Part shown: positions 1 to 43,873 of the stretch, one piece after another
How the letters are laid out: the number at the start of each line of letters is the position of its first letter
Position numbering within the stretch: position 1 is the first letter of the stretch
Virus record (IMG/VR): IMGVR_UViG_3300009537_000040
Location: 1-43,873 of that record
Length of the DNA: 43,873 nt
Strand: one strand, 5' to 3'
From: a virus
Translations under genes and position numbers: made by a program
The notes under the pieces: model-generated
Seen by the model: only the letters and a program-made list of their open reading frames with translations
What the model was told of the DNA's origin: nothing
The model's database searches: none

Positions 1-156
1 ATGAAGGCAGTAGGAATATTTGCAGGGGTAGTTTTAGTGGCGAGTCTTATATATGGTTCGTATTGGATCGCTAAAACAGTGAGTTATTCTGTTTTTTACG
101 AAGGTATGGTTAGAGAGACGGTTAGGGAAATGGTGAAAGAAGGGGCGTTGAGGTAA
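1..156 (+). CDS. small single-pass membrane protein, possibly 5'-truncated
   Basis: Reads as 51 residues from the first base. One hydrophobic stretch (about residues 3-19, AVGIFAGVVLVASLIYG) is followed by a charged tail rich in E, R and K, the shape of a small inner-membrane protein. The frame is open at base 1, so the ATG there may be internal and the real start may lie outside the window. The next gene starts three bases after its stop, so it sits in the rightward early operon. No family recognised. Confidence 0.5.
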   Translation: MKAVGIFAGVVLVASLIYGSYWIAKTVSYSVFYEGMVRETVREMVKEGALR

Positions 157-159
157 TCC

Positions 160-342
160 ATGCCAAAACCTAAGCGGATGAGCACAACCACCACTAGCTC
201 TTACTGGTTTTCTACTACTGGTGAAGTGGTTTTAGAGCCCTGCGAGGTAGTCACTCATGATCAGGGGCTTACATTTTATTGCCGGACCCATCGCTCAATT
301 TGTGTTTGGGATGAGGGGTGGGTTTGTAGGGAGAAACAATGA
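160..342 (+). CDS. hypothetical small early protein
   Basis: Sixty residues with three cysteines (positions about 28, 41 and 48) and a Ser/Thr-rich N-terminus. Its stop overlaps the ATG of the next gene (ATGA), so the two are probably translationally coupled. No family recognised; it is kept because it fits the tight tandem spacing of its neighbours. Confidence 0.45.
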   Translation: MPKPKRMSTTTTSSYWFSTTGEVVLEPCEVVTHDQGLTFYCRTHRSICVWDEGWVCREKQ

Positions 343-506
343 ACACTCTGCCGGTGCCTGGGTTTGTTATTGAAAGCGAAGAAGGGACGAAGATGCATAT
401 TTTTATTATCGCTTGTAGGAGATGTAGCAAAAAACTGTGCTGGGAAAAAGGATTGAGCGATTGCACGGTTGTTCACGAACACCTATGCCAAAATGAGAAT
501 GAATAA
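339..506 (+). CDS. small cysteine-rich (zinc-ribbon-like) protein
   Basis: Fifty-five residues starting in an ATGA overlap with the gene before it. The centre carries CRRCSKKLC followed by two further cysteines, one next to histidines (CTVVHEHLC), a plausible metal-binding knuckle. Its end overlaps the start of the ABA-sandwich gene by 8 bases. It was found by translating the gap in frame. Function unknown. Confidence 0.5.
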   Translation: MNTLPVPGFVIESEEGTKMHIFIIACRRCSKKLCWEKGLSDCTVVHEHLCQNENE

Positions 507-897
507 GCCACAAACAGATCAAGAATGGGCAGACTGGGCTGCTACTGAAGTGATGGGGTGGAAAGAGTATATTCGCCCCCCCATGGCAATTTGGGTTAAT
601 GGAGATGGAGATTATCAGTATTCTATATATAGTGATGGTTTAGATCCTCGATGGTCTCCTTACACCAACACTGCTCATGCGATGGAGTGTTTAAAGAAAT
701 TAGGAGTAGGGGCAAAAATACGAATAGAGTTTGAAAATCGCCAGCCACTTCTTGATGAAAGCTATCTTGTTGGGATTAGATCCAGAAGAGGGGAAATTTC
801 CTATTCGGATGAAGCTCTGTGCTTCCAGGATACATTATCAAAAGCCATCATGCACGCGATATGGGAGATTAAAAATGCAGGCAAAAAAGAAATATAA
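499..897 (+). CDS. phage ABA sandwich domain protein
   Basis: The protein starts MNKPQTDQEWADWAATEVMG and matches in layout the small phage family with an alpha-beta-alpha sandwich: an N-terminal helix with a VMGW signature, a WSPYTN motif (the usual FxPSTD position) followed by an AMECLKKLG helix, then strands and a C-terminal TLSKAIMHAIWEI helix. These proteins are common in early regions; their function is unknown. ATG 493 is also in frame; neither start has a clear ribosome site, so translation is probably coupled to the gene upstream. The 3' end overlaps the next gene by 23 bases. Confidence 0.75.
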   Translation: MNKPQTDQEWADWAATEVMGWKEYIRPPMAIWVNGDGDYQYSIYSDGLDPRWSPYTNTAHAMECLKKLGVGAKIRIEFENRQPLLDESYLVGIRSRRGEISYSDEALCFQDTLSKAIMHAIWEIKNAGKKEI

Positions 898-1144
898 AAC
901 AGTTCGATTAGATATTGACGTTGACCTTCACAGGCTTATCATAGATCACACGAAATTGGCAAAAATGAGCATCAAATCATTTCTCCGCCACGCGATTGAA
1001 CTTGCCTTAATGCCTACGACGTCCCATTCTATCGTATTGTTGAGAGCTGGCAAGAAAGCCGAGGAATACAACTGGTCGCCAACGACAGGATCCAAAATGA
1101 CTTCTGGCTTTAAGAAGGCAATCAAGAGAAAGAAAAAGAAATGA
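875..1144 (+). CDS. ribbon-helix-helix (Arc/HicB-type) DNA-binding protein
   Basis: Eighty-nine residues. The N-terminus gives the alternating beta-strand KYKTVRLDIDVDLH, followed by two helices (LHRLIIDHTKLAKM and SIKSFLRHAIELAL), the ribbon-helix-helix pattern in which the strand contacts the DNA major groove as a dimer. A Lys-rich tail (KKAIKRKKKK) closes the protein. It overlaps the ABA-sandwich gene by 23 bases. A regulatory or accessory role in early expression is inferred. The ATG at 875 is chosen because the upstream part of the frame lies wholly within the previous gene. Confidence 0.65.
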   Translation: MQAKKKYKTVRLDIDVDLHRLIIDHTKLAKMSIKSFLRHAIELALMPTTSHSIVLLRAGKKAEEYNWSPTTGSKMTSGFKKAIKRKKKK

Positions 1145-1168
1145 ACACGCTAAAGGTAAGGAGGAGTT

Positions 1169-1774
1169 ATGTCACTATCCGTGAAGACGAACAACCTGAA
1201 AACCGATTCCGTCACGAGGTCCGTAAGGCTGGAAGGGATGACGGATATCATGTTCGACCGATACGCAGGGGACAATCAAACCAGATTAGAAAGTTGGCAA
1301 AAGCTTTATTTTGCAGCGGGAAATACCAAAGTTATTGGAATTCCGGCACTAAACATTATGAGCTTTCTATCGGCCCACAACACGAATTCCGCACCGAAGC
1401 GGCTAAGAGACAAAAGAAAGTATAAAGATATTGCCAATGCCTGTCTTTCTTTTATCTCGATACAGCCGATGTTCATCCCTCTATTGAAAGGATCTACACC
1501 AATTCAATTTCATAAATTAGAAGGTGATGTTGATCCAAAAAGTGGGGTATATATTCATCGATCTGTTGCGAGGCTGGATAAGGGGATACCGAACCCAAAA
1601 GAACGTCCTGTTGTTCCACTTCCTTGGGCTTTGGAATTTGAATTCACGATAATACCGAACCGAGAATTGCAAGAGCAGGATGTTTTAAACTTATTTGAAG
1701 AAGGAGGGCGAGCATTAGGATTAGGTACGTTTCGCGGTGTGTATGGCAAATTCCAAATTAAAAAATGGGATTAA
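1169..1774 (+). CDS. conserved phage protein of unknown function with a glycine-loop C-terminus
   Basis: Two hundred and one residues preceded by a strong ribosome site (AAGGAGGAG, ending 4 bases before the ATG). I believe this belongs to a conserved family of phage early proteins without an assigned role (recognised from memory): PALNIMSFLSAHNTNSAPKR, then SGVYIHRSVARLDKGIPNP, and a C-terminal LFEEGGRALGLGTFRGVYGK. The last motif is a glycine-rich loop superficially like that of RAMP-fold RNA-binding proteins, but no catalytic claim is made. A 39-bp stretch coding for QDVLNLFEEGGRA is duplicated at 2308-2346. The stop is followed directly by the GGCNN repeat. Confidence 0.75.
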   Translation: MSLSVKTNNLKTDSVTRSVRLEGMTDIMFDRYAGDNQTRLESWQKLYFAAGNTKVIGIPALNIMSFLSAHNTNSAPKRLRDKRKYKDIANACLSFISIQPMFIPLLKGSTPIQFHKLEGDVDPKSGVYIHRSVARLDKGIPNPKERPVVPLPWALEFEFTIIPNRELQEQDVLNLFEEGGRALGLGTFRGVYGKFQIKKWD

Positions 1775-1777
1775 CAC

Positions 1778-1862
1778 GGCGTGGCAAGGCGCGGCTCGGC
1801 AAGGCAAGGCGCGGCTCGGCAAGGCAAGGCGAGGCGAGGCAAGGCGAGGCGAGGCAAGGTAA
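1778..1862 (+). repeat. GGCNN pentanucleotide array, 17 units
   Basis: Three bases after the stop at 1774 come seventeen consecutive pentamers of the form GGCNN, with NN drawn from AA, GA, GC, TC and GT and a last degenerate unit GGTAA. A longer motif of GGCAA GGCGC GGCTC GGCAA recurs within it. Unit length 5 is not a multiple of 3, and the opposite-strand reading frame through it is a low-complexity shadow, so it is treated as non-coding. It separates the 201-residue protein from a small zinc-finger gene. Confidence 0.85.
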
Positions 1863-1902
1863 TAAAAGTGACCGAGTTTAAGCGTACAACGCATGGGAAT
1901 GG

Positions 1903-2076
1903 ATGAAATGGGATCAAGGCGGGTGTCCAGCCTGTCAGTATTGCGGAGCCGTCATATCGAAGATACGGCCTCAAGCGAAGAACCAGCGGTTTTGTCCTGG
2001 CGGTCGGTGTCGGGGGCGGTATTGGACGGAGTATTACGCGGCTGGGCGAGAAAGGGTTAAGGAGAAGGGGGAGTGA
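1903..2076 (+). CDS. small zinc-finger protein
   Basis: Fifty-seven residues with CPACQYCGAVI, then NQRFCPGGRCRGRYW, that is C-x2-C-x2-C and a C-x4-C pair spaced as in a phage zinc ribbon. The C-terminus is basic (AAGRERVKEKGE). The frame is closed upstream by a stop at 1879, so ATG 1903 is the only ATG start. The stop overlaps the next start (ATGA at 2073). A nucleic-acid-binding role is likely from the fold type but unproven. Confidence 0.65.
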   Translation: MKWDQGGCPACQYCGAVISKIRPQAKNQRFCPGGRCRGRYWTEYYAAGRERVKEKGE

Positions 2077-2303
2077 TGGTAGCCAAGCGGAAGCGGGAAT
2101 ATGGTTTAATCAGTGATAGCTACAAACTCAGGATACAACCATCATATTTTTCAGATGATTGTTTTGAGTTTTATTTTTTCGATAAGAGAAATGGTTTGTC
2201 GTGGTTTACGAGCTCTTTTAGCAAATCTCAAGGGATTCGTATTGCTAAAGGTATTTTAAAGATGTGCAGAGATACCTCGAATACTTTTGAATGCACTCGA
2301 TAA
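2073..2303 (+). CDS. hypothetical early protein
   Basis: Seventy-six residues, basic at the N-terminus (MMVAKRKREYG) with alternating aromatic residues (SDDCFEFYFFDKRNGLSWFT) suggesting a small beta-rich fold. It starts in an ATGA overlap with the zinc-finger gene and is preceded by AGGAGAAGGGGGAG. No family recognised. Confidence 0.55.
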   Translation: MMVAKRKREYGLISDSYKLRIQPSYFSDDCFEFYFFDKRNGLSWFTSSFSKSQGIRIAKGILKMCRDTSNTFECTR

Positions 2304-2307
2304 GGCG

Positions 2308-2346
2308 CAGGATGTTTTAAACCTTTTTGAAGAAGGCGGGCGAGCA
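2308..2346 (+). repeat. 39-bp duplication of the 1676-1714 segment
   Basis: Bases 1676-1714 and 2308-2346 match at 36 of 39 positions, and in both places one frame encodes QDVLNLFEEGGRA. The first copy is inside the 201-residue gene just before its glycine loop; the second sits immediately upstream of the next gene's ribosome site. This looks like a partial gene duplication or a recombination scar. Confidence 0.8.
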
Positions 2347-2358
2347 CAAGGAGGGATC

Positions 2359-2520
2359 ATGCGATTCAGAGAAGCTGTATTAAAGGGATGTGAAGGAACA
2401 GATCAGTTTGAACCAGGATATGTACCTCCGAAATTAGATTGTCAAGAAGATCATAAAGAAGATCCTCAACCGGAACCAGTAGAACCAGTGGAAGAGGAAG
2501 AATTAGAGGAAGCGGCGTAA
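2359..2520 (+). CDS. hypothetical acidic early protein
   Basis: Fifty-three residues from an ATG with an excellent ribosome site (AAGGAGGG, 3 bases clear before the ATG). It opens MRFREAVLKGCEGTDQFEPG and ends in a strongly acidic Pro/Glu tail (PQPEPVEPVEEEELEEAA). An in-frame ATG at 2287 would add 24 residues, mostly encoded by the 39-bp duplicated segment; that longer form is less likely because the good ribosome site is at 2349-2356. Function unknown. Confidence 0.55.
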   Translation: MRFREAVLKGCEGTDQFEPGYVPPKLDCQEDHKEDPQPEPVEPVEEEELEEAA

Positions 2521-2523
2521 TAA

Positions 2524-3198
2524 ATGTCAGACCAAAAAAAATGGTTTAAGGTGTGGACGAGCATTATTGATGATCCTGATTTTGAGGAAATGAGCCTAGA
2601 GGACATAGGCAGATGGACGCTGTTGGGAGCTTCAACGGCTCTTAATGGATCAAAGGGGGTCCTGCAAGTGCCAGGAGAAGGAAAACATCTATGCCGTTTG
2701 ATCCGTGTTTCATCATTTAATGATGCCAAAACAGTTATTTCTAGGTTGCCAAAAGTGGTTCTAAATTGTCACGATGTCCGAACCGTGACATTCTCTAACT
2801 GGTTGAAATATCAGGTAGATGATAGCTCAAAAAGACAAGAAATGTCACGATCTAAGAAGAGAAGAGAAGAGAAGAGAGAAGAAGAGAAAAGAAGAGAAAA
2901 TAAAAAAAAGAAAACAACTCCTAACGGAGTTGCAAAAGAAAAAGCTGCCTCTCAGGTAAAACCTTCGAGGCCATCACCGGACGATCCGGACTGGGTTAAG
3001 AGCCTAAAGGCCAATCCAGCGTATCAGGGAATAGACGTTGACCGCATGATCGGGAAGATGCGGGCATGGTGTGAAGTCAGAGGGAAGGAGCCAACACGGG
3101 CGCGGTTGCTCAACTGGCTGAACCGAGAAGACAAGCCCATGCGCGACGAACCGAAGGTTGACACGAAAGAACTCATCAATTGGGCTAAGAAGCAATGA
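2524..3198 (+). CDS. replication initiator-like protein (phage replisome organizer / O-like)
   Basis: The N-terminus (KKWFKVWTSIIDDPDFEEMS, then LEDIGRWTLLGAST) has the winged-helix layout of phage replication organisers. A highly charged linker at about residues 106-140 (runs of R, E and K) separates it from a C-terminal domain (PAYQGIDVDRMIGKMRAWCE, then RARLLNWLNRED) of the kind seen in O-like and DnaD-like initiators. Such proteins bind the phage origin, often inside their own gene, and recruit the helicase. The AG-only linker region (about 2858-2930) is also notable as DNA. It overlaps the next gene by 4 bases, making a replication pair. Confidence 0.65.
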   Translation: MSDQKKWFKVWTSIIDDPDFEEMSLEDIGRWTLLGASTALNGSKGVLQVPGEGKHLCRLIRVSSFNDAKTVISRLPKVVLNCHDVRTVTFSNWLKYQVDDSSKRQEMSRSKKRREEKREEEKRRENKKKKTTPNGVAKEKAASQVKPSRPSPDDPDWVKSLKANPAYQGIDVDRMIGKMRAWCEVRGKEPTRARLLNWLNREDKPMRDEPKVDTKELINWAKKQ

Positions 3199-3782
3199 CG
3201 CGAGATCAGTTTGACTGGGGCATGGAATACCTAAAACAGGCCTTCCCAAATACCCATAAAAGCACGTTTTTTGCCGATCTTGTGTTTAGTGAGGTGTCGA
3301 GCTGTCGAGAGGATGACTACCGGCTAGCAGTTTTAGATCTGTCGGATGGGGTTAGATTTCCCAATAAAGGCGAGATTAAGAAAGCAATTTCAAAAATTTA
3401 TGAGTTGCGCATTAGTCGCGAATGGCAGGCAAAAAAAGCCGAGGAATACAAGCAAGTGCAGGAGATTATGGCAGGACCGGAAGGGGATGGGATCATGCAA
3501 GAGAACCTCCGGAATGTTAAATCGATTATGTCTGCTGTCAGGCTAGGCAGGGAAGCCACAGACGCCCTAGCAGTAGAGTTTAGAAAGAAATACCCACCAT
3601 GTTCCACAGACTGTACCTGTATTGATGGGCTAGTAGAAATATCACACATTCATGACGGCCATATTTACACCTACGTAAAATCCTGTATTGTCTGTAAGAC
3701 AGGGCCTAAATCGTATGGTTATACGTATCCACCCACCAAAGAACCAGCAGGGGGGGGGGTTGATGATAAGTTGCCGTTTTGA
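3195..3782 (+). CDS. putative replication accessory / helicase-loader-like protein with zinc motif
   Basis: One hundred and ninety-five residues starting in an ATGA overlap with the initiator-like gene. The N-terminal half is helical (FDWGMEYLKQAFPN, FPNKGEIKKAISKIYELR). The C-terminal half carries CSTDCTCIDG and CIVCKTG, a likely four-cysteine zinc site (C-x3-C-x-C and C-x2-C). Position next to the initiator suggests a helicase loader or primosome partner, by analogy with O/P-type pairs; no Walker motif is seen. It is the last rightward gene before a converging leftward block. Confidence 0.5.
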   Translation: MTRDQFDWGMEYLKQAFPNTHKSTFFADLVFSEVSSCREDDYRLAVLDLSDGVRFPNKGEIKKAISKIYELRISREWQAKKAEEYKQVQEIMAGPEGDGIMQENLRNVKSIMSAVRLGREATDALAVEFRKKYPPCSTDCTCIDGLVEISHIHDGHIYTYVKSCIVCKTGPKSYGYTYPPTKEPAGGGVDDKLPF

Positions 3783-3830
3783 AAAAGAATAGTACTGTAA
3801 AATCATATCAGTAGTCATGGTTTAATTTGA

Positions 3831-3905
3831 TCGCCCCCGCTAGGATTCGAAGCTAGATTTGAGGCTTAGCGGGCCCTCGGTTTGTCCGATAATCTAGCTT
3901 TGATT
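3831..3905. other. structured tRNA-like element between converging genes
   Basis: Two inverted repeats interlock. CCCGCTA (3836-3842) pairs with TAGCGGG (3867-3873). A longer arm at 3844-3859 pairs with 3891-3905 (10 continuous pairs, then a mismatch and two more). The first arm of the second pair lies inside the loop of the first, so a pseudoknot or two alternative folds result. On the minus strand the segment also shows a T-loop-like TTCGAATC, an anticodon-loop-like CCGCTAA and a TCGG/CCGA hairpin, but no matching acceptor stem, so it is not called a tRNA. Confidence 0.45.
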
Positions 3906-3910
3906 TCATT

Positions 3911-4123
3911 TTATGTTCTCCTTTCTAATTGGTCTTGCAACAGCCTATTTACTATTTCGAGGGATATTTCTGGGCAATGGTAGATGGGTGAGGCTTCTTT
4001 TTCTTCTGCATATACACCATCTTCTGTTCCGTCCTGGTCCACGATCACAAATTGGATAGACTCATCGTCTGTGTAGACTTGGTCTAGCAGTCCATCTACG
4101 AGTGTAAGAATGACTGTTTTCAT
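3911..4123 (-). CDS. hypothetical acidic protein, last gene of the leftward operon
   Basis: Seventy residues (MKTVILTLVDGLLDQVYTDD...), acidic, with a likely mixed alpha/beta fold. It is preceded by a strong GAGGAGG ribosome site inside a 28-bp sequence duplicated at 4918-4945. It ends close to the structured convergent element. The family is not recognised. Confidence 0.6.
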   Translation of the reverse strand: MKTVILTLVDGLLDQVYTDDESIQFVIVDQDGTEDGVYAEEKEASPIYHCPEISLEIVNRLLQDQLERRT

Positions 4124-4286
4124 GGTTATTTCCTCCTCTTTTTTGTAAATAGTCCTTCCGGCTCAGAATTTCGTAGGCTCTCCCCTGAGCATGGAATTTC
4201 ATCGTTTCTACTGCCTCGTCTGAAGTTGGGAAATAGGCCCATGCCTGCCATGCCCCATTGGGTAGTCGGTATCGTGCGTAGATCAT
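4062..4286 (-). CDS. hypothetical small protein overlapping the next gene
   Basis: Seventy-four residues. The first 50 or so (MIYARYRLPNGAWQAWAYFP..., FHAQGRAYEILSRKDYLQKR) look like a genuine small folded protein, with GGAGGG 7 bases before the ATG. The last 24 residues are read through the ribosome site and first 20 codons of the downstream gene in another frame, an unusually long 62-base overlap. The C-terminus may therefore have been created by insertion of the duplicated translation-start sequence. Confidence 0.5.
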   Translation of the reverse strand: MIYARYRLPNGAWQAWAYFPTSDEAVETMKFHAQGRAYEILSRKDYLQKRGGNNHENSHSYTRRWTARPSLHRR

Positions 4287-4339
4287 GTTTGGTTCCCTCC
4301 ATGCTGCCCCCGATCGGAATCAGGGGCAGGAGCAGGGAA

Positions 4340-4924
4340 CTACCGTGGTAAACAGCCGGTCGGACTGTGAGGCATACGTGAATACTCCCTCCATTGTGCG
4401 GGTTCAAATAATTGAGTCTCATATATCATTGTTTTTTCATTCCATGTCCTGATGGTTTCAGTATCGAGTAATTTCTCCTGTTCCTCGTGGTTGATCCCTA
4501 TACCGTCTATTGTAATTAGTCCACGCTGTGCGGCCTCACGCAGCGTCATCGACGGACAGGATTCAATTTCCTGCTGTTCCCTCATAAACGCATTTTTTCT
4601 CTGATTAGCAGCCGTATACCGTTTTCGTCTGTCTGAGTTTTTCTCAATTCGTGATTTTGGGGTGTATTTGTGGGATGTGTCATTAGTAATTTTTTCATAT
4701 TCTGTGATTTCTAAATCAGTTGGCACTCGGCGTTTCCATCCCCGGTCGGATTTATACGCTATGCGCAATTTCGTGCCAGAGTTTCCGTTTGAGAGATAGC
4801 CGCTATCAAAAATAACTATTTCTCCGTTTAGCGCGGCCTGCCGTTCTGATTTTGTCAGTCCGGCGCAGGATTTATATCTGTCGGTCCCGACACCGTTTAT
4901 ATAGGCTGTTTGTGAGATTTTCAT
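4340..4924 (-). CDS. hypothetical protein of the leftward operon
   Basis: One hundred and ninety-four residues from ATG 4924, chosen because GAGGAGG lies just upstream; an ATG 30 bases further upstream has no such site. It opens MKISQTAYINGVGTDRYKSC, has a basic middle (TPKSRIEKNSDRRKRYTAAN) and a helical C-terminal part (MTLREAAQRGLITIDGIGIN). The basic middle could contact nucleic acid. The family is not recognised. Confidence 0.6.
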   Translation of the reverse strand: MKISQTAYINGVGTDRYKSCAGLTKSERQAALNGEIVIFDSGYLSNGNSGTKLRIAYKSDRGWKRRVPTDLEITEYEKITNDTSHKYTPKSRIEKNSDRRKRYTAANQRKNAFMREQQEIESCPSMTLREAAQRGLITIDGIGINHEEQEKLLDTETIRTWNEKTMIYETQLFEPAQWREYSRMPHSPTGCLPR

Positions 4925-4944
4925 GGTTATTTCCTCCTCTTTTT

Positions 4945-5259
4945 TCAATCCCAATAGGGTTTCCCGATGACAGTCGGTGTGATTCCGTTTGCACGATCGA
5001 TATATTCTTGTCGGTAGTTGCTTGATGCTGGAATATCCTCACCTTGTTCGTGGACGACGGTTTTAAGATCTAAGAGTTTAGTTAGCTCGATTCTGTCTTC
5101 TGGGCTCATGTGACCGTGTTCTATGCGTCTTTTCGGGGGTGATGATATTTCAATCCATCCGTAGGCTGTTCCTCTGCCCCCCCTGATACTCCATGATTTT
5201 CCGCTTCGTCGTTTTAAGGCTGTTTTTATTTCTTTTATGGCATCGCTTCGGCTGATCAT
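4945..5259 (-). CDS. conserved small protein of unknown function (GGRGTAYGWI family)
   Basis: One hundred and four residues. Its N-terminal helix (SDAIKEIKTALKRRSGKSWS) is followed by GGRGTAYGWIEISSPPKRR, then MSPEDRIELTKLLDL and IPASSNYRQEYIDRANG. From memory this motif order recurs in an uncharacterised family spread across phages and bacteria. Lys/Arg next to the glycine-rich segment suggests a nucleotide or nucleic-acid ligand, but this is inference. It is preceded by GGAGGATAAATC. Its stop overlaps the first base of the duplicated 28-bp start cassette. Confidence 0.65.
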   Translation of the reverse strand: MISRSDAIKEIKTALKRRSGKSWSIRGGRGTAYGWIEISSPPKRRIEHGHMSPEDRIELTKLLDLKTVVHEQGEDIPASSNYRQEYIDRANGITPTVIGKPYWD

Positions 5260-5280
5260 GATTTATCCTCCATCTCCGTT

Positions 5281-5395
5281 TTATGTAAATTCAATAAAAT
5301 CCCCATTTTGCATGGTTAGATAGAGTCTGCCGTTATCTCCAGACTCCAGGCCCCGGCGTGTATGGTGTTTGTGTTTTAATCATATCCCTTTTCAT
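5281..5395 (-). pseudogene. short TPGPW-type gene, apparently frameshifted
   Basis: From an ATG at 5395, in an ATGA overlap with the upstream gene, the frame reads MKRDMIKTQTPYTPGPGVWR and stops at 5333-5335. A second frame across the same place continues as GLESGDNGRLYLTMQNGDFI and stops at 5281. Together they resemble the small phage proteins that begin with a HTPGPW-like motif followed by a short beta domain. A one-base slip near the PGPG codons would join them, so the gene is either frameshifted or read by programmed slippage. Confidence 0.4.
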
Positions 5396-5598
5396 GATTT
5401 CCTCCCTGCCATATCGAGTTTCTTCCTCTTTTTACACTTCCTGCAATCTATCATGATGTACGGAAAATGTTCGAGGCAGCGGATATTTTCGATGTCTTTT
5501 TCAGTTAGATATATTCTGGTCCCAATGAATGGACTGCCGTCCGCTCCTGTTCCAATACGATAAAGTCTCCCATCTTCATCTTTTATATATTTTCTCAT
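5392..5598 (-). CDS. hypothetical small basic protein
   Basis: Sixty-eight residues from ATG 5598, preceded by GGGAGGAT. It starts MRKYIKDEDGRLYRIGTGAD, contains FIGTRIYLTEKDIENIRC and ends with a CRKCKKRKK knuckle. It overlaps the following short gene by 4 bases. A longer start at 5658 is possible but has no comparable ribosome site and would cover the upstream gene's 3' end. Confidence 0.55.
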   Translation of the reverse strand: MRKYIKDEDGRLYRIGTGADGSPFIGTRIYLTEKDIENIRCLEHFPYIMIDCRKCKKRKKLDMAGRKS

Positions 5599-5600
5599 TT

Positions 5601-5720
5601 TTATCCTCCCTCGTCCCATGTAGTTTGGGTTTGTAGGTATTGGTAGGTTTCCCTCCACTCCTTGGAGTCCATAAGCGCTCTTATGTAGTGTTCTAGGTTC
5701 TTTTCTAATACTTTGGTCAC
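5601..5720 (-). CDS. hypothetical small protein, GTG start
   Basis: Thirty-nine residues (VTKVLEKNLEHYIRALMDSK, then EWRETYQYLQTQTTW). The GTG at 5720 is preceded by AGGAGGATAAACCA, the standard strong site of this operon; an in-frame ATG at 5747 would give 48 residues but lacks one. Its stop codon falls inside the ribosome site of the downstream gene (GGAGGATAA). The whole chain is probably helical. No family recognised. Confidence 0.6.
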   Translation of the reverse strand: MTKVLEKNLEHYIRALMDSKEWRETYQYLQTQTTWDEGG

Positions 5721-5724
5721 TGGT

Positions 5725-5925
5725 TTATCCTCCTGTTTGGTTTTCATGGGATTGTGACTCTATTTCGTCTATTGTGGGTATGTCTACGTCTCGTAGTGGA
5801 ACCCAATTGTATAGATCAGATCCTAGTGGGGCTATCAGTAGGTAGGTGTGTCCCCACAGTATTTTTAGATCTTTCACGGTGACCGGGATTCGCTTAGATT
5901 TTAATAGTATAGCCGATGTTTTCAT
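5725..5925 (-). CDS. hypothetical small protein
   Basis: Sixty-six residues from ATG 5925, with GGAGGGTAT directly upstream. It opens MKTSAILLKSKRIPVTVKDL and contains WGHTYLLIAPLGSDLYNWVP followed by an acidic tail. Second gene of the leftward operon, after the Arc-like regulator. The intergenic gap holds a perfect palindrome (5939-5952). The family is not recognised. Confidence 0.6.
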   Translation of the reverse strand: MKTSAILLKSKRIPVTVKDLKILWGHTYLLIAPLGSDLYNWVPLRDVDIPTIDEIESQSHENQTGG

Positions 5926-5938
5926 ATACCCTCCTGTT

Positions 5939-5952
5939 GTCACAGATGTGAC
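5939..5952. promoter_or_regulatory. palindromic operator candidate (GTCACAGATGTGAC)
   Basis: GTCACA-GA-TGTGAC has perfect 6-bp arms. It lies between the Arc-like gene and the second gene of the operon, 13 bases upstream of that gene's start. Eleven of 14 bases are shared in the same orientation with 6131-6144, which overlaps the operon promoter. Arc-type proteins bind short paired half-sites, so autoregulation is a reasonable inference. Confidence 0.5.
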
Positions 5953-5971
5953 GGTTTAAGACAAAAAAAAT

Positions 5972-6121
5972 CTACTCCTCTCTGATATGGTCTTGCAATA
6001 CAGCAATCACGTATTCTCTGAGAGAAACTTCATTTATAGCGGCTCTGGCTTTGACTTCACCCATGAGGCCGCTTGGAAATTCTCGGATATGTAGCGCCAC
6101 GGTTCGTTCTACTTGGTTCAT
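5972..6121 (-). CDS. Arc-like ribbon-helix-helix repressor
   Basis: Forty-nine residues: MNQVERTVALHIREFPSGLM, then GEVKARAAINEVSLREYVIA and a final helix LQDHIREE. The strand (ERTVALHIR) followed by two helices is the classic Arc/MetJ layout, and the length equals a minimal Arc domain. It is the first gene of the leftward operon; its ATG sits 6-7 bases after a TAATAT -10 box, so the transcript may have almost no leader. A likely autorepressor and early/late switch component, by family and position. It was found by direct translation. Confidence 0.7.
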   Translation of the reverse strand: MNQVERTVALHIREFPSGLMGEVKARAAINEVSLREYVIAVLQDHIREE

Positions 6122-6127
6122 GTGATC

Positions 6128-6156
6128 ATATTAACAGAGGTGACAATGCTTGTCAA
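6128..6156 (-). promoter_or_regulatory. sigma70-type promoter of the leftward operon
   Basis: On the minus strand TTGACA (6156-6151) is followed after exactly 17 bases by TAATAT (6133-6128). The spacer and the edge of the -10 box hold the operator-like sequence at 6131-6144. The -35 is embedded in an 11-bp palindrome GCTTGACAAGC (6148-6158). The predicted start site falls at or within a base of the ATG at 6121. Confidence 0.65.
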
Positions 6157-6292
6157 GCAGGTTTTTATGCTTATTTTAGGTTTATGGGTATTTTTAATTG
6201 TTTTGTGCATTATTTGCCAATAAAATCAACAAGATGGTTATTTAAGAGAAAAGCTAGATATTTTGTCAAGGGGTTTTATCACCAATCAGGGC

Positions 6293-6321
6293 TTGACAAT
6301 GCGTATTTTAGGTGTTAATCT
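6293..6321 (+). promoter_or_regulatory. sigma70-type rightward promoter
   Basis: TTGACA at 6293-6298, a 17-base spacer, and TAATCT at 6316-6321. It points towards the small-terminase-like gene at 6492 and is a good candidate for driving the packaging and structural genes. The predicted 5' leader of about 165 bases contains a C-rich tract and a 16-bp palindrome. Confidence 0.55.
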
Positions 6322-6329
6322 AAAAACAT

Positions 6330-6359
6330 CCCCCTCTCCCCTAATAACCCCTCACCCCC
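6330..6359 (-). other. G-quadruplex motif on the minus strand
   Basis: Read on the minus strand there are four G-runs of 5, 4, 4 and 5 with loops TGA, TTATTA and AGA. All loops are 7 bases or shorter, so it meets the usual intramolecular quadruplex definition comfortably. The G-rich strand is the template strand for rightward transcription, placed 9 bases after the -10 box. Confidence 0.6.
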
Positions 6360-6390
6360 TTAAAAAGTTAAACCTTAAACCCATAAACAT

Positions 6391-6406
6391 TGTTTATAGA
6401 TAAACA
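6391..6406. promoter_or_regulatory. 16-bp palindrome (TGTTTAT-AG-ATAAACA)
   Basis: Perfect 7-bp arms around AG, in the leader between the rightward promoter and the gene at 6492. The AT-rich symmetric form fits a repressor or architectural-protein site. No protein can be assigned to it from sequence alone. Confidence 0.4.
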
Positions 6407-6491
6407 GTAACTCCTCTTAAATTACTGCCTATGCCTAAAGACTTTCAACTAACTCTTTACAACCTAAAACAGTTTGTGATAAGGTCGGTTT

Positions 6492-6971
6492 ATGAAGGAT
6501 ATCTCACCTGTCATCCCACCAGCAAAACCTACAGAAGAACACGTTGACCAAACCATTGCGAAATATCACCGCGGACTGGATATTCAGAAAGCCATCAAGT
6601 TAAGAGCTAAAGGGTATACGCTAGATGCCATCGGCCAAATCCTAGGTTACTCCAGACAGGCCGTACAACAACGCATTAGACGATTCCTGCCTTATCTCCA
6701 AGACCCTGACGCTGCCCAAGCGTTTATGGAAAACGAAGGGCAAATCATAGATGCTGTCAGATTTAAGAGCTTAAACAAGATTGTTGACAAGCTGGACGAT
6801 CCTCGAAACACTTTACGTGATTTAACAATCAATTACGGTATTTTGTTCGATAAAAGTCAGCTAAAAAGAGGTAAAGCCACAGCCAACATAGGCCATTGGA
6901 CAAACCTCATCGTTCAAGCACACCAACCGTCTCCTAAATCAGAGAATACACCAGCTGTAGATGAAGAGTAA
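6492..6971 (+). CDS. terS: helix-turn-helix protein, likely small terminase subunit
   Basis: One hundred and fifty-nine residues. Residues about 31-53 (AIKLRAKGYTLDAIGQILGY, SRQAVQQRI) form a clear helix-turn-helix, as in the DNA-binding domain of small terminases. The C-terminal part (LRDLTINYGILFDKSQLKRG) matches the ILFDK-x-QLxxG segment common in phage small-terminase and HTH proteins. It lies about 0.9 kb upstream of the large terminase with only small genes between. A regulator of late genes is the main alternative. Confidence 0.6.
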   Translation: MKDISPVIPPAKPTEEHVDQTIAKYHRGLDIQKAIKLRAKGYTLDAIGQILGYSRQAVQQRIRRFLPYLQDPDAAQAFMENEGQIIDAVRFKSLNKIVDKLDDPRNTLRDLTINYGILFDKSQLKRGKATANIGHWTNLIVQAHQPSPKSENTPAVDEE

Positions 6972-7177
6972 GAACACAGCTCACTTAGGTATATGCTTAT
7001 AAGGTATAGACCTAGTAAATGAAGACTGTGAAATTAAGGGGGTACGGGGGGAATAGTAAAGAGTAAGGTCTATGTAAGTCCCGTATAACCCGTATTATTT
7101 TTAAAGGGTGGTGTATGATTGAGTTGTGGATTGGTGGTGATTTGGTTAGTAACTAAGATTTTGGATTGGATGGGGCC

Positions 7178-7279
7178 GTGAGGATCAGACCGCTTAGACA
7201 GCGATTAAAGGCGGCCATGGACTATGAGAATGAAAAACAGGGCAAATGGGTAGAAATAGGCTGTGAGACGGTGGGATAG
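7178..7279 (+). CDS. possible small basic peptide, GTG start
   Basis: Thirty-three residues (VRIRPLRQRLKAAMDYENEK, then QGKWVEIGCETVG). There is no convincing ribosome site, so this is a weak call, but the residue mix is protein-like and the stop overlaps the next gene's ribosome site. The rest of 6972-7177 holds no gene, only an 8-bp inverted repeat ATAGACCT/AGGTCTAT (7006-7013 and 7066-7073). Confidence 0.3.
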   Translation: MRIRPLRQRLKAAMDYENEKQGKWVEIGCETVG

Positions 7280-7289
7280 GAGGGAAATT

Positions 7290-7523
7290 ATGGAAAAGTA
7301 CTATTCAGCAAAACAAGACACCACGAATGCTTGTGACACAAGTTATATAAACTACCAACCTTATTACTATCCAACCATCACCACGCAAACCTATCCATAT
7401 TCAGACGATACGTACAAAAAGGCATTTCATATTGCAAAGGCTCTGATAGAGAAAAAGTGGGTCAAAACAGAGAGTGCGGGTAAGTTTATTGTCCTAGTAG
7501 AGGATTTGGTTTCGGAATTGTAA
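7290..7523 (+). CDS. hypothetical Tyr-rich small protein
   Basis: Seventy-seven residues from ATG 7290, with AGGAGGG before it. The N-terminal half is rich in Tyr and Thr (INYQPYYYPTITTQTYPYSD) and probably unstructured; the C-terminal half is helical (YKKAFHIAKALIEKKWVK). It abuts the next gene with no gap. The family is not recognised. Confidence 0.55.
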   Translation: MEKYYSAKQDTTNACDTSYINYQPYYYPTITTQTYPYSDDTYKKAFHIAKALIEKKWVKTESAGKFIVLVEDLVSEL

Positions 7524-7817
7524 ATGTACGTCACATCTTCTGAAGATAATATACTTCTTTGTAATGCCTGCTTGCCAGAAGAGCAAAAATCAGCCTATTT
7601 TGAAGATCCTTCTTTTGTCGTATATACAACCATGGAAGAATACCGTGGTTTGAGAAGGGCTTTGTGCTGGAAGCATTATGTCGTCGCTTGGAAAAGGCGA
7701 TATCCACATGAGGCCGTACCGCATCCAAACGTCCCAATAGCGTCATTGCAACTAGAAATCGATCAAGATCCGGATGTTATATCTTCTGTGGTCGCAAGGG
7801 CCTGGGAGGATAAATAG
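7524..7817 (+). CDS. hypothetical protein upstream of the large terminase
   Basis: Ninety-seven residues with three cysteines (CNACLPEEQ, LCWKHYVVAWKRRYPHE) that could form a small metal site with nearby His residues. The C-terminal part (IDQDPDVISSVVARAWEDK) is helical. It is directly upstream of the large terminase, and its 3' end carries GGAGG just before the terminase start region. Function unknown. Confidence 0.55.
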   Translation: MYVTSSEDNILLCNACLPEEQKSAYFEDPSFVVYTTMEEYRGLRRALCWKHYVVAWKRRYPHEAVPHPNVPIASLQLEIDQDPDVISSVVARAWEDK

Positions 7818-7827
7818 GAATGGAACG

Positions 7828-10383
7828 ATGAAAAGGGCCGATTCTGATGGCATAAAATTTATTCAAAAATGGGCGAGAGATCCGGAAAGCTTTGTTACAG
7901 AAGCCATCAGAGTCGAGAGAATAACAAAGCAGCAAAAAGAGGGCCTCTCAGAAGTAAAAAAACTCGTTGGCGCTAGACTGAAAAAAATACACGGAGAAGA
8001 ATTAACCCAAGAAGATCAGCAATATCTTAAGAAAATCGGCATAAGCGTCATGTCCGGTCATGGGACAGGTAAAGACGGATTTTGCGCCTGGCTGATTATA
8101 TGGTTTTTAGTCTGCTTCCCATATCCAAAGGTTCCTTGCACGGCCCCCACAGGGCACCAACTGCGGGATGTTCTGTGGGGTGAAATAAATAAGTGGATGC
8201 GACATAGCGCTACGGAGAATGAAAAAATTCAATCAGGATTGGATATCACGAAACTGCTTACCTGGAATTCTGAACGTGTTTATTGGACCGAACTTGGCGG
8301 AAAAGAATGGTTCGCTACAGCTAGAACCGCTAACCCAAAGGCAACGGATGAAGCGCAAGCAGAAACTTTGGCCGGACGACATGAAGACTATATGATGGTC
8401 GTTGTGGATGAGGCTTGCCATGATGATCAAACAGAGGTTTTAACTGATATCGGATGGGTTCACTTTTCTGTATTTGCAAAATATGGCGCAAAAGCCTTCC
8501 GTGTTTTAACTTTAGACCCGAATACTGGATATGCAGATTACCAGTTTCCAGAGAAGGTTCATGTCTCAAAAAGATCCGATGAGATGTATCATATAAGCCA
8601 CAGAAGCGCAGATGTTCTTGTCACCCCTAATCACGACATGCTCTATTGGCATAAATCAAGAAATAGGAGGAAGTGGAAAGTAAATAGGATAAAAGATATT
8701 AACAGCCACAAAATTTTTATGCCACGAACATTTAAGTGGAATGGAAAGGAAAAGGCAGATTTCTATCTTCCTGGATATAAGTGGGGCAATGGCAAAAGGG
8801 AAGAAAAAGTTATAGAAATGGATATCTGGCTTTCTTTTCTTGGTTGGTATTTTTCTGAGGGCAGCATAAACAAGGGTGGGCATAGTCCGTTTTCATCTGT
8901 TGTTATAAGTCAAACAAATAAGGAAAACAGAGAGAAGATCAAATCTGTTCTGGAAGGGCTTGGATTTAAATATTCTGAACACGGTAATGATTTTAAAATA
9001 TCATCAAAGCAGCTTGGTGTGTGGTTGTCAAAATTCGGGGTTGGAGCTCCGAACAAGTTTATTCCACAATTTATAGCTGATCTTTCACCAAGGCAGATAG
9101 GCATATTTCTTGATTCGTTTCATTCGGGTGATGGGTATTGGAAATCCGGTAAGCGTATATTTTATACATCATCTAAGTTAATGGCAGATGATTTACAAGA
9201 GCTTATTTTGAAATACGGAAGATATGCTTCTGTTGGGAAAAGAAAATTAAAAGGCACTAAAACCTGGATAAAAGATCATTTTGCGACATCCAATTATGAT
9301 GGATATGTTATTTCTGAATACAAGGGGAATACTCATTGTTCTGTAAAGCGAGAAAATATAAAGCGTGAGAACTATGACGGCATGGTTTATTGCTTAACTG
9401 TTTCCAATCGTCATTTTCTTATGACAAGAAGAAATGGACATTGTGTTTGGTCCGGCAATTCAGGCGTTGAAGCACCGGTGTTCAAGCCGATAGAGGGTGG
9501 TTTGACGGGGGTTTGTAATTTCATCGTCATGGTCTATAACCCCACTAGATCGGCTGGCTTCGCAATAGACAGTCAAACCAAGGATAGATCACGATGGGCC
9601 GCGTTACGCTGGAATTCAGAAGAATCTGAGCTGGTGTCACGTGAAATCATCGAGCACATGGAAAATAAGTATGGGCGCGATTCTAATCCTTTTCGTATTC
9701 GCGTGCTTGGCCTACCTCCTAAGTCGGAAGACGATGTCCTAATACCCTGGGAATGGGTCATGGACGCCATCGACCGAGACCTGGAACCATTGGATGTCGA
9801 TCAAGACGTAATCGGATTCGATGTAGGCGCCGGGTCCGACCCAAGCATCATACTAAACCGACACGGCCCAAAAGTCTTATCTCCAATCCATAAAAACGAC
9901 ACGTCAGACTCGGAAACCTTAACAGGATGGGCCATCGGCAAGATCATGGATTATGAACCCTCCATCGTATTTATTGATCGAATTGGCGTTGGCTGGGGAA
10001 TAGAGGGAAACTTAAGATCAAGAACGAATGTTAGGGTCATCGGCGTGAATGTCGCAGAGGTCCCATCTATTAGCGAAAGGTTTTATCGCCTGAGGGATGA
10101 ATTATGGTGGAAAGTAAGGGAACTTTTTGAAAAACGGGCTATCTCTATTCCGAATGACGATGAACTGATTGGAGAACTATCCATTATAAAATATTCTGAG
10201 CCGGACGGTAAAATAAAGGTTGAATCTAAAAAAGATTTAAAAAGACGTGGCGTGGCCAGCCCCAATAAGGCAGACGCATTATGCCTAACAGAATACTACT
10301 CCACTGAGACGATGAGGAGACTTTCTTCTCCAAGCAGGTCTTACAAAAGGAACCAAGCAGGTGTAAACTGGAAGACCGTCTAG
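7828..10383 (+). CDS. terL: phage large terminase subunit, intein-interrupted
   Basis: An 851-residue precursor. Without the intein (residues 197-544) the host protein is 503 residues, normal for a DNA-packaging motor. ATPase: Walker A-like SGHGTGKDG at about 76-84; Walker B strand MMVVVDEA immediately before the intein, with SGVEAP resuming after it. Nuclease: VIGFDVGAGSDPS (first catalytic Asp), IVFIDRIGVGWG and NKADALCL. The protein cuts concatemers and pumps DNA through the portal. Splicing is needed for function since the insertion sits at the ATPase active site. ATG 7828 is preferred over the in-frame CTG-like extension into the previous gene. Confidence 0.92.
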   Translation: MKRADSDGIKFIQKWARDPESFVTEAIRVERITKQQKEGLSEVKKLVGARLKKIHGEELTQEDQQYLKKIGISVMSGHGTGKDGFCAWLIIWFLVCFPYPKVPCTAPTGHQLRDVLWGEINKWMRHSATENEKIQSGLDITKLLTWNSERVYWTELGGKEWFATARTANPKATDEAQAETLAGRHEDYMMVVVDEACHDDQTEVLTDIGWVHFSVFAKYGAKAFRVLTLDPNTGYADYQFPEKVHVSKRSDEMYHISHRSADVLVTPNHDMLYWHKSRNRRKWKVNRIKDINSHKIFMPRTFKWNGKEKADFYLPGYKWGNGKREEKVIEMDIWLSFLGWYFSEGSINKGGHSPFSSVVISQTNKENREKIKSVLEGLGFKYSEHGNDFKISSKQLGVWLSKFGVGAPNKFIPQFIADLSPRQIGIFLDSFHSGDGYWKSGKRIFYTSSKLMADDLQELILKYGRYASVGKRKLKGTKTWIKDHFATSNYDGYVISEYKGNTHCSVKRENIKRENYDGMVYCLTVSNRHFLMTRRNGHCVWSGNSGVEAPVFKPIEGGLTGVCNFIVMVYNPTRSAGFAIDSQTKDRSRWAALRWNSEESELVSREIIEHMENKYGRDSNPFRIRVLGLPPKSEDDVLIPWEWVMDAIDRDLEPLDVDQDVIGFDVGAGSDPSIILNRHGPKVLSPIHKNDTSDSETLTGWAIGKIMDYEPSIVFIDRIGVGWGIEGNLRSRTNVRVIGVNVAEVPSISERFYRLRDELWWKVRELFEKRAISIPNDDELIGELSIIKYSEPDGKIKVESKKDLKRRGVASPNKADALCLTEYYSTETMRRLSSPSRSYKRNQAGVNWKTV
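8416..9459 (+). mobile_element. intein with LAGLIDADG homing endonuclease in TerL
   Basis: The 348 codons are bounded by Cys (CHDDQTEVLTDIGWVHF, block A) and by Asn followed by extein Ser (HCVWSGN then S). Block B is VLVTPNHDM (TxxH). Blocks F/G are VYCLTVSNRHFLMTRRNGH. Two LAGLIDADG-type helices, WLSFLGWYFSEGS and IGIFLDSFHSGDG, place a dodecapeptide endonuclease between them. The penultimate residue is Gly where many inteins have His, a known variant. The insertion point is DEA/S of Walker B. Confidence 0.9.
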
Positions 10384-10436
10384 AAACAGTCGCTAAAATC
10401 ATCCTCCTATCTATTGAAAACGGCGGTAAAGTTATA

Positions 10437-10871
10437 TTGTTTGGAAATGGAGGTTCCGCGACAGATGCCTCTCATTTAGCTGCCGAACTCGTAAACTCAT
10501 ACGAAACACCACTTCCTGCTATATCCTTAGCATCCGATCAGGCCGTCATTACAAGCATTGCGAATGACCGTGGATTTGAGCATATCTTTGAACATCAACT
10601 AAGGGCTATAGGAAACCAACTGGATGTCGCCATTGGCATCTCTACTTCCGGGAACTCAGAGAATGTCATACGCGGCGTTATAACGGCTAGAGAATTGGGA
10701 ATGACCACCATAGGGTTTTGTGGTTGGCCCGGAGGCGAATTGTCAGAGAATGTAGATCGTGCGTTTATCAGTGACGAGAAAGAGGTCTCTCGGGTTCAGG
10801 AGTGGTATATGAATATCGGGCATCGCCTGTTCGATAAAGTGGGAAGGATGTTTCATGATAGTCGGGAATAA
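10437..10871 (+). CDS. SIS-domain sugar isomerase (GmhA / phosphoheptose isomerase-like)
   Basis: The fold signature VILFGNGGSATDASHLAAEL and later GISTSGNSENVI are the two phosphosugar-binding Ser loops of SIS isomerases such as GmhA; RVQEWYMNIGHRL matches their C-terminal helix. Expected role: isomerising or handling a phosphosugar precursor for the synthase downstream. Odd point: similarity clearly continues upstream of the TTG at 10437 (EDRLETVAKIILLSIENGGK), overlapping the end of terL, but no ATG or GTG exists in that frame after the stop at 10305. A CTG at 10368 is the best upstream start candidate. Confidence 0.8.
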   Translation: MFGNGGSATDASHLAAELVNSYETPLPAISLASDQAVITSIANDRGFEHIFEHQLRAIGNQLDVAIGISTSGNSENVIRGVITARELGMTTIGFCGWPGGELSENVDRAFISDEKEVSRVQEWYMNIGHRLFDKVGRMFHDSRE

Positions 10872-10872
10872 T

Positions 10873-11421
10873 TTATCTTTTATACCTACAACTCCAAGAA
10901 CACCACCTCACGCCTTTATTTTTCCAATGATTGCTTCTATAAAAACTTTTTTTGCAATTTTCGCATACCACCCAAAAACCGTCTTTTCGTGGGAATTTTC
11001 TTCCTGTTCGACACTCTTTAATATGTTCAGACTGATTTGCTTTAAGTCTGAGGTTTTCTATTCTGTTGTCGTTTTTTATATGGTTAATATGGTGAACGAC
11101 CTCTTTTTTTGTAATATATCTTCCAATTTGTTCTTCAACTACAAGTCGGTGCTCTCTGACATATCCCTGATTATTAGAAAATGGATGACCTGGTTTTTTA
11201 ATAAGAACATATCCATCTGTATCAATAAATTTACCGCCTTTCCATCTCCCGTTTTTTTCCATTGGACGTCTTGTTTTAGAAATGTGTTCTTTTGTGTGTT
11301 TTTTTCCGATATGCTGATGTCCATTTATAAATCTTTTCGCTCCTTGCCGTTTTATTTGAGAAGGATAAAGCTTATTGTGAATTACTGTATTTCCACAACC
11401 GCATGAACATTGGCTTTTCAT
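10873..11421 (-). CDS. free-standing HNH homing endonuclease, antisense in the sugar operon
   Basis: One hundred and eighty-two residues from ATG 11421. Order: an N-terminal cysteine knuckle (CSCGCGNTV), a NUMOD3-like HTKEHISKTR segment, the HNH_3 core (GYVREHRLVVEEQIG, EVVHHINHIKNDNRIENLRL), and a C-terminal zinc finger (CENCKKSF ... WCSWSCRYKR). It lies on the opposite strand, one base after the SIS stop and 36 bases before the NeuB start, so it is an intruder that breaks the operon without breaking a gene. It probably nicks or cuts a site in phages lacking it. Confidence 0.85.
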   Translation of the reverse strand: MKSQCSCGCGNTVIHNKLYPSQIKRQGAKRFINGHQHIGKKHTKEHISKTRRPMEKNGRWKGGKFIDTDGYVLIKKPGHPFSNNQGYVREHRLVVEEQIGRYITKKEVVHHINHIKNDNRIENLRLKANQSEHIKECRTGRKFPRKDGFWVVCENCKKSFYRSNHWKNKGVRWCSWSCRYKR

Positions 11422-11457
11422 GTATTGCAGTTTATAGTAACAGAGATAGGATGTAAA

Positions 11458-12318
11458 ATGGAAATTAATGGAAGAAAGATTGGTCACGCTCAACCTGCTT
11501 GGATATGCGCTGAGATCGGCATTTCACACAACGGTTCTTTTGAAACCGCCCAAAAACTCATAGATGTCGCGGTAGATGCCGGATGCGATGCCGTTAAGTT
11601 TCAAAAAAGAACGATTGATATTGTGTATACGCAAGAAGAGTTAAGCAAGCCAAGAGAGTCTGTTTTTGGGGACACGAATGAAGATCTTAAAAGAGGGCTT
11701 GAGTTTTCGTTTGATGATTATGTCGCAATCGATGCCTATTGCCATCATAAAGGGATTTTATGGTTTGCATCACCCTGGGACATTAAATCAGTTGAATTTT
11801 TGAAGGGCTTTAGGATTCCACTTTATAAGGTGGCGAGCCCGTGTTTAACGGATGAAAAGTTACTGGATGCGATTTGCTCAACAGATAAGCCCATTTTAAT
11901 GTCGATTGGAATGAGTTCACTAAAGGAGGTTTCCTCTGCTTGCAAGATTATTGAGAAATGGGGCAACCCATACGTTTTATTGGTCTGCACTTCATCTTAT
12001 CCATGTAAATTAGAAGATCTTAATCTGAAAAGAATAAAAACGTTAATCAATCAAGGTCATCCGGTTGGCTATTCAGGACATGAGGTAGGGTTATGGACTA
12101 CGTTATGTGCGGTTGCAATGGGAGCTTGTGTGGTTGAGCGACACATTACGTTAGATCGAGCCATGTGGGGCTCTGATCAAGCTGCCTCCATTGAGCCTCC
12201 GGGACTTAAAAAACTTGTTAAAGAGATCAGAGATTTTGAAAAAGCCTTGGGTGATGGAAAGATTGGCATGATTGAGGCAGAGAGACCTGTTATGGAAAAG
12301 CTGAGGCGGTTCAGGTGA
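11458..12318 (+). CDS. NeuB-family sialic/nonulosonic acid synthase, barrel only
   Basis: Two hundred and eighty-six residues forming the NeuB TIM barrel: AEIGISHNGSFETAQKLIDV, DAVKFQKRT, PLYKVASPCLTD, KPILMSIGMSS, VCTSSYPCKLEDLNL, VGYSGHEVG and VVERHITLDRAMWGSDQAAS. The family condenses phosphoenolpyruvate with a hexosamine-type aldehyde to give a nonulosonic acid such as sialic, legionaminic or pseudaminic acid. The usual C-terminal antifreeze-like (SAF) domain is absent; the chain stops after ALGDGKIGMIEAERPVMEK. YSGHE replaces the common YSDHT. The start follows GATAGGATGT. The in-frame GTA/ATG region before 11458 overlaps the HNH gene. Confidence 0.85.
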   Translation: MEINGRKIGHAQPAWICAEIGISHNGSFETAQKLIDVAVDAGCDAVKFQKRTIDIVYTQEELSKPRESVFGDTNEDLKRGLEFSFDDYVAIDAYCHHKGILWFASPWDIKSVEFLKGFRIPLYKVASPCLTDEKLLDAICSTDKPILMSIGMSSLKEVSSACKIIEKWGNPYVLLVCTSSYPCKLEDLNLKRIKTLINQGHPVGYSGHEVGLWTTLCAVAMGACVVERHITLDRAMWGSDQAASIEPPGLKKLVKEIRDFEKALGDGKIGMIEAERPVMEKLRRFR

Positions 12319-12336
12319 ATCCTTTTTGAGGCGAAC

Positions 12337-12456
12337 ATGAGTCTTTGGATGTTTGATCCCCAAGAAGGGAAGCCCTGGAAAACGTTTGATACGATCATGG
12401 TAATTTGTGCTGTCCTTTTTGTTTTGGTTCTTTTTTTTGGTGCTATTTTTACGTGA
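12337..12456 (+). CDS. small single-pass membrane protein
   Basis: Thirty-nine residues: MSLWMFDPQEGKPWKTFD, then a hydrophobic segment IMVICAVLFVLVLFFGAIFT to the end. It lies between the NeuB-like and cytidylyltransferase genes, and its stop overlaps the GTG start of the latter (GTGA). A possible membrane anchor or tag-along peptide of the sugar operon; no family recognised. Confidence 0.5.
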   Translation: MSLWMFDPQEGKPWKTFDTIMVICAVLFVLVLFFGAIFT

Positions 12457-13226
12457 AAGACAAACCAAGAGTAGTGGCCATTATTCAGGCAAGGATTAGA
12501 TCGACAAGGCTTCCCGGGAAGGTGATGTTGCCTTTGGCGGGCAAGCCCATGTTGTGGCATATTGTGGAGAGAGTAAAAAGGTCCAGGTTAGCAGATAGGG
12601 TCATTGTTGCCGTTCCGGACTGCGACACAGAGTTTTTTCAATCACCGCATGGTTTGGATTTAGTTGAATTCATTGCCCCCTTTCAGGGTCCTGGAGATGA
12701 ATATTGCAGTGAGAATGATTTGGTTCTAAGGTATCTATGTGCTGCTTCTATGTGTCATGCTGATGTTATTGTCCGTATTTGCGCCGACAATCCATTTGTA
12801 GAACCGGAAGAAATAGACAGGTTGATAAAATTTTCTAGGGATAATCCTGATTTGAAAGACGACACTTTGTTTACAAACATGATGCAATACGATGAGAAAT
12901 GTGGATATCCCAATGGGATAGGCGCTGAAGTCTACAGTTTTAATATGTTAGAGAAAACCCAAATTATACTTCAAGATAGAACATTGGATGAACAACGACG
13001 CCAATATCTTAAAGAACATATTCATGCAAATTGGATTGACTATGATTTATATAAACAACCTCAATGCCCAACCGAATTTGCGAGACCGGACTTAAGACTT
13101 GACGTAAACCATTTAACGGATTACGAGTTTGTCAAAGATATCTACGATCATCTTTACCCCAATAATCCTGAATTTCATATAACGGATGTCATAAATTATT
13201 TGGAAGGCAAGAAAGTGGTGCGTTGA
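12453..13226 (+). CDS. SpsF-type cytidylyltransferase
   Basis: Two hundred and fifty-seven residues from a GTG overlapping the previous stop. VVAIIQARIRSTRLPGKVML is the nucleotide-binding signature of the SpsF / CMP-KDO / CMP-NeuNAc synthetase superfamily; RICADNPFVEPEEIDRLI holds the metal-binding Asp region, and RLDVNHLTDYEFVKDIYDHL is the family's C-terminal motif. It would activate the acidic sugar from the synthase with CTP. The same SpsE-SpsF pairing occurs in Bacillus spore-coat polysaccharide clusters. The 3' end overlaps the aminotransferase start. Confidence 0.85.
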   Translation: MKDKPRVVAIIQARIRSTRLPGKVMLPLAGKPMLWHIVERVKRSRLADRVIVAVPDCDTEFFQSPHGLDLVEFIAPFQGPGDEYCSENDLVLRYLCAASMCHADVIVRICADNPFVEPEEIDRLIKFSRDNPDLKDDTLFTNMMQYDEKCGYPNGIGAEVYSFNMLEKTQIILQDRTLDEQRRQYLKEHIHANWIDYDLYKQPQCPTEFARPDLRLDVNHLTDYEFVKDIYDHLYPNNPEFHITDVINYLEGKKVVR

Positions 13227-14128
13227 AGATCTGGAAAAACGGACAATTTCTTCCAGAATCAGAAGCTAAAGCGAGCATCTATGACTCATCGCTTATGTTT
13301 GGTGATATGGCGTTCGAAATGTTAAGAACTTTCAATAAGAAGCCATTCAAACTGTACGAGCACATACGAAGGCTATTGTATTCCTGTAAGTACCTGGAGA
13401 TCGATATTCCATATTCTGCTATGGAACTTGAGGCGGCATTCCAGAGTCTTCTTATAGAAAACAGGAATAGTTTTGCTCCAGACGATGAAATCAGAGGCCT
13501 TATTAACGTTTCTAGAGGTACGCTTGAGATTTACAAAGACATTCTTCCTATGGGAACATGGGTGACGATGACTTGCTTTCCACTGCGATGGGTTATAAAG
13601 GGGGCCTATAGGTTCTATCAAGATGGGGTTAATGCCGTTATCCCTAGCCAAAGGGCTATTCCTGCATATTTGTTGGACCCAAAGGTCAAAAACCGATCAC
13701 GAATGCACTACCAGATGGCTAATATGGAAGCGGCACGAGTAGACCCCAAATCTTGGGCTCTACTACTGGATGTTGAGGGGCACCTGGCAGAAGGTTCGGG
13801 GTCTAATTTCTTCATTATCAAGAATAGGGAGCTTTTTACGCCAGAGCCAAGGAACATTTTACGTGGAATATCAAGGGATTACGTTATGAGATTGGCAAAA
13901 AGACTGAAAATAGAGGTTTTTGAGAGGAATTTGAACGCCTATGACGTTTACACAGCGGATGAGGCGTTTTTTACGTGTACCCCATACAGCATCATGCCGT
14001 GTACGAGAATAAATGGGTCTATGATTGGAGGTGGCAAGGTAGGGCGTCTGACCAAGTATTTACAGCATAAGTGGTCGGAGGATGTGAATTGTTTCTTTGT
14101 GGATCAATCTAGGAAATGGGATGCTTAG
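13223..14128 (+). CDS. class IV PLP aminotransferase (IlvE/D-amino-acid-transaminase-like)
   Basis: Three hundred and one residues from a TTG overlapping the previous stop (TTGA). LKIWKNGQFLPESEAKASIY, DSSLMFGDMAFEMLRT and LYEHIRRLLYS match the N-terminal domain of fold-type IV transaminases. DPKVKNRSRMHYQMANMEA holds the expected PLP lysine region, and LLDVEGHLAEGSGSNFFIIK is the hallmark segment. The enzyme may put an amino group on the sugar, or supply an amino acid joined to it. It belongs to the continuous overlapping operon. Confidence 0.82.
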   Translation: MKIWKNGQFLPESEAKASIYDSSLMFGDMAFEMLRTFNKKPFKLYEHIRRLLYSCKYLEIDIPYSAMELEAAFQSLLIENRNSFAPDDEIRGLINVSRGTLEIYKDILPMGTWVTMTCFPLRWVIKGAYRFYQDGVNAVIPSQRAIPAYLLDPKVKNRSRMHYQMANMEAARVDPKSWALLLDVEGHLAEGSGSNFFIIKNRELFTPEPRNILRGISRDYVMRLAKRLKIEVFERNLNAYDVYTADEAFFTCTPYSIMPCTRINGSMIGGGKVGRLTKYLQHKWSEDVNCFFVDQSRKWDA

Positions 14129-14915
14129 CGGGCTCAGTCAACTGAATGTGGAATTAACGTCGCGTTGCGACAAAAATGTCTTCTGTAGCTTCTGTGGTCA
14201 CCAGGACTCAAAAACAAACCCGAATCTACAGTATGGCGATATGGACTTTAACCTGCTGAAATCAATAAGAAAACAGGTTGAGCCTGGAATTATTGTTTCG
14301 TTTCACCGAGACGGGGAGCCGACGTTTTATCCAAGACTAAGAGAAGCGCTTGATTTATTTGAGGAATTCACTACAAGTATCGTGACTCACGGTGAGACGC
14401 TAGGTAAGCTTGCAGACACGATCATCGGCAGGTGCACAACTGTCACAGTATCAGTATTTAGAGGAGACCCGGACAGCGAAATGCAACTGAGTTCGCTTAA
14501 ACAATTCTTAGAGATAAAAGGCGCTAGAAAACCACAAGTCCTTGTAAAGATTGTAGGAGATATGGACTCTAAACCATTCGACAGCCTGCCTGTTAGGGTT
14601 ATCCACAGGCTGATTCATATTCCAGGCGGGAACACGAAATTTGCCCACAAGAATCCAACGGTTCCTGAGGTTGGCGTGTGCTTGGATTTCCTGGGGAAAC
14701 CAACGATAGATTGGCGCGGCAGGGTTTTTATGTGCAATCGTCTAGATCCACATGATCGTGGTTATCTTGGGGATTTGTCCAGCGAAACGTTAAATGAGAT
14801 ATGGAACGGTCGAACTAGGATGAATTGGCTGGCGGCACATAAGGCTGGCAGAAGGGATCTGGCCTCTGGGCTTTGTCGTGATTGTAAATCGTGGGGAGTT
14901 CCGAGTGGCCGGTGA
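14121..14915 (+). CDS. radical SAM / SPASM-domain enzyme
   Basis: Two hundred and sixty-four residues from ATG 14121 (upstream AGGAAATGGG). LTSRCDKNVFCSFCGH supplies the 4Fe-4S cysteines with an unusual C-x5-C-x2-C spacing instead of C-x3-C-x2-C. FHRDGEPTFYPRL is the glycine-rich GEP-type motif. A C-terminal SPASM-like part follows: VCLDFLGKPTIDWRGRVFMC, LGDLSSETLNEIWNG and GLCRDCKSWG. Such enzymes carry out radical chemistry on sugars or peptides. Its place after the aminotransferase suggests a further modification of the same product. Confidence 0.8.
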   Translation: MLSGLSQLNVELTSRCDKNVFCSFCGHQDSKTNPNLQYGDMDFNLLKSIRKQVEPGIIVSFHRDGEPTFYPRLREALDLFEEFTTSIVTHGETLGKLADTIIGRCTTVTVSVFRGDPDSEMQLSSLKQFLEIKGARKPQVLVKIVGDMDSKPFDSLPVRVIHRLIHIPGGNTKFAHKNPTVPEVGVCLDFLGKPTIDWRGRVFMCNRLDPHDRGYLGDLSSETLNEIWNGRTRMNWLAAHKAGRRDLASGLCRDCKSWGVPSGR

Positions 14916-15045
14916 ATTAGACAGAAATATGCTCTTGACGATGTATCGGCATATAAAAGGCCTATACAACACCATTCGATATGCTTTAAGTAGAACACAG
15001 TGCGAGAAGTGCAAAGGATACCACGACATAGAAAATAAGTGTTAG
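14905..15045 (+). CDS. small Cys-containing protein at the end of the sugar operon
   Basis: Forty-six residues from a GTG at 14905 with GGGGAG 7 bases before it, overlapping the radical SAM gene by 11 bases. It reads MAGELDRNMLLTMYRHIKGL, then RTQCEKCKGYHDIENKC: a helix followed by a C-x2-C knuckle and a last Cys. The stop codon lies inside the GTTAGGCT target duplication of the inserted element. Function unknown. Confidence 0.5.
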   Translation: MAGELDRNMLLTMYRHIKGLYNTIRYALSRTQCEKCKGYHDIENKC

Positions 15046-15048
15046 GCT
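15041..15048 (+). repeat. target-site duplication, left copy (GTTAGGCT)
   Basis: GTTAGGCT immediately outside the left inverted repeat is identical to 16191-16198 immediately outside the right one. Removing 15049-16198 would restore one copy and join the sugar operon end to the portal leader. Confidence 0.85.
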
Positions 15049-15077
15049 GGTAGTGGGTCAGTTTGGATTAGAATTAA

Positions 15078-15350
15078 TCAAGCCGAAACGGAATTATTAT
15101 CTACTTCCGATAATTTACTGATGGAAATAATAGATTTGGTGGGGATTGTCATATCGCCACAACCCTGCTTAGATACAGAGCCGTTAATGACTTCTGTTAC
15201 ATGAGGAACTACAACCTTACAATCATCACCATCATGCAGCAGCCATCCAACAGATCGGCAAACTAGCGGTTTGAAGTTATCAACTTCAAGAGCCTGCCAA
15301 TCAGAAGAACAACCAAAAGAATCTAACCACTCAATCAGTACCAAGTTCAT
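15078..15350 (-). CDS. conserved small protein (WLDS...CRSVGWLLHD family), element cargo
   Basis: Ninety residues. MNLVLIEWLDSFGCSSDWQA, then VCRSVGWLLHDGDDCKVVVP and MTIPTKSIISISKL. From memory, the pattern of a WxD/S near the N-terminus, CxSVGW, a polar turn, a PH strand and a closing IPTKxI strand recurs in an uncharacterised family of bacteria and phages. It is the second gene of a two-gene leftward unit inside the element, 11 bases after the 46-residue gene. Function unknown. Confidence 0.65.
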   Translation of the reverse strand: MNLVLIEWLDSFGCSSDWQALEVDNFKPLVCRSVGWLLHDGDDCKVVVPHVTEVINGSVSKQGCGDMTIPTKSIISISKLSEVDNNSVSA

Positions 15351-15361
15351 ACAATTGAATG

Positions 15362-15502
15362 TTATTTCCTTTTTGTGGGCTTGTGTGGACGGTTCGACAA
15401 AGCAGAACCAGCGGCACTCTTCGCCTTACCTGAAGATTTTGGACTGCGAAGAATCTTTGATGCAATCGATCCAACACGCTTTGATGTTTTCTGATGAGCC
15501 AA
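15362..15502 (-). CDS. conserved small basic protein (SKILRSPKSS...SAAGSALS family), element cargo
   Basis: Forty-six residues from a TTG at 15502 with a near-perfect ribosome site (AAAAGGAGGTGATTAAA). It reads MAHQKTSKRVGSIASKILRS, then PKSSGKAKSAAGSALSNRPH and a KRK end. I recognise this Lys/Ser/Ala-rich pattern as a widespread unannotated small-protein type. The basic charge suggests nucleic-acid contact. It was found by direct translation and forms a pair with the 90-residue gene. Confidence 0.65.
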   Translation of the reverse strand: MAHQKTSKRVGSIASKILRSPKSSGKAKSAAGSALSNRPHKPTKRK

Positions 15503-15643
15503 TTTAATCACCTCCTTTTCAACTACATATAGCATGTTTTGTTTTTGAAGTCCACAATATATTGTATTAATCCATTAGCCCGATAATCTCCTCCAAATCC
15601 CGTCACATTTCCGCTCTGTCACGCCGTCGTTTGTATCTCCTAT

Positions 15644-15677
15644 AAAAAAGCCCCACATTATTTGTGGGGCTTTTTTT
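15644..15677. terminator. bidirectional rho-independent terminator in the element
   Basis: A-run, GCCCCACA, a short loop (TTATT), TGTGGGGC, then seven T. The hairpin is symmetric with A before and T after, so it can end transcription from either side. It separates the leftward pair from the rightward 45-residue gene. Confidence 0.85.
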
Positions 15678-15729
15678 ACTTTATTGTGCTTGGATTTATA
15701 TTAGTTTATATGGTATCTTTATAGGTGAA

Positions 15730-15867
15730 ATGGCTATTGTGACTCAAAGGAAAAAGAAGCCTGTTAGGACTACAATTAAACCTAAGAAAAGCGATTATCA
15801 AAAGTATGTAGTTGAACCAGCGAAGCGATTACTTACCCTTATAGACGAGTCGGACGTTAAAAGATAA
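15730..15867 (+). CDS. small basic protein, element cargo
   Basis: Forty-five residues from ATG 15730, preceded by AGGTGA at short spacing. It reads MAIVTQRKKKPVRTTIKPKK, then YQKYVVEPAKRLLTLIDESD. A basic tail followed by one helix. An in-frame upstream extension (to 15664) is hydrophobic and reads out of the terminator, so it is not favoured. No family recognised. Confidence 0.45.
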   Translation: MAIVTQRKKKPVRTTIKPKKSDYQKYVVEPAKRLLTLIDESDVKR

Positions 15868-15885
15868 TCACCGTTCTAAACCCGC

Positions 15886-16125
15886 TTAGGTCGTCGGTTT
15901 TCTTGACCAGCGAGAGGATGCTGCTTTGCTAGCGATTTCCTTACGTTTTTTAGGTGAAAGGGCTTTCTTTCTGGCAGGACCGCCTTTTAACCCCCCTAAT
16001 CTACCAAGGGCTTGGGCGTGAGGGTTCTTCTCTTTGGGTTTTTCGGTAGGTTCTTCCGTGGCAGCCTTCAATATCTCAAAGGCCGTGACATTCTCGTCTT
16101 TAGTCTTTCTTGACCGCTTAGGCAT
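15886..16125 (-). CDS. basic GRLGGLKGG-type protein, element cargo
   Basis: Seventy-nine residues: MPKRSRKTKDENVTAFEILK, an acidic/Lys linker, then NPHAQALGRLGGLKGGPARK and LSPKKRKEIASKAASSRW. The GRLGGxKGGxAR...LSPxxRxEIAxKAAxxRW motif is common in small bacterial proteins of unknown function and in tails of some HTH proteins, and is probably nucleic-acid-binding. It ends close to the right inverted repeat and reads back into the element. Confidence 0.6.
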   Translation of the reverse strand: MPKRSRKTKDENVTAFEILKAATEEPTEKPKEKNPHAQALGRLGGLKGGPARKKALSPKKRKEIASKAASSRWSRKPTT

Positions 16126-16190
16126 ACCTTAGTATGCCATATTCGAGTACGGCTTGTCATCTTGTCCTTAATTCAAACTGACCCACTACC

Positions 16191-16198
16191 GTTAGGCT
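16191..16198 (+). repeat. target-site duplication, right copy (GTTAGGCT)
   Basis: Identical to 15041-15048. The next bases complete an 11-bp palindrome GCTTGACAAGC (16196-16206) that also occurs at 6148-6158 around a promoter -35. Confidence 0.85.
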
Positions 16199-16228
16199 TG
16201 ACAAGCGGTATTATAATGTGGTTTTAAT
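16198..16228 (+). promoter_or_regulatory. weak rightward promoter candidate before the portal gene
   Basis: TTGACA at 16198-16203 and TTTAAT at 16223-16228, with a 19-base spacer (longer than ideal). The TTGACA is embedded in the palindrome GCTTGACAAGC. The element inserted right at its upstream edge, so its regulation may have changed. Confidence 0.3.
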
Positions 16229-16269
16229 GTAATTGCGGTAATCACAGGAAGGCTCGCCTCTTTAATAAG

Positions 16270-16301
16270 GCCACCCTGCAAAACGGGGTGGCTTTCTTTT
16301 T
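16270..16301 (+). terminator. terminator-like hairpin overlapping the portal start
   Basis: GCCACCC (16270-16276), a 9-base loop, GGGTGGC (16286-16292), then TTTCTTTTT. This is a good intrinsic-terminator shape, yet the 3' arm contains the GTG start of the portal frame and the T-run encodes its first codons. It may act as an attenuator or hide the ribosome site. Confidence 0.55.
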
Positions 16302-18303
16302 GCCAAGAAAACCAAAAACAAAAAGCAAGAGAGATATATTAGTAAAGCTAGACGAGTTTTTTACGTCAGCCCTTGACCATCCAACATGGGTGGATTGGAG
16401 AAAACACGCTGAGCAGACCTATGCCTATAAAGAAGGCGATCAGTGGACCGCAGCAGAAAAAGAGGCTCTTAAAGAAAGAAATCAACCTGCCACAGTTAAC
16501 AACCAAGTCAATGTCACAATTAATAGACTTGTTGGTCAGTTCGTAAAGCAGCGAACGCGGATAGGCTATCGTGGAAGAAATGGCGAAGTAGACGACCCTG
16601 TCGCAAACACCCTTTCTGATACTTACCTCTTCATAAAACAAAATAACGCACTGGAATTTGAAGAGCGAGATGTCGCCGATGATGGATTTACTTCTGGATT
16701 CGGGTGTTTCCACACAGACGTTACGTTTGACGATCTGTTTAACCCAGAAATCAGAGTTCGTCACGTTGATCCGCTAGACATCTACCCTGATCCATACTCA
16801 AGGCGATACGACTGGAACCAGGATGCTAAGTTTATCTGTTGGGCCAAGTGGGTTGATCCAGACGAGGCCAAAGAGCTTTATCCAAATAAAAGCGGCGACA
16901 TTGCTATGGCCATGACGGCCCATGACTATTCTGGTGTTCTAGCTGGCGTGGACAGCTTTAAAAATGAAAATTATTACGATCGAACCAGAAACAGAATCCG
17001 TATCATAGAGTGTTGGTATAAGACAAGACAAAGAGAGACTGTTCTTCTGGGTCCGAAAGACGAAACGATCAATGCCACAGAAGAGGATATGAGTGAATCC
17101 GACATAAAGAAGAAAATGGATTCGGATGACGGCTATCGCAGAATAGACCGCGTGAAATCCAAAATGAATGTTGGTATTTTCAGTGGCGGCATTCTGTTTG
17201 AACATAAGGAAGTTCAGGGACTAAATGGGCGCAGTCGAGAAAACTTCCCGTTTGTTCCGTACATGCTTTATAGAAAAAAGAATGGAGAGCCTTACAGTCT
17301 CATTCATATAGCGATATCCATGCAAGATGCTATTAACAAAAGAGAGTCTAAGGGTCTTCATCTGTTATCAACAAACCAATCTGTATTTGAGCAAGGGGCA
17401 GTGGCGGATCTTGCTAAACATGCAACAGAAAAAGCAAAACCTGACGGTATCATAGAGTTGTTGCCTGGATATTTTGAGAAGTTTGTCTTGGCTAATAACC
17501 TAGAGATGGGGGCCTCTCAAGTCAGTATGGGCGCTGAAGCTAAAAATGACTTCCGAAGAATTACTGGCATAAACCCAGATGCACTAGGAGAGAGGTCTGA
17601 GGTTAGATCTGGAGTGGGAATTGCCAGAAAGCAGGCCATGACAGATGTAATTATCGCGCCTATCTTCGATAATTTCCGAAGAACAAGGCAGATGTTGGCA
17701 AAAAACATACTAGAGCTTGTCCAGATATTCATGACAGAGAAGAAGATTTTCACAATCACGGACGACCTAAACGCATCTAAGCAGATTGTTCTTAATTCAG
17801 ATGATAATCAGGCGGAAGCTATTAAGCAGGGAATATTTGATGTGGTGGTGGAAGACATGCCAGATACCACCACAATACAGGAAGAGCAGATGCAATTGCT
17901 GGCAACAACGCTTCCGCAGATATTGCCGTTTGGTCCGGCATGGACTGAGATCTTATTTGAAATGTCCAGCATTAGGAACAAAGACGCGATTCTAAACAAG
18001 GTCAGGCAGGCCTCTGGACCTCCTCCGACTGAACCGAAAATCAGCGTATCTGTTCAGATGAACGAGTTGAGCCCCGTTGAGCGTGCGTTCTTCTACGGCC
18101 AGATGGGAAGCCCGGATGTGGCCAAGGCTGTTATGGATCAAAAGCAAGATCCAGCTTACATCACGAAGGCTAAGGTTGATATACAAAAAGAAGGCATTGA
18201 GTTTGAGAGCGAAGAAAGAGATCGGGAGGTAAAGGAATTGGAAATTGCGACTAAGGCAGCAACAGAAAGGGCAAAAGATAATGGCAAAAGAGATTCTAAT
18301 TAA
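16288..18303 (+). CDS. phage portal protein (P22-like portal family)
   Basis: About 671 residues, within the size range of podovirus portals. HPTWVDWRKHAEQTYAYKEG, DQWTAAEKEALKERNQPATV, NNQVNVTINRLVGQFVKQR and VRHVDPLDIYPDPYSR are typical of this family; ITGINPDALGERSEVRSG and AITMQDAIN-like SMQDAINKRES follow. The portal forms the dodecameric ring through which terminase pumps DNA. The GTG at 16288 lies in a hairpin; a TTG at 16300 (giving MPRKPKTK) is an alternative. The C-terminus is a Glu/Lys-rich helix. Confidence 0.88.
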   Translation: MAFFLPRKPKTKSKRDILVKLDEFFTSALDHPTWVDWRKHAEQTYAYKEGDQWTAAEKEALKERNQPATVNNQVNVTINRLVGQFVKQRTRIGYRGRNGEVDDPVANTLSDTYLFIKQNNALEFEERDVADDGFTSGFGCFHTDVTFDDLFNPEIRVRHVDPLDIYPDPYSRRYDWNQDAKFICWAKWVDPDEAKELYPNKSGDIAMAMTAHDYSGVLAGVDSFKNENYYDRTRNRIRIIECWYKTRQRETVLLGPKDETINATEEDMSESDIKKKMDSDDGYRRIDRVKSKMNVGIFSGGILFEHKEVQGLNGRSRENFPFVPYMLYRKKNGEPYSLIHIAISMQDAINKRESKGLHLLSTNQSVFEQGAVADLAKHATEKAKPDGIIELLPGYFEKFVLANNLEMGASQVSMGAEAKNDFRRITGINPDALGERSEVRSGVGIARKQAMTDVIIAPIFDNFRRTRQMLAKNILELVQIFMTEKKIFTITDDLNASKQIVLNSDDNQAEAIKQGIFDVVVEDMPDTTTIQEEQMQLLATTLPQILPFGPAWTEILFEMSSIRNKDAILNKVRQASGPPPTEPKISVSVQMNELSPVERAFFYGQMGSPDVAKAVMDQKQDPAYITKAKVDIQKEGIEFESEERDREVKELEIATKAATERAKDNGKRDSN

Positions 18304-18472
18304 ACACGAAGACATCATGGACCCTCAGAAGATCACGCAAGTCAACGAGCGTGAATTCGAGAAGCACGGCCTTGATATCCATGTTAATGAAGTCGATGAG
18401 CTTGAAGACGACTTTGACAAAGGAGTAAGGCGGTTAAAGGTCCGAAACACAAAATATTTTCCTATGGGGTGA
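18281..18472 (+). CDS. hypothetical small head-module protein
   Basis: Sixty-three residues from ATG 18281, overlapping the portal's end. It reads MAKEILIKHEDIMDPQKITQ, then acidic DELEDDFDKGVRRLKVRN. A mixed-charge helical protein between portal and scaffold. The family is not recognised. Confidence 0.5.
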   Translation: MAKEILIKHEDIMDPQKITQVNEREFEKHGLDIHVNEVDELEDDFDKGVRRLKVRNTKYFPMG

Positions 18473-18475
18473 CGT

Positions 18476-18793
18476 ATGCCAGAGGCAATCGCGTTAAAGA
18501 TTAAATATCTAGGTAAGACACCAAGAACCTTCCAGCTTCCTATCCCGTTTGTTAGCAAGAGCGCTAGGACTGGGCAGGTAACATGTGATCCGGTTGGAGA
18601 GTTCCCCGTTTCTGATGGAAATGCTTTGTTGGCTCTTCCTGGGGCAGATGAGATGTTTAAGCTTGTTGATCATATTTATGATGAAAAGGAAAACAATGAG
18701 CAGGAAGAAGAAATAGAAACAGAGGTTCCAAGAAAGCGTTTTGGTAAGAAGCCTAGATTTTTAAAAACCAAGGATGAGCTTAATGACATGTAA
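18476..18793 (+). CDS. hypothetical head-module protein
   Basis: One hundred and five residues. A beta-rich first part (LKIKYLGKTPRTFQLPIPFV, then VTCDPVGEFPVSDGNALLAL) is followed by an acidic linker and a basic tail (VPRKRFGKKPRFLKTKDEL). This architecture is common in the small protein between portal and scaffold genes in podovirus-like phages; it may be a capsid accessory or head-tail connector. The role is inferred from position only. Confidence 0.55.
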   Translation: MPEAIALKIKYLGKTPRTFQLPIPFVSKSARTGQVTCDPVGEFPVSDGNALLALPGADEMFKLVDHIYDEKENNEQEEEIETEVPRKRFGKKPRFLKTKDELNDM

Positions 18794-18830
18794 TTGCCAT
18801 CTCCGATGAATCGGAAGGCATGGAGGCAAC

Positions 18831-19682
18831 ATGGCTGAAGAGAAAAAAGATGCAGTAATTGATTCATCTGGCATGGATGATTTTTTGGCTGTGCCAGAGG
18901 TAAAGACTGAAGGCGAAACCGAAACGAAGGAGACGCCATCTCAGGAAGAAAAAAAAGAAGATTCTAAAGAATCCGGTGAGGCCGATCAAAAGGAATCGAC
19001 TGAGGAAGAAAAGAAAGGCGACGAAATCAAGGATGATGAAAAGGTTGAAACTAAGGATGAGAAGGAATCTCCCAAGACAGATTGGGACTCCGAAGAGAAT
19101 CCTTACAAGAAGCGTCATGGCGACACATTTAAGTGGGCCAATACCGTAAATCAGCAAAACGTCGATTTAAAGAAGACCATAGATCGGTTAGAAAAGAAGG
19201 TTGACGGTACATATGACCCGGAGGTCGATAAAGGCAACGAACCTACCCCAGAGCAGATAAAAGCCGAGGGTGATTTGAGGGGGAGAGTTAAGGCCTCTGA
19301 TGTTATGGCCTACGACAAGTATGGAAAGGATGAGACCGAGTCGTTTCTCAATGAGTTCAACGAAAAGTTCGGCAATGATCAAGGTATTCAGTATCGCGTT
19401 TTGGCATCTGATGCACCTACGATGGAAGCGATCAAGATTGTTAAAGAGGCTAAGTTTTTTGACGCTTACGGTCGAGATCCAGATGCCATAAAGTCAAAGA
19501 TGCGAGAAGAGATCGAAGCCGAGATCCGGGATGACGTCGTTAAGGATGAGAAGAAGAAATTTGCCGAAAGAATGTCTAACAAAGAAAAGGGAGTTCAGGG
19601 CGTATCTGATGCTAGATCGTCTTCCGAGAAAGAAAAAGGAAGACCTTCCGTAGAGCCTCTTAGCGAAGTGTTTTCTGGCTAA
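18831..19682 (+). CDS. capsid scaffolding protein
   Basis: Two hundred and eighty-three residues preceded by GGAGGCAAC. The first 100 residues are extremely Glu/Lys/Asp-rich and disordered (EEKKEDSKESGEADQKES). The middle holds a coiled-coil stretch (TVNQQNVDLKKTIDRLEKKV), and the C-terminal third is charged and helical (REEIEAEIRDDVVKDEKKK). It sits directly before the coat gene. Composition, size and position all fit a scaffold that templates procapsid assembly and is then released; no sequence-level proof. Confidence 0.75.
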   Translation: MAEEKKDAVIDSSGMDDFLAVPEVKTEGETETKETPSQEEKKEDSKESGEADQKESTEEEKKGDEIKDDEKVETKDEKESPKTDWDSEENPYKKRHGDTFKWANTVNQQNVDLKKTIDRLEKKVDGTYDPEVDKGNEPTPEQIKAEGDLRGRVKASDVMAYDKYGKDETESFLNEFNEKFGNDQGIQYRVLASDAPTMEAIKIVKEAKFFDAYGRDPDAIKSKMREEIEAEIRDDVVKDEKKKFAERMSNKEKGVQGVSDARSSSEKEKGRPSVEPLSEVFSG

Positions 19683-19705
19683 GATAGGCCCAGAAGGAGA
19701 ATAAA

Positions 19706-20758
19706 ATGGCTTACACTGAGGTTGCTACAGGCGATACAGTTACCGCGGAACAATTTAGTGCGATGGTGTTCCGTGAGTATATTGGACAGCTCTGGTATAA
19801 AAGTTCTGGTCTGATGGGCACAAGCTCTGATATGCCGATTCAGGTCAAGGACGATCTTACCAAGAAAGCTGGGGATGCCATCACCATTAACCTGCGTGGC
19901 CAGCTACAAGGCGGCAAGGTTACCGGAAATAACATGGGTGTTGGGAACGAGGGTCGAGTGGACTTGTTCGGGCAGAGAATTACCGTTAACAATGTTCGGC
20001 ACCTTGTAAAGATCAAAGATGTTCCGATGACTGAACAAAGAACCACGTTTTCTGTTACCACAGAAGCAAAAGATGCTTTAACTGAAGCATCTCAGCTAGA
20101 CCTAGATGAAGAGATTACTCTTCAGTTAAGCAATGTCACAAATGCGCGAGTTCGCGGTCGCTACTTATATGGCGCAGCGGATTCCAACTGGAACGCAACT
20201 CATGCAACAGCGTTAACTAATGTGGACAATACCAACGATCAATTAACCACCAACATGATTAGAATCGCAAAAAGGAAGGCCCTTATTCCGGTTAATGCAA
20301 CCGCTAAGGTTCGTCCTATGAGAATCAAGATGGGCCAGAACTTTGAAGAGTGGTTTGTGTTTGTTGGACACCCCTATTCAATTCGGGACATGTTCGACAA
20401 TGACGCTGCTTGGAAAAATGCACAACTCAACATTCCTCCCCAAACGAATCGTAACTCACCCATTTTTACCGGAAGCTCCTTTAAGGGTTCATATGATGGG
20501 GTTCTGATTTACGAGTACGAGAGGATCAACCTTTTAAGTTCAACAATCCAGGTTTCTCACAACTTCCTTCTTGGCGCACAGGCGGCTGCGGTTGTCTGGG
20601 GCCAAAGGACGCGAGTGAATCAGGAGCCGGAGGACCTAGGCCACAACATGATCTATGAAACACATGAGATCCGTGGAGTGGAAAAACTTTATTTCGACCG
20701 CGCAACGCAGGAAGATCAGGGGATAGTTCACACGTTCGCAGCGGCAATTCGTGATTGA
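19706..20758 (+). CDS. major capsid protein (N4-gp56 / DUF4043 type)
   Basis: Three hundred and fifty residues preceded by AGAAGGAGAATAAA. FSAMVFREYIGQLWYKSSGL, IQVKDDLTKKAGDAITINLR, GQRITVNNVRHLVKI, FVGHPYSIRDM and DGVLIYEYERI are the sequence landmarks of the N4-gp56 family coat proteins (HK97 fold). RGVEKLYFDRATQEDQGIVH closes the protein, as usual for the family. It forms the icosahedral shell. A homing endonuclease gene follows. Confidence 0.88.
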   Translation: MAYTEVATGDTVTAEQFSAMVFREYIGQLWYKSSGLMGTSSDMPIQVKDDLTKKAGDAITINLRGQLQGGKVTGNNMGVGNEGRVDLFGQRITVNNVRHLVKIKDVPMTEQRTTFSVTTEAKDALTEASQLDLDEEITLQLSNVTNARVRGRYLYGAADSNWNATHATALTNVDNTNDQLTTNMIRIAKRKALIPVNATAKVRPMRIKMGQNFEEWFVFVGHPYSIRDMFDNDAAWKNAQLNIPPQTNRNSPIFTGSSFKGSYDGVLIYEYERINLLSSTIQVSHNFLLGAQAAAVVWGQRTRVNQEPEDLGHNMIYETHEIRGVEKLYFDRATQEDQGIVHTFAAAIRD

Positions 20759-20836
20759 CAGCAGTAAAAGCAAGCTGTTTACGACTATGATGAATAGCTG
20801 TAAGATAGTCCTCAGACATCAACGTGGAGGATTGTC

Positions 20837-21406
20837 ATGCAGCTACATAAAAAGATTTATGGGTGGTATCAATCAAAATCTGGACTCTGGTACCACAAAA
20901 AAGCATCTGGTGGTTTTACCGCCTATGTCATTAGTGGGTGCGATGAATGTGGAGATTTGTTCTTTGATCGAAAATATAAGGTCAAAAACAAAAAAGGTGG
21001 CAGAGGGAAGCATTACTGTTCGAGAAGTTGCTCTAGTACAGCAACTGTCCGAGAGCAGGATGTTTCTCATCTCCGCAAGTATACGTTCAAGAAAGGTCAA
21101 AAACCGCATAATTTCAAAGGCAGAAAACGTCATGCTGGAGGTTATGTGGAAATTACAGGAGACGGTAAAGTGCAGTTGGAGCATCGCTACATCATTGAGC
21201 AATTTTTGGGACGAAAGCTCAAACGTAGCGAGGTTATCCATCATGTCAATGGTGATCGCACCGACAATCGGTTGGAGAACCTACGGTTTATGAGTCAATC
21301 TGAACACGTCAAACTTCACTGGCAGGAAGGTGCATTTGCCAATAGAGAAGAAGTCAAAAAGCAACGAATCATTCAGGAGTATCTGGATGAGAAGAAAGTG
21401 AGGTAA
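20837..21406 (+). CDS. free-standing HNH homing endonuclease after the coat gene
   Basis: One hundred and eighty-nine residues with GGAGG before the ATG. A cysteine pair set (CDECGDLFFD ... HYCSRSCSS) is followed by the HNH_3 core (VQLEHRYIIEQFLGR, EVIHHVNGDRTDNRLENLRF). It shares the core layout with the endonuclease at 10873-11421 but differs in its flanking domains, so the two are relatives and not recent copies. It is inserted between the coat gene and a small structural gene without disrupting either. Confidence 0.85.
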   Translation: MQLHKKIYGWYQSKSGLWYHKKASGGFTAYVISGCDECGDLFFDRKYKVKNKKGGRGKHYCSRSCSSTATVREQDVSHLRKYTFKKGQKPHNFKGRKRHAGGYVEITGDGKVQLEHRYIIEQFLGRKLKRSEVIHHVNGDRTDNRLENLRFMSQSEHVKLHWQEGAFANREEVKKQRIIQEYLDEKKVR

Positions 21407-21409
21407 GTT

Positions 21410-21676
21410 ATGGCATTAACAGCAAGAGGACCTGATTTAACTGAGGTGGTAGGCAGTTTTGTCCCTAGTATTGGGGCTTCAGGTATAGCAGGTGGGTCCG
21501 GCACGACAACCACCGTCACTATACCTCAATTCTCAATTTGCTATGGGGCTGTAGTAAGTGGAGCGACAAGTACAACAGCGGTTTATGTGGATACCGTCGC
21601 CAACAACACGTTTACAGCGACACATGCCAGTGCGGACCTGTTCTGTTATATCGCATTTGGCAAGCTAAAAGTCTAA
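21410..21676 (+). CDS. putative small virion (decoration-like) protein
   Basis: Eighty-eight residues, rich in Ser, Thr, Gly and Ala (VPSIGASGIAGGSGTTTTVT, then STTAVYVDTVANNTFTATHA). This is the profile of a small beta-sandwich decoration or neck protein. It starts 3 bases after the HNH gene and directly follows the coat module. Role inferred from composition and position. Confidence 0.55.
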   Translation: MALTARGPDLTEVVGSFVPSIGASGIAGGSGTTTTVTIPQFSICYGAVVSGATSTTAVYVDTVANNTFTATHASADLFCYIAFGKLKV

Positions 21677-21687
21677 GGGGGTTTGAG

Positions 21688-22413
21688 ATGGCAAGTAACT
21701 TTGTAGAATGGTATATACAGCTAGTCGATGGTCGAAAGATGACTGATATTGATGATGATGCTGGAGTTTACAATGTTTTAACAGAGGACGATCCAGCAGA
21801 AATCACGATCTATAGCGATGATCGCGGAACATCCGGATCTAATCCTGGGACCATGTCCAATGGGGTAATCCAGTTCTGGACGGATTCTGCAACCACGGCT
21901 GTGGACATTTCCGTTCTCACGGCAAATGGACACGCGTATTTTCTGGAAAGCGTCTCCATCAGTGATCACAGGATTGTGGTTATGCCTGAGAAAACAGAAC
22001 AGCAGCTTATCGTTCCGTACACCTTTAGTGGTGCATCTGAAACCATCTTGGATACTGGGTTCGACATCCTTGCGAACATGCTTGTTAAGGATGTCTATAT
22101 CCATGTAACGGCAGCTATGACAGGTGGAGTCCTAGATATTGGAACATCCACTGATTCGGATGGGTTTGTTGATGGGGTTAGTGCTGCGACGACAGGGTAT
22201 CCGGCAACGCTTCTTGAAGAGGCGTTGGTGTCTGGATCATCTCTTCACGGAACACTGCTGGCGAATTTGACTGGAGGAGATGTCAGGAAGCTTCACAAAC
22301 GTGCCAATTCAACTTCTGGCGCGAATATTGTCTACACTAACACAACCTCCTCGTCTACTGCTGGTGCTGGGTACATCTATTTGACGTACATCAGGACTCC
22401 AACTGGAGAGTAG
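21688..22413 (+). CDS. putative virion surface beta-sandwich protein
   Basis: Two hundred and forty-one residues from ATG 21688 (GGGGGTTTGAG upstream). The N-terminus (WYIQLVDGRKMTDIDDDAGV, then VLTEDDPAEITIYSDDRG) is repeat-free and beta-rich; the C-terminus (GANIVYTNTTSSSTAGAGYI) is Thr/Ser-rich. It resembles phage decoration or fibre-associated proteins found next to coat genes. No precise family can be named. Confidence 0.55.
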   Translation: MASNFVEWYIQLVDGRKMTDIDDDAGVYNVLTEDDPAEITIYSDDRGTSGSNPGTMSNGVIQFWTDSATTAVDISVLTANGHAYFLESVSISDHRIVVMPEKTEQQLIVPYTFSGASETILDTGFDILANMLVKDVYIHVTAAMTGGVLDIGTSTDSDGFVDGVSAATTGYPATLLEEALVSGSSLHGTLLANLTGGDVRKLHKRANSTSGANIVYTNTTSSSTAGAGYIYLTYIRTPTGE

Positions 22414-24093
22414 ATGATGTCGAATGTTGATGAGGCGAGGGCTCTTCCGGCTCTCGCCTATCACATACAGAGAGTAAGGACTAAGATTGCCTCTGGTATT
22501 TACAAAACTGAGCCCGTCAAGTGTTTCTGTGGCCAAGATGATGGCATTCAGGTCACGGACCAAGACCGATATGGCATTGAATACTTAATGTTCTTGTGCA
22601 AGAACTGCGGAATTCTATATGCCAACCCAAGATTAACTGAAGACTCTCTTTCAGAATTCTATTCTTGTGAATACAGGCCCATCTATGATTTTGACCAGGA
22701 TAAGGAAGAGCAGTTTGATTGTGCTGTAACGCAGGGTGAAAACATTATAAAGTTCTTAGAGTATTTTGACTTTCACCCGAAATCCGTGCTGGACATCGGA
22801 TGTAATATGGGCGGGAATTTAATCCCGTTTCTTGAAATTGGCTGTCGGGTCAAGGGGATCGAGTTTGGTCCAGGGATTGAAACAGCAAAACAATACAATG
22901 TGCCACTTCACTCAGGTTCCCTATACGATTTAAATGAAATGTTTGATCTTGTGATCATGAATCACGTCTTTGAGCACCTAACAGACCTTGAGCGTGTGCT
23001 AGATAAAGTAAAAGATATTTTGACCGATGAAGGCAGGCTCATTATACGTGTTCCTGGACTTTTTGCTTGGGAGAAGGACATATTGTTTCAAAACGCACAC
23101 AACTGGCAATTCACAAGAAACAGCTTGGCCTATGTTATGGAATGTTGTGGCTATGAAGAAATCTATTGCGATGAACACATTGTCTCAATGTGGAAGTACA
23201 CAGGAAAAGAACGCTCCAAGAAGGCCACCAATAAACAGGCTGTAGTTGATAACCACGCCTACCTGTTTAAAGACAAAAAGCGTCTTCCTGAAGTTAATGG
23301 GTACAACAAGTTTCCAGTCAAGGTCAGGATGGATGGGATCGAACATTGGTTATCTTTAGATATACCAGACATTCACGATATCAAGGAATCCGTAAAAGGC
23401 GGGGACGCGCTAATTGTTGGTGGTGGTCCATCTGTAAATGATTATTTCGACGAAATATTGCAGATGCAGAGCAATGGGGCAAAGGTGTTTGCTATTGAGA
23501 GGATGTATAAAGGATGCCTAGACAAGGGGGTTACACCAGACTATGTGGTAGTGTTTGATGCAAGTGACGATATCTTAGAGTCTATGGGGTCTCCCATGCC
23601 AGAGGTCACCCATCTTATATCGACTCAGTGCAAGAAAGAGTTGTCTGAATTAGTACGCAATTATCCTTGTTATCTCTTTAATACCCCACAAAAAGGAATA
23701 GACATGGAAAGATTGTGGGACAAATACAAGAGGCCAACCACAACCATTATAAATGGCGGTGGGAGTGTAACGCTTTGTGCAATGTCATGCGCATTAACGA
23801 TTGGTTTTAGCGATGTCCACATCTTTGGTTTTGACTGTCATATCGGAAATGGATCATATGCCAATGGCATTACTGGCTTTGGGGCGATTCAAGACAGCAT
23901 ACAAGTTGAGGTAGACGGTAAATTTTACACGACCACTCCTCCGTACATGAGCTTTGCCCAGCAATTCTTTAAATTGAAAAAGTGGGCTGAAGACGGAGGT
24001 CTTTTAAAAAGTGTTAAAATTTACGGAGACAGCATTGTGTCTGAAATGAGCAAGGAAAATATAAGCGATAACAGGAGGGTTGACCATGTTTAA
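22414..24093 (+). CDS. methyltransferase fused to a DUF115/MptE-like (Maf-type) domain
   Basis: A 559-residue fusion. N-terminal zinc part: VKCFCGQDDG and CKNCGILYANPRLTEDSL, as in sugar C-methyltransferases. Then a SAM-binding Rossmann domain: SVLDIGCNMGGNLIPFLEIG, DLVIMNHVFEHLTD and EGRLIIRVPG. From about residue 330 comes a DUF115/MptE-like domain: GGDALIVGGGPSVNDYFDEI, VFAIERMYKGCLDKGVTPDY, VVVFDASDD, NGGGSVTLCAMSCALTIGFS and IFGFDCH. In Maf proteins this domain transfers nonulosonic acids to flagellin. It could transfer or methylate the product of the 10437-14915 operon. Confidence 0.8.
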   Translation: MMSNVDEARALPALAYHIQRVRTKIASGIYKTEPVKCFCGQDDGIQVTDQDRYGIEYLMFLCKNCGILYANPRLTEDSLSEFYSCEYRPIYDFDQDKEEQFDCAVTQGENIIKFLEYFDFHPKSVLDIGCNMGGNLIPFLEIGCRVKGIEFGPGIETAKQYNVPLHSGSLYDLNEMFDLVIMNHVFEHLTDLERVLDKVKDILTDEGRLIIRVPGLFAWEKDILFQNAHNWQFTRNSLAYVMECCGYEEIYCDEHIVSMWKYTGKERSKKATNKQAVVDNHAYLFKDKKRLPEVNGYNKFPVKVRMDGIEHWLSLDIPDIHDIKESVKGGDALIVGGGPSVNDYFDEILQMQSNGAKVFAIERMYKGCLDKGVTPDYVVVFDASDDILESMGSPMPEVTHLISTQCKKELSELVRNYPCYLFNTPQKGIDMERLWDKYKRPTTTIINGGGSVTLCAMSCALTIGFSDVHIFGFDCHIGNGSYANGITGFGAIQDSIQVEVDGKFYTTTPPYMSFAQQFFKLKKWAEDGGLLKSVKIYGDSIVSEMSKENISDNRRVDHV

Positions 24094-24484
24094 CAATCTA
24101 TTTTCATCAATTGCGATTGTCGTCTTACTGACATCGCCAGCACTTGCCTTGGATTTTGAGTTTGGCCCATATTTTGATGGTGTGACTGACATTACAAGCT
24201 ATATCAATAGCAATGACGGCGATTCAATGGCGGCAACTGGCCTATGCAGCGGGACGTTGGTAAAGGTTATGAACGATGGCGAAATGGTGGGTAGTCTGTT
24301 TTCTCCGTGCGCTCTTGGGGGATTAACCTATTCTGGGGATGCCGAATCAGCCCTACTGATAGGTGCAAGCATCATTAACGTGATGGGGTTACATTTTAGT
24401 GTTTTTAGAGATACAACCAATACTGATTGGACATATGGTATCGGGATTTCTCTGTCTGGCCTCGGAAACCAATTGGTAAAGTAA
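24086..24484 (+). CDS. exported small protein with signal peptide
   Basis: One hundred and thirty-two residues from ATG 24086 (GGAGGG 7 bases before). MFNNLFSSIAIVVLLTSPAL is a Sec signal peptide, with likely cleavage after ALA at residue 21. The mature part contains two cysteines (LCSGTLVK, SPCALGGL) that may form a disulphide in the periplasm, and ends in beta-like DWTYGIGISLSGLG. It overlaps the Maf-like gene by 8 bases. A role at the host envelope, such as exclusion of other phages, is possible but unproven. Confidence 0.6.
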   Translation: MFNNLFSSIAIVVLLTSPALALDFEFGPYFDGVTDITSYINSNDGDSMAATGLCSGTLVKVMNDGEMVGSLFSPCALGGLTYSGDAESALLIGASIINVMGLHFSVFRDTTNTDWTYGIGISLSGLGNQLVK

Positions 24485-24521
24485 TTTTGTTCGATATTAA
24501 ACATGCAATGGAGGGCAATTA

Positions 24522-24779
24522 TTGGCTATTTTGACTGATCCTGAAAGACTAATGGTATGGGAAAACTTAATGAGTGAGTGGTCTTCTTTGCGTGAAATAT
24601 GTGGGGCTTTTACAAAACAGGAATTACGAACAGCCATTAATGAAACGGACCAATGGCAAAGTGATAATCAGGCGTCCTATAAAGCATCGGTTTCAAATCC
24701 TGTTAAATCAGCCCTTACGAACAAACAGTTGGCTCACCTGTTTTTATCGGTGGCTTACAAAAAATACTTGGTGACCTAA
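24522..24779 (+). CDS. conserved small phage protein of unknown function
   Basis: Eighty-five residues from a TTG with GGAGGG upstream. MAILTDPERLMVWENLMSEW, then LRTAINETDQWQSDNQASYK and SALTNKQLAHLFLSVAYKKY. I recognise this as a family often found near tail or fibre genes: LTD-x-R start, a DLRAAV-like helix, a W/N-rich segment and a LT-x-KQ-x-A-x-L-x-x-VxxxKY end. Helical; role unknown. It overlaps the following start by one base. Confidence 0.65.
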   Translation: MAILTDPERLMVWENLMSEWSSLREICGAFTKQELRTAINETDQWQSDNQASYKASVSNPVKSALTNKQLAHLFLSVAYKKYLVT

Positions 24780-25273
24780 TGGCTAGTGGCGATACATTAC
24801 TTGTATTTTTACCAGGGCATAATGAGCCTCCTGCGGCTAACTATGCTACGTTAGACCATCGCAACGTTCATCCCGTTTTAGATTTCGATGCTTCTACAAA
24901 TGAATCAGCTGTTTTTAGCGGAGTGATGCCTCAAAGTTATGCTGCAACAACCGGAGTTACGGTATATATTCATTATTCAATGACTTCGGCTACCTCAGGA
25001 GATATTGATTGGGACGTAGCGTTTGAGCGCATAGGCGATCAGCAGTTAGATATTGATGCTGATAGCTTCGCTGCTGTTAATTCTGTAGATAATACAACGG
25101 TTCCAGGTACATCCGGGAATGTTGATATTGTCAGCATAGCCTTTACTGATGGGGCAGATATGGATTCCGTGGGCTCTGGCGAGAAATTTAGGATAAAGAT
25201 CACAAGAGACGCCGTTAGCGATACGGCTACGGGCGATGCAGAGCTTCATGCAATAGAAATCAGAGAGACGTGA
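24779..25273 (+). CDS. putative tail/fibre-associated beta protein
   Basis: One hundred and sixty-four residues. HPVLDFDASTNESAVFSGVM, then TTGVTVYIHYSMTSATSGDI and FRIKITRDAVSD. It is beta-rich and Thr/Asp/Ser-rich with no Cys; related small proteins are common in tail-fibre regions of marine and freshwater phages. It starts on the A of the preceding stop and overlaps the LamG gene by 1 base. Confidence 0.6.
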   Translation: MASGDTLLVFLPGHNEPPAANYATLDHRNVHPVLDFDASTNESAVFSGVMPQSYAATTGVTVYIHYSMTSATSGDIDWDVAFERIGDQQLDIDADSFAAVNSVDNTTVPGTSGNVDIVSIAFTDGADMDSVGSGEKFRIKITRDAVSDTATGDAELHAIEIRET

Positions 25274-26019
25274 TGGCAAGAGGGTTTGCAAGCGCTTCCA
25301 GTGAATATTTAAATGTAACTTCAACACCCATCACTGCTGCTCCTATTACAATGGCCTGTTGGTTTAGACCAACGGATACTTCCCATGAGGGAGGCCTTAT
25401 TTCTATTCCTGATACAGCATCCAATACTAGTTATTTCTTTTTAGCAATGGATGGTGGTGGTGGAATTCTATACGGACAAGTAAGAGCAGGCTCAATCATT
25501 GATGCTATTACTTCAACAGGTCCTTCTGCCAATACTTGGCATCATGGTTGTTTTGCTGTAGATGGAAGCGGCAACTTAAAGATATTTATTGACGGAGGAA
25601 GCAAAGGAACGGATACGGGCGGCGGCACTCCAACCGGACTCAATGGATATGGAATTGGAGCTAATTATAAATTCTCAACTAGTTTGTTTTTTAACGGTCG
25701 AATTTCCGAGGTTGGAATATGGAATGTATTTTTGGACGACACAGAAGTTGTATCTTTAGCAAATGGAGCCGCCCCACCTTTAGTGAGGTCTTCCAGTCTC
25801 GTATCTTATGTGCCATTAGTAAGAGATGAGGATGAAGATAGAGTGGCGGGATTAAGTTTTACAGCCAATGCGACTCCAACAATAGAAGATCATCCAAGGG
25901 TATTTTACGGTTATCGTTCCTTATTGGGATTGGCGGCGGCAGCAGCACCGCCTGCTGGAACCAATCCTAAAGGTCCATTGGGGCATCCGTTACATGGACC
26001 ATTTGGAGGACCTGTATAG
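25273..26019 (+). CDS. LamG / concanavalin-like lectin domain protein
   Basis: Two hundred and forty-eight residues from ATG 25273. FASASSEYLNVTSTPITAAP, MACWFRPTD, NTWHHGCFAVDGSGNLKIFI, GRISEVGIWNVFLDDTEV and LVSYVPLV are the classic LamG/Laminin_G_3 strand series. Such domains bind glycans and occur in phage fibres and adhesins. The C-terminal tail (AAAAAPPAGTNPKGPLGHPL) is Gly/Pro/His-rich, like phage fibre tails. A likely accessory receptor-binding protein. Confidence 0.75.
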   Translation: MARGFASASSEYLNVTSTPITAAPITMACWFRPTDTSHEGGLISIPDTASNTSYFFLAMDGGGGILYGQVRAGSIIDAITSTGPSANTWHHGCFAVDGSGNLKIFIDGGSKGTDTGGGTPTGLNGYGIGANYKFSTSLFFNGRISEVGIWNVFLDDTEVVSLANGAAPPLVRSSSLVSYVPLVRDEDEDRVAGLSFTANATPTIEDHPRVFYGYRSLLGLAAAAAPPAGTNPKGPLGHPLHGPFGGPV

Positions 26020-27225
26020 ATGGCTGCACCACTTGATTTTGGGACAATAAGGCCAGGGAGCTTATTAAGGATTCCTTTTCATACATTTGATTCAAATGAT
26101 CCGTCTGCTTCCGTTACGATTACAGGCTTAGCGACTACTGATATTGAGGTGTATAAAGACGGGGGGACTACTCAAAGGGCTTCTGATTCAGGGTATGCTT
26201 TATTAGATACAGACGGAGTTGATTTTGATGCAACGACGGGCATTCATGGGATTTCTATTGACCTGGCGGATAACACCACAGCTGGATTTTACGCTTCTGG
26301 AAGTCAATATTGGGTCGTTATTGCCAGTGTTACAGTAGATGCGGCTACGGTCAATTTTGTCGCCGCTACATTTAGAATTGGTTATCCTGATGCGCTCATC
26401 AACACTACTATTGCGACTTTGGCCTCCCAAACAAGTTTTACTTTAACCAATGGTCCGGCAGAAGATGACGCTTTAAATGGGTGTGTTGTTTGTATTCATG
26501 ATGTAGCTTCTGCTGTTCAATTGGGCTTTGGTGTCATTAGTGATTATACGGGTTCGACTAAAACGGTCACCTTGACTGCTGGAGTCTCATTCACTGTTGC
26601 TGCGACAGATAATATTTCTATCTATTTACCCGCAAACGTTTCTTGGGTAGGTGCGACAGCCCAAACAGCCGGAGATATTCCTGCTCTTGTTACGACCGTT
26701 GATACGGTGGTCGATGGTATTCAAACTGATTTAGACAACGCTACAGATGGACTGGGAGCGCTGAAGGCGCTAATAGACGCCGTTGATGATTTTATTGATA
26801 CTGAAGTTGCTGCCATTTTAGTTGATACTGGGACAACTTTGGATACCAAGATAAATACCATTGATACGGTAGTCGATGCTATAAAAGTTAAAACAGATAG
26901 TTTAACTTTTACCGTAGCTGGAGATGTAGATTCTAATATTCAAAGCATAAATGGACTAACGGCTGGTGTTGCTGGACTGCAAACATCCGCATCAACTATT
27001 GTGACTGGCGCTGCTGAGGCCGGAACTCTTTCTACAACACAGATGACTACGGATTTATCTGAGGCGACTGACGATCATTATAATGGAAGAGTTGTTATAT
27101 GGACAAGCGGCGTTTTAGCAAACCAAGCGTCTGACATTACTGATTATCTTGGTTCTACCGGGATGTTGACTTATACAGCCGTAACTGAGGCTCCTTCTGC
27201 GGCAGATACATTTGTGATCGTGTAA
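26020..27225 (+). CDS. fibre-like structural protein with coiled-coil repeats
   Basis: Four hundred and one residues starting directly after the LamG gene's stop. The N-terminal beta domain includes LDFGTIRPGSLLRIPFHTFD. The middle has imperfect helical repeats (VDTVVDGIQTDLDNATDGLG, IDTVVDAIKVKTDSLTFTVA) that suggest a trimeric coiled coil. The C-terminus is again beta-rich (TDDHYNGRVVIWTSGVLANQ). The KTDSLTFTVAG-x-VDxNIQ motif recurs in phage fibre proteins. Confidence 0.65.
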   Translation: MAAPLDFGTIRPGSLLRIPFHTFDSNDPSASVTITGLATTDIEVYKDGGTTQRASDSGYALLDTDGVDFDATTGIHGISIDLADNTTAGFYASGSQYWVVIASVTVDAATVNFVAATFRIGYPDALINTTIATLASQTSFTLTNGPAEDDALNGCVVCIHDVASAVQLGFGVISDYTGSTKTVTLTAGVSFTVAATDNISIYLPANVSWVGATAQTAGDIPALVTTVDTVVDGIQTDLDNATDGLGALKALIDAVDDFIDTEVAAILVDTGTTLDTKINTIDTVVDAIKVKTDSLTFTVAGDVDSNIQSINGLTAGVAGLQTSASTIVTGAAEAGTLSTTQMTTDLSEATDDHYNGRVVIWTSGVLANQASDITDYLGSTGMLTYTAVTEAPSAADTFVIV

Positions 27226-27350
27226 TGGCACAACAAACAGCACAAAGCGTAACGGCCACGCCTGGGAAAGTCCACACATTCGTGGCAAAAACAGAGGCTG
27301 TCGTTACGTTGCCAACAGGGACACTGGCAATGATGGGAGTAGGTAAATAA
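27225..27350 (+). CDS. small virion-region protein
   Basis: Forty-one residues starting on the last base of the previous stop (TAATG) and ending in the same way against the next gene. It reads MAQQTAQSVTATPGKVHTFV, then AKTEAVVTLPTGTLAMMGVG. Thr/Ala/Val-rich, likely a small beta protein. It was found by translation of the gap. No family recognised. Confidence 0.5.
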   Translation: MAQQTAQSVTATPGKVHTFVAKTEAVVTLPTGTLAMMGVGK

Positions 27351-27718
27351 TGGGCAATATATCGTCCATGGAAGGACTTATTAGGGCGCCAGATTTATCA
27401 GATTTTGGAATAAAACATGCTAAGGCAAATGTCGCTGCCAGTCAAACTGATTCTTCTGTTATTGCTGCGGTTTCTGGTAAGAAAATAAGAGTATTGGCTT
27501 TTCACTGCCAGGCAGGCGCAACGGCTACTGACCTAACGTTCAATAGTGCCAGTACAGCCAAATCCCCATTGTTCGCAAATGCAGCTAACGGAGGTGCGGT
27601 TGGCAACTTCAATCCTGCCGGGTGGTTTGAGACCGTTTCAGGGGAAGCGTTAACTGTAACCACAGGTGCCGGAAGTTCAACTGGAATAACAATCGTCTAT
27701 GCGGAGGTAAGGACATAA
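27350..27718 (+). CDS. putative small structural protein
   Basis: One hundred and twenty-two residues: GIKHAKANVAASQTDSSVIA, GKKIRVLAFHCQAGATATDL, PLFANAANGGAVGNFNPAGW and EALTVTTGAGSSTGITIVYA. The layout of an anti-parallel beta domain with a GWFET loop is common in small phage neck or decoration proteins. It is joined by 1-base overlaps on both sides. Confidence 0.6.
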   Translation: MGNISSMEGLIRAPDLSDFGIKHAKANVAASQTDSSVIAAVSGKKIRVLAFHCQAGATATDLTFNSASTAKSPLFANAANGGAVGNFNPAGWFETVSGEALTVTTGAGSSTGITIVYAEVRT

Positions 27719-28191
27719 TGACTATCAAGGAAGCCGTAAAAATAGCAAAAGACGCAGCAGAACAATCCAGCGCGTTTGCTAAGTTGGCAGGAGCCTTGTC
27801 TCTTTTGGAAAATGGAGAAGAGCAGCTTCAGCAATTAGCAAACAAGAAGGCCTATTTCGATAAGGCCATTTCTGAAAAGTCTGCGTCTTTGGCTAAAGTC
27901 GAGTCTGAGCTGGACATCCGTAAAAATGACTTTGATTCTCAAGAGATATCGCAGTCTAAAAAGATTAGCGATTTAATGAAAAAAGAGACTGACACCTTTA
28001 TGAAGTTAAAACAAGAGCAGTCTGCTGCTGTCGCCAGACACAAGCAGGAGATAAAAGAAGAGACTGCCAGGCTTGTGGGAGAAAGAAAAGCGGCCCTCGA
28101 TAAAATAGAGAAGACGCTTTCAATGAAAACGGCACAGTTAGATGAGGCCAACGCGGAACTTGAAAGGGTTAAAACCAAGGTATTCTCCTAA
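27718..28191 (+). CDS. coiled-coil protein of the tail region
   Basis: One hundred and fifty-seven residues, almost wholly heptad-rich helix: LLENGEEQLQQLANKKAYFD, SASLAKVESELDIRKND, KQEIKEETARLVGERKAALD and AQLDEANAELERVKTK. It contains no Cys or Trp. It could be a fibre stalk, a virion assembly chaperone or an ejected rod. One-base overlaps with both neighbours suggest tight stoichiometric coupling. Confidence 0.6.
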   Translation: MTIKEAVKIAKDAAEQSSAFAKLAGALSLLENGEEQLQQLANKKAYFDKAISEKSASLAKVESELDIRKNDFDSQEISQSKKISDLMKKETDTFMKLKQEQSAAVARHKQEIKEETARLVGERKAALDKIEKTLSMKTAQLDEANAELERVKTKVFS

Positions 28192-29954
28192 TGCCTAGCA
28201 TAACCTCTGCGCCAACCATAGAAGATTCAAATGGCGACAAGTGGGAGGTGGGGGTTGATAATGACGGAAAATTTATATACACAACGTCTACCGATACGGC
28301 GCAGAGCATATATATACAGTCTCCAGACAATACGGTCTGGTTGCTGACATTGGATGGAACGCCGGTGATAGGAGCGCAAAAACAGTATTCTGATACGGAT
28401 GTCACAGAGGTTTATTCTGATGATTTTTCTGGTTCTGGCGCCATTTCATCTCCATGGGTTCGGACCTTTGGAAGCAACACAGTAAACCAAGTGGGTGGTA
28501 TCGGTATAGGCAGCGCTACGCCGTCTGGGTTTTTGAGGTATCAATACACAACTGGGTCATTAGAACACTGCTACGTCCAGTGCAGGCTAGTAGGTGGGGC
28601 TATCAACACACAAAATCAATTCGGTTTAACTTTTAGAAACCCGACATCTGGAGTAGATACGGGATATTACGTATATGTCCAAGTAGATGGCGGACTCACT
28701 GTAATTGAGAAATACGTTTTAGGATCATCTACAACGATTGGGGATGTCATTACGCATGCTTCGCTAAGCCATAGCGACATGATAAAGATCACAATGTCTT
28801 ACTCTACAATAAAGTTCTTTATTAATTCTTCATTAACGGCAACAAGAACTGATTCTGACTACTCATCTGGATTTGCTGGTCTACTATATGCCGTAGATGG
28901 AGTAGCGAATGATGTTGAGATAGACGATTGGAGCGCTGGGACATTAAACCCACTCAAGGTTTCCGCCCTTGTCACGAACGTTCAAACCCAGTCTCCTAGT
29001 GGACAGACGTGGGATTGGGTTGTTGATAATGACGGAAACGTATCAACCAGTGCAGTGGACCCAACAGGGGAGATAGAAGTTATGGCTAACACTTTTGATT
29101 TTAACTGCACCAGAAACGAGATATTGGAGTCAGCCTTCAGGAAAATAGGCGCTCTTCATATTGGTCAACCACTCAGTCATGATCAGCTGTCAATAGGAGT
29201 GAAGGCTTTAAACAAAATCGTTAGAGAAGACAATCTAAGCGATACGAGACAAACAAAGAACCTGTGGGCTTTTTGTGAGGACGCCCTAATATTAAAGGCA
29301 AACGGTTTCGTATATACAACAGATGATGACCTAGCTAGCCACATCATAGAACTTAGATCTGTTGTATATAGAGATACGGGCGGTGATGATACGCCTGTCC
29401 AAATCTTAACAGCAGAGCAATATGGGGCCATAAGCAACAAGAACGACACGGGAGATGTTGAGAAGGTCTATATGTACAGAGACAAAACATTATCATCTAA
29501 TATGCTTTATGTTTGGCCAGGCAAATCCTCTGTTGGCACTACCAGTGTTGTTTTGGGAACAGACGGCCTAAATTATAGCTGCATCATGGGGCATGAGTCT
29601 GCGGCTATCAATAGACCTATTACCGGATCTAGCTATCGGCTTTATTGGTCACAGCAAGGATCTGGTGGGACAACATGGGCCACCGGGACAGACTATACCA
29701 ATGGCGAATTGTTGTGGTATTTGTTTAAAAGGCCATTGTATGACTTCGATAATGCTGGCGATAATCCAGACTACCCATCCGGCTGGTGTCGGTATTTGGA
29801 ATATCGGTTGGCGTTTGATTTAAGTCCAGAGTATGCCATTAGCTTAGATGAGAGGAATTGGTTGAAGGGTGAATATCTTAATGCCAGGCATGAGCTTTTC
29901 CCTAGCACTCAGCCTGTAACGACAGACACAAACAACAAAACTTTATTCTTTTAG
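28191..29954 (+). CDS. P22 gp4-like tail accessory factor fused to an N-terminal lectin-like domain
   Basis: A 587-residue protein. From residue 298 (MANTFDFNCTRNEILESAFR) the sequence is a gp4-like head-completion factor: ALHIGQPLSHDQLSIGVKAL, RPLYDFDNAGDNPDYPSGWC and YLEYRLAFDLSPEYAISLDE. Inside it is the small insert GTDGLNYSCIMGHESAAINR, common in this family. The first 297 residues are a beta-sandwich (YSDDFSGSGAISSPWVRTFG) between two copies of a WxxxVDNDG motif. ATG 29082 has its own ribosome site (AGGGGAGA), so a short gp4-like product is also likely. Confidence 0.78.
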   Translation: MPSITSAPTIEDSNGDKWEVGVDNDGKFIYTTSTDTAQSIYIQSPDNTVWLLTLDGTPVIGAQKQYSDTDVTEVYSDDFSGSGAISSPWVRTFGSNTVNQVGGIGIGSATPSGFLRYQYTTGSLEHCYVQCRLVGGAINTQNQFGLTFRNPTSGVDTGYYVYVQVDGGLTVIEKYVLGSSTTIGDVITHASLSHSDMIKITMSYSTIKFFINSSLTATRTDSDYSSGFAGLLYAVDGVANDVEIDDWSAGTLNPLKVSALVTNVQTQSPSGQTWDWVVDNDGNVSTSAVDPTGEIEVMANTFDFNCTRNEILESAFRKIGALHIGQPLSHDQLSIGVKALNKIVREDNLSDTRQTKNLWAFCEDALILKANGFVYTTDDDLASHIIELRSVVYRDTGGDDTPVQILTAEQYGAISNKNDTGDVEKVYMYRDKTLSSNMLYVWPGKSSVGTTSVVLGTDGLNYSCIMGHESAAINRPITGSSYRLYWSQQGSGGTTWATGTDYTNGELLWYLFKRPLYDFDNAGDNPDYPSGWCRYLEYRLAFDLSPEYAISLDERNWLKGEYLNARHELFPSTQPVTTDTNNKTLFF

Positions 29955-29963
29955 GAGGGTAAA

Positions 29964-30413
29964 ATGGGACGACGATACACAACAGACGGGAACCAAAACG
30001 CAGCATCAGCTACAACCATATTGGCCCTGGAGTCTGCTACCACAATCAGACCAAAGATATACGAAATCGTTTTCGGCTCCGCTGCAACTCCAGCAGACCA
30101 GGCCTTTAACATGCAAATTAATAGGATAACTGCGGTTGGAACAAGAACTACCGTTACTTGTCAGCCACATGATCCGGCAGACCCGGCCGCGCTTGCTGCT
30201 GGAGCGGAAAACCATACCGCAGAACCAACCAAGACAGCAAATGAGGTTATGCTTAGTTTTTCCGTTAACCAACAAGCCACATTCCGGTGGGTTGTACCAC
30301 CAGAAGAAGGTCTTGTCTCGCCAGCAACAGCCAATAACGGGCTGGCACTGGTGTTTATCGTGGTGTCTGGCGGAACCGCTCTTTGTGAGGCGACCTTTAT
30401 GCACGAGGAATAA
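29964..30413 (+). CDS. conserved phage structural protein
   Basis: One hundred and forty-nine residues with TTAGGAGGGTAAA upstream. MGRRYTTDGNQNAASATTIL, YEIVFGSAATPADQAFNMQI, ATFRWVVPPEEGLVSPATAN and NGLALVFIVVSGGTALCEA. This pattern (an IVFGS...PADxAFxWxxxR-like core) is familiar in podovirus-type virion regions, where it is usually labelled as a decoration or structural protein. It follows the gp4-like gene. Confidence 0.65.
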   Translation: MGRRYTTDGNQNAASATTILALESATTIRPKIYEIVFGSAATPADQAFNMQINRITAVGTRTTVTCQPHDPADPAALAAGAENHTAEPTKTANEVMLSFSVNQQATFRWVVPPEEGLVSPATANNGLALVFIVVSGGTALCEATFMHEE

Positions 30414-30719
30414 ATGCTTGTAGGGTCAAGAAAAACAACCAATCGTCGTGCTGGTTATGCCACGATTGTTGGTCATGGTTTCAGGATCAAGGAATTCGAC
30501 ACTGCTACCTGTGTTCACTGTAACCACGTTTGGGTAGTAAGGTCCAACAACCCAGACTTAAATGCGGATCTTGGTGGTTGGTGTACTTTGTGTTCTAAGG
30601 GCATATGTCCAGATTGCATCGGAAAAGAATGTTTCCCATTCGAGAGAAAGCTTGATATGTACGAAAGATCGCAGGCTCTTTACGCGCAGGTAACTGGCAA
30701 TTTGGATTTAAGAGGGTAA
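30414..30719 (+). CDS. double zinc-ribbon phage protein
   Basis: One hundred and one residues with three C-x2-C pairs: ATCVHCNHVWVV, GWCTLCSKGICPDC and a last lone Cys before FPFERKLDMYE. The order FxCxHCN...DLGGxCxxCxKxICPxC...PFExKLE is a recurrent small phage protein found between tail accessory genes. It is probably a metal-stabilised connector or assembly factor; function unknown. Confidence 0.7.
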   Translation: MLVGSRKTTNRRAGYATIVGHGFRIKEFDTATCVHCNHVWVVRSNNPDLNADLGGWCTLCSKGICPDCIGKECFPFERKLDMYERSQALYAQVTGNLDLRG

Positions 30720-30720
30720 A

Positions 30721-31194
30721 ATGGCTCTACAAGAGGCGACTGTTATAAACGATGGACATAATATAGCTGTAAGGAACTGGTCAAGTAGGCATCACGTTCA
30801 GTACCCATACCTTTTCTGGGTTCATCACCTAAATGCCGTTTACCATCCACCCTTTCTTTCCACCGACAGAGACAGGAGTGCTGTTTATCGCAAGAACCTA
30901 GACTACACTTACCCATCTGTTTTCTTTAACAGTTTTAAATCCATAAAAACAGTAGCGTGGTTTAGTCAAATACCAGAATCGGTAAGGAGAAGATATGCAG
31001 TCGATTATCAATATCCTTCGTTCTTTATGGAAAGCTACAAATCTATAAATACGATACCTTGGTTCTCATACTTCCACGCGAACAGTTTAAATGTGGCCAA
31101 TAGGAAACTGTCTAGGAGCAGATATTCTTCCTATCAGTCGTTTTCTGCTAATCCTAAATTGGGGGCCAAGACAAGGCCCATTAAGGAATGCTAA
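30721..31194 (+). CDS. hypothetical protein with three internal repeats
   Basis: One hundred and fifty-seven residues, unusually rich in Tyr, Phe, Ser and Arg. A repeat of about 20 residues occurs twice clearly (DYTYPSVFFNSFKSIKTVAW and DYQYPSFFMESYKSINTIPW) and once diverged (VQYPYLFWVHHLNAVYHPPF). The family is not recognised. Between a zinc protein and the tailspike, it may be a tail adaptor. It ends four bases before the tailspike start. Confidence 0.55.
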   Translation: MALQEATVINDGHNIAVRNWSSRHHVQYPYLFWVHHLNAVYHPPFLSTDRDRSAVYRKNLDYTYPSVFFNSFKSIKTVAWFSQIPESVRRRYAVDYQYPSFFMESYKSINTIPWFSYFHANSLNVANRKLSRSRYSSYQSFSANPKLGAKTRPIKEC

Positions 31195-33000
31195 ATGTCT
31201 ACAGGTGGAGCACAATTCAAATCGTTCGGTCCGTTTAGCGATACAAGCGGAACCCTAATCACTTCCATTCAAGTTTATCATTATGCGGCAGGCACGACAA
31301 CCGATAAAGATGCGTGGGTCGATGAAGTAAAATCGTCTACTATCGCTCAACCCATACAAAGCGATTCCACTGGTTTGGCAAAGGGCTATTTTGATGGCGA
31401 TTACCATATTCAGATTGTAGACACATCTACCAATCAGGCCATACATGACTGGGATAATGTCAGGATTACTCAGGACACCGCTACGCTATGGGAAGGTAAT
31501 CACGGCACCGCATCTCCGTCAGCGCTTACCTCAAACAGATGGCAGTTGTTTGCTAAGCATACTGCCGGTAATGTGTTCCAGGGACTACAGATTAACGATG
31601 GCACATCATTTATAAATATCAGTGGCGGCCAGTTGGATGAATATACATTAACCGGACTGCCGACTGCTGGCCATAAGGGTCGTATAGCGCTTGTGTCGGA
31701 TGACATAAGAGGGTTGTGGATCGACACCGGAACGCAATGGATACCATACCAAACCGACTGGGTTAACGTTAAATACTTTGGTGCTGCGGGGGATGACACT
31801 CAAGACGACACATCCTACATTCAGGCCGCAATAGACGCCATGGCCGCCGGAGAATTTGGCGAAGGCGGAATTGTCTATTTTCCAACCGGCATTTATAAAA
31901 CAACGGCAAAGATTACAAGGGCGTCCACGAGATTCAACCTAACGCTTATGGGAAGCGGATACAACTCTACGCTCATCCGATCTGAGTCTGGACTTGGCAC
32001 TGATTTTACATTTGAAATTGGAGACACCTCGGCTGCGCTTCAATTCACAAGATTCATAGGACTTGGAATTGATTGCGAGTCTTCTACCGGAGGATGCGTC
32101 AAGGGGTTAAATGTTAGAAATTTCCAATTCAGAGATTGCTTCTTTACAGCACCGAACCTTTCGGGGGACACGACGCGAGGCATTTTCGTTGATCAGGACT
32201 CTGCCGGGGCTCCATTTTCAGGGTACATCAATATCGATCACTGCACCTTCGAGAGGTTTAAAGTGGCCATAGAAGCCGACAACGTGACAACGGCCAGCCA
32301 CATTACATATTCCAAAATAAGCGGCGGCAGTGTGGCTGGATCACGTGGAATTGCGCTACTAAATTCCAATGTAGCTGGATGGCACGTTTCTTTCAATCAG
32401 TTTGAGGGCTTCACTGAAGGCGCTATATACACAAAAGGCCAGCAATCCAATTACTCTCTAAACAGGTTCGAGTCAAACACGGACTATCACATTAAGTTTG
32501 ATGGCGACGAAACGGTCAACACAAGATCCATGGTTTTCGCCAACAAATATATTGGGGCGGTAACGAATACCATTGTATTTCCTGGCGGCAACACAACCAA
32601 TGCGGCGGCTTACGGGATTTACATGGTTGATAACGACCTGGGATTCGATGCCCCAAACAGCGATTTAATCTGCAGAACGGCAGAGCCAACAACACTGAAA
32701 GTTGGGACATCAGCATCCAAGGCCTCTATAGGAAACATACTGTCTGGCACGTTGGCGGTTACTGGACCGGTAACGGTGGCTGCCAACAGCAGCAATACCT
32801 ATACTGTGACATTGACGGGGGCAACGGTTAGCCATATGGCAATCGCTTCTTATGATCAAATCGTAAGCACAGCGTTAGTCGTACATGCCACCGTAACGGC
32901 TGTCAGTACTGTTACTGTTACAATTCAAAATTTGTCTGCTTCTGGAGTGACGATGACGGGCGATGGGACTATACGGGTTATGACATTTGCGTTAACATAA
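31195..33000 (+). CDS. tailspike protein with pectate-lyase-like beta-helix
   Basis: Six hundred and one residues. The N-terminal head-binding domain (FKSFGPFSDTSGTLITSIQV) is followed by a small beta domain and, from about residue 195, the right-handed beta-helix entry motif VKYFGAAGDDTQDDTSYIQA with AAIDAMAAGEFGEGGIVYFP, as in Pectate_lyase_3 tailspikes. Repeating coils (GLGIDCESSTGGCVKGLNVR, DHCTFERFKVAIEADNVTTA) follow; the last 90 residues form a Thr/Val-rich beta end domain. It would bind and cut host surface polysaccharide; the catalytic residues cannot be assigned from sequence. Confidence 0.85.
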   Translation: MSTGGAQFKSFGPFSDTSGTLITSIQVYHYAAGTTTDKDAWVDEVKSSTIAQPIQSDSTGLAKGYFDGDYHIQIVDTSTNQAIHDWDNVRITQDTATLWEGNHGTASPSALTSNRWQLFAKHTAGNVFQGLQINDGTSFINISGGQLDEYTLTGLPTAGHKGRIALVSDDIRGLWIDTGTQWIPYQTDWVNVKYFGAAGDDTQDDTSYIQAAIDAMAAGEFGEGGIVYFPTGIYKTTAKITRASTRFNLTLMGSGYNSTLIRSESGLGTDFTFEIGDTSAALQFTRFIGLGIDCESSTGGCVKGLNVRNFQFRDCFFTAPNLSGDTTRGIFVDQDSAGAPFSGYINIDHCTFERFKVAIEADNVTTASHITYSKISGGSVAGSRGIALLNSNVAGWHVSFNQFEGFTEGAIYTKGQQSNYSLNRFESNTDYHIKFDGDETVNTRSMVFANKYIGAVTNTIVFPGGNTTNAAAYGIYMVDNDLGFDAPNSDLICRTAEPTTLKVGTSASKASIGNILSGTLAVTGPVTVAANSSNTYTVTLTGATVSHMAIASYDQIVSTALVVHATVTAVSTVTVTIQNLSASGVTMTGDGTIRVMTFALT

Positions 33001-34382
33001 TGGGAATTGCTGGAATTACAAAAAACATAGCCATTACGCCGATTGGGCTGAAGAACGCAAAAGACTCTTCTGTTTTGTACCCGTACCACATAGATTTAAG
33101 AAATGGGAATTTAAACTCTATGGGGCACATGGAAAGACGTCCAGGTTTTAGTTCTAAGTGGGATATAGGCGCAGATGTTGGGGTAGAGCTTTTGATTCCT
33201 GAAGGCGATGGATATGCCGTTGGGTCAAATAAACTAGTTTACAAGCTTGGCGATGCCGTTGCGGCACTATCTGGAATGCTGAATGGAAAAAATAGGCCGA
33301 CATGGGTTAATCATCAGGGAGACATCATAATAGCCGACGGTGGAAACCCAGTGAAGGTGGTCGGTGGATCAATAGTCCAACTAGGAGGAACCCCCCCCAG
33401 GGGTAAGTTCATAGACACTCTGGACACGTTTGTAATTATAAGTGGTTATAACGGAATTAGTTTTAGGTGGTCTTCGGCGGCGAATTCTGGAGTTTGGAGC
33501 ACGTCCAACGAAAACTCTGTTCTTGGTAACGGAGAAGTCATTGAAATGATGAAGGTTTACAACAGACACATTTACTTCTTTAAAACAAAATCCATAGAGT
33601 TATGGGTAAATGTTGGTGGTGAAACGGTTTTTGGCAGGAACATTTATATAGAAAAGGGAACAGAGTCAGGACACTCTGTCGTCCAGGCTAACAATGGCTT
33701 CTATTTTTATGGCAATGATGGCAGGTTCTATGAATTACACGGAACAAACCCTCAGGTCATAGACGAACTTTACCGCGATGAGGTTAATAAGATAAATGAT
33801 AAGCCAAAAGTGGTTGGGTTTAACTTCACAAAGGAAGGCATTATTAGATGGACAGCGCTTACGGAAGGCTTAACGTTTTCTTATGATTATGTGAACAATG
33901 TCTTTTCTCAAGATAACACATGGGACCATGGTCAGTGGGAACGCATGCCAATCAACTCTTACATGGAAATTAACGGAGAGTCTTACTTCGGAGATTTTGC
34001 AGATACGGGCAAGGTTTATCATTGGTCAAATGAATACGACCATGATGACGGAGAGCCCATCAGAACACATCGTGAGTTGTCTTTAATTCTAAACGATAAC
34101 AGGTTCAGGGGGCGCGTCAATAGAATGGGCTTCAGGTTCGAGAGAGGCGTGGCTACAGCGGAGTATCCTAATCCAAAGATGATGTTTAGTTGGAGATTTG
34201 ACCGACAACCTCATTGGCGATACACCGAAATAGATTTAGGTGTTCATGGCGACACAAATCCATATGTTGAAATGCCTCCATTAGGGATAGGCAGGGAGGT
34301 TCAAATGCGTTTCACTGAAACAGATATCGTCCCGTTTGTCTTTACGCACGCCGATATCACAACAGAAGCGTTGGGTTCATAA
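33000..34382 (+). CDS. P22 gp10-like packaged-DNA stabilisation / tail protein
   Basis: Four hundred and sixty residues starting on the last base of the tailspike stop. LYPYHIDLRNGNLNSMGHME, RRPGFSS, DTFVIISGYNGISFRWSS, FFKTKSIELWVNVGG, GTESGHSVVQANNGFYFYGN and ELYRDEVNKI follow the order of the gp10 family that caps the portal-gp4 channel after packaging. The usual aromatic-rich beta-propeller pattern is clear. It fits the gp4-gp10 arrangement seen here. Confidence 0.82.
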   Translation: MGIAGITKNIAITPIGLKNAKDSSVLYPYHIDLRNGNLNSMGHMERRPGFSSKWDIGADVGVELLIPEGDGYAVGSNKLVYKLGDAVAALSGMLNGKNRPTWVNHQGDIIIADGGNPVKVVGGSIVQLGGTPPRGKFIDTLDTFVIISGYNGISFRWSSAANSGVWSTSNENSVLGNGEVIEMMKVYNRHIYFFKTKSIELWVNVGGETVFGRNIYIEKGTESGHSVVQANNGFYFYGNDGRFYELHGTNPQVIDELYRDEVNKINDKPKVVGFNFTKEGIIRWTALTEGLTFSYDYVNNVFSQDNTWDHGQWERMPINSYMEINGESYFGDFADTGKVYHWSNEYDHDDGEPIRTHRELSLILNDNRFRGRVNRMGFRFERGVATAEYPNPKMMFSWRFDRQPHWRYTEIDLGVHGDTNPYVEMPPLGIGREVQMRFTETDIVPFVFTHADITTEALGS

Positions 34383-34909
34383 TGCCAAAATGTCAGATTA
34401 GTTCAGAGGGTCCAGTTTATGACGATCCTCCCATTCAGATTAGACAGCAAATGGGAGATGTGGTGTTTCAGTATTTCAAGGCAAACCATCTTCGTCTGTA
34501 TGGGCAGGGGAATACTCCTGGGGATTTGGATAGCATAAACGTCGCCACATCTTTTAGTGATGGACTTAAGGATCACGGGAATTCTACAAACGTTACCGCT
34601 TATCAGCACCACGGGTCTGGACTTCATTCATCCCTTATCCAGGCCTCGTCTTTATCCGACACCGCCGTATCTGTTGTTGCTGGAGTAGAATCTTCAGTAT
34701 CGGTTACAAACCCAAACGCAGATCTAACATACGATCAGCCAGAGGTTGACCTTGTTAACGAAATGAAGGCCGATATAAATTCCTTGGTGAATAATTTTAA
34801 CGCTCTGGTTGTGCAATTCAATCTGTTACGGGACGACCATAATGTTCTTGTAGCTGACTACAACACACTCAAGGCGAATTTAAGGTCAGCGTCATTGCTG
34901 GCCGTATAG
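34382..34909 (+). CDS. virion protein with C-terminal coiled coil, tail-needle candidate
   Basis: One hundred and seventy-five residues overlapping the gp10-like stop by one base. The N-terminus (YDDPPIQIRQQMGDVVFQYF) is not recognised; the middle is Ser/Thr-rich, and the end is a clear heptad region (LVNEMKADINSLVNNFNALV, then QFNLLRDDHNVLVADYNTLK). In P22 the gene after gp10 encodes the trimeric needle gp26, also a coiled coil; that is position-based analogy only. Confidence 0.5.
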   Translation: MPKCQISSEGPVYDDPPIQIRQQMGDVVFQYFKANHLRLYGQGNTPGDLDSINVATSFSDGLKDHGNSTNVTAYQHHGSGLHSSLIQASSLSDTAVSVVAGVESSVSVTNPNADLTYDQPEVDLVNEMKADINSLVNNFNALVVQFNLLRDDHNVLVADYNTLKANLRSASLLAV

Positions 34910-34920
34910 GGGAAAAAGAG

Positions 34921-35655
34921 ATGGCTTTAGGAGTAGGTGCAGCGGTACTAGGCGGATCGGCCATAGGGGCCATTGGCAATATCATCGGTGGTAGTTCTCA
35001 GGGAAGGGCCATTGATAGGGCTTCCAGAAGGCAACAGGATTTTCAGAACAGGTTGCTTGACTTCCAACGGATGATATTTGAGATCGGGCAAGAGCAAGGA
35101 GCGCCCTTCAGGGAGGCCGCCATAGGGGCGCTCCCAGGGTTAATCAATGAAGTAAACAACCCGACGCTAAGCGCTGGATTTGATTTAGCTTCTAGAGAGG
35201 GCCTTGAGGCCCTAAGGAACAGTTTTACAAGAAGTGGAGATCCTAATTCTGGCCCAGCCCAAACCGCTGGCGGAAGATTCATGGCTGGCCTACTTGCTGC
35301 AGAAAGAGATCGGCAGATAAATAACGCCTTTAGGTTGGCCGGTTTTGGTGGAGATCCAAGTGCGGCTAATACGAGAACTGCTGCACAGCTATTTGGCCCA
35401 TTAGGTCAAAGCGTTGGCGCTCAAAGCGGTTTGGATGTGACTGGTGGTGCTGTAAGGGGCGGAACAATAAGCTCCATTGGAAACACGATTGCTCAGTTGC
35501 CATTTTTAGCATCTCTTCAAAACTTGCGTGGAACCACATCTCCTGTCGGTGCATCTACTGCTGGTGCAGGAGGTCTAAACTTTGGATCACCTGCCAATCC
35601 AGGCTTTGATCTTAGATTCAATGACTTTCGACAAGGTGGTCTAAACCTAGGATAA
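34921..35655 (+). CDS. DNA-ejection / internal virion protein (gp7-like)
   Basis: Two hundred and forty-four residues. The N-terminus is a glycine-zipper membrane segment (GVGAAVLGGSAIGAIGNIIG), followed by a Gln/Arg-rich helix (IDRASRRQQDFQNRLLDFQR) and a Gly/Ala/Asn-rich disordered tail. This matches the short ejection proteins of P22-like phages, which are packed in the head and enter the host envelope with the DNA. It is the first of three such genes in a row. Confidence 0.65.
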   Translation: MALGVGAAVLGGSAIGAIGNIIGGSSQGRAIDRASRRQQDFQNRLLDFQRMIFEIGQEQGAPFREAAIGALPGLINEVNNPTLSAGFDLASREGLEALRNSFTRSGDPNSGPAQTAGGRFMAGLLAAERDRQINNAFRLAGFGGDPSAANTRTAAQLFGPLGQSVGAQSGLDVTGGAVRGGTISSIGNTIAQLPFLASLQNLRGTTSPVGASTAGAGGLNFGSPANPGFDLRFNDFRQGGLNLG

Positions 35656-35658
35656 ACA

Positions 35659-36810
35659 ATGGCTAACGTATTTATACCACAAGCACCCGATCTAATAGGT
35701 CCAGCCCTTAATATCCAGCAATTACGGCAGCAACAGCAGCGCCTGGACAGGGAAGATAGGAGGCTGGGCCTTGAAGAACAGAGGTTTTCAACACTACAAG
35801 ACGAACGTACAAAGATAGCCAGACAACAGAAGTTTGAAAATACCATGAGATTGGCTACACTGGACCCAGAATCAGCAGTTAGGCAGTTTAACACAGACCC
35901 AGACCTTATTGAAATGAGTGGCGGAAACATGGAACACATAGAGGATCAGGGTGAATTCCAGTTATTCCGAGACAACAACGATGGAAGAGTAGAGGCCGTT
36001 AATAAGAGGACACTGGAAGTCAGAACCGTCAGAGAAGGAACTAAACCAAAAGGAGGCGATGAAAAAGAATTTGCCCCAGACGTTGAGCAATATAGAAACC
36101 CAATAACTGGAGAGGTTATCGACATAAACGTCAGGGATCAGGCCTCTATAGACCAGGCGATTGGGGCTGGATTCACGTCAATAGGCCCAAGAGCGAAGGG
36201 CTTTTTGAGGGAAGAGGGCAAACAAGGCGCGGAAAAAGCAAGGGACATTGGTGATTCAGCAGAAAAGGCAAGACTTAATATAGTCACCCTGAAATCCATG
36301 GACAGATTGTTGGATAGGTTTGAGTCTGGTCGTCTTGCTGGGTTTGAGAAGTCTCTAAAGCAGTGGGCCGAAGCATTTGGCGTACCAATCGACATAACTG
36401 GACTGTCCGCAATGCAGGGTTTTAATGCCCTAGCAGAACAACTGGCATTGCAGTCTAGAAATATGGGCGAAGGGATGGTGTTAGCAGGCCAAATGTCAGA
36501 CAGAGACGTACAGTTCTTAAGGGATATGAACCCACAGCTCATTTTAAGCAAGGGCGGAAACAGGCTGATTATTAAGATAAGGCAAAAAATAGCGGAAAGA
36601 CAACAAGATATAGCAGATCTCGCGCTTGAGTATAGGGATTCTCGTGGCGGGGTGTTAGATCCTCTTGGGTTTGACGGCTTTATAAGAAAGAGATTAAAAG
36701 CAACGTCTGTTTTTGGGTTGCCTGAAGGGGCAACGTTGGCAGGGGAGCACAAAGAAACTGGACTGCCAGTATATGAAAGCGATGGCAAGTTCTTTATACC
36801 GGAGTTTTAA
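35659..36810 (+). CDS. putative ejection protein (internal virion protein)
   Basis: Three hundred and eighty-three residues. It opens with a very Gln/Arg/Glu-rich coiled coil (IQQLRQQQQRLDREDRRLGL, EEQRFSTLQDERTKIARQQK), followed by an Asp/Gly-rich middle and a helical core (LAEQLALQSRNMGEGMVLAG, then MSDRDVQFLRDMNPQLILSK). The C-terminus (GLPVYESDGKFFIPEF) resembles ends of tape-like ejection proteins. It follows the gp7-like protein with only 3 bases between. Confidence 0.6.
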   Translation: MANVFIPQAPDLIGPALNIQQLRQQQQRLDREDRRLGLEEQRFSTLQDERTKIARQQKFENTMRLATLDPESAVRQFNTDPDLIEMSGGNMEHIEDQGEFQLFRDNNDGRVEAVNKRTLEVRTVREGTKPKGGDEKEFAPDVEQYRNPITGEVIDINVRDQASIDQAIGAGFTSIGPRAKGFLREEGKQGAEKARDIGDSAEKARLNIVTLKSMDRLLDRFESGRLAGFEKSLKQWAEAFGVPIDITGLSAMQGFNALAEQLALQSRNMGEGMVLAGQMSDRDVQFLRDMNPQLILSKGGNRLIIKIRQKIAERQQDIADLALEYRDSRGGVLDPLGFDGFIRKRLKATSVFGLPEGATLAGEHKETGLPVYESDGKFFIPEF

Positions 36811-36811
36811 C

Positions 36812-38368
36812 ATGCCAGAAGTGTCATTAGATGAAATAGAGCTTATCGCTTTACCTAAGGAAAAAGTCGGCCCAGTCGGGAATGAGGTTTCTCCTGATGA
36901 GATTGTCTCTCAAGGACAACCATTGGTGCCTCAGCAGCAGGATACAGCTGTTAGAGAAGGTCCTCTTGGAATTATTCCGTCTGATTTCAGGTCGTTTGTT
37001 AAGGAATCTATAGATAGACCATCTGGGTCAATTGATTTGCCTCGGCCAGTAAGACAATTTGCACTACAATCATCTTTACCAATAGCTGGGGCAACGGCTG
37101 GTGGGGCTCTGGGATTGGCTACTGGACCACTAGCCCCACTGGCAGTGCCTGTGCTTGCTGGCGCTGGTGCAGCTGGAGGTGAGATTTTGTCTCAAGAGCT
37201 TGGGATATCGCCAGAAAGCAGGCTAAACCTAATACTTTCCGGCCTTGGGCCATTTTTAGCGCCAGCGGCAAGATTGGTAAAAGGCGGATCCGGGATTTTA
37301 TCTTCCTTGGCACAAAAGGCTCCACCATTCAAAAAGGCTGCGGCCAGAGCAGCTCTAGACGAATTTACAAAACAATCAGGTAGTATAGGAACCAGGATAT
37401 TGTCTGTCCAAAAAGGGCTAATGGCCAGGGAATCTAAAGTGCTGTTTCGTGCTGCGAGAATTAAGAAATCTCCTTTAACATCAACAGATTTCAGAAGAAC
37501 ACAATCAGCCTTAAAGGCACTTGAGAATGAAGCAGATGGCTTTAAGTCGATACCTGAAGGCAGGCAAATCCTAAGATCCATAAAGGCCGTTAGAGATGAT
37601 CTTGGTCTTGCCGTTAAGCGTGACCCAAAAACAGGCAGAATGTTACCAAGGAAACCTGTCGATACAGAAACGCTCGGCAGGGTACGACAGCTGTTAGGTG
37701 CCTCTATCGGTAGATTGGAATCTGAGGCTGGCGTAAAACTTGGATCTGCAAAAAAAACGTTTTCCGCCATGTCCGATGATCTTGACAATATCGCAGTAGC
37801 GCCTGGGCTTAAAGGTGAGGCGGCGATGCTGAGAAGAGCAGCCGGACAGAGGGCTAAACTTGAATTTGCAGTAAAAGATCTGGAAGAAATAGTCTCTAAG
37901 TCCAAAAGCACGATAAAAGGCGAGGGTACAGACATCGTGATAAACGGCAAACAAGTACTTGATAACATTAATAAATTGATAGATCCTAAAAGTCCAAAGT
38001 TTGACAAAAACTTCGCTACGGCCCTAAAAGATGAATTGCCTGAAATAATTGATTTCTTTGGAAAAGTCAACAATCTATCGTCGGCAACTGGGAGTGCTGG
38101 CGGCCCTGGGTCGTTGGTCTATAGGGGTTTAACGGCAGGTTTTGGTGCTACAGTCGGTGGTGTTGTTGGTGGTGGGCCAGGTGGGGTGGCTGGTGCAGTT
38201 TTGGGTGCCCAAGCGCCAGAGCTAATCACTGCTGCGCTTTTATCGCCAACAGGGCGCAAGGTTATGCTTAGGGCCGCACAGGCTGGACAGGGCAGCATAA
38301 ATGACCTCCATTGGGCTATTTTAGGGGAGTTCTTGGCTCAGGCGGCTCCAAAAAGACAAGAACAATAA
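36812..38368 (+). CDS. large internal virion / ejection protein with membrane segments
   Basis: Five hundred and eighteen residues from ATG 36812. Two glycine-zipper hydrophobic blocks, at about residues 88-128 (AGATAGGALGLATGPLAPLA, VPVLAGAGAAGGEI) and near the C-terminus (GFGATVGGVVGGGPGGVAGA), flank a long Lys/Arg/Glu-rich helical middle. This is the pattern of the pore-forming ejection protein of P22-type phages. ATG 36812 follows one base after the previous stop; longer in-frame starts would lie inside the previous gene. Confidence 0.65.
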   Translation: MPEVSLDEIELIALPKEKVGPVGNEVSPDEIVSQGQPLVPQQQDTAVREGPLGIIPSDFRSFVKESIDRPSGSIDLPRPVRQFALQSSLPIAGATAGGALGLATGPLAPLAVPVLAGAGAAGGEILSQELGISPESRLNLILSGLGPFLAPAARLVKGGSGILSSLAQKAPPFKKAAARAALDEFTKQSGSIGTRILSVQKGLMARESKVLFRAARIKKSPLTSTDFRRTQSALKALENEADGFKSIPEGRQILRSIKAVRDDLGLAVKRDPKTGRMLPRKPVDTETLGRVRQLLGASIGRLESEAGVKLGSAKKTFSAMSDDLDNIAVAPGLKGEAAMLRRAAGQRAKLEFAVKDLEEIVSKSKSTIKGEGTDIVINGKQVLDNINKLIDPKSPKFDKNFATALKDELPEIIDFFGKVNNLSSATGSAGGPGSLVYRGLTAGFGATVGGVVGGGPGGVAGAVLGAQAPELITAALLSPTGRKVMLRAAQAGQGSINDLHWAILGEFLAQAAPKRQEQ

Positions 38369-38385
38369 AATGAAAGGCTCATTCT

Positions 38386-38622
38386 ATGACACATCCTGAG
38401 GCGACTGCAGGGCTTTGGAGTTACGCTGGTGTTGTTCTTACGTGTGCAGGTACAGTAGCGACAATATTTTGGTTCATCGTTAGAAGGTGGATAACCAGGG
38501 TCGATTTCAAATTCGATACCATGGACAAGAAGATAGATATTTTAGATAATAAATTGCATGACAATACAAGTGCCGTATCTGCGCTACAGGGGTTTATTGA
38601 GGGATGGCTAAAAAACAAGTAG
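38386..38622 (+). CDS. small membrane protein with coiled coil, holin/spanin candidate
   Basis: Seventy-eight residues. One transmembrane helix (SYAGVVLTCAGTVATIFWFI), then a basic stop-transfer (VRRWITR) and an amphipathic helix (FDTMDKKIDILDNKLHDNTS). It overlaps the lysis peptidase gene by 19 bases. Position directly before the endolysin suggests a holin or holin-associated protein. Many phages carry a similar N-terminal-TM coiled-coil protein in this slot. Confidence 0.55.
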   Translation: MTHPEATAGLWSYAGVVLTCAGTVATIFWFIVRRWITRVDFKFDTMDKKIDILDNKLHDNTSAVSALQGFIEGWLKNK

Positions 38623-38987
38623 ATCGATTCTCAAAAAACTTCACAACCAAAGACTTTCCTATAGGTCAACCATGGTACATGCTTATAAGGAGGCTACAAA
38701 GGGCTAGGGATTTATTCGGTAAGCCTATTCGGATATCTTCTGGTGGCAGGACCAGAAAACACAACAAAACGGTCGGCGGCAAGAAAAACAGCTCCCATAT
38801 TGTTGATTTTAATGGTTATTTCTATGCTGCTGACATCAGATGTCAAAATGACAAAGATCGCTTTGTTCTTCTCAACATACTTTTTCTTGTGGGATTCAAG
38901 AGGATTGGGGTCTATGATAAACATTTACACGTAGACGTGGATATGTCAAAAAACCCGATAAGGTTATGGGTAGAAAAAAGCAAATAA
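38604..38987 (+). CDS. endolysin, peptidase M15 (D-Ala-D-Ala carboxypeptidase-like)
   Basis: One hundred and twenty-seven residues. FTTKDFPIGQPWYMLIRRLQ, RISSGGRTRKHNKTVGGKKN, the metal site SSHIVDFNGYFYAADIRC (H then D) and HLHVDVD match the M15 peptidase zinc ligands, although the loop between H and D is longer than the usual SSHxxGxAxD. It would cleave peptidoglycan cross-bridges at lysis. No signal peptide, so export needs the holin. Confidence 0.75.
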   Translation: MAKKQVDRFSKNFTTKDFPIGQPWYMLIRRLQRARDLFGKPIRISSGGRTRKHNKTVGGKKNSSHIVDFNGYFYAADIRCQNDKDRFVLLNILFLVGFKRIGVYDKHLHVDVDMSKNPIRLWVEKSK

Positions 38988-38998
38988 AGGGGGTTAAT

Positions 38999-39163
38999 AT
39001 GCTAAAAGGTCTTAAAAGTTGGACCGATACGAGTGAGGGTACGCTTACTGTTGTAGGGACTGTCCTGGCGGCAATATTACCTGACTTCCCTGCCGAGGCG
39101 TTCTATACGCTAATTGCCTATATTGTGGGGCGTTCTTGGGTAAAATCAAGAGGCAAGGGGTAG
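38999..39163 (+). CDS. holin-like membrane protein
   Basis: Fifty-four residues from ATG 38999 with GGGGGT upstream. LTVVGTVLAAILPDFPAEAF and YTLIAYIVGRSW give two hydrophobic segments separated by a Pro/Glu turn, with a basic end (KSRGKG), as in small class II holins. It is adjacent to the endolysin. It could be the holin instead of, or together with, the gene at 38386. Confidence 0.55.
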   Translation: MLKGLKSWTDTSEGTLTVVGTVLAAILPDFPAEAFYTLIAYIVGRSWVKSRGKG

Positions 39164-39342
39164 AAAATACCTGCCTAAAGTGTGCTGGACTCATTGTGAC
39201 AGAAAGGCTACCCTTCACCCAAATCATACAGCTCCGATGCGTTATGTGCTCGACCGTCATAGATGATGTTATAATGTTAAACCGCATCTTCGGGGCAAAA
39301 CCGCACAAAAAAATGGAAAGAGAATACGCCACGATGGTCTGA
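39136..39342 (+). CDS. small zinc-ribbon protein
   Basis: Sixty-eight residues from a TTG at 39136 overlapping the previous gene by 28 bases. NTCLKCAGLIVTERLPF and LRCVMCSTVIDDV give two C-x2-C pairs 18 residues apart, a standard zinc ribbon. The C-terminus is basic (FGAKPHKKMEREYATMV). The start is uncertain. A nucleic-acid-binding or regulatory role is possible; it is the last gene of the late block. Confidence 0.5.
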   Translation: MGKIKRQGVENTCLKCAGLIVTERLPFTQIIQLRCVMCSTVIDDVIMLNRIFGAKPHKKMEREYATMV

Positions 39343-39366
39343 GAAATCAGCCCATGAAAATTCCTC

Positions 39367-39395
39367 TTGACATCGCTTGGATTATAGTGTACTGT
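39367..39395 (+). promoter_or_regulatory. sigma70-type rightward promoter of the recombination module
   Basis: TTGACA (39367-39372), a 17-base spacer, TACTGT (39390-39395). It lies in the only sizeable gap of this region and points into the micro-protein, Mgm101-type, exonuclease and RusA genes, separating them from the lysis block. Confidence 0.55.
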
Positions 39396-39402
39396 CTGGA
39401 TT

Positions 39403-39738
39403 GTGAATCAGATGTGTACGATATCCCAGCACATAGAGAAAAATAGATACCCGCGAAGGGATTCCTATATCAGGAACGGTATAGGGGGTCATCCGTACAC
39501 GCCCATTCACATCCCCATCCGCGGGTATTTTTGTCTTAACGGAGGACCTATGTTGATGCCTGGGGATAGGTACGCGCATATTAACGGAATTACCGTTTTC
39601 GCTATCAGCAAACTAAGTGACTTCAATGTCCATGCGGTTTGTGAAGATGAACGATTGTGCGGAAACACGGTTATTATGTCACGCCCAGTATTTGAGAATG
39701 CCATAGAAAATGGGATGTACCATAAACTTCTTGATTGA
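39403..39738 (+). CDS. hypothetical early protein, start uncertain
   Basis: The frame is open for 111 residues from a GTG at 39403, or from ATG 39412 (MCTISQHIEKNRYPRRDSYI). The best ribosome site (GGAGGACCT) precedes ATG 39550, which would give 62 residues: MLMPGDRYAHINGITVFAIS, KLSDFNVHAVCEDERLCGNT. The first 45 codons hold a 9-bp inverted repeat and may be a leader instead of coding. No family recognised. Confidence 0.45.
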   Translation: MNQMCTISQHIEKNRYPRRDSYIRNGIGGHPYTPIHIPIRGYFCLNGGPMLMPGDRYAHINGITVFAISKLSDFNVHAVCEDERLCGNTVIMSRPVFENAIENGMYHKLLD

Positions 39739-39748
39739 AGGAGGCAGC

Positions 39749-39841
39749 ATGACTATCGATGTCGGTTTAGTGATAGCGTTTGTTGTGTTTGGTTTGTTTA
39801 TCTATTTTCTATGTGCGTTTCTTAAGGGAATTCGACCATGA
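39749..39841 (+). CDS. micro membrane protein
   Basis: Thirty residues with AAGGAGGCAGC before the ATG. It reads MTIDVGLVIAFVVFGLFIYF, then LCAFLKGIRP: a single transmembrane helix with a basic C-terminus. The stop overlaps the next ATG (ATGA). It was found by translation of the gap; unknown family. Confidence 0.5.
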   Translation: MTIDVGLVIAFVVFGLFIYFLCAFLKGIRP

Positions 39842-39936
39842 AAGGACAGATACCGATATCGCATCTTTTTGTTATGTGTGTCTTGAGTGGATCGCTTTTC
39901 TTGGTGGCGCTATGGATACTGATGAAGACTATTTAA
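39838..39936 (+). CDS. second micro membrane protein
   Basis: Thirty-two residues starting in an ATGA overlap. It reads MKGQIPISHLFVMCVLSGSL, then FLVALWILMKTI, one transmembrane helix running almost to the end. Together with the gene before, it makes a coupled pair of tiny membrane proteins; the next gene starts within it at 39912. Unknown family. Confidence 0.45.
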   Translation: MKGQIPISHLFVMCVLSGSLFLVALWILMKTI

Positions 39937-40058
39937 TATCTGGCGTATGTCATTGCGGTGAATGTGACTCAAACGGATACCCAACCTGCAATTACCTACA
40001 ACAAAAAGAATACCTAGAAGACTACCTAAAAGATAAAATGGAGGATGATCATGGATGA
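39912..40058 (+). CDS. small Cys-rich acidic protein
   Basis: Forty-eight residues from ATG 39912. MDTDEDYLISGVCHCGECDS, then CNYLQQKEYLEDYLKDKMED. The C-x-C-x2-C...C cluster suggests metal binding. An upstream in-frame extension reads the two micro membrane genes in another frame and is not favoured. Its end overlaps the annealing-protein start. Confidence 0.5.
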   Translation: MDTDEDYLISGVCHCGECDSNGYPTCNYLQQKEYLEDYLKDKMEDDHG

Positions 40059-41220
40059 GCATGTCCTTACAGAAAAAGAGATAAGCGAGGCGATCCCCGC
40101 AGAAGAAGGGCCATCAGAAGGTTACACTGACATACAAGAAGTACGGGACCTGGATGTCATCGCATCACAAAACAAAGGCGATATTCCTGGTATTTACAAA
40201 GGGGTGTCAACGCATGAATTTAATGACAAACAAAAAGACATCCTTGCAACTAACATCCCAAGCGAAGACATTGACATTCTTCCAACTGGAGAGGTCTTTG
40301 TTTCGCAGGTGAGATACAGGAGAATCCTAAACGCGGCATTCGGTCCTGGTGCATGGGCGATTATTCCAACCTCCAAACCAACGCTTTCTGGAAATACTAT
40401 TATTTGTGGCTATGCCATGTTTGTGAACGGAAAGTTTGTGAGTTATTCTATGGGTGAGCAGGATTACCATAAGGACAATCCTAGAACATCCTATGCAACA
40501 GCACTGGAGGCTACAAAAAGCAATGCCCTAACAAGGTGCTGCAAGGATCTGGGAATTGCATCGGAATGTTGGGACAAACGTTTTACTGAGACATTTAAAA
40601 AACAATGGTGCGTTAGGGTGTGGTGCGATGAGAAGGGAAAATCAAGGCCTAGATGGCGGAGAAAAGATTCTGAGCCATTTTATAACGAGACAGGTTTTGT
40701 AGAAACACCAATGGCCAAAAAAGTTGTTATTAAACAAGATGAATTGTTGGGGAAAGAAACACCGCCTAATGAGTCTGACTTTATAACGCCAGGGCAGGTT
40801 AAGCGTTTCCAGGCAATTGCGAGCGGTTCCAAGTGGAGCGATACACAAGTAAAGGAATTTTTAAACGTAAAATATGGTATTAACTCGTCTAAAAGGATAC
40901 TAAAAAGGGATTACGAGGAGGCGTGTAATATTGTGAGCTTGCCGGTCTTTGAAAGCGCTGATGAGACAGAACCCAAAACAGATAAACCGCTGGATCTTAG
41001 GGCCAAACTTGAAAATGCTCTTATGGAACTGGAAAAGATTACAGGTACGCATTGGATGGACCTTCTTCGTGAATACTCTTATGAGCTAAAAAACGGCAAA
41101 AAGTATGAAGCCACAACAATGGAGGAGGTTATGCAACGAAATGATCTAGGGCAATCCGCATGGGCAGAGTCAACATACAAAAAAGTGGTTTTCGCTATAA
41201 ACGAAGCGCAGCTCCAATGA
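40051..41220 (+). CDS. Mgm101-type (Rad52-like) single-strand annealing protein
   Basis: Three hundred and eighty-nine residues from ATG 40051, placed 6 bases after GGAGG. The core YRRILNAAFGPGAWAIIPTS, VSYSMGEQDYHKDN, SYATALEATKSNALTRCCKD and LGIASECWDKRFTETFKKQW follows the landmarks of yeast mitochondrial Mgm101, a Rad52-like annealase. A C-terminal extension of about 160 residues includes FITPGQVKRFQAIASGSKWS, similar to single-strand-binding tails of RecT/Erf-type proteins. With the exonuclease that follows it forms a recombination pair like Red beta/exo. Confidence 0.82.
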   Translation: MDEHVLTEKEISEAIPAEEGPSEGYTDIQEVRDLDVIASQNKGDIPGIYKGVSTHEFNDKQKDILATNIPSEDIDILPTGEVFVSQVRYRRILNAAFGPGAWAIIPTSKPTLSGNTIICGYAMFVNGKFVSYSMGEQDYHKDNPRTSYATALEATKSNALTRCCKDLGIASECWDKRFTETFKKQWCVRVWCDEKGKSRPRWRRKDSEPFYNETGFVETPMAKKVVIKQDELLGKETPPNESDFITPGQVKRFQAIASGSKWSDTQVKEFLNVKYGINSSKRILKRDYEEACNIVSLPVFESADETEPKTDKPLDLRAKLENALMELEKITGTHWMDLLREYSYELKNGKKYEATTMEEVMQRNDLGQSAWAESTYKKVVFAINEAQLQ

Positions 41221-41987
41221 GTCGAGACGGAGACAGGTATTACGAAATAGACGGAGAGAAATATTCTTCTGTTACCACCAACCTTTCTGTAATCGACAAG
41301 AGTGGCGCGCTTATACCGTGGGCAGTAAACCAGGAAAGAGAAGCTATAAAGAGGGCCTTTTTTAGCGTTAGCCAAGATGATTATATGTGGAATGACGTTA
41401 TTGATAGGCTGGGAGACCAAAAAGAATACATAAAGAAATCAAACGAGGCAAAAAACATAGGGTCAAAAGCACACGATTGGATAGAATGGTACACCAAGCA
41501 AGTCTTATTGGGGCAGCGATCGGAGTTGGAAATGAAAGAACCCGAAATCCCGCCTGAGTCCAGGATTGCTATAGATGCATGGCTAAGATGGGTTATTGAT
41601 TGGCAATTCGTACCGCTAGAGGCAGAGCAAACCGTGTGTTCTAAGGTAAGGGGGTATGCTGGCACGAAGGATTTTAGGGCATCCGTTAAAATCCCACCAG
41701 GATTCAGCGACAAACACACAGAAGGACCAGTTGTGGCATTAGGTGATTACAAAACCGGGAAAAGAATATACCCAGAAGCCTATCTGCAAAATGTAGCATA
41801 TAGGTATGCTGATAGAGAGATGGGAAATGAATCTCAGATTGGGCTGATTGTCAGGCTGCCCAAGACAGAAGAAGATCCCAACTTTGAAGTCAAGATAGTG
41901 CCTGAGTGGGGCACTTTAGACGAAATGATAGAAGATTTCATGGCCGTTAAACGAACATGGGAATGGACGAGGAGAAAATTCCAATGA
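41217..41987 (+). CDS. PD-(D/E)XK exonuclease (RecB/Cas4-like, recombination partner)
   Basis: Two hundred and fifty-six residues from ATG 41217 (ATGA overlap). GSKAHDWIEWY gives the His-containing entry helix, PLEAEQTVCSKVRGYAGTKD the first acid, VVALGDYKTGKRI the D-x-K core and EAYLQNVAYRYAD the QxxxY helix: the PDDEXK_1 order of RecB-type and viral exonucleases. It would resect double-strand ends to make 3' tails for the annealing protein. Confidence 0.82.
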   Translation: MSRDGDRYYEIDGEKYSSVTTNLSVIDKSGALIPWAVNQEREAIKRAFFSVSQDDYMWNDVIDRLGDQKEYIKKSNEAKNIGSKAHDWIEWYTKQVLLGQRSELEMKEPEIPPESRIAIDAWLRWVIDWQFVPLEAEQTVCSKVRGYAGTKDFRASVKIPPGFSDKHTEGPVVALGDYKTGKRIYPEAYLQNVAYRYADREMGNESQIGLIVRLPKTEEDPNFEVKIVPEWGTLDEMIEDFMAVKRTWEWTRRKFQ

Positions 41988-42145
41988 GCTGTAAGGCGAA
42001 ACTTAAGCTGTCGCTTCACCTTCTTAATGAATTTGTCAAGGAAAGCGAAAGACAAAACAGAGAAATCACGTATTTAAAAAGCTTTATCATTCACCTAGAA
42101 AACAAACTTGCTGGTATCAGAAGCAAAGAGTTTAGCAAGAAATAA
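41984..42145 (+). CDS. small coiled-coil protein
   Basis: Fifty-three residues from ATG 41984 (ATGA overlap, upstream GAGGAGAAAA). It reads MSCKAKLKLSLHLLNEFVKE, then REITYLKSFIIHLENKLAGI. A single amphipathic basic helix that could dimerise. No family recognised. Confidence 0.5.
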   Translation: MSCKAKLKLSLHLLNEFVKESERQNREITYLKSFIIHLENKLAGIRSKEFSKK

Positions 42146-42146
42146 A

Positions 42147-42230
42147 ATGTCGTCAATCCCAACACAAAGATCGCTGAAATACTTAAGAAAACAAGGCTAT
42201 AAAGACATTTCCTATTACCCTGGTAAATGA
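42147..42230 (+). CDS. truncated TPTQRSL-type nuclease fragment
   Basis: Twenty-seven residues one base after the previous stop: MSSIPTQRSLKYLRKQGYKD, then ISYYPGK. The PTQRSLxYLRxQGY start is the conserved N-terminus of a small phage PD-(D/E)XK-like family, whose catalytic part (normally after a KWNP-like motif) is missing here. It is either a decayed remnant or a shortened derivative. Unlikely to be enzymatically active. Confidence 0.45.
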   Translation: MSSIPTQRSLKYLRKQGYKDISYYPGK

Positions 42231-42258
42231 AAAATTCGATGATGAACCTGATTGACGC

Positions 42259-42615
42259 ATGACGCTATTTGGCGTAATGTATTCAATGAAAAATTCACGG
42301 ATGCTTATCACAAACAAGGCTACCGGCAAAACTGTCCCCATCATGAAATCTGATAGACAGCTGGCATTTAAGAATTTCATCATACAAGCAAAATCCCAAT
42401 GGAATAATCTCCCGCCGCTTCCTGAACCTGTATCATTAAAAGCCACTATTTTCTATCCTTCCAAGCGATCAGATTTAGATGATGCCATGCTCATGGATGT
42501 TATTGAAAAGTCTGGCATTGTTCAAAATGATAGACATATTTGGCACAAGATAATCACTAAAGCAATCAGCCGTGATAATCCGCGTGTTGAATTTGATGTG
42601 AGTCCAATAGAATGA
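42259..42615 (+). CDS. rusA: RusA-type Holliday junction resolvase
   Basis: One hundred and eighteen residues. LKATIFYPSKRSDLDDAMLM supplies the metal-binding Asp cluster, followed by DVIEKSGIVQNDRHIWHKI, matching the RusA pattern of DLDN...L.DAL...GVI.DD..I; here the Asn is Asp (DLDDAM). RusA dimers cut recombination intermediates in phage DNA and help clear branches before packaging. It follows the annealing/exonuclease pair. Confidence 0.78.
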   Translation: MTLFGVMYSMKNSRMLITNKATGKTVPIMKSDRQLAFKNFIIQAKSQWNNLPPLPEPVSLKATIFYPSKRSDLDDAMLMDVIEKSGIVQNDRHIWHKIITKAISRDNPRVEFDVSPIE

Positions 42616-42698
42616 CCCCCGATCATCTACATAGAAATCCTGGGAGGGAAATCGACCTGGTGGTTACACTAGGGATAAAGAGATGGTCGGGGGGATGA
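42612..42698 (+). CDS. very small protein, possible truncated homologue
   Basis: Twenty-eight residues in an ATGA overlap with rusA and a second ATGA overlap with the methyltransferase. It reads MTPDHLHRNPGREIDLVVTL, then GIKRWSGG. The EIDxxVxxxxxxW layout recalls the first helix of the ABA-sandwich protein family, but too little is present to claim it. Could also be only a coupling peptide. Confidence 0.35.
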   Translation: MTPDHLHRNPGREIDLVVTLGIKRWSGG

Positions 42699-43723
42699 GG
42701 AAACCGTACTACGATCATGCAGGAATCACTATTTATCACGGGGATGCGCTCACGATCCTAAAAGAAATGGAAGCTGAATCAATAAATTGTGTTATTACCA
42801 GCCCACCCTATTGGGGGTTGCGAGATTATGGGATTGACGGGCAATTAGGGTTAGAGGCTACGCCGGAATTGTATGTTTCTAAAATGCTCAAGGTATTTCA
42901 AGAAATCAGGCGAGTCCTAAAAACAGATGGCACGGTGTGGCTAAACTTGGGAGATAGTTATTTCGGCAGCGGGCAGGGTTGGAGTAAAAATAAGATTCAT
43001 GCGGAAGGTAAACAGGCAAGCAATAGAGGGAGCGTTAAAAGGACATGGCTTGCTGGCTACGGATATTCAAAACCTCCAGGATATATTTCTTCTAAGCAGC
43101 CCAAGGGTCTCAAACCCAAAGACCTTGTAGGCATCCCGTGGCGCGTAGCCTTCGCCCTACAAACCGATGGTTGGTGGTTAAGATCGGATATTATTTGGGC
43201 CAAGCCTAATCCAATGCCTGAGTCGGTTGCCGATAGGCCGACAAAAACCCATGAGTATATATTCCTTTTGACAAAGTCAAAGAAATATTACTTTGACCAG
43301 AATTCTGTAAAAACTCTATCAAGGTATCCAGAAGGACCAAACTCCCCAGATAAAATTAAATCTCCTTATGGTCAAGGTTTCTCTCGACGATCGGATAAAC
43401 AGACTGGATTCAATGAACGATGGGATCAAATGTCAAAGCAAGAACAACGGTCGAATGGCGCAAACATCAGGACAGTTTGGAATATTGCCACTATGCCCTA
43501 TCTAGAAGCCCATTTTGCGACATTCCCAGAAAAGCTAATCGAGCCCTGCATATTGGCTGGATGTCCATCGGGGGGGGTTGTTTTAGATCCGTTTTCAGGA
43601 TCCGGGACAGCCCTTGCTGTCAGTAAACGGTTAGGGAGGTTAGGCATTGGAATAGAACTAAAAAAAGACTATATCAATTTGTCAAAAAAACGATTAAGTC
43701 AAGAAGTGCTGGATTTAAAATAA
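42695..43723 (+). CDS. DNA (N6-adenine or N4-cytosine) methyltransferase
   Basis: About 342 residues (346 if ATG 42683 is used). IYHGDALTILKEMEAESINC, CVITSPPYWGLRDYG (the catalytic SPPY motif) and, near the C-terminus, VLDPFSGSGTALAVSKRLGR (the SAM-binding FxGxG motif) are in the order of beta-class amino-methyltransferases. KPKDLVGIPWRVAFALQTDG and WWLRSDIIWAKPNPMPES are typical of phage solitary enzymes. No restriction endonuclease is beside it, so it may protect phage DNA from host restriction. Confidence 0.85.
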   Translation: MRKPYYDHAGITIYHGDALTILKEMEAESINCVITSPPYWGLRDYGIDGQLGLEATPELYVSKMLKVFQEIRRVLKTDGTVWLNLGDSYFGSGQGWSKNKIHAEGKQASNRGSVKRTWLAGYGYSKPPGYISSKQPKGLKPKDLVGIPWRVAFALQTDGWWLRSDIIWAKPNPMPESVADRPTKTHEYIFLLTKSKKYYFDQNSVKTLSRYPEGPNSPDKIKSPYGQGFSRRSDKQTGFNERWDQMSKQEQRSNGANIRTVWNIATMPYLEAHFATFPEKLIEPCILAGCPSGGVVLDPFSGSGTALAVSKRLGRLGIGIELKKDYINLSKKRLSQEVLDLK

Positions 43724-43801
43724 GGCCCGCCCCTAGCCTTAGATAGGGGTAATCTTCGACCGAGACCGGGCCGGCTTCGGAGAGTCACCAGGTCGGCTCG
43801 G
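43724..43801 (+). other. GC-rich structured intergenic element
   Basis: Nested inverted repeats: GGCCCG (43724-43729) with CGGGCC downstream, an inner hairpin CCCCTA-GCCTTAGA-TAGGGG, and ACCGAG pairing with CTCGGT near the end. The segment follows the methyltransferase stop and lacks a T-run, so it is not a plain terminator. A folded non-coding RNA or recognition site is possible. Confidence 0.45.
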
Positions 43802-43815
43802 TGGAATTATAGGAA

Positions 43816-43873
43816 ATGGAAACAGATCTTAAAAATATATTACTGGATCACTCGAAATGGTTACAGGGTGATG
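43816..43873 (+). CDS. start of a gene cut by the window end, possibly pentapeptide-repeat protein
   Basis: Nineteen codons: METDLKNILLDHSKWLQGD, then cut. The I/L-xxH-xxWL-x-G pattern resembles the opening of phage pentapeptide-repeat proteins, which continue with ADLxGADL units, but none is visible before the end. An AGGAAATG start is present at short spacing. Confidence 0.4.
   Translation, partial: METDLKNILLDHSKWLQGD

Follow-up and report, generated by a model that had tools for sequence, protein, structure and literature searches.

As listed below, the segment at 15049-16190 of the window (the whole stretch of viral DNA that was analysed, 43,873 bases) comprises two terminal inverted repeats, four small open reading frames and a hairpin, and is bordered by two copies of an 8-bp sequence. 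The segment is located between a block of sugar genes and the portal gene, and the insertion at this place proposed by the initial annotation is supported.

14878..15045, plus strand: phage gene at the left flank, with a CxxC pair and an uncertain start; in the related phage loci L382, L386 and L404, which have no insert, its homologue immediately precedes the portal promoter
15041..15048, no strand: left copy of the target duplication GTTAGGCT; contains the stop codon of the upstream small gene
15049..15065, plus strand: left terminal inverted repeat; the end where relatives carry the transposase
15078..15350, minus strand: ORF1, 90 aa; PHROG 25889 match (function unknown)
15362..15535, minus strand: ORF2, 57 aa, basic; PHROG 5079 match (function unknown)
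15644..15676, no strand: hairpin resembling a two-way intrinsic terminator, with a 14 bp stem and an A/T tail on either side
15730..15867, plus strand: ORF3, 45 aa, basic; ATG at 15730, or 67 aa if the GTG at 15664 is used
15886..16125, minus strand: G gene of the GGLKGG family, 79 aa; its start is 65 bp inside the right end
16131..16160, minus strand: promoter-like ATGACA-18-CATACT for G; other G ends have TTGACN-N17-like boxes in that place
16174..16190, minus strand: right terminal inverted repeat ('G end')
16191..16198, no strand: right copy of GTTAGGCT; the TTGACA box (16198-16203) starts with its last T

The sequence GGTAGTGGGTCAGTTTG was found without mismatch at 15049-15065 (plus strand) and 16174-16190 (minus strand), forming terminal inverted repeats of 17 bp; its chance expectation in the window with up to 3 mismatches is 0.15. 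On extension, the inverted repeat grows to 22 bp with one mismatch (left copy to 15070). Both ends of the segment are flanked by the 8-bp GTTAGGCT (15041-15048 and 16191-16198); by arithmetic, the probability of such a match arising by chance is about 1 in 65,000. When all 43,873 bases of the window were scanned for perfect 17-bp inverted pairs no more than 6 kb apart, this pair alone was returned, and 60 shuffles yielded one such pair in total. The perfect 17-bp repeats and the 8-bp duplication claimed initially were both confirmed, and the four small genes and the two-way terminator described with them are present. No transposase was detected within 15049-16190 by a profile search in six frames without filters, in agreement with the earlier reading, and the Rfam search of the element gave no score near the gathering threshold.

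Related phages were identified at 46 loci by means of the capsid protein (44-65% identical), while a single-sequence query with the portal protein returned no relatives. In L382, L386 and L404, a radical-SAM gene, a small CxxC gene and the portal gene occur without the ends, and an extra gene stands before the small gene in L382 and L386 and behind it in L404. In these three loci, which have no insert, a TTGACA box lies at the small gene's stop codon or immediately behind it. The window gene at 14878-15045 is the small CxxC gene of these relatives; identity is about 30%, and the CxxC pair, Y-R and K are conserved. The left GTTAGGCT includes the TAG that ends this gene, and the right copy ends in the T with which the TTGACA box (16198-16203) opens. 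Judged from this arrangement, the element appears to have landed exactly between the stop codon and the TTGACA box, sparing both. The -10 box behind the TTGACA at 16198-16203 is poor and a promoter scan did not list this site, so that a promoter at 16198 is suggested by the relatives. The uninserted site would read AAGTGTTAGGCTTGACA once. A search of viral contigs for the exact empty-site 17-mer gave one match, which is unrelated, and a letter-identical empty site was not found among the related phages, which share only 44-65% of their capsid residues. The empty site anticipated by the initial annotation is represented by the uninterrupted loci L382, L386 and L404, by synteny and not letter by letter. 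From this clean insertion site it can be seen how cargo of this kind is tolerated by a phage beside a capsid gene.

Viral contigs contain the exact 17-mer end in at least 119 stretches, and genomes from many phyla contain it in at least 118. When ends were paired within 9 kb and 7 or 8 of the 8 duplicated bases were required, at least 50 elements with these ends and a duplication were obtained; they are between 65 bp and 4.4 kb long and are spread over phage contigs and the genomes of many phyla. Among the elements listed, the duplication is mostly perfect and the target sequence is nearly always the element's own. Since many elements each possess their own duplicated target, the 17-bp ends are the ends of a mobile element. 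The identical 17-mer also borders elements bearing a transposase, the association for which a search had been proposed, and the repeats did not prove to be ordinary regulatory sites, as the same ends border elements with duplicated targets. Forms of the size of MITEs (65-360 bp) with these very ends occur as well. Related subgroups have other ends, GGTAGTGGGGGATTATG, GGTAGTGTCCTAATTTG and GGTAGTGCATCATTTTG, to which GGTAGTG is common, and they are also accompanied by 8-bp duplications. Besides phages, the group is represented in Nitrospirota, Acidobacteriota, Planctomycetota, Alphaproteobacteria and others.

IS1 is a classical family, its classical element being about 0.77 kb long with overlapping insA and insB; single-frame members are known, and ISMhu11 represents a long IS1 subgroup. 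The longer elements found here code for a protein of about 280 aa that starts with an HTH and has an IS1-type catalytic signature, the DDE signature being TSYVERQNLTMR...RRxTRLTNxFSKK. PF03400 (DDE_Tnp_IS1) scored above its gathering threshold in 4 of 5 transposases tested, and NF033558 (IS1) was the best NCBIfam match in all 5, with scores of 51-69 bits where the cut-off is 100. NCBI labels plasmid-borne homologues 'IS1 family transposase'. As a rule, the transposase of the relatives is a single open frame of 269-344 aa, and the insA/insB frameshift arrangement was not seen in the autonomous relatives. In the subgroups seen, the ends begin with GGT (GGTAGTG...) and the duplication is 8 bp, in keeping with the IS1 family (8-9 bp). 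Membership in IS1595, guessed from the 8-bp duplication, was rejected at no more than 33.5 bits against a cut-off of 75. The relatives share with the IS1 family the DDE transposase signature, the GGT-starting ends and the 8-bp duplication; they differ in the single-frame transposase of about 280 aa that scores below the NCBI IS1 cut-off, and in elements of 2-4.4 kb carrying cargo and a small gene termed G.

Full-length elements follow one plan: an end, G reading inward, cargo, the transposase and the other end, with G and the transposase on one strand. The end itself encodes the final S-N-stop of the transposase. When the transposase alone was used as the query, it was present in 20 of 148 genomes of the phylum of a Nitrospira and in 19 of 149 genomes of the phylum of an Acidobacterium, mostly in 1-4 copies. 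Matching ends and perfect duplications were seen at most of 20 loci found in this way (5-kb flanks).

The G proteins share the motif GGLKGGxARAxxLTxxxRxEIAxKAAxARW (alignment of 36). G is present in all 14 listed end-defined elements with a full transposase, a count that leaves out L090, which has a transposase fragment only. At 17 of the 20 loci found by the transposase alone, G lies 1-2.5 kb upstream on the same strand. A search for G in 16 of the transposase-positive genomes gave 19 full-length matches, all of them within about 2.4 kb of a same-strand transposase. Among the 268 exact ends listed, G lies no more than 400 bp away from 54, and at 52 of these it reads inward; 28 have the transposase, its stop codon being exactly 9 bp inside in 17; no end carries both. 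G commonly starts 14 or 65-70 bp inside the end. Beside one plasmid transposase, a small gene in the matching place is annotated 'histone H1'. It can be seen that G is a hallmark of the IS1-related transposon group, and together with the 17-bp end it provides simple annotation markers for this group.

The window gene at 15886-16125 is 62% identical to the G of Nitrospira element L165, and it starts 65 bp inside the right end, like many other G genes. As G and its own promoter-like boxes are located at the right end, this end corresponds to the G end, and ORF1 and ORF2 occupy the left end, where a transposase would be expected. Four small ORFs are present, as initially described, but one of these supposed cargo genes is G, the hallmark of the element family. 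The predicted fold of G consists of four helices (pLDDT 78, pTM 0.34), and no PDB match was found for the model. G probably regulates transposition as a small DNA-binding protein, or serves it as an accessory factor, in view of its constant place near an end, its own promoter and the basic helical nature of its protein.

Apart from G, two genes of the window element recur in relatives. Homologues of ORF1 are found in the G-bearing element L031 and in L415, there next to the end on the transposase side, and ORF2 adjoins an ORF1 homologue in L246. A homologue of ORF3 (47% identical over 32 residues) occurs in the autonomous element L335 between G and the transposase, in the same orientation relative to G as in the window. 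Comparison of ORF1, ORF2 and G with annotated phage records gave no match. Six other elements carry G and cargo without a transposase (L014, L016, L029, L105, L117 and L237), and the window element is therefore of a recurrent type.

G at its standard place, the lack of a transposase and two other recurring genes indicate a non-autonomous, cargo-carrying derivative. It is very probable that 15049-16190 is a non-autonomous member, in other words a mobile insertion cassette, of a widespread IS1-related transposon group. Inverted repeats, a target duplication, other genes replacing the transposase and ends shared with an autonomous element are all observed, as in cassettes of this kind. The element was mobile in the past, and it was presumably moved in trans by the transposase of an autonomous relative. 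The DDE transposase of such a relative, supplied in trans from a host replicon, would recognise both 17-bp ends and join them to a target with an 8-bp stagger, located where the small gene's stop codon meets the TTGACA box. The duplication would leave both the stop codon and the box whole, so that the insertion would be tolerated. G would be transcribed inward from its own promoter adjoining the right end, and ORF1-ORF3 would be passengers of undefined benefit, insulated by the two-way terminator. An anonymous phage segment is now tied to a transposon group with a fixed plan.

It is rather unlikely, though it deserves consideration, that a complete element with G, cargo and transposase was inserted and that the transposase was then lost by internal deletion in the phage. 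At about 15566-15600, a short stretch of the expected strand reads RDLEEIIGLMD-stop and is similar to the C-terminus of the transposase; however, its 21.8 bits fall within the range of shuffles (mean 18.6, largest 23.1), and a control stretch of the same phage scores higher, at 23.2 bits. The recurrence elsewhere of G-bearing elements without a transposase also speaks against a deletion in this phage. As a candidate remnant of the transposase in the window element, the reading was rejected as not above chance in shuffles and control stretches.

The cargo of relatives often appears to be toxin-antitoxin-like, judging from domain matches: a HigB-like toxin with an XRE/M78 protein in L325 and L029, HicA in L330, XRE/M78 in L120, L169, L237, L065 and L333, and a P63C-domain protein in L331. 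By analogy with these HigB-like, HicA, XRE/M78 and P63C cargoes, the window cargo might be a toxin-antitoxin or anti-defence module benefiting the phage or the element, an arrangement in keeping with the tandem ORF2 and ORF1 and with the recurrence of the ORF1-ORF2 neighbour pair in L246. Nevertheless, this is improbable: Pfam, NCBIfam and PADLOC gave no credible match for any of the four window proteins and no recognisable toxin-antitoxin genes in the window copy, and in L246 the ORF1 and ORF2 homologues converge and do not form an operon. That the segment consists of phage-native genes between regulatory inverted repeats, with no insertion, has next to no probability despite the matches of ORF1 and ORF2 to phage protein families, being refuted by the recurrence of the same ends with a different 8-bp duplication per site around transposase-bearing bacterial elements, and opposed by related phages without the segment 15049-16190.

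As a mobile insertion cassette, the window element belongs to a described kind, with ends and a duplication and without a transposase, for which the definition and the example of MIC231 and IS231A are available (PMC3913671); a qnrS2 cassette is another example (PMC5444012). The initial statement that transposase-less cassettes are little described in phages was somewhat too strong, because such cassettes are a known kind (PMC3913671). MIC231, which is moved by the IS231A transposase, and mic-qnrD resemble the window element in their inverted ends, target duplication and genes replacing the transposase, and in the existence of autonomous relatives with the same ends. In contrast to them, the window element has IS1-related and not IS4-family ends, resides in a phage and keeps the G gene of its parent group. 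Members of the group with ends only are non-autonomous in the manner of MITEs, whereas the window element is 1.1 kb long and carries genes. Tn3-family transposons have repeatedly acquired different toxin-antitoxin pairs (PMC7157771), which is their likeness to the present group; they differ from it in transposase family, and in the group no resolvase was seen and the window copy has no recognisable toxin-antitoxin pair. No open paper describing G-bearing IS1-related elements or ISMhu11 was found, and a named ISfinder entry may exist. The insertion is genuine and of a known general type, while the G-bearing group seems undescribed.

A broader proposal is put forward tentatively, as a possibility with less than even chances. 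G may be a dedicated, near-obligatory partner of an undescribed IS1-related group of many phyla, a regulator or transposition factor acting at the ends, which is kept in phage-borne cassettes because it aids mobilisation in trans; phages would then spread cassettes and addiction-like cargo between bacteria. As such an end-acting partner, G would be comparable to InsA of IS1 in role, not in sequence.

Some larger cargo proteins share a G-like motif, GGKARAxxLSPxxRxEIAxKAA. The observation on P63C and the G motif concerns L066 (1130-2092), L331 (3820-4917) and short G matches in G001, G056, G091 and G132.

Several other features were noticed in the phage genome. Between the terminase and the portal, 10437-14915 contains SIS-domain, NeuB, cytidylyltransferase (NeuA-like), class IV aminotransferase and SPASM-domain (radical-SAM-like) genes. 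Together they make up a nonulosonic-acid-like sugar pathway carried by the phage, and parts of this block are retained in related phages, before the portal or behind the capsid gene. The frame of the terminase large subunit (7774-10383) has an intein-like insert with a LAGLIDADG endonuclease domain. Two HNH_3 homing-endonuclease-like genes are present, at 10873-11493 (minus strand) in the sugar block and at 20837-21406 (plus strand) just behind the capsid gene. A 559-aa protein with methyltransferase and MptE-like domains (22414-24093) is encoded among the structural genes. Finally, a terminator-like GGCCACC...GGTGGCC hairpin at 16267-16295, before the portal start, also occurs in L382, L386 and L401. 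Its stems are changed yet still pair in relatives (GCCAACC/GGTTGGC in L401), a pattern that would suit a conserved leader or attenuator of the portal gene.
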